Source: Clostridiaceae bacterium (GTDB lineage: Bacteria > Bacillota > Clostridia > Saccharofermentanales > UBA5734). From it: DNA of 45,630 nucleotides. The stretch's first letter is position 1. Each line of letters opens with the position of its first letter. This document shows, piece after piece, positions 1-45,630 of the stretch. The position numbers and the translations under genes were made by a program. The notes below the pieces were generated by a model that was not told the DNA's origin, made no database searches, and saw only the letters and a program-made list of their open reading frames with translations. The stretch covers positions 1-45,630 of the forward strand of contig JAAYJD010000126.1 in the NCBI GenBank assembly GCA_012523135.1, in the 5' to 3' direction.

Positions 1-40
1 AATTGCAATACCCACATCTCATGTCATCAGGCACGTAAAA

Positions 41-69
41 AGCCTTGAATCAGAGACTGGTTCAAGGCT
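41..69. repeat. 9-bp inverted repeat (hairpin) upstream of transposase remnant
   Basis: AGCCTTGAA at 41-49 is repeated in perfect inversion as TTCAAGGCT at 61-69, with an 11-base loop. No T-tract follows on either strand, so it is not a standard intrinsic terminator. Nothing else is recognised in 1-116; it may be flanking DNA or decayed insertion-sequence DNA. Confidence 0.4.
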
Positions 70-116
70 CAGGGGGCTGGTTTTGAAAATATGTGTTGGC
101 TACGCTAATTTTTTAG

Positions 117-1138
117 TGGAATTCAGGATATAATTTCAGTCGTTTCCTGGCACTCCTGCTGAGACACCAGGCTGAACTGGACCTGATGTTTCAAAAGCAG
201 GTGCGACGCGTTATGCTCTTACTGCCGCGGTTCGGCAAGCGCCTGGCGATGGACAGCAAATACATCGCGTCGTTTGCCGGCAGGAAAAACAAGCTCAAGC
301 AGTCCGATGGCCGAAGAGAAACCGATGCAGATCTGGGTATGAAGAAATACCATGGAGTGCACCCGGATGGAACGGCGTGGGAAAAAGTGGTCAAATGCTT
401 TGGCTTCAAATTACATTTGATTGTTGACGCGACCCATGACCTGCCGGTTTGCTACCATGTGACAGCCGCATCAGCAGCCGACATTACGGAAGGGCACCAA
501 TTGGTACAAAAACTGGCCCAGGAACAGCCGGCGCTGATTGAAACCTGTGAAGATTTATCGGCGGACAAAGGCTATGATGACAGCAAAATGATTCACAAGC
601 TGATGGATCCACCGTATCGCATTAAACCGGTCATTGATAACCGGCATCTGTGGCGGGATGAAAAGGAACGAAACCTGCCCGGTCACCCGGCGGTTTACGA
701 CAATGAGCGCGGAGAGGTTTTCTGCTATGCGGCAAAAGACGGGAAAAAACGCCAGATGAGCTGTGATGGATATGAACGCAGCCGCAACAGCCTGCGTAAG
801 AAATGTCCGGTCAAAGCGTACGGGATAGCGCACCCGAGTTACGGGCTCTGTCCGCACCAGGGTGGGATCCGGATTCTGCTGGCCACAGATCCCCGCATCT
901 TCACCGCGGTTGATCGCAGCAGCTACAAATTCGATCGCAATATGATTTTCGGACATCGGTCGAACGCGTGAACGGTCGACTGGATGTCAGCTTTGGCTTC
1001 GAGCAACACACCATCCGCGGAAAAAGAAAAATGACCATGCAGTGTTGCCTGGCCTTGACCGTGATGCTGACCATGGCCATTGGGCGCATCGAGCAGAAGC
1101 AGCCCCAGCTGATGCGAAGTCTGGTCACAAGCGCCTGA
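117..1138 (+). pseudogene. DDE transposase remnant (IS4/IS5-like superfamily), N-truncated and frameshifted
   Basis: The reading frame opens at 117 just after a TAG (114-116) and lacks the N-terminal part of the transposase. The remaining protein has the expected features of a DDE_Tnp_1 transposase: FSRFL...RHQ lead-in, PRFGKRLAMDSK (first catalytic Asp), FGFKLHLIVDA, and LSADKGYDD (second Asp). The main frame runs to a TGA at 969-971. The conserved C-terminal block containing the catalytic Glu (RTSVERVNGRLD, then FGFEQHTIRGKRKM and LALTVMLTMAIGRI) is read in another frame from about 940 to the TGA at 1136-1138. One indel near 936-943 therefore separates two halves of one ancestral gene. With both the truncation and the frameshift it should be inactive. 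No convincing terminal inverted repeats or target duplication could be identified, so the element's limits are unknown. Confidence 0.85.
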
Positions 1139-1378
1139 CGAAGTCCCCATACGCCCGCCAAAGACCACGTGCAGGTCTGCTTAGCGACCTGTGAGAGCAT
1201 AATCCGGGCTCTTTGGTGTACCGTAATCCCTTGTTTTGGCCTCACACAGGTGATGACCTGACTTGTTTGCTCATCCGATTGTTATATCGGTTCCTATGCT
1301 CATGTATCTCAATGGGAAAAATGCATACAGCGCAATTAGCTCTTCATGCATCCGGAGTAGGTTCTTTTTTTCGTGATC
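1139..1378. other. Non-coding gap after transposase remnant
   Basis: No supported gene was seen between the transposase remnant and the next promoter. Short inverted repeats such as CCGAT-N6-ATCGG near 1274-1289 occur, but nothing recognisable as an RNA gene. It probably contains the decayed right flank of the insertion sequence. Confidence 0.4.
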
Positions 1379-1387
1379 TGGTATAAT
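1379..1387 (+). promoter_or_regulatory. Extended -10 promoter for the zinc-ribbon metallopeptidase-like gene
   Basis: TGGTATAAT is a perfect extended -10 element about 110 bases before the ATG. No good -35 is seen at 16-18 bases, as expected for this promoter class. The following bases (ATAATCGAAA) resemble those at other promoters in the window (18827, 29241, 43435). Confidence 0.55.
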
Positions 1388-1497
1388 CGAAACAAGGTGC
1401 GATCGAATGAGTCAGATAGCTGACGGATGCCGCCGCGGTCGTCGGGACTTGGGATTTGGTTTTCTCGGCCGCAGATACCCGAAGAGGGAGATCCTGG

Positions 1498-4434
1498 ATG
1501 ATGAGATATTGTCGTCACTGCGGCAAACCGCTTGAGCCGTCCGCACGTTTTTGTTCCGGATGCGGCCAGTCTGTTTTCGCTCTGCCAATCAGCGAATCGG
1601 TCCCGGTTAAACCGGTCAAGCGACGTAAAAAATGGTTCGTCCCGACCATCGCCATTGTCGTTGTGGCGTGTCTTGTGCTGGGGGCTGTTCTGGTTTGGCC
1701 CCGCGTGCAGGCGGCCCGCTGGACTGAATGGCTGCGCGGCAGCATGGACGAAGAGGTTATGGCCGACCGTCCCGCTTCCGGGCAACCCGCCTTCCTCGTG
1801 ACACCGGCCGAAGGGATTACCGTCAGCGGGGAAGCCAACGCGCTTGACAAGAAGAGGCGCTTCACGGCCAAGCAGATGACCGACCAGGAGCTGTTTTCTT
1901 ATTCTGAAAAGAACGCGGCCGACGAATCGGTGCACCTGGCGGGTTTTACGCTCGATGCCGGCATGAAGGCCGGGGAGCGCTTCGACCAGCCGGTCACGCT
2001 GACCCTCGCGCTCGATCAGCTGGGCATTCCGGAAAGCATTTGCCAAAGCGGCAAGCTGGTCTTGACCCATGTCCGCGCAGACGGCGTTACGGAAGAAATT
2101 CCCAGCCAGGTCTCTGACGGCGTGATGACCGCCCGAATCAGCAGCAACAGCCTGTTCATCATCAAGGGGGTGACCTCGGGGGTCGTTGCGATCCGCGGCA
2201 TCCTGGTGAGACGGAAATTTTTCGGATTCACGTTCAAGCACGACACAATTTTCCGCTCGTTCAACCTTGGCAGCACCTATAAAGTATACTGGCCGGCCGC
2301 CATGCCGCCGGCCGATCCCACAGAAGTCGACCGGATCGCCCAGCGGCTCGATGCCGTTTATGCATCGTACGGCATCGACATGACCAAGGGCTTCGAACAA
2401 GGCATCAACGCCCTGTCTGTCAAAAAAAGCGGCGGCTGGGATGCCGCGAATTACAAGAAATCCCTGATCGAAACGATCAGCAAGGATCCTGAATACAAGG
2501 CCTGCATGGATATTCTGGAAGATCAGGAATGGGTCCGCAAGCATTTTCTGCCGGCAAAAGTGGCGGTGATAATCGATTGTTTGGAGCTGGCTGAGGAATA
2601 CCTGTTTGAAGCCAACCGCGGTTTTCGCCGTCCCACCCACGTGATCGACGTGCTGGTAGCCGGCGACGGCGGCATCGACTGGCCGGAACAGCACGGCAGA
2701 GATTCCTTTGGCGCGGCTGTCAACGAAGTCGGGCTCAACCCCTATCTGCATCTGAACGCGAATAAGCTGATCATCGACGCACTGGGCACAAGCGGGCAGC
2801 AGCTGGCTGTCATATCGGAAGACAACATGCTGCTGACGGCGGTCCATGAGCTGTTTCACATCGTGCAGAGCAACATGGTCACCATCGACTACAAGGACCG
2901 CCGCTGGTTCTCCGAGGCCACCGCCGTCATGCTGGAGAGGGAAGCGTACGAATACTTCAAAGCGACGGAATGGATCCGGACAGGGGAGCAGGAGATCTCG
3001 TTCACACCCCGGGACAGATATGGCATGTGCTACCTGTCCAGCTATGCCTCGCCGTCCCACTGGGTGTCCGGCGAACGCTCCTTCGACGATTATGACATGC
3101 ACTACGGCTATGCCGCGGCCTATTTTCTTGAATATCTGCGCGACAACGCCTACCGCGGACAAAGCAACCGCTTCCTGCCCGACCTGATGATGCGCTACGG
3201 CTATGCTTCCGACACGACGGGCTACAGTTCGCTGGTCAGCGTGCTCGGCGGCGCGCCCGCCAATGTGTCCAAGGCTTATCGGGACTTCATGGCGCAGCCC
3301 CGCCCGGAAATCATACCCCTGATGGTTCGGCGCACCGTGAAAGGCACCGGTGACTACGCGTCGCTCTTCAGCAGCCGGAGCGTGCCGCTCAGCCGGGAAA
3401 CGCCGTTTCGCGACATCGAAACCCGTTACCTGCCGCTCAGTTTGACGCCGCACCTGCTGAACATCACGCTGCCGGCTGAGCGCAACGCGCGGCTGCTGGT
3501 TCAGCTCGGCTCTGATGCCATGCAGCAAAGCGACTGGTTTCAGTTGACCGCCTCATGCGACGCGGACGGAACCAACCGGAAAACCGCCGACCGTCAGGGT
3601 TATTCCGTCCTGGGCGAGATCAGCCAGTCGGGTCCGGTCGTGCTCTTCGAGGCCTGTTCCAACGTCACCCTGCCCTCGGGCGGCCTGAACGCCCTGGGCG
3701 GCGGCTACACCGTCCTGCTGCTTGTTCAGCCGGAGAAACCGGTTGTTTCGTTCAAGGATGAGAGGATCATCATCGATGTTCCAGGCAAGAGCGCGTTGGC
3801 GAAAGCCGGTCATGTGCACCAAGTCCAGTATACGGTCGTCGAACCTGACGGCACGGCGCACCAGTTTCGTGTGCCGGTCGACAAGACGAAACTGGCCATC
3901 GACGAAATGGAAGTCAACTTCAACACCACGGAACCGGGGGCGACATTCAAGTTTTTCTATACCGAGCTGGTTCGCCAGGACAAAGGCAAAGAATCGTTTG
4001 TGTCCGGGCCGGATGGCATCGCCGCAGAATACAGCGTCAATATGCCAACCGGCATCTTTGCCGGACCGGCGCATTGGCAGACGCTCAAGTATAAAGACGA
4101 TAAGGCCGTTTACTCTGCCGACCTGATCGACCCGTGCTATGTCTATGTCACGGCACTCGACGACGACCAGCTGCGCATTTCAATAGGCAGAAGCGAGGCG
4201 GATGCCGCATCGCGCGCCCAGGTTTGCGTCTACGACGATGAATACGGTCTGTACTCATTCTACGATTGGGTCGACGATCGCTATGCCTGCTACGAATTCA
4301 TGTTCAGCCACAACGAAGCTGGTGAAAACATGGTGGAGGGCACCGTCATATTTTACGCCGAAAAAGAGCACGTCAACAGCATCTTCACACCGCTGGAGTC
4401 GTTTAAAATCTACGCGACAGAGCTGCGGCGCTGA
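1498..4434 (+). CDS. Zinc-ribbon, membrane-anchored protein with gluzincin-like HExxH-E domain
   Basis: The start is placed at the first of two consecutive ATGs (1498, 1501), preceded by AGGGAG; this gives 978 residues. Residues ~5-24 form a zinc ribbon (CRHCG ... CSGCG, two CxxC pairs). A lysine/arginine-rich stretch and one membrane span at ~43-65 follow, so the ribbon should be cytoplasmic and the remaining ~900 residues outside. The outer part contains HELFH at 450-454 and, after 18 residues, WFSEATA with Glu473. HExxH-X18-E is the zinc-ligand arrangement of gluzincin metallopeptidases, so a surface-anchored zinc protease is inferred. The region after ~600 looks like beta-sandwich repeats without clear motifs. 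No known family was recognised for the whole protein, and substrate and activity are unknown. It is transcribed alone from its own extended -10 promoter and converges on the alanine dehydrogenase remnant with no gap. Confidence 0.85.
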   Translation: MMRYCRHCGKPLEPSARFCSGCGQSVFALPISESVPVKPVKRRKKWFVPTIAIVVVACLVLGAVLVWPRVQAARWTEWLRGSMDEEVMADRPASGQPAFLVTPAEGITVSGEANALDKKRRFTAKQMTDQELFSYSEKNAADESVHLAGFTLDAGMKAGERFDQPVTLTLALDQLGIPESICQSGKLVLTHVRADGVTEEIPSQVSDGVMTARISSNSLFIIKGVTSGVVAIRGILVRRKFFGFTFKHDTIFRSFNLGSTYKVYWPAAMPPADPTEVDRIAQRLDAVYASYGIDMTKGFEQGINALSVKKSGGWDAANYKKSLIETISKDPEYKACMDILEDQEWVRKHFLPAKVAVIIDCLELAEEYLFEANRGFRRPTHVIDVLVAGDGGIDWPEQHGRDSFGAAVNEVGLNPYLHLNANKLIIDALGTSGQQLAVISEDNMLLTAVHELFHIVQSNMVTIDYKDRRWFSEATAVMLEREAYEYFKATEWIRTGEQEISFTPRDRYGMCYLSSYASPSHWVSGERSFDDYDMHYGYAAAYFLEYLRDNAYRGQSNRFLPDLMMRYGYASDTTGYSSLVSVLGGAPANVSKAYRDFMAQPRPEIIPLMVRRTVKGTGDYASLFSSRSVPLSRETPFRDIETRYLPLSLTPHLLNITLPAERNARLLVQLGSDAMQQSDWFQLTASCDADGTNRKTADRQGYSVLGEISQSGPVVLFEACSNVTLPSGGLNALGGGYTVLLLVQPEKPVVSFKDERIIIDVPGKSALAKAGHVHQVQYTVVEPDGTAHQFRVPVDKTKLAIDEMEVNFNTTEPGATFKFFYTELVRQDKGKESFVSGPDGIAAEYSVNMPTGIFAGPAHWQTLKYKDDKAVYSADLIDPCYVYVTALDDDQLRISIGRSEADAASRAQVCVYDDEYGLYSFYDWVDDRYACYEFMFSHNEAGENMVEGTVIFYAEKEHVNSIFTPLESFKIYATELRR

Positions 4435-5544
4435 TCAGCTGGCCTCGAACGGCGTGTAGGTGATGCCGAAGCTCTTGGCCACGTTTTCACACGTGCAGCG
4501 GCCGCGGTAGATGTTGATGCCGTTTTTGAGGCCGGGGTCGGCCGCGGCGGCCTGCTCCAGGCCAAGGCCGGCGATTTTCAGCCCGTAGGTGATCGTCGCG
4601 TTGGTCAGGGCCATGGTCGAGGTCCGCGGAACCGCACCGGGCATGTTGGCGACCCCGTAGTGCAGGACGCCGTCGACCGTGTAGACCGGGTCGTCGTGGT
4701 AGGTGACATGGCTGGTCTCGACACAGCCGCCCTGGTCGACGGCGACATCGACGATGACGCTGCCGGGTTTCATCAGGCGGAGGTGCTCGCGCCGGATCAG
4801 CTTGGGCGTGCTCGCCCCGGGGATCAGCACGGCGCCGATGACAAGGTCGGCATCCTTGATCTCTTCCGTCACGGCATGCTCGCTCGAATAGACTGTTTTG
4901 ACTTTGCCGTCGAAGATCTCGTCAAGCTAGGCCAGCCGGGCCAGGTTCTTGTCGAGCACCGTCACATCGGCGCCCATGCCGGCGGCTACCTTGCAAGCCT
5001 GGGGTCCGACGATCCCGGCGCCCAATATGACGACTTTGGCGTGTTTGACGCCGGGCACACCGCCGAGCAGCACACCGCGCCCGCCGTTGGTCTTTTCCAG
5101 ATAATGGGCGCCTTCCTGGACGCACAGCTTGCCGGCGACCTCGCTCATCGGGCGCAGCAGGGGCAGACCGCCCAGGCTGTCGGTGACGGTTTCATAGGCG
5201 ACCGCGCGGCAGCCGCTGACCAGCAGGGCTTCGGTCAGGCTGCGGTCGGCAGCCAGGTGCAGGTAGGTGAAGAGCACCTGGCCGGGCCGGATCAGCGCGT
5301 ATTCGTCGGGCAGGGGTTCCTTGACCTTGACGATCATGTCAGCCTGGCGCCAGACGGCTTCAGCCTCATCCAGAACCGTCGCGCCGGCCTGCTCATAGTC
5401 GGAATCGGCAAATGCCGAGCCTTCCCCGGCACCAGCCTCGATCAAAACCGGATGGCCATGGGCCATGTACTCGATCACATTCGCGGGCGTGAGCCCAACC
5501 CGGTATTCGTGTGTTTTCCGCTCCTTGACGCATCCGACAATCAT
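4435..5544 (-). pseudogene. ald: Alanine dehydrogenase interrupted by an in-frame TAG
   Basis: The frame encodes a full-length alanine dehydrogenase (NAD-dependent interconversion of alanine with pyruvate and ammonia): 369 codons plus stop, the normal length. Visible features are the N-terminal KERKTHEYRVGLTP block, the substrate lysine region IVKVKEP, the catalytic histidine region FTYLHLAA, the Rossmann loop GAGIVGPQACK and the C-terminal [14 protein letters not shown]. Codon 206 (4927-4929) is TAG in an otherwise open frame: RLA-stop-LDEIFDGKVKT. Homologues such as Bacillus Ald have RLRQLDDIF here, so CAG-to-TAG at a Gln codon is the simplest explanation. The ATG at 5544 has GAGGG upstream. 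Truncation would remove most of the NAD domain. A possible promoter is TTGCCA-18-TAAACT, with its -35 inside a 7-bp inverted repeat (5596-5612). A sequencing error is possible. TAG ends other genes here, which argues against recoding. Confidence 0.88.
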
Positions 5545-5663
5545 GATCTGCCCTCGTTTCTCAAGTTTGATTGATCCAGTTTAGCTGAATAATCCGCCTG
5601 TTGGCAACAGGCAGGGCAGAGAGTCAATCACTGAAAACGTGCCGGTGATTCAGGATATGACGG

Positions 5664-6182
5664 TCAAAGAAATTGGATTCGCGCAAAGTCGATTTTACCC
5701 TCAGCGTCGATCAGGCGGGCATCGGCATGCACATACTCGATCTTGCCGACAAACATTTCGTGCGAGCCTGTCACGATCGAGTCGACGATTGTACACTCGA
5801 TGTTGACCGGGCAGTCGACCAGGATCGGCGCCGCAACTTTTTTACCGTCCTCGAGACGCACCTTGGCCTCGGCCAGCTTGTCCCCGTCGCGTTTGCTGTG
5901 GCTGCCCAGGAAATCAAACGTCTCCTGGTAAGACCGGTCGACCAGGTTGACGACAAAGCAGCCGGACTGCTTGATCAGCTGATACGAGTAGCGTGACGGG
6001 ACAATTCCGACCATGACCATGGGCGGGTCGTAGCTGCAGTTGCCGCAGTAGGCAACCGCCAGGACGTTGTTTTCGCCGCTCAGCCCGCGGCAGGATACCA
6101 AAACCTTCGGGGCAGGCTGCAGGCAACCGCTCTTTTTGGCTTCCTTTTTCGGTTCGGTGTCATCGTGGGTCGCGTGTGTCAT
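5664..6182 (-). CDS. Flavin reductase family protein (flavoredoxin-like)
   Basis: The 172-residue product fits the FMN-binding split-barrel flavin reductase-like family. Typical elements are a conserved N-terminal strand (VLVSCRGLSGENNVLAVAY), DPPMVMVGIVPSRYS (flavin-binding core), GCFVVNLVDRS and a C-terminal GSHEMFVGKIEYVHAD. Such proteins carry FMN and transfer electrons or reduce flavins in the cytoplasm; the partner is not indicated here. The N-terminal ~20 residues are charged and contain one Cys. The start at 6182 is chosen because AGGAGG lies about 8 bases upstream; the longer open frame to 6446 has no translation signal and would run through the promoter. It follows the GNAT gene on the same strand but has its own promoter. 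Confidence 0.85.
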   Translation of the reverse strand: MTHATHDDTEPKKEAKKSGCLQPAPKVLVSCRGLSGENNVLAVAYCGNCSYDPPMVMVGIVPSRYSYQLIKQSGCFVVNLVDRSYQETFDFLGSHSKRDGDKLAEAKVRLEDGKKVAAPILVDCPVNIECTIVDSIVTGSHEMFVGKIEYVHADARLIDAEGKIDFARIQFL

Positions 6183-6210
6183 CTTGGCCTCCTGGTGTTT
6201 TTTCCTCACC

Positions 6211-6239
6211 ACTGTAGCCTTATTACGGGCATATGTCAA
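6211..6239 (-). promoter_or_regulatory. Sigma-A-type promoter for the flavin reductase gene
   Basis: On the minus strand TTGACA (6234-6239) is followed after 17 bases by TACAGT (6211-6216). The start codon at 6182 is about 25 bases beyond the expected transcription start. Confidence 0.65.
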
Positions 6240-6258
6240 TAAAACCGTGCAGCCGGAA

Positions 6259-7125
6259 CTAACGTCCGAACGAGCGCTCCGCTGGCGGTGCGAAGCGCAG
6301 CTCGTCATACAGGCAGCGGTCGACAAAGCCGATCTTATGGTAGATGCCGCAGGATATCGGGTTTTGGGCATCGGCAAACAGGCAGCAGAAGCGATGACCC
6401 CGGTCGAGCAGCATCCGGGCCAGTTCGGCCACCACTGCGGACGCATACCCCCTGTTGCGATATGGGGGCGGGGTGTAGACCCCGTTGATGACCGCGCCGT
6501 GTTCGGTGGATCGCCCGTGTACGGCCTGAGAAACGGGGATGCGGTCTTCCCAGATCAGATGACAGTTCTTGGCTATGCGCTGGCGGATGCGTTCCGTGTG
6601 CGCGGGGATATCGAAAAAGCCGGTCTGGCACTCTTCGCCGAACGCCCGCTCCCAGTAAGGGACGAAGAACAGGTCGTCTTCACGCAGCAGGCGGGCGTGC
6701 CCGGATGCCTTGGCCAATGTGTTGACCGTGTCCAGGCGCATGATCTGCATGGACATGTGCCGCTGCCAGTTTGCGTCGCCTGCGTAGATGGCGGCGAAGC
6801 GGCGGGCCAGACTTTGCTCGGCCAGGACGCCGGGAACCGGGAACGCCAGCGCCTTCAGCTCGTCCGCCAGGCGCCGGACGGCTGCGTCGTGGGGTCGGTT
6901 TTGCGTTTCGTAGAGCACGATGTTGTGCGGCGGCGTGCAGGCGGCAACCAGCACAACCGATCCTGCCGGATCCCTGACGGTCGCCAGCAGCCAGCCTGAC
7001 GTGTCCAGGCCACGCTCGTTGCGGATGAAGCTGATCGGCAAATTGTTCTGTTCTTCGTTTTCCAGGAGCGTTTCCAGTGTTGCGCCACCAAAGGATTCGG
7101 TGCCGGCGTATGTCATGAACTGCAT
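6259..7125 (-). CDS. GNAT family N-acetyltransferase
   Basis: This gene encodes 288 residues. The C-terminal half carries the acetyl-CoA-binding core of GNAT enzymes: a beta-4 strand GAVINGVYTPPPYR followed by the pyrophosphate loop RNRGYAS, then a helix, and FADAQNPISCGIYHKIGF typical of motif B. The N-terminal half is a second, degenerate GNAT-like or partner domain, as in two-domain acetyltransferases. The acceptor substrate cannot be inferred. The start at 7125 is preferred over an upstream in-frame ATG (7164) because AAGGAGG lies 8 bases before it. A TATAAT on the minus strand (7185-7190) is the likely -10. The next gene downstream on this strand begins 76 bases beyond its stop. Confidence 0.85.
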   Translation of the reverse strand: MQFMTYAGTESFGGATLETLLENEEQNNLPISFIRNERGLDTSGWLLATVRDPAGSVVLVAACTPPHNIVLYETQNRPHDAAVRRLADELKALAFPVPGVLAEQSLARRFAAIYAGDANWQRHMSMQIMRLDTVNTLAKASGHARLLREDDLFFVPYWERAFGEECQTGFFDIPAHTERIRQRIAKNCHLIWEDRIPVSQAVHGRSTEHGAVINGVYTPPPYRNRGYASAVVAELARMLLDRGHRFCCLFADAQNPISCGIYHKIGFVDRCLYDELRFAPPAERSFGR

Positions 7126-7230
7126 GGGATCGGCCTCCTTGAATGAAACGGGCGGGAAGGGCATGTAACTCGCACCATGGCACCATTATACCGCTATACC
7201 ACTTGCCTTCGCTGCGCGATATGATTATCG

Positions 7231-7259
7231 TTGCCCGCCTGGGGCAAATCGGCTAAAAT
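7231..7259 (+). promoter_or_regulatory. Promoter for the O-antigen-ligase-like gene
   Basis: TTGCCC (7231-7236), 17-base spacer, TAAAAT (7254-7259). It lies back-to-back with the GNAT gene promoter. Confidence 0.55.
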
Positions 7260-7305
7260 GGGGATAAATCCTGACGCAAATTCACGCACCTCCGGGGAGA
7301 TCACC

Positions 7306-8733
7306 ATGAGAACACAAAAACCGGCCGCCGAAGTCTCTCTCAAGACAAGTTGGCAAGCGCTGCAGGAGATCAAAACCGTCGGCGAGCTGCTCGATGCCCT
7401 GCCAACCGCCTGGCTGGTCTTTGCCGGGGCCGGGCTGCTGCTCTACTGGTCGTTGTCGCCCGTATTCATCCTGCTGCGCGGCGCCCTGCTGGTTAGCTCC
7501 GACGAACAGCTCGTGCGTTTGATCCTGAGTTCGACCTGGTATGTCATGCTGCAGCAGACCGGCTTGCTCGGCTGGATCCTGGCCGGTCTGTTTTACCTGA
7601 AGCTCAGGCGTGGCCGCAAGTCGTGGCGCCCGGACGCGTCCGTTTCCTGGCGCGTACGGGCGGTCCCCGTTCTGCTCGGGTTGCTCTTGCTCTGGAGCGC
7701 CGTTTCCTGCCTGCTCTCGGACAAGCCGGCTCTCACCTGGCATGGTGATGCCTATCGGCGCGATGGCCTGATGTCCTACCTGCTTTATGGCGGTATATTT
7801 GCTGTCGCCTGGCAGCTGCGCGCCAAGCGGCAGGTCCGGTGGGTCCTGGCGGCACTGACGGCGGTTTCCGCCGGACTGGCGGCGCTTGCCGTTCTCGACC
7901 TGGCATGGCTGAACCAAACGCTGCATCTGACGCAGGTAACGTCCGTTTTTTACAACGCCAATCATTACGGCTACTTTTTAGCCTTGACCGCACCGGGCGT
8001 TCTGTATCTGCTGGCGGCGCATCCGGTTCAGCCTGGCCGGAAGCTGGCCGCGTTGGCGGCCTTTGGCCTGATCATTGCCTCCCTGAACCTGAACCAGTCG
8101 CTGGGCCCGTTTCTCGGGGTTGCCGTGGCCCTGCTGTTCGTCCTGTTCGCAACAATCTGGCTGCGCCAGCCCGTCGGGCCGGTGCTGCTCGTCCTCGGCC
8201 TGTTTGCAGCCGTCAGTGTCCTGGTCAACCTGATCCAGCCCCGGCTGCTGGCTGCCCTATTGCGCTTGTCCCGTGATACCCGGCTGATCGTGCGCGGTTC
8301 GGCCGCTGCCGCCGCTGCGGGCACGAATCGCTGGGGCCTCTGGGTCAATGGGATACAGCTGGCCCTCGAAAAACCGCTTTTCGGCTTTGGTCCCGACAAC
8401 CTGGGCGCCGCCTACCTGGTTCGCGGGATCATCGTTAACGGGATACCGGCCGACCGGCCGCACAATGAGCTGATCCAGCTCGCGGCCAGTCTCGGCTTTC
8501 CGGCGCTCGTTTTCTACCTGCTGGCCTTGTTAGCCGTTGGAGCCGATTTTATCCGCCACCGCGCCAAAATGAGCGCTGCCGAGACCGCGCTGCTGACCAT
8601 GGTCGCCGCCTATTTCATCTCGTCGCTGGTTGGAAACTCGATGTTCTACACGACCCCGTTCTACTTCTGCGTGCTGGGACTGGCCGCCGGCCGCATCCGT
8701 GCGGCCGCCCAGGCTGAACCCGCGCCCGGCTAA
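7306..8733 (+). CDS. O-antigen ligase / polymerase family membrane protein
   Basis: The 475-residue protein has about ten to twelve predicted membrane spans. Its Wzy_C-type features are a region GFGPDNLGAAYLVRG and a loop histidine (PADRPHNELIQLAASLGFPALVFYLL); the HNExL element before a hydrophobic helix is typical of O-antigen ligases and related polymerases that join lipid-linked or undecaprenyl-linked glycans on the outer face of the membrane. The substrate here is unknown, and no glycosyltransferase cluster adjoins it. The ATG at 7306 is preceded by GGGGAG. The stop overlaps the stop of the convergent AbrB-family gene (8730-8733). Confidence 0.8.
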   Translation: MRTQKPAAEVSLKTSWQALQEIKTVGELLDALPTAWLVFAGAGLLLYWSLSPVFILLRGALLVSSDEQLVRLILSSTWYVMLQQTGLLGWILAGLFYLKLRRGRKSWRPDASVSWRVRAVPVLLGLLLLWSAVSCLLSDKPALTWHGDAYRRDGLMSYLLYGGIFAVAWQLRAKRQVRWVLAALTAVSAGLAALAVLDLAWLNQTLHLTQVTSVFYNANHYGYFLALTAPGVLYLLAAHPVQPGRKLAALAAFGLIIASLNLNQSLGPFLGVAVALLFVLFATIWLRQPVGPVLLVLGLFAAVSVLVNLIQPRLLAALLRLSRDTRLIVRGSAAAAAAGTNRWGLWVNGIQLALEKPLFGFGPDNLGAAYLVRGIIVNGIPADRPHNELIQLAASLGFPALVFYLLALLAVGADFIRHRAKMSAAETALLTMVAAYFISSLVGNSMFYTTPFYFCVLGLAAGRIRAAAQAEPAPG

Positions 8734-9830
8734 TCGCCGAGCAAACCGGCGGCGGCCGTCAGCAGAGAAGGGAAGAGGGCGATGACCACCATCAGGCGGG
8801 TCGTTTGCATGACCATCACCTTGGGTGCATCCGCCTGCAGGTCGAGCGCCATCAGGGAAACCTCCTGGAGGCCGCCGGGGGCGCTCATCAGGATACAGGT
8901 CGCCCGATCCAGCCGGGACAGGGCGATCAGGCTGAGCGAGATCACGACGATAAACACCACCACCGATACGACCATGATCAAGAGCGGCGCGATCAGGCCG
9001 GCCATCTGGCCGATGTTGGCCCGGGTCATGTTCTGACCGATGAAGGCACCGGCCAGCACCTGGACCGCGGTGCGCAGCTTGACCGGACGCAGCGCCTTCC
9101 CGGTGGTCAGGTTGAGTGCGGCCACCGCCAGCATGGCACCGATCATGGCGCCGGCGTTGACCCCCAGCTGCCAGAGCAGGCTGCCGCCGGCGGCAGCGGC
9201 GCCCAGCGTCATCAGCAGCGCGACCGCCGCCTGGCGGCGGCCGGCTACGACGTCTGTCGGCCCTGGCTTTTTCTTCTGTACGGTCACCTGTTCTTCCGGC
9301 GGCCGGCAGCGCCCCGCAACGGGATGCGCGTTCTGGTATTTTTGCAGCCGGGCAAAAATGAACGGCAGCAGGGCGTAGATGATCAGCAGGCGGGCGAGGT
9401 GTAGCAGCGTGACCGGCATCGGGTCCCCGCCCAGGTCGCCGGCGATCAGGGCCATATCGGTCATGCCGCCCGGCGCGGCCGCCAGCAGGGCGGTCGCCAG
9501 ATCGAGATGGCTGAAGCGATACATCAAATAGCCGAACAGGACGTTCATGACCATCATCAGGACAATCATGACCAGGCCGGGCAGGATCAGGTACTTGAGT
9601 TCCCTGACATCACGCCGCCGGATACCGGCTCCCAGCAGGGCGCCGGAACACATCTGCAGCCAGGGACGGACGCCGGCGGGAACGAAGGCCTGGCCAACGA
9701 TCAGGTTGAGCAGCACCGTGAACAGCAGCGCCCCCAGCATCGTGCCGGCCGGGATTTTCGCCTTGTAGCCCAGGTAACCGCCCAGGGACGCGACCAGCAA
9801 GGTCAGCGCGAGCCGGGCCAGGTCAGTCAT
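8730..9830 (-). CDS. AbrB family membrane protein (putative transporter)
   Basis: This 366-residue protein consists of two homologous halves of about five spans each, as in the AbrB/ammonia-monooxygenase-like family (PF05145). Each half carries the family hallmark AAPGGMTDMALIAGDLGGDP or SAPGGLQEVSLMALDLQADAP, near residues 120 and 310. The family is integral to the membrane and often annotated as a regulator of aidB; a transport role is usually inferred but substrates are not established. The ATG overlaps the stop of the MATE gene by ATGA (9827-9830), so the two are translationally coupled in one operon and may act in the same efflux or stress function. Confidence 0.8.
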   Translation of the reverse strand: MTDLARLALTLLVASLGGYLGYKAKIPAGTMLGALLFTVLLNLIVGQAFVPAGVRPWLQMCSGALLGAGIRRRDVRELKYLILPGLVMIVLMMVMNVLFGYLMYRFSHLDLATALLAAAPGGMTDMALIAGDLGGDPMPVTLLHLARLLIIYALLPFIFARLQKYQNAHPVAGRCRPPEEQVTVQKKKPGPTDVVAGRRQAAVALLMTLGAAAAGGSLLWQLGVNAGAMIGAMLAVAALNLTTGKALRPVKLRTAVQVLAGAFIGQNMTRANIGQMAGLIAPLLIMVVSVVVFIVVISLSLIALSRLDRATCILMSAPGGLQEVSLMALDLQADAPKVMVMQTTRLMVVIALFPSLLTAAAGLLGD

Positions 9831-11212
9831 GGCGCACAGGTTTCCGGAGGCAGCGGTTCGACCTCATCGCGGGTGACGTTGCGGATCCATTTGCCCGATT
9901 TGAGCCGGATCAGGCAGATCAGGGCTTTCAGCGGCATATCCAGCCGCAGCAGGCCGCAGACGATGACCGGGTTCACGTGGAACAAGAACGCCGCCGCCGC
10001 ACCGATGGGTATGGCCGACCACAGGCAGCTGATGTCCGTGATCAGGGCAAAGCGCGTATCGCCGCTGCCCCGGAAAATCCCCATCAGGAATGAGCAGGCA
10101 AACGACATGAAGAAGATGATCACCGCGTAGACCAGGATCAGCTGGCTGGCCATCTGGCGCGTCGCCTCCTGGATGTTGTACAGGGAAATGACCGGCCGTC
10201 TGACCAGCACCATGAACAAGGCACAGCCCAGGCCGACATAGAAGTAGACCAGGCGCAGCCGGTTGGCGGTCGCCTGGGCCAGCGCGAAGTTTTTCTGGCC
10301 GATGATCTTGCCGATGATCACAGCGGAGGCGTTGGCGTTGCCCAGGATGATCGAAGTGGTCATCTGGTAGACGACAAAGGCGATGCTGTTGGCGGCGACG
10401 ACATCCGAGCCGATCCGGCCCAGGATAGCCGCATGGATTGAGATGCCGATGGCCCAGAGGGTTTCGTTGAGCAGGACCGGCAGGCCGTATTGCACCATGT
10501 CGCGAAACAGCAGCTTGTCCCAGAAGCGGACCATGGCCGGCCGATAGCGGATCTTGCGTTCGAACGCCAGCATGTAGACGAGCACGACGACGATCTCGAC
10601 GCCCCTGGCGATCACGGTCCCGATCGCGGCGCCGGCGATCCCCAGGCGCGGGGCGCCCCATTTGCCGAAAATGAAGAGATAATTGAAAAAGACGTTGGTG
10701 ACGAAGGACAGCACGTGGATCCAGGCCGAAATGCGCACGGTCTCCACGCTGCGCAGCAGCGTCAGCAGCGTGTGGGTTACCGCGTAGAACACGTAGGACA
10801 CCGCGATGATGCGCAAATAGTCGATGCCGGCTTCGATGACCGCCTGGTCGCGCGTGTAGATGCCGATCACCTGGGCGGGAAACAGCAGGGCGACGGCGCT
10901 GAAGATGACGGCGGCGGATACCGCGATGCGCAGCGTGATCGACATGATCTTGCGGATCGCGGTTAGGTTGTTCTGGCCCCAGTACTGGCTGCTCAGGACG
11001 ATGCCGCCGCCGGTGATGCCGACGCAGGCGATGGTGAAGATGAAAAAAAGCTGGTTGGCCAGCGTGGTCGCGGAGATGGCCGTTTCGCCCAGAGAACCCA
11101 GCATAACCGTGTCAGTCAGGTTGACGCTGTAGGAGATCAGGCTCTGCAGCGCGATCGGCAGCGTCAGGCGCCACAAGGTTTTCTGGAATGCCTTCTTGTC
11201 GAATCCGTCCAT
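9827..11212 (-). CDS. MATE family efflux transporter
   Basis: The 461-residue, twelve-span protein shows MATE features in two homologous halves: an N-terminal LTLPIALQSLISYSVNLTDTVMLGSLG, then GGGIVLSSQYWGQNN in the third helix, and in the second half a similar PVLLNETLWAIGISIHAAILGRIG with AVIIGKIIGQ. MATE proteins export cationic or other toxic compounds coupled to Na+ or H+. The start at 11212 is chosen for GGAGGT six bases upstream; 56 upstream codons in the open frame lack signals and include the promoter. It is the first gene of a two-gene operon with the AbrB-family gene. Confidence 0.9.
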   Translation of the reverse strand: MDGFDKKAFQKTLWRLTLPIALQSLISYSVNLTDTVMLGSLGETAISATTLANQLFFIFTIACVGITGGGIVLSSQYWGQNNLTAIRKIMSITLRIAVSAAVIFSAVALLFPAQVIGIYTRDQAVIEAGIDYLRIIAVSYVFYAVTHTLLTLLRSVETVRISAWIHVLSFVTNVFFNYLFIFGKWGAPRLGIAGAAIGTVIARGVEIVVVLVYMLAFERKIRYRPAMVRFWDKLLFRDMVQYGLPVLLNETLWAIGISIHAAILGRIGSDVVAANSIAFVVYQMTTSIILGNANASAVIIGKIIGQKNFALAQATANRLRLVYFYVGLGCALFMVLVRRPVISLYNIQEATRQMASQLILVYAVIIFFMSFACSFLMGIFRGSGDTRFALITDISCLWSAIPIGAAAAFLFHVNPVIVCGLLRLDMPLKALICLIRLKSGKWIRNVTRDEVEPLPPETCAP

Positions 11213-11240
11213 AGTACCTCCAGACGATTCTGTTATCCCC

Positions 11241-11268
11241 ATTATATAGAACTTCACCCGCATCACAA
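11241..11268 (-). promoter_or_regulatory. Promoter for the MATE-abrB-family operon
   Basis: Minus strand: TTGTGA (11263-11268), 16-base spacer, TATAAT (11241-11246). Confidence 0.65.
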
Positions 11269-11284
11269 CCCTGTTGGCGCCTGT

Positions 11285-11313
11285 TTGTCTGCCGACCGTG
11301 CCAGGCGTATAAT
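11285..11313 (+). promoter_or_regulatory. Promoter for the aldose-1-epimerase-like gene
   Basis: TTGTCT (11285-11290), 17-base spacer, TATAAT (11308-11313), divergent from the MATE promoter about 17 bases away. Confidence 0.65.
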
Positions 11314-11364
11314 ACGGGTGATAAGACCAGCGCCTTGACGGCGCGCATGTCAGGAGGAGATTGC

Positions 11365-12228
11365 ATGAGTCACGTAACAATCCAGAACGCGTATCTCAGT
11401 GTGGCGGTAGATCTGCTGGGGGCCGAATTGGCCAGCATCCGCGACCGGGCCAGCCACGAATATCTTTGGCAGGGGGATGCCCGTTTCTGGGTGTCGCGCG
11501 CCCCGATCCTGTTCCCGATTGTGGGCGGGCTGAAAGATGACCGCTACACGCGCGGCGGACAAACCTACACCTTGCCCAAGCACGGCTTTGCCAGAACGAT
11601 GGTCTTCGACATCGCCGAGCAGACCGAATCGTCTGTTGTCCTGACCCTGAAGGCAACAGAGGAGACACGCAAGAGCTTCCCCGCCGATTTCCTGCTGCGT
11701 GTCGCGTTTACGCTTGAAGGCCGCAGCCTGGCCGTGAGCTACTCGATCGCAAACCCGACTGACCAGACGATGTACGCGTCGATCGGCGCCCACGAAGGTT
11801 ACAGCTGTCCGGAAGGCATCGAGGCTTACGACCTGCTTTTTGAGCAGGAGGAAACGCTGGAGACCTGCGAGCTGGATGGCAATCTGCTCAACGGCGAAAC
11901 GACACGGGTTTTAACCCAAGGGTCGGTGCTACCGCTCGAAACACGCTATTTTGCCGTCGATGCCCTTGTATTTGCCAGCATCCGCTCACAGTCGGTCACG
12001 CTGGCGCGACGCTCCGGCGGGCGCAGCATCCGGGTCGATTTTCCGGGGTTCCCGTCTCTTGGCATCTGGACCAAGCCCGGGGCGCCTTACTTGTGCATCG
12101 AGCCCTGGTGCGGCTTGCCTGACGAAACCTGCTCGAGCGGTGCGATCGAAGAAAAGCGCGGCATCCTAACGATTCCAGCCGGACGCAGCCTGACGCGCGG
12201 CCACACGATCAGCATCCTCGATGTTTGA
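11365..12228 (+). CDS. Aldose 1-epimerase family protein (LacX-like)
   Basis: The 287-residue protein fits the galactose mutarotase-like superfamily, LacX branch, which interconverts anomers of hexoses or sugar phosphates in the cytoplasm. Visible elements are an early LLGAELASIRDRASHEYLWQGD, RAPILFPIVGGLKDD, LPKHGFARTMVF with the conserved His, GAHEGYSCPEG and the C-terminal WTKPGAPYLCIEPWCG. AGGAGGA lies just upstream of the ATG at 11365. The sugar substrate is not shown. Its stop codon lies inside the -35 box of the metal transporter promoter, so the two units are adjacent but separately controlled. Confidence 0.85.
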   Translation: MSHVTIQNAYLSVAVDLLGAELASIRDRASHEYLWQGDARFWVSRAPILFPIVGGLKDDRYTRGGQTYTLPKHGFARTMVFDIAEQTESSVVLTLKATEETRKSFPADFLLRVAFTLEGRSLAVSYSIANPTDQTMYASIGAHEGYSCPEGIEAYDLLFEQEETLETCELDGNLLNGETTRVLTQGSVLPLETRYFAVDALVFASIRSQSVTLARRSGGRSIRVDFPGFPSLGIWTKPGAPYLCIEPWCGLPDETCSSGAIEEKRGILTIPAGRSLTRGHTISILDV

Positions 12229-12253
12229 CAAAGCCCCGCCCGCTGACTATGAT
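12225..12253 (+). promoter_or_regulatory. Near-consensus promoter of the metal ABC importer operon
   Basis: TTGACA (12225-12230), 17-base spacer, TATGAT (12248-12253). The -35 overlaps the stop codon of the upstream gene. Expected transcription start is about 12260, exactly where palindromic DNA begins. Confidence 0.75.
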
Positions 12254-12259
12254 GAAACC

Positions 12260-12286
12260 AATCGTAAATGCGATTGATTTGCATTT
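12260..12286. promoter_or_regulatory. Palindromic operator candidate (Zur/metalloregulator) at the transcription start
   Basis: Two overlapping inverted repeats are seen: AATCG-N6-CGATT (12260-12275) and AAATGC-N9-GCATTT (12266-12286). The left part AATCGTAA equals a half-site of the known Firmicute Zur box (TCGTAATNATTACGA), but the right half does not match fully. Position over the start site fits a repressor that senses metal. The identity of the regulator is an inference; no fur-family gene is in the window. Confidence 0.45.
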
Positions 12287-12299
12287 GCAGGAGGTACGC

Positions 12300-13241
12300 A
12301 TGCGGACAGCCCGAAGGTCCCTGGTTATGTTGCTGCTGCTGGCCGGGTTAAGCGGCCTGCTGCCGGCCTGCTCTTTAGCGGCCGGCCAGCCGGCTGAACC
12401 CGGCAAGCTGCAGATCTACACCAGTTTCTATGTTCTATACGACTTGACCGTCAAGATCGGCGGCGAGCATGTCGCGGTGTACAACCTGGTGCCGCCCGGC
12501 GCCGAGCCACACGATTGGGAGCCGGAGGCCGCCGACCTGGTTCGGCTGGAACAGGCCGATCTGCTCGTTTACAACGGCGCGGGCATGGAACACTGGGTGG
12601 ACAAGGTCGTCGGCTCGCTGGATAATACGGACCTTGTTCTGGTCGAGACCACCAGCGGCCTTGCGCTGCTGGAAGCCGGACATGATCAGGACAGCCAGGA
12701 CCACGCTGAAACCGGGGGCCGCTACGACCCTCATGTCTGGCTCGATCCGCAAAACGCCCTGCACCAGCTGGGTGTGATCCGGGACGCGCTGGTGAAGGCG
12801 GATCCGGAACATGCAGCTGATTATGACGCCGCCTACACGGCGACGGCCGCCCGGCTGGAACAGCTGGACCGCGCATACCGCGACGCGCTGGGGCAGGTGA
12901 CCCGCCGGGAGATCGTGGTCGCCCACGAGGCGTTCGGCTACCTGGCCCGGGCCTACCAGCTGGAACAGGTCGGCATCGAGGGCTTGTCCTCGGAGTCAGA
13001 GCCGGATCCGGCGCGCATGGCGGAAATTGTCGACTATGCCCGCCTGCACGACGTCCAGGTGATCTTTTTCGAAGAACTGGCCTCGCCCAAGGTGGCTGAA
13101 ACAATCGCCCGCGAGATCGGGGCCAGGACCGCCGTGCTCAACCCCCTGGAAGGTCTTGCCGGAGAACAGATCGAGGCAGGTGAAGATTACTTTTCGGTGA
13201 TGGAACAAAACTTGCGCTCGCTTGTCGACGCACTTTCCTGA
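12300..13241 (+). CDS. Metal ABC transporter substrate-binding lipoprotein (ZnuA/AdcA-like)
   Basis: The 313-residue precursor has a lipoprotein signal ending LLPAC (Cys24), so the mature protein should be anchored outside the membrane. It belongs to the cluster A-I metal-binding proteins: PHDWEP gives the first metal His, then a short His/Asp-rich loop (GHDQDSQDHAE), DPHVWLDP gives the second His, VAHEAFGYLARAY the third, and FFEELASPKVAETIA lies in the C-lobe. The His-rich loop favours zinc over manganese, as in ZnuA. AGGAGGT precedes the ATG at 12300. ATPase and permease genes follow at once, completing the importer. Confidence 0.9.
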   Translation: MRTARRSLVMLLLLAGLSGLLPACSLAAGQPAEPGKLQIYTSFYVLYDLTVKIGGEHVAVYNLVPPGAEPHDWEPEAADLVRLEQADLLVYNGAGMEHWVDKVVGSLDNTDLVLVETTSGLALLEAGHDQDSQDHAETGGRYDPHVWLDPQNALHQLGVIRDALVKADPEHAADYDAAYTATAARLEQLDRAYRDALGQVTRREIVVAHEAFGYLARAYQLEQVGIEGLSSESEPDPARMAEIVDYARLHDVQVIFFEELASPKVAETIAREIGARTAVLNPLEGLAGEQIEAGEDYFSVMEQNLRSLVDALS

Positions 13242-13264
13242 ACAGGAGAAAAAGAGGTTACGCC

Positions 13265-14029
13265 ATGGCTGCGTCCGATGTGCTCCGAGCAGAAAATGTC
13301 AGCTTTGCCTACCAGCGCGAACCGGTCTTTACCCGGGTCAGCTTTGCTGTCGCCCCAGGTGATTTTGTGGCGGTGATCGGGGCCAACGGCACCGGCAAGA
13401 GCACCTTGATCAAGCTACTGCTGGGCCAGCTGGCGCCTTCCAGCGGCCAAATCTGGCTTTTTGGCCAGGAACAGCGGGCGTTCAGCGACTGGTCCCGGAT
13501 CGGCTATCTTTCCCAAAACCAGGCGGCGGCCGCCCAGTCCTTTCCGGCGACCGCGGCTGAGATCGTCCAGACCGGGCTCTATCCCAGCCTCGGGCTGTTC
13601 CGCTTTCCCGGCAGGCAAGGACGGCAGAAGGTGCTGGAAGCACTGGACCGGGTCGGTATGAAACCGCTGGCTGGTCAACTGGTCGGTCAGCTTTCCGGCG
13701 GCCAGCAACAGCGGGTCATGCTGGCCAGACTGCTGGTCGGCCAGCCCCGCCTGATGATCCTCGACGAGCCGTCGACGGGTATCGATGAACAGACCGCGCG
13801 CAGCTTGTATGCCTTGCTGGCGGACCTGAACCGCGACGCTGGCCTGACCATCCTGATGGTCACCCACGATGTCGCCCGGGTCGAGCCCTATCTGAACCAC
13901 GTCTATTGCCTGGAGAGCGGTTCGATGATCGAACTGGCCCGTGCCCAACTGCTCGAAGAGCTGGGCCACCGGCACAAGCATCCGGTCAATCCGGACTGCG
14001 CCTGCTGCGAACCGGCGGAGGTGTCCTGA
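13265..14029 (+). CDS. Metal ABC transporter ATP-binding protein (ZnuC-like)
   Basis: A 254-residue ABC ATPase with Walker A GANGTGKST at ~39-47, signature LSGGQQQR, Walker B LMILDEPSTG and the switch His in MVTHD. It energises import of the metal bound by the upstream lipoprotein. The C-terminal tail HRHKHPVNPDCACCEP is rich in His and Cys and could bind metal, an uncommon addition that might allow feedback by the substrate. RBS-like AGAGGTT precedes the ATG. It overlaps the permease gene by one base (TGATG). Confidence 0.92.
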   Translation: MAASDVLRAENVSFAYQREPVFTRVSFAVAPGDFVAVIGANGTGKSTLIKLLLGQLAPSSGQIWLFGQEQRAFSDWSRIGYLSQNQAAAAQSFPATAAEIVQTGLYPSLGLFRFPGRQGRQKVLEALDRVGMKPLAGQLVGQLSGGQQQRVMLARLLVGQPRLMILDEPSTGIDEQTARSLYALLADLNRDAGLTILMVTHDVARVEPYLNHVYCLESGSMIELARAQLLEELGHRHKHPVNPDCACCEPAEVS

Positions 14030-14862
14030 TGGTCCTGTCTGTCTTTGCCTACGGCTTCATGCAGCGGGCGTTCCTGGTCGGCATCCTGCTGGCCCTGATC
14101 ATCCCCTGCATCGGCATCATCATGATCCTCAAACGATTGTCGATGATCGGCGACGCCCTGGCTCACACGTCCCTGGCGGGCGTGGCCACCGGCCTGATCT
14201 TCAATTTCAACCCGATACTGGGCGCCATGGCCGCGACCGTGACGGCCGCCCTGGGCATCGAGGCCATCCGCAAGAAAATACCCCGATACGCCGAGCTGGC
14301 CATCGCCGTCATCTTGTCGACCGGCATCGGCCTGGCGGCTGTCCTGTCCGGGTTCGTCTCCAGTGCGGCCAGTTTCAACAGCTTCCTGTTCGGCAGCATC
14401 GTGGCGGTCAATGACTTTGAGCTGCTGCTGGTCGTCCTGGTCAGCGTAATTGTGCTGCTGACCTTTATCCTGCTGTACAAGGAACTTTTCCTGATCGCCT
14501 ACGACGAAGAGGCGGCGCGCCTGGCCGGTGTCCCGGTCAAGACGATCAACTTCATCTTCACCCTGATGACGGCGGTAACCGTATCGGTCGCCGCCCGCAC
14601 GGTCGGTGCCCTGATCGTCTCCTCGATGCTGGTGATCCCGGTGGCCTGCGGCATGCAGCTGGGCCGCAGCTATCGCCAGACGGTGCTGTATTCGATCGGC
14701 TTCGCGCTCGTTTTCACCATTGCCGGATTGCTGATCGCCTATTACGCAGGCCTCAAGCCGGGCGGCACGATTGTTCTGACCGGTGTGGTCACCTTGCTCC
14801 TGCTGTTTGTCTTCCGCCGCCTGGCGGTTGGGCTGCGCCAGGGGAAAAGGCAAAAAGCCTGA
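14029..14862 (+). CDS. Metal ABC transporter permease (ZnuB-like)
   Basis: This 277-residue protein has about eight spans and is an ABC-3 family permease for zinc or manganese. Characteristic elements are the N-terminal FMQRAFLVGILLALIIPCIGIIMILKR, MIGDALAHTSLAGVATG, and the cytoplasmic region FLIAYDEEAARLAGVPVKTINF. The start is the ATG overlapping the ATPase stop, with GGAGGTG upstream; a longer frame from 13906 lies within the ATPase gene and is not used. It is the last gene of the importer operon; the next unit has its own promoter. Confidence 0.92.
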   Translation: MVLSVFAYGFMQRAFLVGILLALIIPCIGIIMILKRLSMIGDALAHTSLAGVATGLIFNFNPILGAMAATVTAALGIEAIRKKIPRYAELAIAVILSTGIGLAAVLSGFVSSAASFNSFLFGSIVAVNDFELLLVVLVSVIVLLTFILLYKELFLIAYDEEAARLAGVPVKTINFIFTLMTAVTVSVAARTVGALIVSSMLVIPVACGMQLGRSYRQTVLYSIGFALVFTIAGLLIAYYAGLKPGGTIVLTGVVTLLLLFVFRRLAVGLRQGKRQKA

Positions 14863-14874
14863 ACGAAAAGCGCC

Positions 14875-14902
14875 TTGCTTGTTCCGCCCGAACCGCTATG
14901 AT
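14875..14902 (+). promoter_or_regulatory. Promoter for the cupin-SRAP unit
   Basis: TTGCTT (14875-14880), 16-base spacer, TATGAT (14897-14902), followed by a second TATGATATA. Confidence 0.5.
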
Positions 14903-14976
14903 ATATGATATAAAAGAGTGAGACCGGCGGGGCCTTCCGGGCCGCAAGTATGCCGCCGGCGAAGGAAGGTGCCGTT

Positions 14977-15333
14977 ATGATCCGAAAAGCCGACCAGATG
15001 GAACGCGAATTCCGCCAGAACATGCGCGGCGGCGAAGGAACGGTCCAGATCATCCATCTTTTCAAGGAAGGGGAGTACAAGGGGAATGCCCGCCTGTACG
15101 CCCGCATTGTGCTCGAACCAGGCGCCTCGATCGGGATGCACGAGCATGCCGGGGAGGAAGAGATCTACACCGTAATCCGCGGCCAGGCCATCTTGACGGA
15201 CAGTACGCTCAGTCAGGAGCAGCTGATGAGTCCCGGCGACGCGTCGCTGACCTTGAGCGGCCAGTCGCATGCGATCCGCAACGCCGGTTCAGAACCGCTG
15301 GAAATCATGGCGCTGGTTTTGCGCAACACCTGA
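14977..15333 (+). CDS. Cupin domain protein
   Basis: A 118-residue single-cupin protein. Cupin motif 1 is seen as GASIGMHEHAGEEEIYTVIRG (metal-binding HxH and Glu), motif 2 as PGDASLTLSGQSHAIRNAG with the final His. Small cupins of this type bind a divalent metal and may act as isomerases, dioxygenases or sensors; no substrate can be inferred. The ATG at 14977 is preferred over one at 14950 because AAGGAAGGT lies at the right distance. Eleven bases separate it from the SRAP gene, so the two are probably co-transcribed. Confidence 0.8.
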   Translation: MIRKADQMEREFRQNMRGGEGTVQIIHLFKEGEYKGNARLYARIVLEPGASIGMHEHAGEEEIYTVIRGQAILTDSTLSQEQLMSPGDASLTLSGQSHAIRNAGSEPLEIMALVLRNT

Positions 15334-15344
15334 CGGCCCCGGTT

Positions 15345-15968
15345 ATGTGCGGCCGTTACTACATCGAGCAGGAAGAAGACCTCGCCGAAATGCGCCAGAT
15401 CCTGACGGAAGTCAACCGCCGTTACCAGGGGACGGAGGCGCTGTCAGCCATGCGCACCGGTGAGATCGCCCCGAGCCATGTCGTGCCTGCCTTGCGCCTG
15501 TCCGGCGAAACGGTGGTAGCCGACTTGGTCCAGTGGGGTTTTTTGCGTTTCCAGGGCAGCGGGCTGGTGATCAACGCCCGCGCGGAGACCGCCGCGGAAA
15601 AACCGATGTTTCGCGACGCCCTGCGCCAGGGCCGCATCCTGGTGCCGGCCAACGCGTTTTTCGAATGGCGGCACGACGCCAGCGGCCGGGCCGGGCAGAA
15701 AATGAAGCTGAGCCTGAGCCGTGAACTGACATTTTACATGGCCGGCCTGGCCCGCTTCTTTACCGAACCCGGCCAAGCGGCCTGGCAGCTGGATCGCTTC
15801 GTGATCCTGACCACGGCGGCCAATGATTCGGTCCGGCCGGTCCACGACCGGATGCCCGTGATCGTACCCCGGGATCAGCTGCGCAGCTATCTTCAGGACG
15901 AGGCTGCCGCCCGGCTTTTGCTGGCCAGGCCAGTCGGCCAGCAGCTGCAGCTGACCGAAGCGGTATAG
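15345..15968 (+). CDS. SRAP / YedK-HMCES family protein (abasic-site DNA-protein crosslink enzyme)
   Basis: The 207-residue protein begins MCGRYYIE; in the SRAP family Cys2, exposed after Met removal, forms a covalent thiazolidine link with abasic sites in single-stranded DNA. Other conserved parts are the NARAET element, the LVPANAFFEW loop and the catalytic His in VRPVHDRMPVIV. Length is typical. The role is protection of abasic sites during replication. The ATG lies directly after the cupin gene. Despite the family name (SOS response-associated), no LexA box is visible upstream of this unit. Confidence 0.92.
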   Translation: MCGRYYIEQEEDLAEMRQILTEVNRRYQGTEALSAMRTGEIAPSHVVPALRLSGETVVADLVQWGFLRFQGSGLVINARAETAAEKPMFRDALRQGRILVPANAFFEWRHDASGRAGQKMKLSLSRELTFYMAGLARFFTEPGQAAWQLDRFVILTTAANDSVRPVHDRMPVIVPRDQLRSYLQDEAAARLLLARPVGQQLQLTEAV

Positions 15969-16056
15969 CAGCCGGCGGAACCTGATCCGGCGGCACGGCG
16001 TCTAAAGCCAGAGATGACCGCAGCATCAGCAGATGAGTATGACAGAGGAGTGGCCT

Positions 16057-18810
16057 ATGCCTGGATTCTGGAACAACACCAAGACGCGCGTGCAGGACCT
16101 GGTCCGACGCAACACCATGACGCTGCTGGCTTTCGCCGTGCCGGCCCTGATCCTGTTTATCGGCTTCCTGACCCGGGGCGTGTACCCGATCGCCGACCGC
16201 AATGTGCTGACCATCGACCTGTTCCACCAGTACGCGCCGTTCATGGCGGAACTGCAGGACAAGCTGCGCTCCGGCGGCAGCCTGCTCTATTCCTGGTCCG
16301 GCGGGCTGGGCACCAACTTTTTCGCCCTGTTTGCCTACTACCTGGCCAGTCCGCTCAATCTCCTGATTGTGCTTTTCCCGAAATCCTTGCTGACCGAGGC
16401 GATCATGGTCCTGATCGTCCTGAAAATCGGCCTGGCCGGCGCCTGCTTCTTTGTCTTTCTGCGCGGCGTCTGGAAAGAGGAGAACTACTTCGGTGTCGCC
16501 GTCGCCAGTCTGTACGCCTTGTCGTCCTATTCGCTGGCCTACTACTGGAACATCATGTGGCTGGACGGCGTCTTCCTGCTGCCGCTGATTCTGCTCGGCC
16601 TCGTGCTGCTGGTGCGCGAGGGCAAGTACCTGCTGTATACGATCAGCCTGGCGCTGGTCATCTACAGCAACTACTACATCGCGTTCTTTGTCTGCCTGTT
16701 TACCGCGCTGTATTTCATCCTCTGCCTGTTCCAGTATCGCAGGATCACCCGCCCCGGTCCCTTTTTCGCAGCCGTGGGCCGCTTCGCCGCCTTTTCCCTG
16801 CTGGGTGCCGGCCTGGCTGCCTTCCTGGCCCTGCCGACATATTTTTCGCTGCAGCTGACATCGGCCGCCGGGGATGTCATGCCGCGTACGGTATCCCATA
16901 CCAAGGAGCTGTTCGACTACATCGGCCAGCATTTTATCCTGACTCCGCCGACCATTCGCGACGGTATGCCGAACATGTACGCCGGCGTTGTGCTGCTGAT
17001 CCTGATCCCGATGTATTTTCTGACCAAGGCGGTGCCGCTCAAGGCCAAGTTTCTCCACCTCGGGCTGGGGCTGGTTCTGATCCTGAGCTTTAACATCAAC
17101 GTGCTGGATTTTATCTGGCACGGCATGCACTTTCCCAACCAGCTGCCTTACCGCAACTCCTTTGTCTACATTTTCCTGGTCCTGACCATGGCTTACCCGG
17201 CGCTGACGCATCTGCGCGAGTTCTCGGGCAAGCAGATCGGCACGCTCAGCCTGGCCGCGGCCGGGGTCGTTTTGCTGGCCCAGAAGCTGAACGACAAGAC
17301 CCCGGAGCTGCAGACCCTCTATGTCAGCCTGGCGTTTATCGCCATCTACGCCGCTGTCCTGACGCTGGACCGCATGCGCCGCATGAGCCGCCGCGAACTG
17401 GCGCTCGCTGTCCTGTTTGCCGTGATCGCCGAACTGTCGGTCAACACGCTGCTGACCTTGCACCGCATCGATGTCACGGAGGTCATGTCCTATCGCGACG
17501 GCTACATGTCCGGCCCCCAGGTCGCGGCGATCCGCGAACAGCTGCTGACCTTCGAGAAAGAGGAGCATGGAGGCTTCTACCGGGTCGAGGTCGTGCCGCC
17601 CAAGACGATCAACGACCCGTTCATGTACCAGTACCGCGGCATCTCCATCTTTGCCTCGACCATGCAGACCAAGCCGGTCAAGCTGTTTGAGAATCTGGGC
17701 TACCACAGCAACAGCATCAACAGCTACAAATATGAAGCCTCGACGCTTGTTTTGGATTCGCTCTTCGGCGTCAAGTACCTGATCCGCCGGTCGGGCAACC
17801 AGGCCTACCAGCTGCTTGAAGAAGTGATTCAAAACGACCAGATCACGGTGTACCGCAACCCGTACGCCTTATCGCTCGGTTTTGTCGGCGACGAAACACT
17901 CGCCCAATGGCGTTCCGCCAGCGGGGACCCGTTCAGCGCCCAGAACCGCCTGGTGCGCAGCCTGTCGGGCCAGGACGAAGATGTGCTCGTGCCGCTCAAG
18001 CTCGAGGCCGGCGAGCTGGCCAACATGACCTATACCGGCAGCGGCAACCACATCTACAGCTACAAGAAGACCAACAAGGACCAGGAGGCCATTGGCCGGG
18101 TCAACATCATCAATCCCGCCGACCAGCATGTCTACCTCTACTTTGATGTCGTCGCCAACAAGGCCGACCGTGGTTACGTGATGCTCGGCGAAACGAAAAT
18201 TGACTACAACGCCAAGCGGGCGACGATCATCGATCTGGGCCATGTGCCGGCCAACACGGTGATCACCTTCAACATGACCTTTGACGCCGCCAGTTCGGAA
18301 AGCGGCCGCTTCGAGCTCTACGCCAGCGCCCTCGACGAATCGGCGTTCGGCGCGGCCATCGAGGCGATCCGCCTGAACAGCCTGCAGGTCGACCGGCTCG
18401 ACGATACGCGGGTCACGGCTTCGCTCAACGCCCGGGCCGACGGCCTCCTGATGCTGACCATGCCCTACGATGAAGGCTGGCAGGTCAGGATCGACGGCGA
18501 GAAGACGAAAATCCAGGCGCTCGACAACGGCTTGATCGCCGTACCGGTCACGGCCGGGCCGCATACGCTTGACCTGCGCTACACGCCGCCGTGGCTGATC
18601 GTGGGCTTGCTGGCCAGTGCGCTGTCGGCGCTGATCCTGATCGTCATCGGCAAGGCCGCCGCCTCCCGCCGCAAGAAGCGCGCGGACAGGCCCGCGGAAG
18701 CCGCCAGCCTGGTCCGGCCCGTCAACATCGACAATTTGCAGATGCCCGCCAGGCAGCAGGAACAGGCGGAAGAACCCCAAAGCAAGGAAGAAGAACAGCC
18801 AAATCCCTGA
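16057..18810 (+). CDS. YfhO family membrane protein
   Basis: This is a 917-residue protein with about 12-14 spans in the first ~430 residues, an extracytoplasmic region to ~845, and a final span followed by a charged, proline- and glutamine-rich tail. Family elements are the N-terminal region around DLFHQYAPFMAEL and SWSGGLGTNFFALFAYYLASPLN, and LPYRNSFVYIF; the GT-C-type Asp-containing first loop is typical. YfhO proteins are implicated in glycosylation of cell-surface polymers such as lipoteichoic acid in Bacilli; that role is inferred here. The ATG at 16057 has AGAGGAG upstream; an in-frame ATG at 16033 lacks a site. It stands after the SRAP gene with a 66-base leader and no obvious terminator. 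Confidence 0.88.
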   Translation: MPGFWNNTKTRVQDLVRRNTMTLLAFAVPALILFIGFLTRGVYPIADRNVLTIDLFHQYAPFMAELQDKLRSGGSLLYSWSGGLGTNFFALFAYYLASPLNLLIVLFPKSLLTEAIMVLIVLKIGLAGACFFVFLRGVWKEENYFGVAVASLYALSSYSLAYYWNIMWLDGVFLLPLILLGLVLLVREGKYLLYTISLALVIYSNYYIAFFVCLFTALYFILCLFQYRRITRPGPFFAAVGRFAAFSLLGAGLAAFLALPTYFSLQLTSAAGDVMPRTVSHTKELFDYIGQHFILTPPTIRDGMPNMYAGVVLLILIPMYFLTKAVPLKAKFLHLGLGLVLILSFNINVLDFIWHGMHFPNQLPYRNSFVYIFLVLTMAYPALTHLREFSGKQIGTLSLAAAGVVLLAQKLNDKTPELQTLYVSLAFIAIYAAVLTLDRMRRMSRRELALAVLFAVIAELSVNTLLTLHRIDVTEVMSYRDGYMSGPQVAAIREQLLTFEKEEHGGFYRVEVVPPKTINDPFMYQYRGISIFASTMQTKPVKLFENLGYHSNSINSYKYEASTLVLDSLFGVKYLIRRSGNQAYQLLEEVIQNDQITVYRNPYALSLGFVGDETLAQWRSASGDPFSAQNRLVRSLSGQDEDVLVPLKLEAGELANMTYTGSGNHIYSYKKTNKDQEAIGRVNIINPADQHVYLYFDVVANKADRGYVMLGETKIDYNAKRATIIDLGHVPANTVITFNMTFDAASSESGRFELYASALDESAFGAAIEAIRLNSLQVDRLDDTRVTASLNARADGLLMLTMPYDEGWQVRIDGEKTKIQALDNGLIAVPVTAGPHTLDLRYTPPWLIVGLLASALSALILIVIGKAAASRRKKRADRPAEAASLVRPVNIDNLQMPARQQEQAEEPQSKEEEQPNP

Positions 18811-18823
18811 ACCGGTCCGTTTG

Positions 18824-18832
18824 TGGTATAAT
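18824..18832 (+). promoter_or_regulatory. Extended -10 promoter for desulfoferrodoxin
   Basis: TGGTATAAT, with no good -35. A 6-bp hairpin GCTGGC-AAA-GCCAGC (18848-18862) follows in the leader before the AGGGAGG ribosome site. Confidence 0.6.
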
Positions 18833-18886
18833 CAAAGTAAGATTTCTGCTGGCAAAGCCAGCCGGCAGGCAAAGGGAGGTATTGAG

Positions 18887-19270
18887 ATGGAAATAGCAAG
18901 ACAATTTTATCGCTGTGACATCTGCGGCAATCTGGTTGGCATGATTGAAGACGGCGGCGGGGAACTGGTCTGCTGCGGTGAGCCCATGCGGCTCCTGGAA
19001 GCGAACACGACCGACGCCGCGACCGAGAAGCATGTTCCGGTCTGCACACGCGACGGCAACGCCTTGCATGTTGTGGTTGGCAGCGTGGCACATCCGATGC
19101 TCGAAGCCCATTACATCCAGTGGATCTGCGTCGCCCAGGCCGGCCGCACCCAGCGGGTTGCCCTGCAGCCCGGCCAGGCTCCACAAGCCGATTTCATCCT
19201 GGCTGACGGCCCGGCTGTTGTCTACGAATACTGCAACCTGCACGGCTTGTGGAAAGCCGATGTGGCCTGA
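18887..19270 (+). CDS. dfx: Desulfoferrodoxin (2Fe superoxide reductase)
   Basis: The 127-residue protein has both iron sites of a class I superoxide reductase. The N-terminal desulforedoxin-like Fe(Cys)4 site uses C10-x2-C13 and C29-C30. The catalytic Fe(His)4Cys site uses H49 (with conserved E47-K48 that supplies the proton), H69, H75, C116 and H119 (EYCNLHGLWK). It reduces superoxide to hydrogen peroxide without making oxygen, in the cytoplasm of anaerobes, usually with rubredoxin as donor; the rubrerythrin at 43499 could remove the peroxide. AGGGAGGT precedes the ATG. It is a single-gene unit with its own promoter and terminator. Confidence 0.95.
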   Translation: MEIARQFYRCDICGNLVGMIEDGGGELVCCGEPMRLLEANTTDAATEKHVPVCTRDGNALHVVVGSVAHPMLEAHYIQWICVAQAGRTQRVALQPGQAPQADFILADGPAVVYEYCNLHGLWKADVA

Positions 19271-19298
19271 TTCCCCCAAACGGCTTTTAGCAGGCTTG

Positions 19299-19343
19299 AG
19301 CGGTATCCGTGCGTTGCCCGGCAACGACCGGATACCGCTTTTT
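19299..19343 (+). terminator. Intrinsic terminator after desulfoferrodoxin
   Basis: An 11-bp perfect stem AGCGGTATCCG / CGGATACCGCT encloses a second perfect inner stem (CGTTG/CAACG) and ends in TTTTT (19339-19343). Confidence 0.85.
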
Positions 19344-19365
19344 ACCGTGCCTGCCCCGCTTGATT

Positions 19366-19872
19366 ATGCTGTGGCGTGATTTTCAGACAGCCGGCTGGCT
19401 GGTCATCGTCCTGACCGTCCTTTACAGCCTGATCCGGGCGGCGGCGTTCGTGGTCACGGCGCTCAGCCTGCATCGCCTGGCCATCAAGCGCCGGATGCCG
19501 AACCCCTGGCTGGCCTGGATTCCGGTCATCCGCTACACCCTGCTCGGCCAGCTCATCGGCTCCAGCCTGAAGGTGACGCCCCGTCTGACCATTCCCTTAG
19601 TCGGTGTGATCATGCCGTTCACCGCTGCGTTCATGATCTTGCTCAGCGGCAGTTTCGCGGGCCAGGTTGCCGCGGTTCTGACGGTTGTCCTGGCGACACT
19701 TTGCTACATGAGCTTGTTTCGCCAGCATCGTGAGCCCCATGCGCTGGCCTATGGTTTGCTGGCCGGGCTGCCGTTTGTCGAGATGATCGGCTGTTTTTTA
19801 CTCTGGCAGCTCGCGTCCGGACCCATCCCCGACGTGCCCGCCGATCCGACGGTCTTTCGCCCGCGCTCCTGA
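19366..19872 (+). CDS. Small multi-span membrane protein of unknown function
   Basis: The 168-residue protein has four predicted spans: residues ~8-32, ~65-85 (after NPWLAWIPVIRY), ~90-112 and ~125-150. The element NPWLAWIPV after a basic loop occurs in uncharacterised small membrane proteins of Clostridia; no activity is known. The start at 19366 is preferred because the upstream ATG at 19309 lies inside the desulfoferrodoxin terminator, but there is no clear ribosome site, so the start is uncertain. Its transcription probably relies on read-through or an unseen promoter. It ends before a strong terminator. Confidence 0.65.
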   Translation: MLWRDFQTAGWLVIVLTVLYSLIRAAAFVVTALSLHRLAIKRRMPNPWLAWIPVIRYTLLGQLIGSSLKVTPRLTIPLVGVIMPFTAAFMILLSGSFAGQVAAVLTVVLATLCYMSLFRQHREPHALAYGLLAGLPFVEMIGCFLLWQLASGPIPDVPADPTVFRPRS

Positions 19873-19894
19873 ACAAAAGCTGGCCTCTCGAGAG

Positions 19895-19925
19895 ACCGGA
19901 TCCGATCGACGGACCCGGTTTTTTT
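19895..19925 (+). terminator. Intrinsic terminator
   Basis: ACCGGATCCG / CGGACCCGGT, ten pairs with one mismatch and a 5-base loop, followed by seven Ts. It separates the membrane protein gene from the trmB-lysA operon. Confidence 0.8.
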
Positions 19926-19926
19926 C

Positions 19927-19956
19927 TTGACAGCCGAGTGGTTTTTGCGTTAGTAT
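19927..19956 (+). promoter_or_regulatory. Promoter of the trmB-type-lysA operon
   Basis: TTGACA (19927-19932), 18-base spacer, TAGTAT (19951-19956), starting two bases after the preceding terminator. Confidence 0.6.
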
Positions 19957-19974
19957 TCCTACATGGTAACACTA
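19951..19974. promoter_or_regulatory. Inverted repeat over the -10, candidate autoregulatory operator
   Basis: TAGTATT-N10-AACACTA is a 7-bp inverted repeat with one mismatch that covers the -10 box and start site and ends just before the ribosome site. Its place upstream of a regulator gene suggests autoregulation; this is inference. Confidence 0.35.
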
Positions 19975-19988
19975 AGGGGAGAAGACGG

Positions 19989-20732
19989 ATGGACCTGCTG
20001 GACTGCCTGGTTGAGACCGGACTGACGCGTCAGGAAGCGCGCCTGTTTGTGTTGCTGTGCAGTGAAGGCGAGCTGACCGGATACGAAGCGGCCAAGCTCA
20101 GCGGCATGTCGCGTTCCAACGCCTATCTGGCCCTGGCTGGCCTGACCGACAAGGGCGGCGCCGTCTGCATCGACGGCGAAGTCCGGCGTTACGCGGCCGT
20201 TCCTGTGGCGGAATTTTGCCAGAACAAGCGGCGCCGCCTGGACGAGGTCCTGGCGGTGCTCCGCGACCAGATGCCGGCGGCCCGCCAGCTGGTCGAGCCT
20301 TTTCTGACGATCAAGGGCCGCGACAACATCCGCGACAAGATGCACAACCTGATCCGGCAAGCCCGTTACCGGGTCTACCTGTCCCTGGCCGCCGAGGAGG
20401 CGGCTGATGTGGCCGATGACCTGGCGGTCCTGCGTGACCGGGGCCTCAAGGTTGTCCTGATCACCTCAAGACCGTTTTTTCTGCCCGGCATCACCCTCTA
20501 CTACGCGGACAAAAAACCTGGCCAGATCCGCCTGATCGCGGACTCGGAAGGGGTCCTGACCGGCGAAATATCCGAGACCGGCGAGTCGTCGTGCCTCTTT
20601 TCGCATCACCAGGCGCTGGTCACGCTGTTTAAAGAGGCGCTGATTAACGAAATTCAAGTTATTAAGATGACAGGACAACAGGACGAAATAGCAAATAAAA
20701 GCGACAAAATAAACAAGGAGACAACCCGATGA
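19989..20732 (+). CDS. TrmB family transcriptional regulator
   Basis: This 247-residue protein has an N-terminal TrmB-type winged helix-turn-helix (residues ~5-75: LTRQEARLFVLLCSEGELTGYEAAKLSGMSRSNAYLALAGL), a linking helix with basic residues, and a C-terminal phospholipase D-like effector domain (~110-230) as in TrmB regulators. Such proteins sense sugars or other small ligands and bind palindromes. AAGGGGA precedes the ATG at 19989. The final codons overlap the lysA start (ATGA), giving tight coupling with a lysine biosynthesis gene; the regulator may therefore act on lysA and itself. The last ~20 residues are polar and unstructured. Confidence 0.85.
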   Translation: MDLLDCLVETGLTRQEARLFVLLCSEGELTGYEAAKLSGMSRSNAYLALAGLTDKGGAVCIDGEVRRYAAVPVAEFCQNKRRRLDEVLAVLRDQMPAARQLVEPFLTIKGRDNIRDKMHNLIRQARYRVYLSLAAEEAADVADDLAVLRDRGLKVVLITSRPFFLPGITLYYADKKPGQIRLIADSEGVLTGEISETGESSCLFSHHQALVTLFKEALINEIQVIKMTGQQDEIANKSDKINKETTR

Positions 20733-21991
20733 GCCCGACAGATGAACTGACCCAACGACATTTTTTCGGCGACCATGACCCCCAGACGCTGCTGGAACGA
20801 TTCGGCAGCCCGCTTTATGTCTACAATGAGGCGATCTTCAGGCAGCGTTGCCGGGAGATGCGCCGCCTGATCCGCTATGAGCCATTTACCGCCAACTACT
20901 CCATCAAGGCGAACAGCAACCTGGCGTTGCTGCGGATCGCCCGCGAGGAGGGGCTGCACGCCGACGCCATGTCGCCCGGCGAGATCTATGCCCTCGAGCA
21001 GGCCGGATTCAAACCGGAACAGATCTTTTTCGTACCCAACAATGTGTCCGCACCTGAGCTTGGCTATGCTCTGGAGCGGCAGATTTGCGTCAGCCTGGAT
21101 TCGCTGGACCAACTGGCGCTGGCCGGCCGGCTATCGCCGGGCCTGGACGTGGCGATCCGCATCAACCCGGGACTGGGTGCCGGCCATCACGCCAAGGTGA
21201 TCACGGCGGGCAAGAAGACCAAGTTCGGCATCAACGCCGAGCAGCTGGACGAGGCGCGGGCGATTGCCAGGCGCCATCATCTGCGCATTACCGGCGTCAA
21301 CCAGCACATCGGCTCGCTGTTCATGGAACCGCCGGCCTACCTGCGGGCGGCCCGGCACTTTTTTGAGCTGGCCGCCGGCTTTCCGGATTTGCATTTTGTC
21401 GACCTGGGCGGCGGTTTCGGCATTCCGTACCATAAGCTGGACGGGGAGGCGCGGCTCGACCTGCAGGAACTGCAGGAAGGCCTGGACCTGCTGGTTTCCG
21501 ATTTCGTACAGCGCTATGGCAGACCCGTCACGGTCAAGACGGAACCGGGCCGTTATGTGGTCGCGGAAAGCGGCGTGCTGCTGGGTACGGTGCACGCGCT
21601 CAAGGAAAACGACGGCGTCGTCTATGCCGGAACCGATATCGGGTTCAATGTGCTGGCCCGGCCGATGCTCTACGATTCCTGGCACGACATCGTCGTCTAC
21701 CGCGACGGACAGCCGCTTGAGGCGGACCCGGACAGGCTTCAGGCCGTGACGGTGGTGGGCAACATTTGCGAGAGCGGCGACATCCTGGCCAAGAACCGAC
21801 CCCTGCCGCCGCTATGCCCGGGCGATCAGCTGGCGGTCCTGGATGCCGGTGCCTATGGCTATGCGATGAGTTCCAACTACAACAACCGGCTGCGGCCGGC
21901 CGAAGTCCTGATCCGGCAGGACGGCACCGCCGCCCTGATCCGCCGGCGCGAGACGACTGAGGACCTGCTGCGCACCTGCCTGGAGATCTGA
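20729..21991 (+). CDS. lysA: Diaminopimelate decarboxylase
   Basis: The 420-residue enzyme is a fold-III PLP decarboxylase. The PLP lysine is K60 in YSIKANSN; other elements are ADAMSPGEI, HIGS, DLGGGFGIPY (phosphate-binding glycine loop), EPGRYVVAESG, the catalytic CESGDILAKNR and C-terminal DAGAYGYAMSSNYNNRLRPAEV. It removes CO2 from meso-diaminopimelate to give lysine, the last step of lysine synthesis. AAGGAG lies upstream of the ATG, which overlaps the stop of the regulator gene. No other lysine genes are present. Confidence 0.95.
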   Translation: MSPTDELTQRHFFGDHDPQTLLERFGSPLYVYNEAIFRQRCREMRRLIRYEPFTANYSIKANSNLALLRIAREEGLHADAMSPGEIYALEQAGFKPEQIFFVPNNVSAPELGYALERQICVSLDSLDQLALAGRLSPGLDVAIRINPGLGAGHHAKVITAGKKTKFGINAEQLDEARAIARRHHLRITGVNQHIGSLFMEPPAYLRAARHFFELAAGFPDLHFVDLGGGFGIPYHKLDGEARLDLQELQEGLDLLVSDFVQRYGRPVTVKTEPGRYVVAESGVLLGTVHALKENDGVVYAGTDIGFNVLARPMLYDSWHDIVVYRDGQPLEADPDRLQAVTVVGNICESGDILAKNRPLPPLCPGDQLAVLDAGAYGYAMSSNYNNRLRPAEVLIRQDGTAALIRRRETTEDLLRTCLEI

Positions 21992-22006
21992 CCGGCCAAC
22001 CCCGCA

Positions 22007-22035
22007 TTGCCAGGCTGGGCCGGACTTGTTATGAT
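22007..22035 (+). promoter_or_regulatory. Promoter for the dCMP deaminase gene
   Basis: TTGCCA (22007-22012), 17-base spacer, TATGAT (22030-22035). Confidence 0.6.
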
Positions 22036-22082
22036 GGAAACACAATCACCGAAAACCCATGCGAAAGGGGTGTGGCACAAGC

Positions 22083-22580
22083 ATGAACAAACGTTCGGAC
22101 TATATCAGCTGGGATGAATATTTCATGGGCATCGCGCTGCTGTCCGCCAAGCGCAGCAAAGACCCCAGCACCCAAGTCGGCGCCTGCATCGTCAACAAGC
22201 AGCACAAGATCGTTTCGGTCGGCTACAACGGCATGCCGATCGGCTGCAGCGACGACGCGTTCCCCTGGGATCGCGAAGGGGAGCCGCTTGAGACCAAATA
22301 CCCGTATGTCTGCCACGCGGAGCTCAATGCCATCCTCAACAATGTCGGCTTCAATCTCGCGGACTGCACTATCTACGTGCCGCTGTTTCCCTGCAACGAA
22401 TGCGGCAAGGCGATCATCCAGGCCGGTATTCGCGAAGTGGTCTACATCTCCGACAAGTATGCGCAGACCGACAGTGTCCGGGCGTCCAAGCGCATGCTCG
22501 ACCATGCCGGCGTCCGCTATCGCCGCCTGGAGACCAACCTGGAGACCCTGACCGTATCGTACCGGGTCGGCGATATCTGA
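22083..22580 (+). CDS. Deoxycytidylate (dCMP) deaminase family protein
   Basis: A 165-residue member of the zinc-dependent cytidine/deoxycytidylate deaminase family. The zinc and catalytic residues are visible as CHAE (H78, E80) and PCNEC (C104, C107). Features of the dCMP deaminase/ComEB group are an N-terminal WDEYFMGIALLSAKRSKDPSTQVGACIV and SVGYNGMPIGCSDD. It converts dCMP to dUMP for dTTP synthesis. Start at 22083 has AAAGGGG about ten bases upstream; an ATG at 22059 is in frame but lies before this site. It is a single-gene unit ended by a strong terminator. Confidence 0.92.
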   Translation: MNKRSDYISWDEYFMGIALLSAKRSKDPSTQVGACIVNKQHKIVSVGYNGMPIGCSDDAFPWDREGEPLETKYPYVCHAELNAILNNVGFNLADCTIYVPLFPCNECGKAIIQAGIREVVYISDKYAQTDSVRASKRMLDHAGVRYRRLETNLETLTVSYRVGDI

Positions 22581-22603
22581 CCGGTTCGGCCCATGCCCTG
22601 CCG

Positions 22604-22632
22604 ACACCCTGCCCCCGCAGGGTGTTTTTTTT
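22604..22632 (+). terminator. Strong intrinsic terminator
   Basis: Perfect 9-bp stem ACACCCTGC / GCAGGGTGT with a CCCC loop, followed by eight Ts. Confidence 0.9.
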
Positions 22633-22680
22633 GTGCCTGGAGCAACCCCAATAGCGAATAGCCGGCAAAAAGCCGGTGAA

Positions 22681-22694
22681 AAACATATGTTCGC
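22681..22694. promoter_or_regulatory. LexA box, upstream copy
   Basis: Read on the minus strand this is CGAACATATGTTT, matching the Gram-positive LexA/DinR consensus CGAAC-N4-GTTYG. It lies just upstream of the -35 of the following promoter and is the exact inverse of the second box at 22737-22749 over 13 bases. Confidence 0.8.
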
Positions 22695-22700
22695 AATCTC

Positions 22701-22729
22701 TTGACAAAACAGGAAAAGGGTGGTATTGT
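22701..22729 (+). promoter_or_regulatory. SOS-type promoter between two LexA boxes
   Basis: TTGACA (22701-22706), 17-base spacer ending in TGG, TATTGT (22724-22729). A consensus -35, ideal spacing and extended -10 should make it strong when free; LexA boxes on both sides should shut it off. Confidence 0.85.
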
Positions 22730-22736
22730 ATAAAAA

Positions 22737-22750
22737 CGAACATATGTTTG
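22737..22750. promoter_or_regulatory. LexA box at the transcription start
   Basis: CGAACATATGTTTG fits CGAAC-N4-GTTYG. It sits at the expected start site; its centre is 57 bases from that of the upstream box. Confidence 0.85.
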
Positions 22751-22781
22751 ACCCTGCGTCACACAGGAAAAGAGGTGCCCT

Positions 22782-23090
22782 ATGCCGGATATCAATGCTC
22801 TTTGGTGGCTGACCCTGATCTTGCTGGCCGTCGTTCTCGGCAGCCTGCTGCTGGCCGAGCGCAAAACTGAAAAGGCCATCTGGGACGCGTTTGCCCGCTC
22901 GCTGCCGTCTGAACCACCCGCCCGCCCGATGCTGGCCGAGGTTGAGCGCCCGCAGCGGATCAGCCGCTTTTTACCGGTTGCCGAAGCTGCGCGGGAAGAT
23001 GGGGCAGAACCGCCTGCCGCGCTGCAGTACGAGCTGCCGCGCGCGGTAAAAAAAGAGGCAGCCGTTGCCGACTGCCATCACTGTGCCTGA
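22782..23090 (+). CDS. LexA-controlled single-span membrane protein, candidate SOS cell-division inhibitor
   Basis: The 102-residue protein matches no family I recognise. Residues 8-24 (WWLTLILLAVVLGSLLL) form one N-terminal membrane span followed at once by positive charges (ERKTEK), so the C-terminal ~75 residues should face the cytoplasm. That part is proline- and alanine-rich, with a basic patch (ERPQRISRF), and ends in DCHHCA, a possible metal or thiol site. AGAGGTG precedes the ATG. The promoter is bracketed by two LexA boxes, so the gene should be induced by DNA damage. Small membrane proteins under LexA in other bacteria (SidA in Caulobacter, YneA in Bacillus) halt division; that role is inferred here from regulation and topology only. 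The last 43 bases overlap the terminator of the convergent gene. Confidence 0.75.
   Translation: MPDINALWWLTLILLAVVLGSLLLAERKTEKAIWDAFARSLPSEPPARPMLAEVERPQRISRFLPVAEAAREDGAEPPAALQYELPRAVKKEAAVADCHHCA
23048..23076 (-). terminator. Intrinsic terminator of the Re-citrate-synthase-like gene
   Basis: Minus strand: stem GGCAGTCG / CGGCTGCC (one G-T pair) with a GCAA tetraloop, then TCTTTTTTT. It lies within the 3' coding end of the opposing SOS gene. Confidence 0.75.
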
Positions 23091-23114
23091 CTTGCTGGAG
23101 CGCGGGATGCCCGG

Positions 23115-24539
23115 TCAGCAGGACTGGTCGACGCGCTCGCGTTTGCTGCGCAAACGGTGGTCGGTGGCCGCGATGAAGAAATCCGGATCGATGTGCTGCA
23201 GAATATCCTCGAGTTCGCCGTCCCCCATGACGGTGTTGCGCCCCGCCTGGTAAAGGCGGTCCACGGCCTCGCGGACAGCCTGGACAACGGGATGGCGCTT
23301 GTCGACGGCATGTTCGCCCTTGAGACCGTAGAAGCTGTTCAGCCAGTGGGCGATTCCGGCCAGGCCGGAGTGCGAGTCGACGGCAACGGTGGCGGGACGG
23401 TTGAGGATCCTGGCCGTGTCAAAGATATTGTAGATTTCCTCGTCTTTCAGCAGGCCGTCGGCATGGATGCCCGCCCGGGTCGCATTGAAATAGCGTCCGA
23501 CAAAGGGCGTGCGCGGCGGGATCTCATGGCCGAGCTCGGCCTCGAAATATTCGGCGATTTCCGTGATGACCGACAGGTCCATGCCGTCGGTCGTGCCGCG
23601 CAGGGAGGCGTACTCCACCGCCATGGCCTCCAGCGGGCAGTTGCCGGTCCGCTCGCCGATGCCGAGCAGCGAGCAGTTGACGCCGCTGCAGCCGTACAGC
23701 CAGGCTGTGGCGGCGTTGGTCACCACCTTGTAGAAATCGTTATGCCCGTGCCATTCAAGCCATTCGGAGGGAACTTCAGAATAATGCTGCAGACCGTAGA
23801 TAATGCCCGGAACGCTGCGCGGCAGGGCGACACCGGGATAGGAGACCGCGTAGCCGAGTGTGTCGCAGGCCCTGATCTTGATCGGCTTGCCGCTTTCCCG
23901 GGCCAGTTTCATCAGCTCATTGGCGAACGGGACGACAAAACCGTAAAAGTCAGCCCGGGTGATGTCTTCGAAATGGCAGCGGGGCAGGATGTCGTATTCC
24001 AGGGCACTGCGCACGATCCCCAGGTATTTCTGCATCGCCTGGCTGCGGTTGAGGTTCATCTTCTTGAAGATGTGGTAGTCCGAGCAGGAGACAAGGATGC
24101 CCGTTTCCCGGACCCCCATGTCCTTGACCAGCTGGAAGTCCTTTTCATTGGCACGGATCCAGCTGGTTACTTCCGGAAAATCGTAGCCCAGCTCCATGCA
24201 GCGGTTGACCGCCTGCTTATCCTTATCCGTATACAGGAAAAACTCGCTTTGCCGGATCAGGCCGTTCGGGCCGCCCAGTTTGTGCAGCAGCTGGAAGAGG
24301 CGGACGATCTGGTCGACCGTAAACGGCGAGCAGGCCTGCTGGCCGTCACGGAAGGTCGTGTCGGTGATCCAGATCTGGTCTGGGGTGTTCATCGGGACGA
24401 CACGGTGGTTGAAGGGGACCTTGGGGATGCTGACATAGTCGAAAAGATGCCGGTACAGATTGGGCTCGGCAACATCCTGCAAGGTGTAACGATAGGCCGA
24501 CTGCTCGAGCAGATTGGTTTTACGGCTGAATTCCAGCAT
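23115..24539 (-). CDS. Re-citrate synthase-like / homocitrate synthase family protein (HMGL-like)
   Basis: The 474-residue enzyme belongs to the DRE-TIM metallolyase family that condenses acetyl-CoA with 2-oxo acids. ITDTTFRDGQQ supplies the catalytic Arg-Asp pair, PRCHFEDITRAD and LEWHGHND supply metal-binding residues (the HGHND histidines), and NCSLLGIGERTGNCPLEAM is the conserved C-terminal barrel segment. The sequence style (SDYHIFKKMNLNRSQAM, DFYGFVVPFANELMKLA, IHADGLLKDEEIYNIFDT) recalls the Re-face citrate synthases of Clostridium kluyveri and other anaerobes rather than LeuA, so citrate formation from oxaloacetate is the preferred role, with homocitrate or isopropylmalate synthesis as alternatives. 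GGAGGG precedes the ATG. It is divergent from the polymerase gene across a palindromic region. Confidence 0.82.
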   Translation of the reverse strand: MLEFSRKTNLLEQSAYRYTLQDVAEPNLYRHLFDYVSIPKVPFNHRVVPMNTPDQIWITDTTFRDGQQACSPFTVDQIVRLFQLLHKLGGPNGLIRQSEFFLYTDKDKQAVNRCMELGYDFPEVTSWIRANEKDFQLVKDMGVRETGILVSCSDYHIFKKMNLNRSQAMQKYLGIVRSALEYDILPRCHFEDITRADFYGFVVPFANELMKLARESGKPIKIRACDTLGYAVSYPGVALPRSVPGIIYGLQHYSEVPSEWLEWHGHNDFYKVVTNAATAWLYGCSGVNCSLLGIGERTGNCPLEAMAVEYASLRGTTDGMDLSVITEIAEYFEAELGHEIPPRTPFVGRYFNATRAGIHADGLLKDEEIYNIFDTARILNRPATVAVDSHSGLAGIAHWLNSFYGLKGEHAVDKRHPVVQAVREAVDRLYQAGRNTVMGDGELEDILQHIDPDFFIAATDHRLRSKRERVDQSC

Positions 24540-24554
24540 ACAGATCCCTCCCGA

Positions 24555-24584
24555 TATGCAAGATCAAACAAGTTAACTTGCATA
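24555..24584. promoter_or_regulatory. Nested palindromes in a divergent intergenic region
   Basis: TATGCAAG (24555-24562) and CTTGCATA (24577-24584) form a perfect 8-bp inverted repeat spaced by 14 bases, and overlap the perfect 12-bp palindrome CAAGTTAACTTG (24569-24580). The region lies between the divergent synthase and polymerase genes in AT-rich DNA holding possible -10 boxes on both strands. It does not match a LexA box. The regulator is unknown. Confidence 0.5.
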
Positions 24585-24616
24585 ATATAATTTTATCATT
24601 ATAGGGGAGCACCGCC

Positions 24617-25906
24617 ATGCTGTCAACCAATTGCCCCGATGCCGGGACCGCCTGGCCACGAGTCATTTTACACGCCGACCTCAATGGCTTCTATGCCGGG
24701 GTCGAGTGCCTCTACCGGCCTGAACTGCGCCAGAAACCCGTGGCCGTGAGCGGGGACGCCGAAAACCGGCACGGAATCATCCTGGCCAAAAATGAAATTG
24801 CCAAACGCTTTTCAATCAAGACCGGCGAGGCCATCTGGCAGGCGCGCCAAAAATGTCCGGGTCTGGTCGTGCTGACGGCCGACTATGCCAAGTATTTGCG
24901 CTATGCCCGTCTGACCCGGCAGATCCTGGCCGATTTTTCCGATCAGGTCGAGCCGTTCGGTCTGGACGAGGCCTGGATCGACGTGAGCGGCAGCATCCGC
25001 CTGCTGGGGGATGGGGTGGCCCTGGCCGACCGGGTCCGCCAGCGGACGCGCGAAGAGCTGGGCCTGACCTGCTCGGTCGGTGTCAGCTACAACAAGATTT
25101 TCGCCAAGCTGGGCAGCGACCTCAAAAAGCCGGACGCGACCGTCGCGATCCCGCCTGACCGCTTCCAGGCGATTGTCTGGCCGCTGCCGGTCCAGGACCT
25201 GCTCTATGTCGGGCCGTCGACGATGCGCCGGCTGCAGCGCATCGGCATCCGCACCATCGGGGGGCTGGCTGCGCTGCGCCTCGAGGACGCCCGCTACCTG
25301 CTGGGCAAGTGGGGCGAAACCCTCTGGCTGTTTGCCCGCGGCTTGGACGATTCGCCTGTCCATACCTCAGACGCGCGCGAGATGGTCAAATCGGTGGGCA
25401 ACAGCACGACCACGCCGCGCGACCTGGCCAGCGGCGATGACGTGCGTGTGATCCTGATGGTCTTGTCCGAGAGCGTCGCGGCCCGGCTGCGCGAGTATGG
25501 CCTGCGCTGCCAGACGGTGCAGATCAGCATCCGGGACAACCAGCTGGCGACGATTGAACGCCAGCAGAAGATGAGCCGGGCCACTGACCTGGCCCGCGAC
25601 ATCGTCCGCCAGGCCTGGCAGCTGTTTGAACGGCACTGGGCCTGGGCGCGCCCGATCCGCAGCCTGGGCGTGCGCGGCTGTGACCTGGTCACCGCGGACC
25701 GCCTGGAGCAACTCGCCCTGTTCGAGGATCCCGGCGCCTATGACCGGCAGAAAGAACTGGAGAAAACCATCGATGAGATCCGGCGTCGCTTTGGCTACTT
25801 CAGCATCCAGCGCGGCCTGATGCTCAGCGACCGCCAGCTGTCCGGCTTCAATCCCAAGGAAGAGCACGTCATCCACCCGGTTTCGTTTCCGGGGCTGTCC
25901 GGTTGA
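24617..25906 (+). CDS. dinB: Y-family DNA polymerase (DinB/Pol IV-like)
   Basis: The 429-residue protein has the Y-family palm: HADLNGFYAGVECL with the first catalytic Asp, then PFGLDEAWIDVSG with the Asp-Glu pair, and the conserved SVGVSYNKIFAKLGSDLKKP. A helix-hairpin-helix thumb follows (LLYVGPSTMRRLQRIGIRTIGGLAALR), then the little-finger domain, and LEQLALF, a beta-clamp-binding motif. Translesion synthesis past damaged bases is the expected job. Sequence details (steric gate Tyr in FYAG) fit Pol IV. ATG at 24617 has GGGGAG upstream. The 3' end overlaps the convergent EAL gene by 38 bases. No LexA box was found upstream. Confidence 0.92.
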   Translation: MLSTNCPDAGTAWPRVILHADLNGFYAGVECLYRPELRQKPVAVSGDAENRHGIILAKNEIAKRFSIKTGEAIWQARQKCPGLVVLTADYAKYLRYARLTRQILADFSDQVEPFGLDEAWIDVSGSIRLLGDGVALADRVRQRTREELGLTCSVGVSYNKIFAKLGSDLKKPDATVAIPPDRFQAIVWPLPVQDLLYVGPSTMRRLQRIGIRTIGGLAALRLEDARYLLGKWGETLWLFARGLDDSPVHTSDAREMVKSVGNSTTTPRDLASGDDVRVILMVLSESVAARLREYGLRCQTVQISIRDNQLATIERQQKMSRATDLARDIVRQAWQLFERHWAWARPIRSLGVRGCDLVTADRLEQLALFEDPGAYDRQKELEKTIDEIRRRFGYFSIQRGLMLSDRQLSGFNPKEEHVIHPVSFPGLSG

Positions 25907-27929
25907 CCAGCAAGCTGAGCGCTTCTTCCTCCGGCATCGGTCTGTCCAGGAGGTAGCCCTGCCCCAGGTCGCAGCCCAGCTCGAGCAGCTTGTCCCACTG
26001 GTCCGGCTGTTCGATGCCCTCGGCCACCGAGGCGATGTCCAGCTGCTTGCCGAGGTTGATGATCATGGCGACGATGATCTCGCCGCGCTTGTGGTCGAGC
26101 ACCTTGTCGACATAGCTTTTATCGATTTTCAACGTGTCGAACGGCATGTCCACCAGGTAGTTCAGGGACGAATACTGGGTGCCGAAATCGTCGAGGGCGA
26201 TCAAAAAGCCCAGTTCCTTCAGGCCCTTCATGGTCGCACGGGAGATCTGGCTGTCGTAGATCAGGGAATGCTCCGTGATCTCGAACTGGACCGATCCGGG
26301 CTTGACCGGCATCGCCGCCAGGCAGGTTTCCAGGAACGGGAGCAGCCGGCCGGAGACGACCGTCTTGGCGGACAGGTTGATGGAGAGCAAAAGGGGGCTG
26401 CCGGCGGGCAGACGCTGCAGGAAGCCAAACGCGTGGCGAATCACCCAGAAATCGATGTCGATGATGTGCTGGGTTTCTTCGGCAAAGCTGATCAGCTCGC
26501 CGGTCTGGAAGGGGATGCCCTGAAGCGACCAGCGCAGCAGCGCCTCAAAGCCATGCAGTTTTTTGTCTGGCATCGCGTAAATCGGCTGGTAGTGGAGCAG
26601 GAATCCGTCTTTTTCCAATGCATCCTCGATGGATCGTTCCAGCTGGTTGCGGCTGAAAACCTCCTGAAGCAAAGTCTGTTCAAAGCGGCTGACCGAACCC
26701 TTGCCTCTGGATTTGGCCTTGTTGAGGGCGATGTCCAGGCTTTGCAGGAGTTCGTCCAGCGTCGATCCGTCGCGGGGATATACGGCGATGCCGATACAAA
26801 GCGATGGCTTGTAGGCGAGATCGCCGATTTCCCAGGTGCTTTCCAGGGCGTCGAAAACTGTGGCGACCGTACGGTCCAGGTCGGCTTTGCCTATATGTGG
26901 ATCGAGCAGGAAAAAAGTGTCGCCGCCCCAGGTGTACAGGGCGGAGAAAATAAAATGAGCCGTCAGCCGCCGGGCCATTTCGTTGAGAAACAGATCGCCC
27001 GTGCGGTGCCCGAAAAGGTCGTTGACGGTCCTGAAATTGTCGATATCCAGGGCGTAGACAGCAAAAGGTGTCGCGGTATCCAGCATGGTCTGGATCTGGT
27101 CTTCGAAAACGATCCGGTTTTGCAGGCCGGTCAGCGGATCACGGTAGGCCAGGTTGCGGATCTGCTTTTCCTTTGCTTTTTCGCTCGTCAGGTCGATGCC
27201 GAAAGACACGATCACCGGTTCGCCCCACAAGGACTGGCGCATAAACGTTTCGTTCCAGAGGATATGCAGGACCTCCCCGCTTTTGTGGCGCATGCGGTTC
27301 TCCAGATGGCCGCCAACCCCTTCGGCCTGCAGGCGGCGGAGCCGTTCGGCCAGGGTTTCCTTTTCGTCATCCGCCAGCAGCAGGTCAGCCCATTTTGCCC
27401 CCAGGATCTCGTCGCGCGGATAGCCGAACAGCGGCTGGAACGCGTCGTTGACATCGCGGATGGCGCCGGTTTCGTTCCAGATCATGATGATCGTGTTGCT
27501 GTTGCGGTAGACCTCCTGGATGAACTGGTTCTGGGCTGTGAGCGCGTCGAGCGTCTGATTGAGGGACGCGTTCTTTTTTTGCAGTTCCAGGTCCTTGCTC
27601 CGGATGTCTTCGGCATACGCGGTCAGCTCGCGGTTGACCGAAAAAACGGTCCTGGACAGCCCGGCGATCCGGGCGTAGTCCTTTTTGACCTGAATGTAGA
27701 GCAGAAAAGCGGTCAGGGCGACAAAAATGCCGCCCTTGGCCGACTGGAAGCGCATGTACACCGCATGGTCGACAGCCAGCAGATTGATCAGGTGGTCAGA
27801 GAAGAGAATCCAGAGAATGCCGGCGACCAGGTAAACGCCGACAATCCGCCAGGGATTCTCATAGCGCGACCACGCGATATCCATCCCGGGTATGTCCGTG
27901 CTGTCGTTTTTTCCGGTTTTTGTTTTCAT
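25869..27929 (-). CDS. Membrane PAS-GGDEF-EAL protein, probable c-di-GMP phosphodiesterase with degenerate GGDEF
   Basis: The 686-residue protein has two N-terminal spans (~26-50, ~65-83), a coiled coil (~95-135), a PAS domain (~138-255; IMIWNETGAIRDVNDAFQPLFGY), a GGDEF domain (~265-420) and an EAL domain (~435-680). The GGDEF active site reads WGGDTF at 334-339, so the catalytic Glu is replaced by Thr and cyclase activity is unlikely. The EAL domain looks complete: EALLRW (E462), NLSAKT, EITEHS, DDFGTQYSS, LKIDKSYV and VAEGIEQPDQ. It should hydrolyse c-di-GMP, with the PAS and degenerate GGDEF serving as sensors. The start at 27929 lacks a clear ribosome site and could lie downstream. It is convergent with the polymerase gene. 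Confidence 0.88.
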   Translation of the reverse strand: MKTKTGKNDSTDIPGMDIAWSRYENPWRIVGVYLVAGILWILFSDHLINLLAVDHAVYMRFQSAKGGIFVALTAFLLYIQVKKDYARIAGLSRTVFSVNRELTAYAEDIRSKDLELQKKNASLNQTLDALTAQNQFIQEVYRNSNTIIMIWNETGAIRDVNDAFQPLFGYPRDEILGAKWADLLLADDEKETLAERLRRLQAEGVGGHLENRMRHKSGEVLHILWNETFMRQSLWGEPVIVSFGIDLTSEKAKEKQIRNLAYRDPLTGLQNRIVFEDQIQTMLDTATPFAVYALDIDNFRTVNDLFGHRTGDLFLNEMARRLTAHFIFSALYTWGGDTFFLLDPHIGKADLDRTVATVFDALESTWEIGDLAYKPSLCIGIAVYPRDGSTLDELLQSLDIALNKAKSRGKGSVSRFEQTLLQEVFSRNQLERSIEDALEKDGFLLHYQPIYAMPDKKLHGFEALLRWSLQGIPFQTGELISFAEETQHIIDIDFWVIRHAFGFLQRLPAGSPLLLSINLSAKTVVSGRLLPFLETCLAAMPVKPGSVQFEITEHSLIYDSQISRATMKGLKELGFLIALDDFGTQYSSLNYLVDMPFDTLKIDKSYVDKVLDHKRGEIIVAMIINLGKQLDIASVAEGIEQPDQWDKLLELGCDLGQGYLLDRPMPEEEALSLLVNRTAPETKPGG

Positions 27930-28062
27930 GGAACGGCACCGTCGATTCTGTATGACGACAACGTCTTAGCTGGCTGCCAGATGCGATTATCTTATCATAT
28001 GCGAAAAACCAGTGCAAAGGAAACCTCAATCTTGATCGCTGTTTTCCATCCGGCAGCGGCGG

Positions 28063-28091
28063 TTGACAACCTATGGCAACAGGACTATCCT
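28063..28091 (+). promoter_or_regulatory. Promoter for the NMT1-type ABC importer
   Basis: TTGACA (28063-28068), 17-base spacer, TATCCT (28086-28091). It is about 130 bases before the start codon. Confidence 0.65.
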
Positions 28092-28097
28092 GATCAG

Positions 28098-28219
28098 TGG
28101 ACATGACTAAAATGTGATGGTTGTCTTTGTGCAGAACGTGCAAAAATGACGCGTTGCGCCCGGAGTGGACGTTGACAGCTACACCTGTCACTGCATACGA
28201 TGACCAGAAAGAGGGAACC
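28098..28219 (+). other. Structured leader of ~120 bases, no recognised riboswitch
   Basis: The leader contains a 6-bp hairpin TGACAG-CTACAC-CTGTCA (28173-28190) and GC-rich inverted segments (28143-28165). The conserved cores of the TPP riboswitch (CTGAGA, CCTGAT) were looked for, because NMT1-like carriers can serve thiamine precursors, and were not found. A second, weak promoter TTGACA-18-TACGAT overlaps the hairpin. Confidence 0.3.
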
Positions 28220-29224
28220 ATGAGCAGAAAAATCAGAAACATGACCGTTGTCCTGAGCCTGGTGCTGGCCCTGGCGATGCTGGCCGCCTGTACGCCGGAT
28301 CCCACAACCACGACCACCACCCAGCCGCCCGTCACGCTGCGGGTTGCCGGTTTGAACGGACCGACCGGCATCGGACTGGTCAAGCTGATGGCCGATTCAG
28401 ACGCGAAAACGACCCAAAACCAGTACACGTTTTCGCTGACCGGAACGCCGGACGATATCGTGGCCCAGGTCAGCAGCGGCCAGGTGGACATCGCGGCGCT
28501 GCCGACCAATATGGCCGCTATTTTATACCAGAAAACCAGCCAGAACGTTCAGCTTTTGGCAATCAACACCCTGGGCGTCCTCTACATCCTGGAACGAGGC
28601 GACACCGTCACGTCCCTGCAGGATCTGGCCGGGAAAGAAGTCCTGGCTTCCGGCCAGGGCGCGACCCCTGAATATGCTCTCAACGAGCTGCTGAGTCAGG
28701 CCGGGCTTCAGGACCAGGTCACCGTCACCTACAAGACGGAACACCAGGAACTGGCCACACTGGCCGCGGCCGGCCAGGCGGATCTCGTTTTGCTTCCGGA
28801 ACCGTTCGTCACCACCGTCCTGAACAAAAATCCGGATCTGCGCATCGCCCTCGACCTGACCGAAGTCTGGCAGAGCGTGCACCAGGGCCAGAACGAGAGC
28901 GAGCTGGCCATGGGCTGCATGATCGTGAACAAGGCGTTTGCGGCGCAGCATCCGCAGGCGCTGCAGACCTTCCTCGAGGAATACCAGGCGTCCGTCGATT
29001 TTGTCAACGCGAACGCGGAGCAGGCCGGAACCCTGGTGGCCCAGTATAAGATCATGGGCGACGCCGCCCTGGCGGCCAAGGCCATCCCGAACTGCCACAT
29101 CGTGCTGATCCGCGGCGCTGCGATGCAAAAGGCCCTAAATCCGTTTTACGAGGTCCTTTTTGCCGCCAACCCGAAGTCGATCGGCGGAGCCATGCCGGAT
29201 GCCGGTTTCTATTATGTTCCCTGA
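28220..29224 (+). CDS. ABC transporter substrate-binding lipoprotein (NMT1/TauT-like)
   Basis: The 334-residue precursor has a signal peptide with lipobox LAAC (Cys24), a Thr/Pro-rich linker and a periplasmic-binding fold of the NMT1/THI5-like family (LRVAGLNGPTGIGLVKLM at the first strand, SSGQVDIAALPTNMAAILY, LVLLPEPFVTTVLNKNPDL). Members bind nitrate, sulfonates, bicarbonate, hydroxymethylpyrimidine or similar ligands; the ligand here is not evident. AGAGGGA precedes the ATG at 28220. Permease and ATPase genes follow at 62 bases, completing an importer. Confidence 0.88.
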   Translation: MSRKIRNMTVVLSLVLALAMLAACTPDPTTTTTTQPPVTLRVAGLNGPTGIGLVKLMADSDAKTTQNQYTFSLTGTPDDIVAQVSSGQVDIAALPTNMAAILYQKTSQNVQLLAINTLGVLYILERGDTVTSLQDLAGKEVLASGQGATPEYALNELLSQAGLQDQVTVTYKTEHQELATLAAAGQADLVLLPEPFVTTVLNKNPDLRIALDLTEVWQSVHQGQNESELAMGCMIVNKAFAAQHPQALQTFLEEYQASVDFVNANAEQAGTLVAQYKIMGDAALAAKAIPNCHIVLIRGAAMQKALNPFYEVLFAANPKSIGGAMPDAGFYYVP

Positions 29225-29285
29225 CAACCGGCCGATCGGGTATAATCAAAGGTAAAATACGCGCACAAGGGAAGGGGGCGCAGGG

Positions 29286-30083
29286 GTGAGAACTGACGGC
29301 AAGCGATCGGGCCGGCTGGCCTGGATATGGGTGACGCTCGTCTGGCTGGCCATCTGGCAGGGCGCCTACCTGCTGGTCGGCCAGGATCTGCTCCTGGCTT
29401 CACCCTGGCAGGTGCTGCAGCGCCTGGCGCTCCAGGGCGTCCGGCCGTCGTTCTGGCTGACTGTCCTCTATTCCTTTTTGCGCATCCAGGCCGGCTTCCT
29501 GCTCGGCCTGGCCTGCGGGTCGCTGCTGGCGGTCCTGACCGTCCGCCTGGCCTGGGTCAAGCGGCTCTTCCATCCGGCGATCAGCGCCATCCGCGCCACC
29601 CCGGTTGCCTCTTTCATCATCCTGGCACTGGTCTGGATGTCGCACAACCGGGTCGTGGTCTTTATCGTTTTCCTCATGGTGCTGCCGATCGTCTGGCGCA
29701 ATGTCACAGAAGGGATCGAAACGACGGACCCCCAGCTGCTGGAAATGGGGCGGGTCTTCCACCTGTCGCGCCTGGAGGTCGTCCGGGCTATCTACATACC
29801 CTCTGTCGTGCCCTTTTTTGTTACGGCGGCGACGACAAGCCTGGGGCTGGGCTGGAAGGCGGGCATCGCAGCCGAAGTGCTCAGCCGGCCGCCCCTGTCG
29901 CTGGGCAGGCAGCTGTACGACGCCAAGATCTATCTCGAGACGGCCGACCTTCTGGCCTTCACCTCGGTCGTGATCATCATCAGCCTGGCTCTGGAGCACC
30001 TGCTGCTTTTACTCTTCCGCCAGGCCGGGCGCCTTTTCCAGCGCCGCGGGATCACCGGCAGAAAGGCAGGGCCTGCCGCATGA
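29286..30083 (+). CDS. ABC transporter permease (SsuC/TauC-like)
   Basis: The 265-residue, six-span protein belongs to the binding-protein-dependent permease family. The EAA loop is seen as EGIETTDPQLLEMGRVFHLSRLEVVRAIYIPSVVP, which contacts the ATPase. The start is GTG at 29286 with GAAGGGGG upstream. A TATAAT at 29241-29246 without a good -35 could add a secondary promoter. It overlaps the ATPase gene by four bases (ATGA), so they are translationally coupled. Confidence 0.88.
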   Translation: MRTDGKRSGRLAWIWVTLVWLAIWQGAYLLVGQDLLLASPWQVLQRLALQGVRPSFWLTVLYSFLRIQAGFLLGLACGSLLAVLTVRLAWVKRLFHPAISAIRATPVASFIILALVWMSHNRVVVFIVFLMVLPIVWRNVTEGIETTDPQLLEMGRVFHLSRLEVVRAIYIPSVVPFFVTAATTSLGLGWKAGIAAEVLSRPPLSLGRQLYDAKIYLETADLLAFTSVVIIISLALEHLLLLLFRQAGRLFQRRGITGRKAGPAA

Positions 30084-30676
30084 GCATCGAGCTGAAGCAG
30101 GTCCATGTCCTGCGCGACGGCCGGCCCATTTTGCAGGACCTGTCGCTGACACTGCCCGAGCGCGGGATTGTCGGCCTTTCCGGCCCTTCCGGCTGCGGCA
30201 AAACGACGCTGCTGCATACGCTTTGCGGCTTGCTGAAACCAGACTCGGGAACGGTTTCCGGCCTGGCGCGCGGCCGCGTCGGCGTGGCCTTCCAGGAGGA
30301 CCGTCTGCTGCCCTGGCTGACCGTGCGCGACAACCTGGACCTGGTGCTGCATGACCGGACCAGGGCCGAGATCTGGCTCGAACGGATGCAGCTGGCCGGC
30401 CAGGGTTCGCAGTTTCCGCACCAGCTCAGCGGCGGCATGAAGCGCCGGATCGCCCTGGCCCGGGCACTGGCCTTTGACAGCGACCTGATTTTACTCGACG
30501 AGCCGTTCCAGGGCATGGATGACGCGCTCAAGCAGAACTTGTATGGGTGGGTTCGCGAGGCCGCCGGGACGCGCCCGCTGCTGCTGGTCACCCACGATGC
30601 CGCTGAGTGTGACGCACTGGCCGGCACCATGTGGCTGGCCGATGGTCCGCCCCTGGTTATTTTCCACAGCCGCTAA
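30080..30676 (+). CDS. ABC transporter ATP-binding protein (SsuB/TauB-like)
   Basis: A compact 198-residue ATPase with Walker A GPSGCGKTT (~35-43), Q-loop FQEDRLLPW, signature LSGGMKRR, Walker B LILLDEPF and VTHDAAE. The QEDRLLPW element is typical of NitT/TauT-family ATPases. It is shorter than usual (~240-260) because the C-terminal tail is minimal. The start ATG at 30080 overlaps the permease stop; the much longer upstream open frame from 29327 is only the permease gene read in another frame. Confidence 0.9.
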   Translation: MSIELKQVHVLRDGRPILQDLSLTLPERGIVGLSGPSGCGKTTLLHTLCGLLKPDSGTVSGLARGRVGVAFQEDRLLPWLTVRDNLDLVLHDRTRAEIWLERMQLAGQGSQFPHQLSGGMKRRIALARALAFDSDLILLDEPFQGMDDALKQNLYGWVREAAGTRPLLLVTHDAAECDALAGTMWLADGPPLVIFHSR

Positions 30677-30705
30677 AAAAGCGGGCTGCCCGCCAGGGGC
30701 AGCCC
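30675..30705 (-). terminator. Hairpin terminator with T-tract on the minus strand
   Basis: GGGCTGCCC (30683-30691) and GGGCAGCCC (30697-30705) form a perfect 9-bp stem. The A6 tract lies at 30675-30680, so U-rich termination is on the minus strand; the hairpin may also slow plus-strand transcripts leaving the ABC operon. Confidence 0.6.
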
Positions 30706-30815
30706 ATGCATGCGATTGATTCATGTCTTGATTCGTGTCGTGTTCACAAGAGATTCCGCTTGTTCTGATCAGCTATTGCTTATGCACGGCGGCATAAGAA
30801 TCGTTTTCTTGGGAT
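30675..30815 (-). ncRNA. Candidate small RNA (~140 nt)
   Basis: On the minus strand a TTGACA (30843-30848) is followed after 16 bases by TAAAAC, with an expected start near 30815. The transcript would hold a perfect 7-bp hairpin (CTTATGC/GCATAAG, 30779-30798) and end at the strong hairpin plus T6 at 30675-30705. No ORF longer than a few codons is seen. Alternatively the terminator belongs to the HD gene's long 3' tail. No known RNA family was recognised. Confidence 0.25.
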
Positions 30816-31098
30816 ATTCAGTTTTATTCTGCAAGACGCTTCTGTCAAATGCGGTTGTACAAACTCCTTTCGTCTCAGTATCCGTTCAAAACGGACGCGG
30901 GTCAGAATGCTGTACAATTCAGGACAAAAGATCAGGTGTCTTGTTTAGCGTGGTCACCGGCCACCCGAGCTGATTCAGTGCGGATCGATCGTCTTGCTTC
31001 TGTCTTCAGTATAGCCGATCTGTATGGCAATTCTGTTACAAAATGGTAAAACCGGCCTGCAAAGTTCGCGCCTCGTTTTTGTGCATTCGGCCAAGAGG
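30706..31098. other. Gene-poor stretch with lower GC
   Basis: No supported gene. It is visibly more AT-rich than its neighbours and contains hairpins at 30779-30798 and 30881-30895 (TCCGTT/AACGGA) and the palindrome TTGTACAA near 30855. Short open frames at 30710-30973 and 30849-31049 lack ribosome sites. It could be a decayed insertion. Confidence 0.4.
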
Positions 31099-31686
31099 TC
31101 AGGACGACTGTTCGTCCCCAGCCAGGCCCAGCGCCGCGGCCGCCGTCTGCATGCCGCGAATCGTTTCCTCAAGGACCCGGTCGAGTTCCCAGCCCAGCCA
31201 TTCGGCGCCCTGGCGGACGACATCCCGGTTGACCCCGGCGGCAAACGACGGGGTTTTGAATTTTTTCTTGAGCGACTTCAGTTCCAGGTCGAGCACGCTG
31301 CGGGACGGGCGCATCAGGGCCGTAGCCGTAACCAGCCCGGTCAGTTCGTCGATCGTGTACAGCACCTTTTCGAGGTCGGTTTCCGGCTTGACATCGCTGC
31401 AAATACCGTAACCGTGGCTGACAATCGCGCGAACCAGGCGCGGCTCCAGATCCACTCCGCGCAGGATTTCAGCGGTCTTCGTGCAGTGCTGCTCCGGGAA
31501 CTGCTCATAATCCAGGTCGTGCAGCAGGCCGACCAGGCCCCATTCATCCGCGTCGGCGCCAGGGAAAAGCGCGGCAAAGTGCCGCATGACGGCCTCGACG
31601 GCCAGGGCGTGCTTGCGCAGGTTGTCCTGCCGGTTGTATTGTTCGAGAAGCGCCAGCGCTTCGGTGCGGTTTGGAATCCAACTCAT
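31099..31686 (-). CDS. HD superfamily hydrolase
   Basis: The 195-residue protein is a stand-alone HD-domain protein: RKHALAVEAVMRHFA gives the first metal His, LLHDLDYEQFP the His-Asp pair, and AIVSHGYG a third His. HD proteins are metal-dependent phosphohydrolases acting on nucleotides or phosphate esters; this branch (uncharacterised HDIG-like) has no known substrate. The start at 31686 is chosen for GGAGGGG upstream; the open frame extends to 32010 but includes the divergent gene's start region. It is divergent from the MoxR cluster. Confidence 0.82.
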   Translation of the reverse strand: MSWIPNRTEALALLEQYNRQDNLRKHALAVEAVMRHFAALFPGADADEWGLVGLLHDLDYEQFPEQHCTKTAEILRGVDLEPRLVRAIVSHGYGICSDVKPETDLEKVLYTIDELTGLVTATALMRPSRSVLDLELKSLKKKFKTPSFAAGVNRDVVRQGAEWLGWELDRVLEETIRGMQTAAAALGLAGDEQSS

Positions 31687-31854
31687 GTTACCCCTCCGTT
31701 GCCTTTGCGGCCAATCTGTTTGCTTACAGGATAGGCCAAAGCATCCGGTCTGGCAAGTCAGGCGCCGACTCGCCAAACGGCCTGGTTTGCAGTAGAATAG
31801 GACAGGAAAGCGGTCGCCGGGCCTGTTCCCGGCCGCCAGAAGTGAGGGATTACC

Positions 31855-32850
31855 ATGGTTGAGACACACGAACCGTCTGATTCGGGCATCAACACCCTGC
31901 AGGACATCAGCCGCATGGCGGAAGCCATCCGGACAAACATATCCAAGGTCATCATCGGCAAGGACCATGTGGTCGACCTGATCCTGACGGCGGTCCTCGC
32001 CGCCGGCCACGTCCTGCTCGAAGATGTCCCGGGAACCGGCAAGACCATGCTGGCCCGGTCCCTGGCCCGATCGATCGACGCGTCATTCAACCGGATCCAG
32101 TTTACCCCCGACCTGCTGCCGTCCGATCTGACCGGCATTCATTTCTACCACCAGAAGGCGGGCGAGTTCATCTTCCGTCCCGGACCTGTCTTCACCAACA
32201 TCCTGCTGGCCGACGAGATCAACCGCGCGACCCCCAGGACCCAGTCCAGCCTGCTGGAGGCGATGGAGGAACGCCAGGTCTCGATCGACGGCCAGACCCG
32301 CCTGCTTGACGCGCCCTTCTTCGTCATCGCGACCCAGAATCCCGTGGAAACCCAGGGCACTTACCCGCTGCCTGAGGCCCAGCTGGACCGCTTTTTTCTG
32401 CAGCTGCCGCTGGGCTACCCGGATCGCGACGAAGGCATCGAGATCCTGCGCCGCTACCTGGGCGACAGCCCGATCGAATCGCTTGAGCCGGTCTGCCACC
32501 GCGCGGACATCCTCAAAGCCCGCCAGATCATCCAGACCGTCCATGTCCACGAATCGCTGCTCGAGTATGTCATGCGCATCACCGAGGCGACCCGCCAGGA
32601 CGACGGGGTGGCCATGGGGGTCAGCCCGCGCGGCAGCATCGCCCTGATCCGCGGCGCCCGGGCGCTGGCGGCCATCCGCGGCCGTGCCTACGTGATCCCC
32701 GAGGACATCCGTGAACTGCTGATGCCGGTCTACGCCCATCGCCTGATCCTGCGCGGCAGCGTGCGCAGCCGGACCCAGGCCGCCCATGAGCTGATGCGCC
32801 AGATCGGGGACAGCCAGGCCGTGCCGACCGAAAACTGGCCGGAACGCTGA
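31855..32850 (+). CDS. MoxR family AAA+ ATPase
   Basis: A 331-residue MoxR-type ATPase: Walker A EDVPGTGKTMLARSL (~60-75), Walker B LADEINRATPRTQSSLLEAMEERQV, sensor 1 IATQNPVETQGTYPLPEAQLDRF. MoxR ATPases act as chaperones that assemble or activate membrane or metal-containing complexes and typically sit next to DUF58 genes, as here. A GTGAGGGA site precedes the ATG; a TAGAAT -10 (31793-31798) with a weak -35 is upstream. The DUF58 gene follows after 13 bases. Confidence 0.93.
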   Translation: MVETHEPSDSGINTLQDISRMAEAIRTNISKVIIGKDHVVDLILTAVLAAGHVLLEDVPGTGKTMLARSLARSIDASFNRIQFTPDLLPSDLTGIHFYHQKAGEFIFRPGPVFTNILLADEINRATPRTQSSLLEAMEERQVSIDGQTRLLDAPFFVIATQNPVETQGTYPLPEAQLDRFFLQLPLGYPDRDEGIEILRRYLGDSPIESLEPVCHRADILKARQIIQTVHVHESLLEYVMRITEATRQDDGVAMGVSPRGSIALIRGARALAAIRGRAYVIPEDIRELLMPVYAHRLILRGSVRSRTQAAHELMRQIGDSQAVPTENWPER

Positions 32851-32863
32851 AAGCGGACGTGAC

Positions 32864-33991
32864 ATGGTTCTATTTGGCCTGATCATTCTCTTTGTTGCGC
32901 TGGTCGCCCTCCAGCGACTGGTTTACAGCCGCTTCTGGTCGCGCCACCTGACGGTCGACCTGATTTTCTCGGCCAAAACCGGCGCCGAGGGCGGCTCGAT
33001 CAAGCTGACCGAGGTGATCACGAGCCGCAAGGCGCTGCCGCTGCCCTGGCTGACCGTCAAATTCCAAGTGTCGCGTCACCTGGTCTTTTCCGACAAGCTG
33101 CACGCGACGATCACCGACGACTATTACCGCGAGGACTTGTTTTCGCTGGGCATGTACCAGCGCATCAGCCGGACGCTGCCCGTGATTATGAAAAAACGCG
33201 GCTACTACACGATCAAGAGCATCGATTTGGTTTCCAGCGACCTGCTGCTGACCCGCAAGCTGGTGGACCATGCCCGCAGCCACTCGGTCCTGACGGTTTG
33301 CCCGCGCCTGATCCCGCGTGAGGACTTTGCGGTTCCCTACAGCCAGATCATGGGGGAAATCCTGGCCCGGACGGCCCTGCTGCCAGATCCGTTTGAATTT
33401 CGCGGCATCCGCGAATACCAGGGCTTTGACACCCTTCGATCGATCAACTGGCTGGCGACGGCGCGTTCCGGCTCCCTGAAGGTCAATGTCCACGAGTACA
33501 CGGCCTCGCGCGACGTGATCGTGCTGCTGAATGTCGAGCCGGACGGCGCCTTCTTTGAGGAGGAGCTGCTCGAGGAAGGTATCCGCATCGCCGCGACGCT
33601 CTGCGATAGCCTGATCCACGAGGGCGTCTCCTGCGGCTTGATCAGCAACGCGCGCGACATTATCACCGGCGAGACGATCGACATCGCGACCGGACAGTCC
33701 GGCCAGCACATCCAGCAGATCCAGGAGCAGCTGGGCCGCCTGGACCTGACCCGCAAGCCGGAGCCTTTCGCCCCGATGCTCATGCAGCGCGGCTTCAGTT
33801 CCTACCGCGACCCGGTGCTGCTCATGGTTTCGATCAACTGCAGCGACGACATCTGCCGTTCCTGGTCGGACTGCCTGAGCCGCGTCCACGCGGGGCTATG
33901 GATCCTGCCGCGCTACGCCGACCGCCATGACCGTCTGCCGGATACCGAGCATCCCACGTTGTGCTGGGAGGTGAAGCGCCGTGCCCGCTGA
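32864..33991 (+). CDS. DUF58 domain protein
   Basis: The 375-residue protein has an N-terminal membrane span (residues 1-20), a beta-rich region, and the DUF58 core with its hallmark FEFRGIREYQGFDTLRSINWLATARSGSLKVNVHEY (~180-215), followed by a VWA-like fold (DVIVLLNVEPDG). DUF58 proteins are partners of MoxR ATPases; function is not established. It overlaps the next gene by 11 bases. Confidence 0.88.
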   Translation: MVLFGLIILFVALVALQRLVYSRFWSRHLTVDLIFSAKTGAEGGSIKLTEVITSRKALPLPWLTVKFQVSRHLVFSDKLHATITDDYYREDLFSLGMYQRISRTLPVIMKKRGYYTIKSIDLVSSDLLLTRKLVDHARSHSVLTVCPRLIPREDFAVPYSQIMGEILARTALLPDPFEFRGIREYQGFDTLRSINWLATARSGSLKVNVHEYTASRDVIVLLNVEPDGAFFEEELLEEGIRIAATLCDSLIHEGVSCGLISNARDIITGETIDIATGQSGQHIQQIQEQLGRLDLTRKPEPFAPMLMQRGFSSYRDPVLLMVSINCSDDICRSWSDCLSRVHAGLWILPRYADRHDRLPDTEHPTLCWEVKRRAR

Positions 33992-35345
33992 CGCGCACCG
34001 CCCGTTTTCCCGCCGCCTGAATGTGTACAGCCTGCTGACCGAACTGATGCAGAGCCTGCTGATCCTGGCGACTGTCGCCATTCCGGTCGTCTACTTCGCG
34101 CCGGAACAGGCCCTGGTCCTGTTCGGCCTGACCGTCTTCGCCCTGGCCGCGACCGCCTGGATCCGAGCGGCATGCCGCCATATCTGGCAGTTTGTCCTGC
34201 TGGGCCTGGTGATCGTCGCCCTGCCGCTGGTCTTGCCGATTCTGCCGCCGTTTTCCGTGACCATCTGGCCGCGCCTGATCAGCGTCCCGGTGCTGCTGTT
34301 CCTGGCCGTTCGCGCCTTCTACCTGAGGCTCAAGCAAAAAGAGGAGAAGCCGCTGGGCAGCCTGGCCCAGCAAGCGCTGGTCATCTTGTATTTGCTGGCG
34401 CTCAACCTGGTTGCCTTGCGACTGGATCTGACGGTGGTCAGCCAGGCCTATTTCTATGTCGGCGTCGTCTACCTGATGCTGGCCTTGCTGCGCTGGCACC
34501 ACTTGTCCTTGAACAGCCAGCTGGAACGGTTCATGACCATGCCGACGCAGCCCGCCGCCCGGATCATGCATTTCAACAACATCCTGCTGCTGGGGTATGC
34601 CCTGGTGACGCTGGTTTTGCTGGTGATCTCACCCCTGTTCCGCCTGCATGACCTGCTGCCCTGGCTGGGCTCATTGCTGCTGGCCGTGATCCGCTGGCTG
34701 CTGCAAAAGCTGCAGTCCGGCGAACCGGAGCCGACCGAACCCGTCCCGGAACCGACCCAGCCGCCACGCAGACAGGATCCGCATCTGCCCTTCGAACCGT
34801 CGGAGACGGCCCGCTGGCTGGTCATCCTGCAGGAAATCTTCTATTACCTGATGATCGCCGTATCGGTCGCGATCGTCCTGTTCCTGATTTTTTTGATGCT
34901 GCGGGCCCTATACAAACGCTTCTACGAGACGGCCCAGCCGGATTCGGACAAGACGGAATCCTTGCTGCCGTCCTTCCTGGATCAGACCCGGGAGCGGATC
35001 CGCAAGGTGCAGAGCCGTTTTTCGATCCAGTTTGGCCAGACGCCATCCCAGCAGGTCCGGCGCAGTTTTTACCGCCTGATTACCGCCCAGCTGCGTCATG
35101 GCCTGACGATCGAGGCCAGCCAGACACCGCGCCAGCTTGTCGCCCGGTTTGATGTCGAACAGTATCCCGACCTGCTCAGCCTGGCGACCCTTTACGAAGC
35201 AGCCCGTTACGGTCCCGAGATCAGCACGCCTGAAGATGCCGAGCAGGCTCAGCGGATGGTCCGCAGCCTGCGCAGGCAAAACCTGCTCCGGCCAACGAGC
35301 AAGCCGGAGCAGACAAAAGCAAATAAGAAGAGGAATGCGCGATGA
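33981..35345 (+). CDS. Multi-span membrane protein with DUF4129-like C-terminus (MoxR cluster)
   Basis: The 454-residue protein starts at GTG 33981 inside the DUF58 gene. It has about six spans in residues ~20-230, a proline/glutamate-rich cytoplasmic or extracytoplasmic linker (EPEPTEPVPEPTQPPR), a further span at ~285-315, and a C-terminal helical domain with SRxFYRLITAQLRHGLTIEASQTPRQL resembling the DUF4129 region often fused to transglutaminases in MoxR-DUF58 clusters. No transglutaminase Cys-His-Asp triad is seen, so the enzyme part is absent. Function unknown. The stop overlaps the next ATG by four bases. Confidence 0.78.
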   Translation: MPADAHRPFSRRLNVYSLLTELMQSLLILATVAIPVVYFAPEQALVLFGLTVFALAATAWIRAACRHIWQFVLLGLVIVALPLVLPILPPFSVTIWPRLISVPVLLFLAVRAFYLRLKQKEEKPLGSLAQQALVILYLLALNLVALRLDLTVVSQAYFYVGVVYLMLALLRWHHLSLNSQLERFMTMPTQPAARIMHFNNILLLGYALVTLVLLVISPLFRLHDLLPWLGSLLLAVIRWLLQKLQSGEPEPTEPVPEPTQPPRRQDPHLPFEPSETARWLVILQEIFYYLMIAVSVAIVLFLIFLMLRALYKRFYETAQPDSDKTESLLPSFLDQTRERIRKVQSRFSIQFGQTPSQQVRRSFYRLITAQLRHGLTIEASQTPRQLVARFDVEQYPDLLSLATLYEAARYGPEISTPEDAEQAQRMVRSLRRQNLLRPTSKPEQTKANKKRNAR

Positions 35346-35611
35346 AGCCGATCACCCTGTTTGTCCTGAAGTATTGCGGCTATTGCCGCCGGGCACGGCA
35401 GCACCTGGATTCGGTGCTCGCCGAACAGCCGGAACTGGCCGCGGTTCCGCTGACGGTCATCGACGAGGCCGAGCAGCGTGAACTGGCCCGCCAGTACGAA
35501 TATTATTATGTGCCGACGTTCTACATCGGGGACGAGAAGGTTCATGAGGGGCCGGTCAGCCGCGAGCAGGTGGCCGGCATCCTGCAGCGGGCTTACCAGG
35601 ATCGGCAGTAA
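35342..35611 (+). CDS. Glutaredoxin / thioredoxin-fold protein
   Basis: An 89-residue thioredoxin-fold protein with active site CGYC at 12-15 and the cis-proline loop YVPTFYIGDEKVHEG. Both active Cys are present, so it should be redox-active. ATGA overlap with the preceding membrane-protein gene puts it in the MoxR operon; it could serve that complex or act as a general thiol reductant. It ends 18 bases before purF. Confidence 0.85.
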   Translation: MKPITLFVLKYCGYCRRARQHLDSVLAEQPELAAVPLTVIDEAEQRELARQYEYYYVPTFYIGDEKVHEGPVSREQVAGILQRAYQDRQ

Positions 35612-35629
35612 ACGCCAGGAGGATATCCA

Positions 35630-37033
35630 GTGCGCGAAGCTTGTGGCATATTTGGTGTTTTCGGCCCTGCCGGACTAAACGCGGCGTCCTTGATCCATCG
35701 AGGTTTGTTTGCGCTGCAGCACCGGGGCCAGGAAAGCTGCGGCATCGCGGTCAACGACCGCGGCCAGGTCAGGCTGCTGAAGGATATGGGCCTGGTCAGC
35801 GAGGTGATTGGCGACGATGATTTGCACCAGCTGCAGGGAGCCGCGGCGATCGGCCACGTCCGCTACGCCACGACGGGCCCTGGCAGCCGCGAGAATGCCC
35901 AGCCGCTGCTGACGCGCTACAGCAAAGGGATCCTGGCCCTGGCCCACAACGGCAACCTGGCCAACACGGACGCGCTGCGCCATGAGCTCGAGCACAAGGG
36001 CGCCATCTTCCAGACCTCGATCGATTCGGAGATCATCGCTTACCTGATCGCCCGCCACCGGCCGGACTGCGCGACGGTCGAAGAAGCGGTCAGCCGCAGC
36101 ATGCGCCAGCTGCGCGGTGCCTACAGCCTGCTGATCATGAGCCGCGGCAAGCTGCTGGCGGTGCGCGACCCGCTCGGGATGCGTCCGCTTTGCCTGGGCC
36201 GCATCGGCGAAACGGTTGTTTTCGCCTCGGAGAGCTGCGCCCTGGACGCGGTCGACGCCACGTTCGTGCGCGACCTGGATCCGGGCGAAATTGTCGTGGC
36301 CGACCGGTCCGGCGTTCGTTCCCTGCGCACCCATTGCGGCCAGGTGCCGCGTCCCTGCATTTTCGAGTACATCTATTTCGCCCGGCCGGACAGCTGCCTC
36401 GACTCGGTGTCGGTCTACCAGGCGCGCCTGGCCGCCGGCCGCCTGCTGGCCAGCCAGCACCCCGTGGCTGCGGACCTGGTGATCGGGGTCCCGGATTCCG
36501 GCAACGACGCCGCACTGGGCTACAGCCAGGCGTCGGGCATCCCGTTCGGCAAGGGGCTGGTCAAGAACAATTATGTCGGCCGAACGTTCATCAAGCCGAG
36601 TCAGGCGCAGCGGATATCGGCGGTGCGCATCAAACTCAATCCCATCCGGTCCAGTGTCAGCGGCAAGCGGCTGGTGCTGGTCGACGATTCGATCGTGCGC
36701 GGCACGACCAGCGCCCGGATCGTCACCATGCTCAAGGCAGCCGGAGCCGCTGAGGTGCATGTGCGCATCAGCTCACCGCCTTTCCTCTGGCCCTGCTACT
36801 TCGGCACCGATATTCCCACATCCGAGGAACTGGCGGCACCGCACCACACGCTCGAGGAGATCCGGCAGCAGATCGGCGCCGATTCACTGGGCTTTCTGGA
36901 TCCGGCCAGCCTGGCCGCGATGCTGGGCAAGCCGGGCGCGACTTATTGCGACGCCTGCTTCAGCGGCCGGTATCCGCTCCTGTCCGGTCACGTCGCGGAC
37001 GATGACACAAGCGACCGGTACCTGGTAGAATAA
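35630..37033 (+). CDS. purF: Amidophosphoribosyltransferase
   Basis: The 467-residue enzyme catalyses the first step of purine synthesis: PRPP plus glutamine to phosphoribosylamine. The N-terminal Ntn glutaminase domain has nucleophile C5 in REACGIFGVFG, then HRGQESCGIA, GHVRYATTG, NGNLAN; the C-terminal PRTase domain has the PRPP loop LVLVDDSIVRGTTS. The start is GTG at 35630 with AGGAGGA upstream, so the propeptide is only four residues, shorter than the 11 in B. subtilis. Four C-terminal-half cysteines including YCDACF fit the Fe-S-containing Bacillus type. It is away from other pur genes. Confidence 0.95.
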   Translation: MREACGIFGVFGPAGLNAASLIHRGLFALQHRGQESCGIAVNDRGQVRLLKDMGLVSEVIGDDDLHQLQGAAAIGHVRYATTGPGSRENAQPLLTRYSKGILALAHNGNLANTDALRHELEHKGAIFQTSIDSEIIAYLIARHRPDCATVEEAVSRSMRQLRGAYSLLIMSRGKLLAVRDPLGMRPLCLGRIGETVVFASESCALDAVDATFVRDLDPGEIVVADRSGVRSLRTHCGQVPRPCIFEYIYFARPDSCLDSVSVYQARLAAGRLLASQHPVAADLVIGVPDSGNDAALGYSQASGIPFGKGLVKNNYVGRTFIKPSQAQRISAVRIKLNPIRSSVSGKRLVLVDDSIVRGTTSARIVTMLKAAGAAEVHVRISSPPFLWPCYFGTDIPTSEELAAPHHTLEEIRQQIGADSLGFLDPASLAAMLGKPGATYCDACFSGRYPLLSGHVADDDTSDRYLVE

Positions 37034-37075
37034 GGCAGGCGGCGGCCGGATCGGCGCGCCGGGAAAGGAAACGCC

Positions 37076-37879
37076 ATGGATTGCATTCGGAACAAAATCG
37101 GCTTTATCTGCGATATGGACGGCGTGATCTACCACGGCCGGCAGATTCTGCCGGGCGTCAAGGATTTTGTCGAGTGGCTGCAAAAAGAGGGGAAGCGCTT
37201 CCTGTTTTTGACCAACAGCAGCGAACGGTCGCCGCGCGAACTCAGGCTCCGGCTGCAGAACATGGGCCTGGATGTCGGCGAGGAGCATTTTTACACCAGC
37301 GCCCTGGCGACGGCAGATTTCATCGCCTCCCAGTCCCCGCGCAGCACCGCCTACGTGATCGGGCAGTCAGGGCTGCTCAACGCCCTCTACGAGGCCGGGG
37401 TCACGTTCAGTGACGCGGATCCCGAGTACGTGATCGTCGGCGAAACCAGCAACTACGCGTTCGAAGCCATCCAGAAGGCGGTCAACCTGGTCCTCAAGGG
37501 CGCCAAGCTGATCGGCACCAATCCGGACATCAGCGGCCCGTACGAACAGGGCATCTCACCGGCCTGCAAGGCGCTGGTCGCCCCGATCGAGCTGGTGACC
37601 GGCAAATCGGCCTATTTCATCGGCAAGCCCAACCCCCTGATGATGCGCACCGGCATGAAGCTGCTCGGCTGCAAACGCGAGGAGACGGTCATCATCGGCG
37701 ATCGCATGGATACGGATATCGTGGCGGGGATCGAGTCGGAAATTGACACGGTGCTGGTCTTGTCCGGTGTCACCAGCATGAAGACCATGCACGATTTCCC
37801 CTACCGGCCGCGCTACATTTTGAACGGCGTCGGGGAGATCATCTCGCGGCAGAACGGGGACTGCGGCCTGACCGTCTGA
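37076..37879 (+). CDS. HAD-IIA family phosphatase (NagD-like)
   Basis: A 267-residue haloacid dehalogenase superfamily hydrolase. Motif I is DMDGVIYHG (D13, D15), motif II FLTNSSERS, a class IIA cap follows, then GKPNPLMMR (motif III Lys) and IIGDRMDTDIVAG (motif IV). These enzymes dephosphorylate sugar phosphates, nucleotides or p-nitrophenyl phosphate in vitro; the natural substrate is unclear. GGAAAGGA precedes the ATG, 42 bases after purF, so co-transcription is likely. Confidence 0.9.
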   Translation: MDCIRNKIGFICDMDGVIYHGRQILPGVKDFVEWLQKEGKRFLFLTNSSERSPRELRLRLQNMGLDVGEEHFYTSALATADFIASQSPRSTAYVIGQSGLLNALYEAGVTFSDADPEYVIVGETSNYAFEAIQKAVNLVLKGAKLIGTNPDISGPYEQGISPACKALVAPIELVTGKSAYFIGKPNPLMMRTGMKLLGCKREETVIIGDRMDTDIVAGIESEIDTVLVLSGVTSMKTMHDFPYRPRYILNGVGEIISRQNGDCGLTV

Positions 37880-37885
37880 GACGGT

Positions 37886-38611
37886 TCAGGATTTGGATGG
37901 CCCCAGGAGACGCTTGAGTTCAGACAGTTCGTAAAAAGTGAACGGGCGCCATTGCCCGGATTTCATCGACCCGATGGTGATGTGCATGATGCGGGTCCGG
38001 ACCAAACGTTTGACTTCGTAGCCGCAGGCTTCACACATGCGCCGGATCTGCCGGTTCAGGCCCTGGGTCAGGATAATCCGGAAATTGAACTTGCTTTCCG
38101 CCGTCACACGGCAAGGTCGTGTGACGGTGTTGAGGATGGGCACGCCGGACGCCATCTGCTGCAGGAATTCCTTTGTGACCGGCTTGTCGACCGTCACGCG
38201 GTATTCCTTTTCGTGGTGGTTTTCCGCCCGCAGGATCCGGTTGACGATGTCTCCGTCGTTGGTCAGAAAAATAAGACCCTCTGAATCGCGGTCCAGCCGC
38301 CCGATGGGGAAGACGCGCAGCGGGTAGTCCAGGTAGTCGATGATGTTGTCGCGCCGCCGCGTGTCTGTGGTGCAGGTGATGCCGACTGGTTTGTAGAGGA
38401 TCAGGTAGACCAGGTCTGTATTTTGCATAACCGGTTCACCCGCGACGGTGACGGTCTGGCCCGGCAGGACGCGGGTGCCCGCCTGGGCGACACTGCCGTC
38501 GATAAGAACGGTGCCGGCGGCGACCAGCTGATCTGCCTCTCGCCGGCTGCAGCGGCCCGAATCGGCCAGGAACTTGTTGATCCGCACCCCGGTCTGCCTG
38601 TCTGCTGTCAT
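37886..38611 (-). CDS. 23S rRNA pseudouridine synthase, RluB/RluF family
   Basis: The 241-residue protein has an N-terminal S4 RNA-binding domain (INKFLADSGRCSRREADQLVAAG) and the RsuA-type catalytic domain with FPIGRLDRDSEGLIFLTNDGD (catalytic Asp) and the C-terminal TQGLNRQIRRMCEACGYEVKRLVRTRI. It isomerises a uridine in rRNA; RluF-like sequence features are seen but the exact site is not determined. The ATG at 38611 overlaps the upstream stop by ATGA; a TTG three codons earlier is less likely. Coupled to the USP-like gene. Confidence 0.9.
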   Translation of the reverse strand: MTADRQTGVRINKFLADSGRCSRREADQLVAAGTVLIDGSVAQAGTRVLPGQTVTVAGEPVMQNTDLVYLILYKPVGITCTTDTRRRDNIIDYLDYPLRVFPIGRLDRDSEGLIFLTNDGDIVNRILRAENHHEKEYRVTVDKPVTKEFLQQMASGVPILNTVTRPCRVTAESKFNFRIILTQGLNRQIRRMCEACGYEVKRLVRTRIMHITIGSMKSGQWRPFTFYELSELKRLLGPSKS

Positions 38612-39030
38612 CCGGCGCAACCTGCCTCGTCGCTGCCCTGGAAGACCAGGGCAGGCTGCAGTTTGCCGTTATCCTTGACGCAGAGGATGGCCAGATCGGG
38701 AAAATGCTCTTCCAGGTGAGAAATGAAGACGCTTTGGCCGGGCTGCGGCGGTTCGCCGACGATGACGGCTTTGACCGGCTGGCGGCGGACATAGTCGGCG
38801 ACAGCTTCAGCCGCAAAATCATGAAAGCGGATGATCATCTCGGCATTGAGCTGCTTGGCCATGTTGTAGAGGTATTCCAGCTCCTCGCTGGCCATCCAGC
38901 TGCCGGAGCCATGCGGGCGTACCGAGATGACCTTGAGCGGTACGGCGACGATATCGGCCAGTTGCCGGCCTGCTTTGATCAGACGAGTGCAGGATTCCTG
39001 GTCTGTGACGCAGACAAGGATCATGGACAT
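38608..39030 (-). CDS. Universal stress protein-like (USP/KdpD-type) protein
   Basis: A 140-residue alpha/beta protein. The N-terminus MILVCVTDQESCTRLIKAGRQLADIVAVPLKVISVRP and the later AVIVGEPPQPGQSVFISHLEEHFPDLAILCV fit the Rossmann-like USP fold seen in KdpD. The ATP-binding glycine motif of classic USPs is not complete. Function unknown. AAAGGA precedes the ATG at 39030. It is translationally coupled to the pseudouridine synthase gene. Confidence 0.7.
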   Translation of the reverse strand: MSMILVCVTDQESCTRLIKAGRQLADIVAVPLKVISVRPHGSGSWMASEELEYLYNMAKQLNAEMIIRFHDFAAEAVADYVRRQPVKAVIVGEPPQPGQSVFISHLEEHFPDLAILCVKDNGKLQPALVFQGSDEAGCAG

Positions 39031-39123
39031 GCATCCTTTCGCGGTAAATTCGTTGGTTCCATGTCCATTCTAGGCAATAAATATGAAGAGACTATGTCCG
39101 CAGGGCAACAATCTGCCGACATT

Positions 39124-40911
39124 TCAGGCGGCTGTTTCCCGAGCCAGCGTAAAGGTAAAGACCGTGCCTTCGCCCGGCTTGCTGTGCACCGTGATGGTCT
39201 GGTTCATCAGCTGCAGGATTTCCCTGGCGATCGACAGTCCCAGACCCGTGCCGGGCTGCTGATGCGCCTTGTCGGCTTTGTAGAAGCGGTCGAAGACATG
39301 CGGGATGTCTGCGGGGCTGATGCCGATCCCGTCATCGCGGACCCGGACCATGACCTGGTCTTGCTGCCAGTCCAGCTCCAGGCTGATCCGGCCGCCGGCC
39401 GGCGTGAACTTGATCGCGTTATCCAGCAAAATGATCAGGACCTGCTCGATGCGATCCGGATCGCCGCGTACGACCGGACAGGCCGTCCGGTTAGCCGGCA
39501 GAGCCAGGGTGAGGCGGCGCTCCTCGGCCTGGGCGCCGTAGCGCAGGGCGAGATCGTCGAGCATCGAGGAGAGGCTGAACGATTCCTGCTGGATGGGCAG
39601 GATACCGGCCTGGAGGCGGGACAGCTCGAGCATGTCGTCGATCAGGCGGGACAGGCGGATGATCTCGCGCAGCAGGATGTCGTAGTAGCGGCGCCGGTCT
39701 TCTTCTGCGGTCACCATGCCGTCGCTGAGCGGCTCGATCAGGGCCCGCATCGCGGTCAAAGGCGAGCGCAGCTCATGGGAGACATTGGCGACATAGTCCC
39801 GCCGAGTCTGTTCCAGCCGTTCAGACTCCGTCACGTCATGCAACAGCGCGACGGCTCCGGCCAGTTGGTCCTCGTTGGCGATCAGGGGCGCCGCCTGGAC
39901 CCGGATGCTGCGTCCGTCCATCTGGAAAAGGCGGTCGGCCGGCCGGCGTTCCTTTATGGCTTTTGTCAGGCAGTCCGACAGCTCGGTATTGGATGCAAGC
40001 GGGTCTTGCTCAGGATCATCGGCCAATCCGAGCAGGCCGAGAGCCGCCGGATTGGCCTGGGTGAACGTGCCGGTACAGTCGATCGCAATCAGGCCGTCGC
40101 TCATGCTGGCGAGGATCTGCTGCAGCCGGTTGCGTTCCAGGATCAGGTCCGAAATGGTATGGGACAATTCCTGGGCCAGGTTGTTCATCGTCGCCGCCAG
40201 TTCGCCGATTTCGCCTTTCTGACTGCTGTCGGCGCGGGCGGAAAAATCGCCTGAGGACATGGCCAGCGCGACGTCCCGGGTCTGGCGCAGCGGCCGGATC
40301 AGGCGCGCCGTCGCGTAGTAGGCCGGCAAGATCATCAGCAGAAACACGAGCAGGGAAGAGACCAGCAGCGCGATGTTCAGGCTGTTGAGGCCGGCGTTAA
40401 GCTCTTTGAGCGGCTGGACGAAGAAAACCGCCCCGATGATGGTGGATTGCAGGCCGAAGCGCAAGGTGACCGGAACCCCGATATAGAGCATCTCGTCGGT
40501 TGTCTTCAGGGGGAGCCGGCCGGTGAACCAGACCGACGTGTAGTCGCCGGACAAGATCATCTCCATCCGGCTGTTGATCTGCTCGCGGATTTTGGGCTCG
40601 GCATCGGCGTACTCGGCCGGCAGGACCGTGTTGCGGAACTCGCCGCTCAGCCCGTCGACGACAAAGATCCACGACTCGAAAAAGCTCTGCGCCGACGTGA
40701 TCAGCTCGTTAAAATACGGGTCTGGCCGCATCAGGGCCTGGGCGGCCATGGCCGCGATCGTCTCCGCCTTGGGCTGGAGTTCGCCGACCTTGATGCGGGT
40801 GAACAGCGGACGGGAGATGAAGCTGTACAGCAGGGCGGTCAGCACAGCCCAGAGCAGCAGGGCAACCAGCAGCAAAGAGAGGACGCGCCGGAAGAAAATG
40901 CTTTTTTGCAT
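39124..40911 (-). CDS. Sensor histidine kinase (PhoR/WalK-like)
   Basis: The 595-residue membrane kinase has TM1 at ~10-32, an extracytoplasmic sensor to ~180, TM2 at ~183-205, HAMP (~206-258), a PAS domain (~262-360), HisKA with phosphorylated H379 (VANVSHELRSPLTAM) and HATPase_c with N-box LLDNAIKFTP, G1 DDGIGIS and G2 GTGLGLSIA. It should autophosphorylate and pass phosphate to the adjacent regulator. The sensed signal is unknown. Its ATG begins directly after the TAG of the regulator gene, so the two form one operon. Confidence 0.93.
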   Translation of the reverse strand: MQKSIFFRRVLSLLLVALLLWAVLTALLYSFISRPLFTRIKVGELQPKAETIAAMAAQALMRPDPYFNELITSAQSFFESWIFVVDGLSGEFRNTVLPAEYADAEPKIREQINSRMEMILSGDYTSVWFTGRLPLKTTDEMLYIGVPVTLRFGLQSTIIGAVFFVQPLKELNAGLNSLNIALLVSSLLVFLLMILPAYYATARLIRPLRQTRDVALAMSSGDFSARADSSQKGEIGELAATMNNLAQELSHTISDLILERNRLQQILASMSDGLIAIDCTGTFTQANPAALGLLGLADDPEQDPLASNTELSDCLTKAIKERRPADRLFQMDGRSIRVQAAPLIANEDQLAGAVALLHDVTESERLEQTRRDYVANVSHELRSPLTAMRALIEPLSDGMVTAEEDRRRYYDILLREIIRLSRLIDDMLELSRLQAGILPIQQESFSLSSMLDDLALRYGAQAEERRLTLALPANRTACPVVRGDPDRIEQVLIILLDNAIKFTPAGGRISLELDWQQDQVMVRVRDDGIGISPADIPHVFDRFYKADKAHQQPGTGLGLSIAREILQLMNQTITVHSKPGEGTVFTFTLARETAA

Positions 40912-41604
40912 CTAGTGGAAAACCTCGAACTTGTAACCGACCCCGTAGACGGTGATCAGGCCCCAGCCGGCCCCATCGTGGGTTATTTTTTGCCGGATGC
41001 GCATGATGTGCGTGTCGACGGTGCGCGTGTCGCCGAAATAGTCATAGCCCCAGACCTGGGACAGGATCTGCTCGCGGTTCATGACCTGGCCGGGATGGGA
41101 AGCCAGCAAGTGCAGGATTCCCACGTCTTTGGGGGTGCTGGGGTTGCTTTCGCCTTTCACCTTGACCTCGTAGTTGTCGATGTTGATCTCAAGCCCCTCG
41201 AAGCGGAGCACAGAGCGGCCTTCGGGGCTCTTTTCGCCCAGCCGGCGCAGCACCGCCTTGATCCGGGCCAGGACTTCCCGCGGGCTGAACGGCTTGACGA
41301 TGTAGTCGTCGGCGCCCAGCTCCAGACCCAGCACGCGGTCGATCTCCTCGCCCTTGGCCGTCAGCATGATGATGGGCACGTTGCTGCTCTTGCGGATTTC
41401 ACGGCAGACTTCGGTGCCCGTGACCTTGGGCATCATCAGGTCCAGGATGATCAGGTCCGGCTGATCGCGCTCGGCCATCTGCAGCGCTTGTTCGCCGTCA
41501 TAGGCGGAGCTGTAGGCGAAGCGCTCCGCCTTGAGATAGAGACTGAGCGATTCGTGTATGACCGGATCGTCGTCGCAGATCAGGATATGCGGTGTTTTTG
41601 CCAT
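40912..41604 (-). CDS. OmpR/PhoB-family response regulator
   Basis: The 230-residue protein has a receiver domain (~4-118) with acidic pocket CDDDP, phospho-acceptor D55 in LIILDLMMP and Lys in YIVKPFSP, then a winged-helix DNA-binding domain (~130-230) with VWGYDYFGDTRTVDTHIMRIRQKI. Start at ATG 41604 is chosen because AAGGTGG lies 9 bases upstream; a GTG at 41613 is too close to it. Probable -10 TATAAT on the minus strand at 41664-41669. Confidence 0.93.
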   Translation of the reverse strand: MAKTPHILICDDDPVIHESLSLYLKAERFAYSSAYDGEQALQMAERDQPDLIILDLMMPKVTGTEVCREIRKSSNVPIIMLTAKGEEIDRVLGLELGADDYIVKPFSPREVLARIKAVLRRLGEKSPEGRSVLRFEGLEINIDNYEVKVKGESNPSTPKDVGILHLLASHPGQVMNREQILSQVWGYDYFGDTRTVDTHIMRIRQKITHDGAGWGLITVYGVGYKFEVFH

Positions 41605-41663
41605 TTCATTCACCCACCTTGCAAGCGGGCCGGCCAGGATCGGGCCGGCTCCCAGATGGTTAA

Positions 41664-41669
41664 ATTATA
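41664..41669 (-). promoter_or_regulatory. -10 box for the two-component operon
   Basis: TATAAT on the minus strand, 60 bases before the start codon. No convincing -35 was seen. Confidence 0.4.
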
Positions 41670-41717
41670 ACCTAAAACAGCCTGAACAGGGCATTTTGCC
41701 ATGATTGTTCATGCGTA

Positions 41718-41726
41718 TGCTATAAT
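41718..41726 (+). promoter_or_regulatory. Extended -10 promoter for the methyltransferase gene
   Basis: TGCTATAAT is an extended -10 element; no good -35. Confidence 0.5.
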
Positions 41727-41773
41727 TGTTTTCACGACGGCGGCTGATAACCGCACCAGAACAAGGAGCAGCT

Positions 41774-42652
41774 ATGATCTATCTGGCCGATCAATGGCAG
41801 GACTATGAGCTGATCGATGCCGGTGACGGCGACAAGCTGGAACGCTGGGGCCCGTACCGGCTGCAGCGCCCCGATCCTCAGGCGGTCTGGCCGCACGACG
41901 CCTGGCCGAAACCGGACGCGCGCTATTTGCGCAGCAGCAGCGGGGGCGGAACCTGGCAGCAGCTGGGCCCGATGCCCCAGACCTGGACGGTCGACTACAT
42001 CGGTGTCGCCGGCAAGCTGACGTTTCGCCTCGAACTGATGGGCTTCAAGCATACCGGGCTGTTTCCCGAACAGGCAGCCAACTGGGATTTCTGTGCCCGC
42101 CAGATCAAGCAGGCGGCCAGCGCCGGCCGGCCGGTGCGCATCCTTAACCTTTTCGCCTATACCGGCGCCGCCAGTGTGTCCTGCGCCGCGGCCGGCGCGG
42201 CCGAGGTCGTTCACCTGGACGCCTCAAAGGGCATGAACACCCGGGCCCGGGAAAATCTGCAGCTGTCCGGCCACGGCGACAAGAACGTCCGGTTTATCAG
42301 CGACGACGCCGCCAAGTTCGTCGAACGCGAGATCCGGCGGGGCCGGCAGTATGACGGCATCCTGATGGATCCGCCGGCCTACGGGCGTGGCCCGTCCGGC
42401 GAATTGTGGAAAATCGAAGACAATCTTTTTGGCCTGGTCGCGCGCTGCGCCCGGCTGCTGTCGGACCGGCCGCTCTTTTTCCTGCTCAACGCCTATGCCA
42501 CCAGCCTGGCCCCCGCCGTCCTGGCCAATGTCCTGGACCTCGTGCTCAAGCCGGCCTACGGCGGCCAGGCGGAAGCGGCTGAACTGGGCCTGCCGGCAAC
42601 CGCGCGCGGCCTGGTGCTGCCCTGCGGCGCGACAGGCCGGTGGACGCCGTGA
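41774..42652 (+). CDS. Class I SAM-dependent methyltransferase (RlmI-like)
   Basis: A 292-residue methyltransferase with motif I LNLFAYTGAAS, the acidic strand VVHLDASKGM, RFISDDAAKF and motif IV ILMDPPAYGRGP, as in RlmI/RlmK-type rRNA cytosine/guanine methyltransferases (without an obvious PUA domain). Probable rRNA modification; the site is unknown. AAGGAG precedes the ATG at 41774. The stop overlaps the start of the RluA gene, so two rRNA-modifying enzymes are coupled. Confidence 0.85.
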   Translation: MIYLADQWQDYELIDAGDGDKLERWGPYRLQRPDPQAVWPHDAWPKPDARYLRSSSGGGTWQQLGPMPQTWTVDYIGVAGKLTFRLELMGFKHTGLFPEQAANWDFCARQIKQAASAGRPVRILNLFAYTGAASVSCAAAGAAEVVHLDASKGMNTRARENLQLSGHGDKNVRFISDDAAKFVEREIRRGRQYDGILMDPPAYGRGPSGELWKIEDNLFGLVARCARLLSDRPLFFLLNAYATSLAPAVLANVLDLVLKPAYGGQAEAAELGLPATARGLVLPCGATGRWTP

Positions 42653-43434
42653 CCACGCCCGAAATATTGTATCTGGACAATCACCTGATCGTGGCGGTCA
42701 AGCCTGCGGGCGTCCTGTCCCAGGCGGATGGCTCGGCTTCACCCGACATGCTGAGCCTGCTCAAGGAGGAGATCCGCCGGCGTTACGATAAGCCGGGCGA
42801 GGTGTTTCTCGGCCTGGTTCACCGGCTGGACCAGCCGGTCGGCGGCGTGATGGTTTTTGCCCGTACCTCCAAGGCGGCCAGCCGGCTGAGCCGGCAGATC
42901 CGTGACCGTTCGCTGGTCAAGGACTACCTGGCCGTTGTCTCCGGCCGGCCCGAACCGGACCAGGACACGCTGACCGATACGCTGGTGAAGGACAGGAGCC
43001 AGAACCGCGTACAGGTCACGGCGGACGGCAGCGGCAAGGAAGCCTGGCTGCGCTACCGCCGTCTCGCCAGCCTGGACCATCCGCCGCACAGCCTCCTGGC
43101 CATCCGGCTGGGTACGGGCCGGGCCCATCAGATCCGGGTTCAGCTGTCTTCGCGGCAGTGGCCGCTGGTCGGCGACCGCAAGTATGGCCCCAGGACACCG
43201 GATCAGCAAGCCCCGGGTAATCTGGCCCTTTTCGCCTGCGGACTCGGCCTGGTGCATCCGACGCGCCTGGAGCCGCTCTATTTCACGGCCATGCCGCCGC
43301 ACGAAGCGCCCTGGACGGATTTCGACCTGCATCAGCTGGCCGATATCCCGTTGCTGTGGGCGGACGATCTGCGTTCACAGAATATTCACGAAGAGCCCCG
43401 GGAACCGGTATCTGAAAATTCACCCGTCTCATGA
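42649..43434 (+). CDS. RluA family pseudouridine synthase
   Basis: The 261-residue enzyme lacks an S4 domain. Catalytic motif is HRLDQPVGGVMVFARTSKAASRLS (Asp in HRLDQ), with KPAGVLSQADGS upstream and IRLGTGRAHQIRVQLS near the C-terminus. It isomerises uridine in rRNA or tRNA. A GTG at 42649 overlapping the preceding TGA (GTGA) is the preferred start; a GTG three codons earlier is also possible. Its stop codon lies within the promoter of rubrerythrin. Confidence 0.9.
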   Translation: MTTPEILYLDNHLIVAVKPAGVLSQADGSASPDMLSLLKEEIRRRYDKPGEVFLGLVHRLDQPVGGVMVFARTSKAASRLSRQIRDRSLVKDYLAVVSGRPEPDQDTLTDTLVKDRSQNRVQVTADGSGKEAWLRYRRLASLDHPPHSLLAIRLGTGRAHQIRVQLSSRQWPLVGDRKYGPRTPDQQAPGNLALFACGLGLVHPTRLEPLYFTAMPPHEAPWTDFDLHQLADIPLLWADDLRSQNIHEEPREPVSENSPVS

Positions 43435-43440
43435 TATAAT
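43412..43440 (+). promoter_or_regulatory. Promoter for rubrerythrin
   Basis: CTGAAA (43412-43417), 17-base spacer, TATAAT (43435-43440) with TGA just before it (extended -10). It overlaps the end of the upstream gene. Confidence 0.65.
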
Positions 43441-43498
43441 CAAAGTCAGGGAACAGGCAGACCGCCGATCCCCAATACAGACAAAGCAGGAGGATAAT

Positions 43499-44095
43499 AT
43501 GGGAAAACTCGAAGGAACCAAGACCCTGACCAACCTGATGAAGGCCTTTGCCGGTGAGTCACAGGCCAGGAACCGGTATACGTATTTTGCCTCGATCGCC
43601 AAGAAGGAAGGCTACAAGCAGATTGAAGCTTTTTTCCTGGAGACCGCGGAAAATGAAAAAGAGCACGCCAAGCTCTTCTACAAGTTCATCGCGGCCGGCC
43701 TGGACAACTGCAACGTGGCGATCCCGATCGAAATCACGGCAGCCTATCCCGTGGCTTACGGCAACACCCACGACAACCTGCTCGCAGCCGCAGCCGGCGA
43801 GCGTGAGGAATGGTCGGACCTGTACGTCTCTTTCGCTGACACGGCGGCCGCCGAAGGCTTCAAGGACATCGCCGCGACGCTCCGCAAGGTGGCCGAAGTC
43901 GAGAAGCGCCACGAAGCCCGCTACCTGAAGCTGGCGGCGAACATCGCCGGCGGCTCCGTCTTCAAGAAAGAGGAATCCGTCCTCTGGATCTGCAAGAACT
44001 GCGGCTATGTCTACGAAGGCAAAGAAGCCCCGGAGATCTGCCCGGCCTGCAAGCATGCCAAAGAATATTTCGAGCTGTTCTGCGAAAACTATTGA
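43499..44095 (+). CDS. rbr: Rubrerythrin
   Basis: The 198-residue protein has a ferritin-like diiron domain (residues ~1-145) with the iron ligands in GESQARNRY, ENEKEHAK, and VEKRHEARY, and a C-terminal rubredoxin-like domain with CKNCGYVY (CxxC) and CPACKH (CxxC). It reduces hydrogen peroxide in the cytoplasm of anaerobes, with electrons through the FeS4 site, and would complement desulfoferrodoxin elsewhere in the window. AGGAGG precedes the ATG. Own promoter and terminator. Confidence 0.96.
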   Translation: MGKLEGTKTLTNLMKAFAGESQARNRYTYFASIAKKEGYKQIEAFFLETAENEKEHAKLFYKFIAAGLDNCNVAIPIEITAAYPVAYGNTHDNLLAAAAGEREEWSDLYVSFADTAAAEGFKDIAATLRKVAEVEKRHEARYLKLAANIAGGSVFKKEESVLWICKNCGYVYEGKEAPEICPACKHAKEYFELFCENY

Positions 44096-44116
44096 CCAAA
44101 CGCATCCAGCTCCAAG

Positions 44117-44144
44117 CAGCCCCGCAGCATTGCGGGGCTGTTTT
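44117..44144 (+). terminator. Intrinsic terminator after rubrerythrin
   Basis: Perfect 10-bp stem CAGCCCCGCA / TGCGGGGCTG with a GCAT loop, followed by TTTT. Confidence 0.85.
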
Positions 44145-44160
44145 ATGTCGGGCACCTAAG

Positions 44161-44258
44161 GGACTGTTGATAAATTAGTTGCTCTCTTCTCCGAGAGATT
44201 GACAAGTCTGGTTAATCTCCCGGAGAAGCTATAGAGCAATTTTATTGATGGACAGTCT
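44161..44258. mobile_element. MITE-like 98-bp palindromic element with 5-bp direct repeats
   Basis: The element begins GGACTGT and ends ACAGTCT and is an imperfect palindrome with matching inner blocks: TTGCTCT (44179-44185) / AGAGCAA (44233-44239), TTCTCCG (44187-44193) / CGGAGAA (44221-44227), GAGATT (44195-44200) / AATCTC (44214-44219). CTAAG flanks both sides (44156-44160 and 44259-44263), as a target duplication would. It has no coding capacity and is more AT-rich than its surroundings. It lies between the rubrerythrin terminator and the stop codon of the next gene, whose final TGA begins right after the repeat. Confidence 0.7.
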
Positions 44259-44263
44259 CTAAG

Positions 44264-44944
44264 TCAGGTCGGCTTGTTCTTGGCGACCAGGGCGCCGTTC
44301 TGCTTGAGGATGCAGTCGGGCGGGATCGTGCCGCGCACCATGGTCAGGGGGTAGATCTGCGTGTTGCGGCCGATGATCGTGCCAGGGTTGAGCACGCTGT
44401 TGCAGCCGACTTCGGCAAAATCGCCCAGCAGCGCCCCCATCTTCTTGAGGCCGGTTTCCAGCCGCTGGGTGCCGACGCGCAGCGTGATCAGGCTGCGGTC
44501 GCCCTTGACATTCGAGGTGATGGCGCCGGCGCCCATGTGGGCCTTGAAGCCGAGGATGGAGTCTCCGACATAGTTGTAATGCGGCACCTGGACGCCGTTG
44601 AACAGGATGACGTTCTTGAGTTCGGTCGAATTTCCCACGACAGCCTGGTCGCCGATCAGGGCATTGCCCCGGATAAAGGCACAGTGGCGGATCTCGGTCT
44701 CGTGCCCGATGATCAGGGGGCCGCTCAGGCTGGCCGACGCGGCGATCCGGCTGTCACGCGCCGCCCAGATGTCGTCTGCCAGCTGCTCGTAATCCGAGGC
44801 GGGCAGGGAAGGGCCAAGGTCCAGGATCAGGCCATGGATGCGGCCGAGGACTTCCCAGGGCCAGATGAGCTCGCGCAGAACGGGACCGGCCAGCGACTGG
44901 CCAAGATCGAATAGCTCCCAGCTTTTGATGACGTCTTCCAGCAT
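44264..44944 (-). CDS. Left-handed beta-helix (hexapeptide repeat) nucleotidyltransferase-like protein
   Basis: The 226-residue protein has an N-terminal helical part (WELFDLGQSLAGPVLRELIWPWEVLGRI) and a series of hexapeptide turns (SGPLIIGHETEIRHCAFIRGNALIGDQAVVGNSTELKNVI) forming a left-handed beta-helix, as in the C-terminal part of GlmU-like and UDP-GlcNAc pyrophosphorylase-related proteins. The N-terminal nucleotide-binding domain of GlmU is absent. It may acetylate or bind a nucleotide sugar; function is not certain. ATG at 44944 has GGAGGTG upstream; an in-frame TTG at 44959 is less likely. Its stop abuts the MITE repeat. Confidence 0.8.
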   Translation of the reverse strand: MLEDVIKSWELFDLGQSLAGPVLRELIWPWEVLGRIHGLILDLGPSLPASDYEQLADDIWAARDSRIAASASLSGPLIIGHETEIRHCAFIRGNALIGDQAVVGNSTELKNVILFNGVQVPHYNYVGDSILGFKAHMGAGAITSNVKGDRSLITLRVGTQRLETGLKKMGALLGDFAEVGCNSVLNPGTIIGRNTQIYPLTMVRGTIPPDCILKQNGALVAKNKPT

Positions 44945-45140
44945 ATCGGGCACCTCCAAGAATCAGGATATCTCCAGTTCCAGTTTAGCAGAAACGCATG
45001 GCGGCAGCATAGGTCTGGATGGCCTGCCACAGATTAAAAAGTAACAGTCAGGCCGGGACGATAAGGTTTGTCATGCAACCGCATGATCAAAATGATCTGC
45101 CGGGACAACATCCTGCAGAACGCGCTTTTTTCGGCAGGTT
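44945..45140. other. Intergenic, nothing recognised
   Basis: No gene or RNA is supported. Base composition shifts here from GC-rich to more AT-rich toward the hipA-like gene. Confidence 0.4.
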
Positions 45141-45630
45141 TTACCCGGGGAGCTTTATAACGCTTGTCCTGCTGACAATAAGTGCTTTTGATTTGTTCTT
45201 GAGGTCAGCAGATAAATAGGATTGATCGCATTGCGCCAGAAAGGCATCCCATAACGAACACAGCTTAACCAGCATAGCGTTGGCGGATTTTGCGGTAATA
45301 ATGCAGTTTTCTGCATATTCCGGAAAGTCTTTTCTTCTTATGTTTCTTTTTTCCCATTCAACGTAAGCGCCAATTGTTCTTCATCCTCCGGCATAATGAT
45401 ATTAACAGGGAGCATATCGCAGGCATGTGACAGGCCATAGATCCTGTTTGCCGGTTCCGTTTCCCTTAGCGAGAAATTCTTCAGATGCATATCTGAATGG
45501 CCAATGATGAATGAGAAAGCCACGCGAAGAAACAGCTCAGACAGGTCCAGGCCGGGATGATCTGAATATTTACTAATGATTTTGCCGCAGCTTTCATACG
45601 ACCCTTTGTATTTATCCTGGGTCAGCCTGT
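45141..45630 (-). pseudogene. HipA-like kinase, 3' part, one-base frameshift, continues past the window end
   Basis: The minus-strand frame from the window end reads RLTQDKYKGSYE, then FSFIIGHSDMHLKNFSL (catalytic Asp and Asn of HipA-type kinases), SHACDMLPVN (DFG-like Asp) and LALTLNGKK. It then hits a TAA. The next bases in another frame give NIRRKDFPEYAENC, SANAMLVKLCSLWDAF and LKNKSKALI, which is the expected end of the same protein, to a TAA at 45141-45143. Adding one base in the T6 tract at 45347-45352 (an A-tract on the coding strand) restores GKKRNIRRKDF. HipA kinases are toxins of type II toxin-antitoxin systems and phosphorylate translation factors such as glutamyl-tRNA synthetase. 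The N-terminus and any hipB lie outside. The gene is AT-richer than the window average, so lateral transfer is likely. Pseudogene, error, or slippery tract cannot be told apart. Confidence 0.75.

Follow-up and report, generated by a model that had tools for sequence, protein, structure and literature searches.

In Gram-positive bacteria, SOS-induced arrest of division is usually the work of small bitopic proteins, which block division at a late step and are afterwards removed by proteases; among them, YneA binds FtsW via its membrane helix and needs its LysM domain for inhibition (PMC13396833, PMC6851548, PMC6051672). The 77-residue SosA of Staphylococcus has no LysM domain, its turnover is governed by its extreme C-terminus, and the genes for the known Gram-positive inhibitors usually adjoin lexA (PMC6851548). 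In Caulobacter, SidA (29 residues) and DidA (71 residues) act on FtsW/FtsN (PMC4211646). How division is stopped after DNA damage without SulA or YneA is an open question in many Clostridia.

Here we describe small membrane proteins from a group of anaerobic Clostridia that form a previously undescribed family. The founding gene lies in a 45,630-nucleotide stretch of a Clostridiaceae bacterium genome (GCA_012523135.1, contig JAAYJD010000126.1), referred to here as the window. The family is a concrete candidate for the missing inhibitor of an order in which LexA scores above the profile cut-off in 133 of 148 genomes and short YneA was not found.

Results

Upstream of the gene, the window carries a lysA-like decarboxylase gene (20729–21991) and a comEB-type dCMP deaminase gene (22083–22580, plus strand; Pfam PF00383, E=1.5e-27), the latter unit ending in an intrinsic terminator (22603–22626, plus strand). 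Beyond the terminator, LexA box 1, CGAACATATGTTT on the minus strand (22681–22693), lies immediately 5′ of a plus-strand −35 element, TTGACA (22701–22706); the −10 element TATTGT (22724–22729, plus strand) follows after a 17-bp spacer and is preceded by TG; and LexA box 2, CGAACATATGTTTG (22737–22750, plus strand), sits at the expected transcription start. Both boxes are conserved in relatives. A first-pass annotation had described a perfect 13-bp inverted repeat with centres 57 bases apart around a TTGACA-17-TATTGT promoter, and this is precisely what the window holds: CGAACATATGTTT recurs exactly at 22737–22749 on the plus strand, giving 13-mers that are perfect inverted copies of each other, and 57 bp separate the dyads of the two 12-mers. 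The promoter between the boxes is the only promoter-like site within 22500–23200.

A probable ribosome-binding site, AAGAGGTG (22770–22777, plus strand), recognized by its sequence, precedes the open reading frame of a 102-residue membrane protein (22782–23090, plus strand) with a single hydrophobic stretch and the last residues DCHHCA. The promoter serves this frame only, as had been proposed, because the terminator lies upstream and the next gene, encoding an HMGL-like synthase (23115–24539, minus strand; PF00682, E=9.5e-30), is convergent and outside the small-gene unit. We rejected membership of the small gene in the dCMP deaminase operon, given the terminator and the separate promoter between them. 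Further downstream is dinB, encoding a Y-family DNA polymerase (24617–25906, plus strand; PF00817, E=1.7e-39). A box-like sequence at the start of the dCMP deaminase gene, GAACAAACGTTC (22085–22096), was treated as a coding coincidence because the gene of the relative G002 begins MEKRSDY, not MNKRSDY, a comparison of encoded residues rather than a base-by-base alignment. The window also holds a gene for an SRAP protein (HMCES-type, SOS-response-associated) at 15345–15968.

The source genome (3.4 Mb, 366 contigs) encodes one LexA of 209 residues, which scores 192.8 bits against TIGR00498 (cut-off 110.95). Its gene lies on another contig than the small gene, together with miaA and hfq, and its promoter bears CGAACAAAAGTTTG overlapping the −35 element, which supports the operator type of the window boxes. 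Across the whole genome, the pattern CGAACN4GTTYG occurs 17 times, counted by strand, and a reversed-pattern control 18 times, so most genomic matches are due to chance. Judged by position and neighboring ORFs, three of these sites are promoter-like: those in the window, at lexA and at position 30450 of contig C95. The last of these, CGAACAAATGTTCG (C95:30450–30463; L027:1501–1514), is 1.3 kb from the lexA box, with a GNAT acetyltransferase gene on one side and the gene of an FtsX/MacB-type permease on the other. With LexA in the genome and an operator of the CGAACN4GTTYG type placed on the promoter and kept in orthologues, the sequence features of a Gram-positive SOS regulon are present, and the 102-residue protein is very likely under LexA control.

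The protein family has no match in Pfam, NCBIfam, PHROGs or the PDB by sequence and profile searches, and the open-access literature searched held no account of such a protein; the Pfam and NCBIfam results bear out the annotated lack of a LysM domain. Single-sequence phmmer searches returned mostly noise, true orthologues becoming clear only once aligned; the early exceptions were G001, G002 and G003, with the same paired or single LexA boxes. Used as a profile, an alignment of this first set of relatives (A2) gave clear matches within the same family, in genera g6, g4 and g9, and all of these have boxes. Position alone, behind the dCMP deaminase gene, revealed members in G005, G007, G013, G019, G021 and G022, and profiles A4 and A5 added G015 and G008 as well as the f3 members G035, G037, G057, G081, G091 and G095. 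By position and by profile searches of the kind that the first-pass annotation had recommended, the protein family was found in 24 genomes from two families (f1 and f3) of one Clostridia order. Relatives with names include Oscillospiraceae bacterium AS15tlH2ME_27 (L109), Clostridiaceae bacterium AS09scLD_136 (L065), AS06rmzACSIP_365 (L139) and Clostridia bacterium INTA.AUR.044 (L054). In five family genomes with lexA (G004, G006, G010, G011 and G017), the profile found no member; such absence calls depend on how sensitive the profile is. The genomes are mostly metagenome assemblies.

Within 110 bp upstream of the start, all 24 family genes have one or more LexA boxes that score 9/10 or higher, and TTGAC occurs between or beside the boxes in every case. 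Two upstream boxes are present in 17 of the 24 genes at 9/10 and in 21 at 8/10; dinucleotide shuffles gave a mean of 0.2 genes with one box and none with two. New HMM matches down to E=0.003 all had correctly placed boxes, and matches above E=0.02 in other genomes had none; the weak protein matches are thus independently confirmed by the operators. A chance origin of the boxes was rejected on the shuffles and on the window itself, where CGAACATATGTTT with up to two mismatches has three matches against 0.41 expected, the third being the right-hand box counted again on the opposite strand. What weighs most against chance is that none of the 24 homologous genes lacks such a box upstream. Three outcomes had been named beforehand as speaking against the proposal, namely orthologues without boxes, a genome without LexA, and homology to a known family; none of these was encountered. 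DNA looping between the operators, which the first-pass annotation had offered alongside tight double repression, was not supported: in the 16 members whose promoter is bracketed by two boxes, the dyads lie 56, 57, 59, 62, 63 or 65 bp apart, corresponding to 5.3 to 6.2 helical turns, and the f3 members have boxes 27–30 bp apart. As the spacing is not phased, the data agree better with plain double occlusion of the promoter than with looping.

The dCMP deaminase gene is the upstream neighbor in most members, across both families. This conserved position, together with dinB directly downstream in G001 and ruvC in G018 and G012, would suit a role in DNA repair or nucleotide metabolism, the protein working with dCMP deaminase, DinB or RuvC as a membrane anchor or as a regulator. 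The SOS genes among these neighbors also speak for the division-inhibitor role discussed below. We find the repair or nucleotide role rather improbable, given that the gene has its own promoter behind a terminator, that its downstream neighbor differs from genome to genome, and that the upstream DNA read in G008, G015, G057, G081 and G091 has no dCMP deaminase signature (G015 and G057 being checked less fully). Just 5′ of ruvC in G018 and G012 is a possible LexA-like site, AAACAATCGTTC, scoring 8/10 (L038 ~1118 and L041 ~1061), and these ruvC genes may be SOS-controlled.

Family members have 39–198 residues and a consensus start MPxINxLFW. In the 102-residue protein, the transmembrane segment spans about residues 4–25 (22791–22856, plus strand), and an AlphaFold2 model, silent on function, shows a helix over residues 3–40 and a disordered tail. 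The tails, some 40 to 170 residues long except in the 39-residue G003 version, share a short motif and a conserved end: RFLPV in the window protein (22965–22979, plus strand) aligns with RFFNI, RFFDI, GFFxIG and DFLPV in relatives (RFFxI, GFFxIG or DFLPV overall), and its C-terminus is CHHCA (23073–23087, plus strand). TisB and DinQ are single-span peptides under SOS control (PMC3567139, PMC11575346), and a membrane-active peptide of their kind, whose target is not the divisome and which slows metabolism or depolarizes the membrane, would likewise be small, tightly LexA-repressed and built on a single hydrophobic helix. The long tail with its conserved motifs and C-terminus (in all but the G003 version) and a promoter layout held in common with YneA genes make a peptide of that sort unlikely. 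The G003 version (L009:1501–1620), a helix with a short tail behind one LexA box, may be a natural truncation, a product of decay or an assembly fault.

Positively charged residues flanking a membrane helix relate to its topology through the positive-inside rule. The five YneA proteins compared have four to seven lysines or arginines ahead of the helix; the 16 family members tested have none there and one to five behind it. The basic N-terminus that goes with the N-in/C-out orientation of YneA is therefore absent from these members; the rule favors N-out/C-in, and the family probably has the topology opposite to YneA. Topology is less certain in genus g2, whose members carry a net negative charge immediately behind the helix.

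The C-terminus is readable in 23 of the 24 members, the G009 protein running off its contig. A terminal alanine is found in 20 of these 23, compared to two of 62 YneA-type proteins; the endings are -CA (10), -IA (4), -VA (3), -AA (2), -SA (1), -AG (2) and -KK (1, in G003). ClpXP recognizes a C-terminal Ala-Ala (PMC7652416), so that a conserved -xA end is plausible as a degradation tag, even with the exact -AA end confined to two members; the conservation of alanine, mostly as -CA, suggests such a tag. A search of the source genome for a tmRNA, the carrier of an ssrA tag, gave only sub-threshold, tRNA-sized matches. Tail-specific proteases likewise favor small C-terminal residues such as alanine. 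The same ending would thus also suit a division inhibitor whose tail lies outside the cell and is turned over by CtpA, the protease that removes SosA and YneA (PMC6851548, PMC6051672). This variant of our preferred reading gains from the net negative charge after the helix in g2, and we consider it doubtful in view of the charge distribution in the tested members, the reverse of that in YneA.

To place the promoter in a wider context, its layout, TGTTC-N7-9-CTTGAC-N27-32-GAACANNTGTT, was scanned across 84,980 species and matched 112 stretches. The gene behind 63 of these matches a YneA/LysM profile (62 encode fewer than 200 residues), with lexA in the examined DNA for 51 of the 63; four stretches belong to the present family (L054, L065, L109 and L139). 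The others include further tiny membrane proteins, dinB, recA and radical-SAM genes, chance matches, and YneA-like genes truncated where the examined DNA stops. Because the pattern was derived from the promoters of the family, these counts describe what such promoters usually drive, not SOS control generally. Within the order itself, the YneA profile found no short LysM-type YneA in 148 genomes: at E≤1e-6 it retrieved only LysM proteins of 470–764 residues, and when family f1 was searched less strictly, one more LysM protein emerged, 267 residues long with an extra N-terminal region and not a YneA. Homology of the present family to YneA or LysM proteins was rejected, there being no match to NCBIfam NF010723 or to Pfam LysM. 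A promoter design shared with YneA, in an order without short YneA, lends support to the earlier suggestion that the 102-residue protein may be a new SOS checkpoint protein.

Division could instead be arrested by another protein, such as a membrane protein encoded divergently from lexA, leaving the present family a different SOS task. At most of the order's lexA loci that were read, a membrane protein with the motif RVYRLxGYTTVxKI is indeed encoded divergently from lexA, next to the lexA operator, and linkage to lexA is the habit of the known Gram-positive inhibitors (PMC6851548). This protein has one distant operator and a promoter that is not bracketed; moreover, it seems not to hold the inhibitor slot, because family f2 has it beside an extra small lexA-linked membrane protein. 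We give this alternative only a small chance. One representative of the RVYRLxGYTTVxKI protein (L001:2279–2848) is weakly similar to MacP (NCBIfam E=0.0018).

The extra protein of f2 has 58–82 residues and a single span, is encoded divergently from lexA (L251, L252, L260, L269, L270 and L247), and in several cases, where the intergenic region is readable, stands behind a CAAACGATTGTTCG LexA box. It is a second candidate SOS inhibitor, from a sister family. Since f2 has this other lexA-linked protein, the SOS slot appears to be filled differently from family to family.

Discussion

We regard it as probable that the family comprises LexA-repressed division inhibitors that work like YneA, SosA or SidA and are not homologous to them. 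In the undamaged cell, LexA would occupy two operators, one 5′ of the −35 element and one over the transcription start, and shut a good promoter; upon damage, RecA would trigger LexA cleavage and the protein would be made. Its single helix would anchor it in the membrane, the very short N-terminus probably lying outside and the disordered tail inside the cell. If the parallel with YneA, SosA and SidA holds, septation would stall because the helix engages FtsW and its partners in the septal wall-synthesis complex. The C-terminal alanine (mostly -CA, also -IA, -VA and -AA) would target the protein for quick degradation, by ClpXP in the case of a cytoplasmic tail, and division could restart once repair is complete. 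As the known Gram-positive inhibitors are small and bitopic, we infer that the new protein, likewise a small one-span protein with LexA control read from its operators, acts on division via its helix. The link to division is drawn from regulation, size, membrane anchoring and the absence of YneA, not from homology. Speaking against it, the gene sits beside that for dCMP deaminase, and known Gram-positive inhibitor genes usually sit beside lexA.

More specifically, and more tentatively, the protein might be a YneA replacement of inverted topology, whose helix reaches the septal machinery and whose cytoplasmic tail is handed to ClpXP via a -CA/-xA tag rather than to the extracytoplasmic CtpA. 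If the tag is real, checkpoint recovery would proceed by cytoplasmic proteolysis, a logic different from that of YneA and SosA.

Compared to YneA of B. subtilis and ChiZ, the family is similarly small, single-spanning and very likely LexA-controlled, and shares the double-operator promoter layout that they have in many Clostridia and Actinobacteria. It differs in having no LysM domain, no homology and an opposite predicted topology, in being linked to dCMP deaminase instead of lying beside or divergent from lexA, which is on another contig in the source genome, and in its conserved C-terminal alanine. SosA is likewise a LysM-free single-span SOS protein, but its gene is lexA-linked, a position not shared by the 102-residue protein, and its C-terminus is experimentally extracellular; the tools applied turned up no sequence link, and SosA was otherwise set apart by its described features. 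DivS of Corynebacterium, compared by description, suppresses division in the SOS response, spans the membrane once and likewise lacks LysM (PMC6851548) but is actinobacterial and lexA-linked. SidA and DidA resemble the family as small membrane inhibitors, and in G003 the family itself has a helix-only form of 39 residues; SidA and DidA come from another phylum, have no known homology to the family and are not known to carry a C-terminal alanine signature, and DidA is SOS-independent.

The promoter layout is also usable as a search key, having recovered the 63 YneA-type genes and several unrelated tiny membrane proteins, so lineages seem to have swapped the inhibitor repeatedly while keeping tight double-operator control. 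In Oscillospiraceae (L071, L102, L104, L138, L150 and L051), the same double-LexA promoter precedes a 38–42-residue membrane protein without LysM, for example MTTIGMIFIFIGAASLSIEFMRLIDKLEHGQPRRRRRAA, several of which end in AA or TA. In Coriobacteriia/Actinomycetes (L075 and L146), a double-LexA promoter precedes a 29-residue membrane peptide, MKKLITDAPVQTTAELVAIVLMVAVLFIR or a near relative, of SidA size and with lexA in the examined DNA. An unrelated further candidate stands behind the same kind of promoter in L047, L097 and L140: proteins of 74–96 residues that are anchored in the membrane by their C-terminus and whose N-terminal part bears a motif resembling GN(V/L)VDLTE(Y/F)RR.
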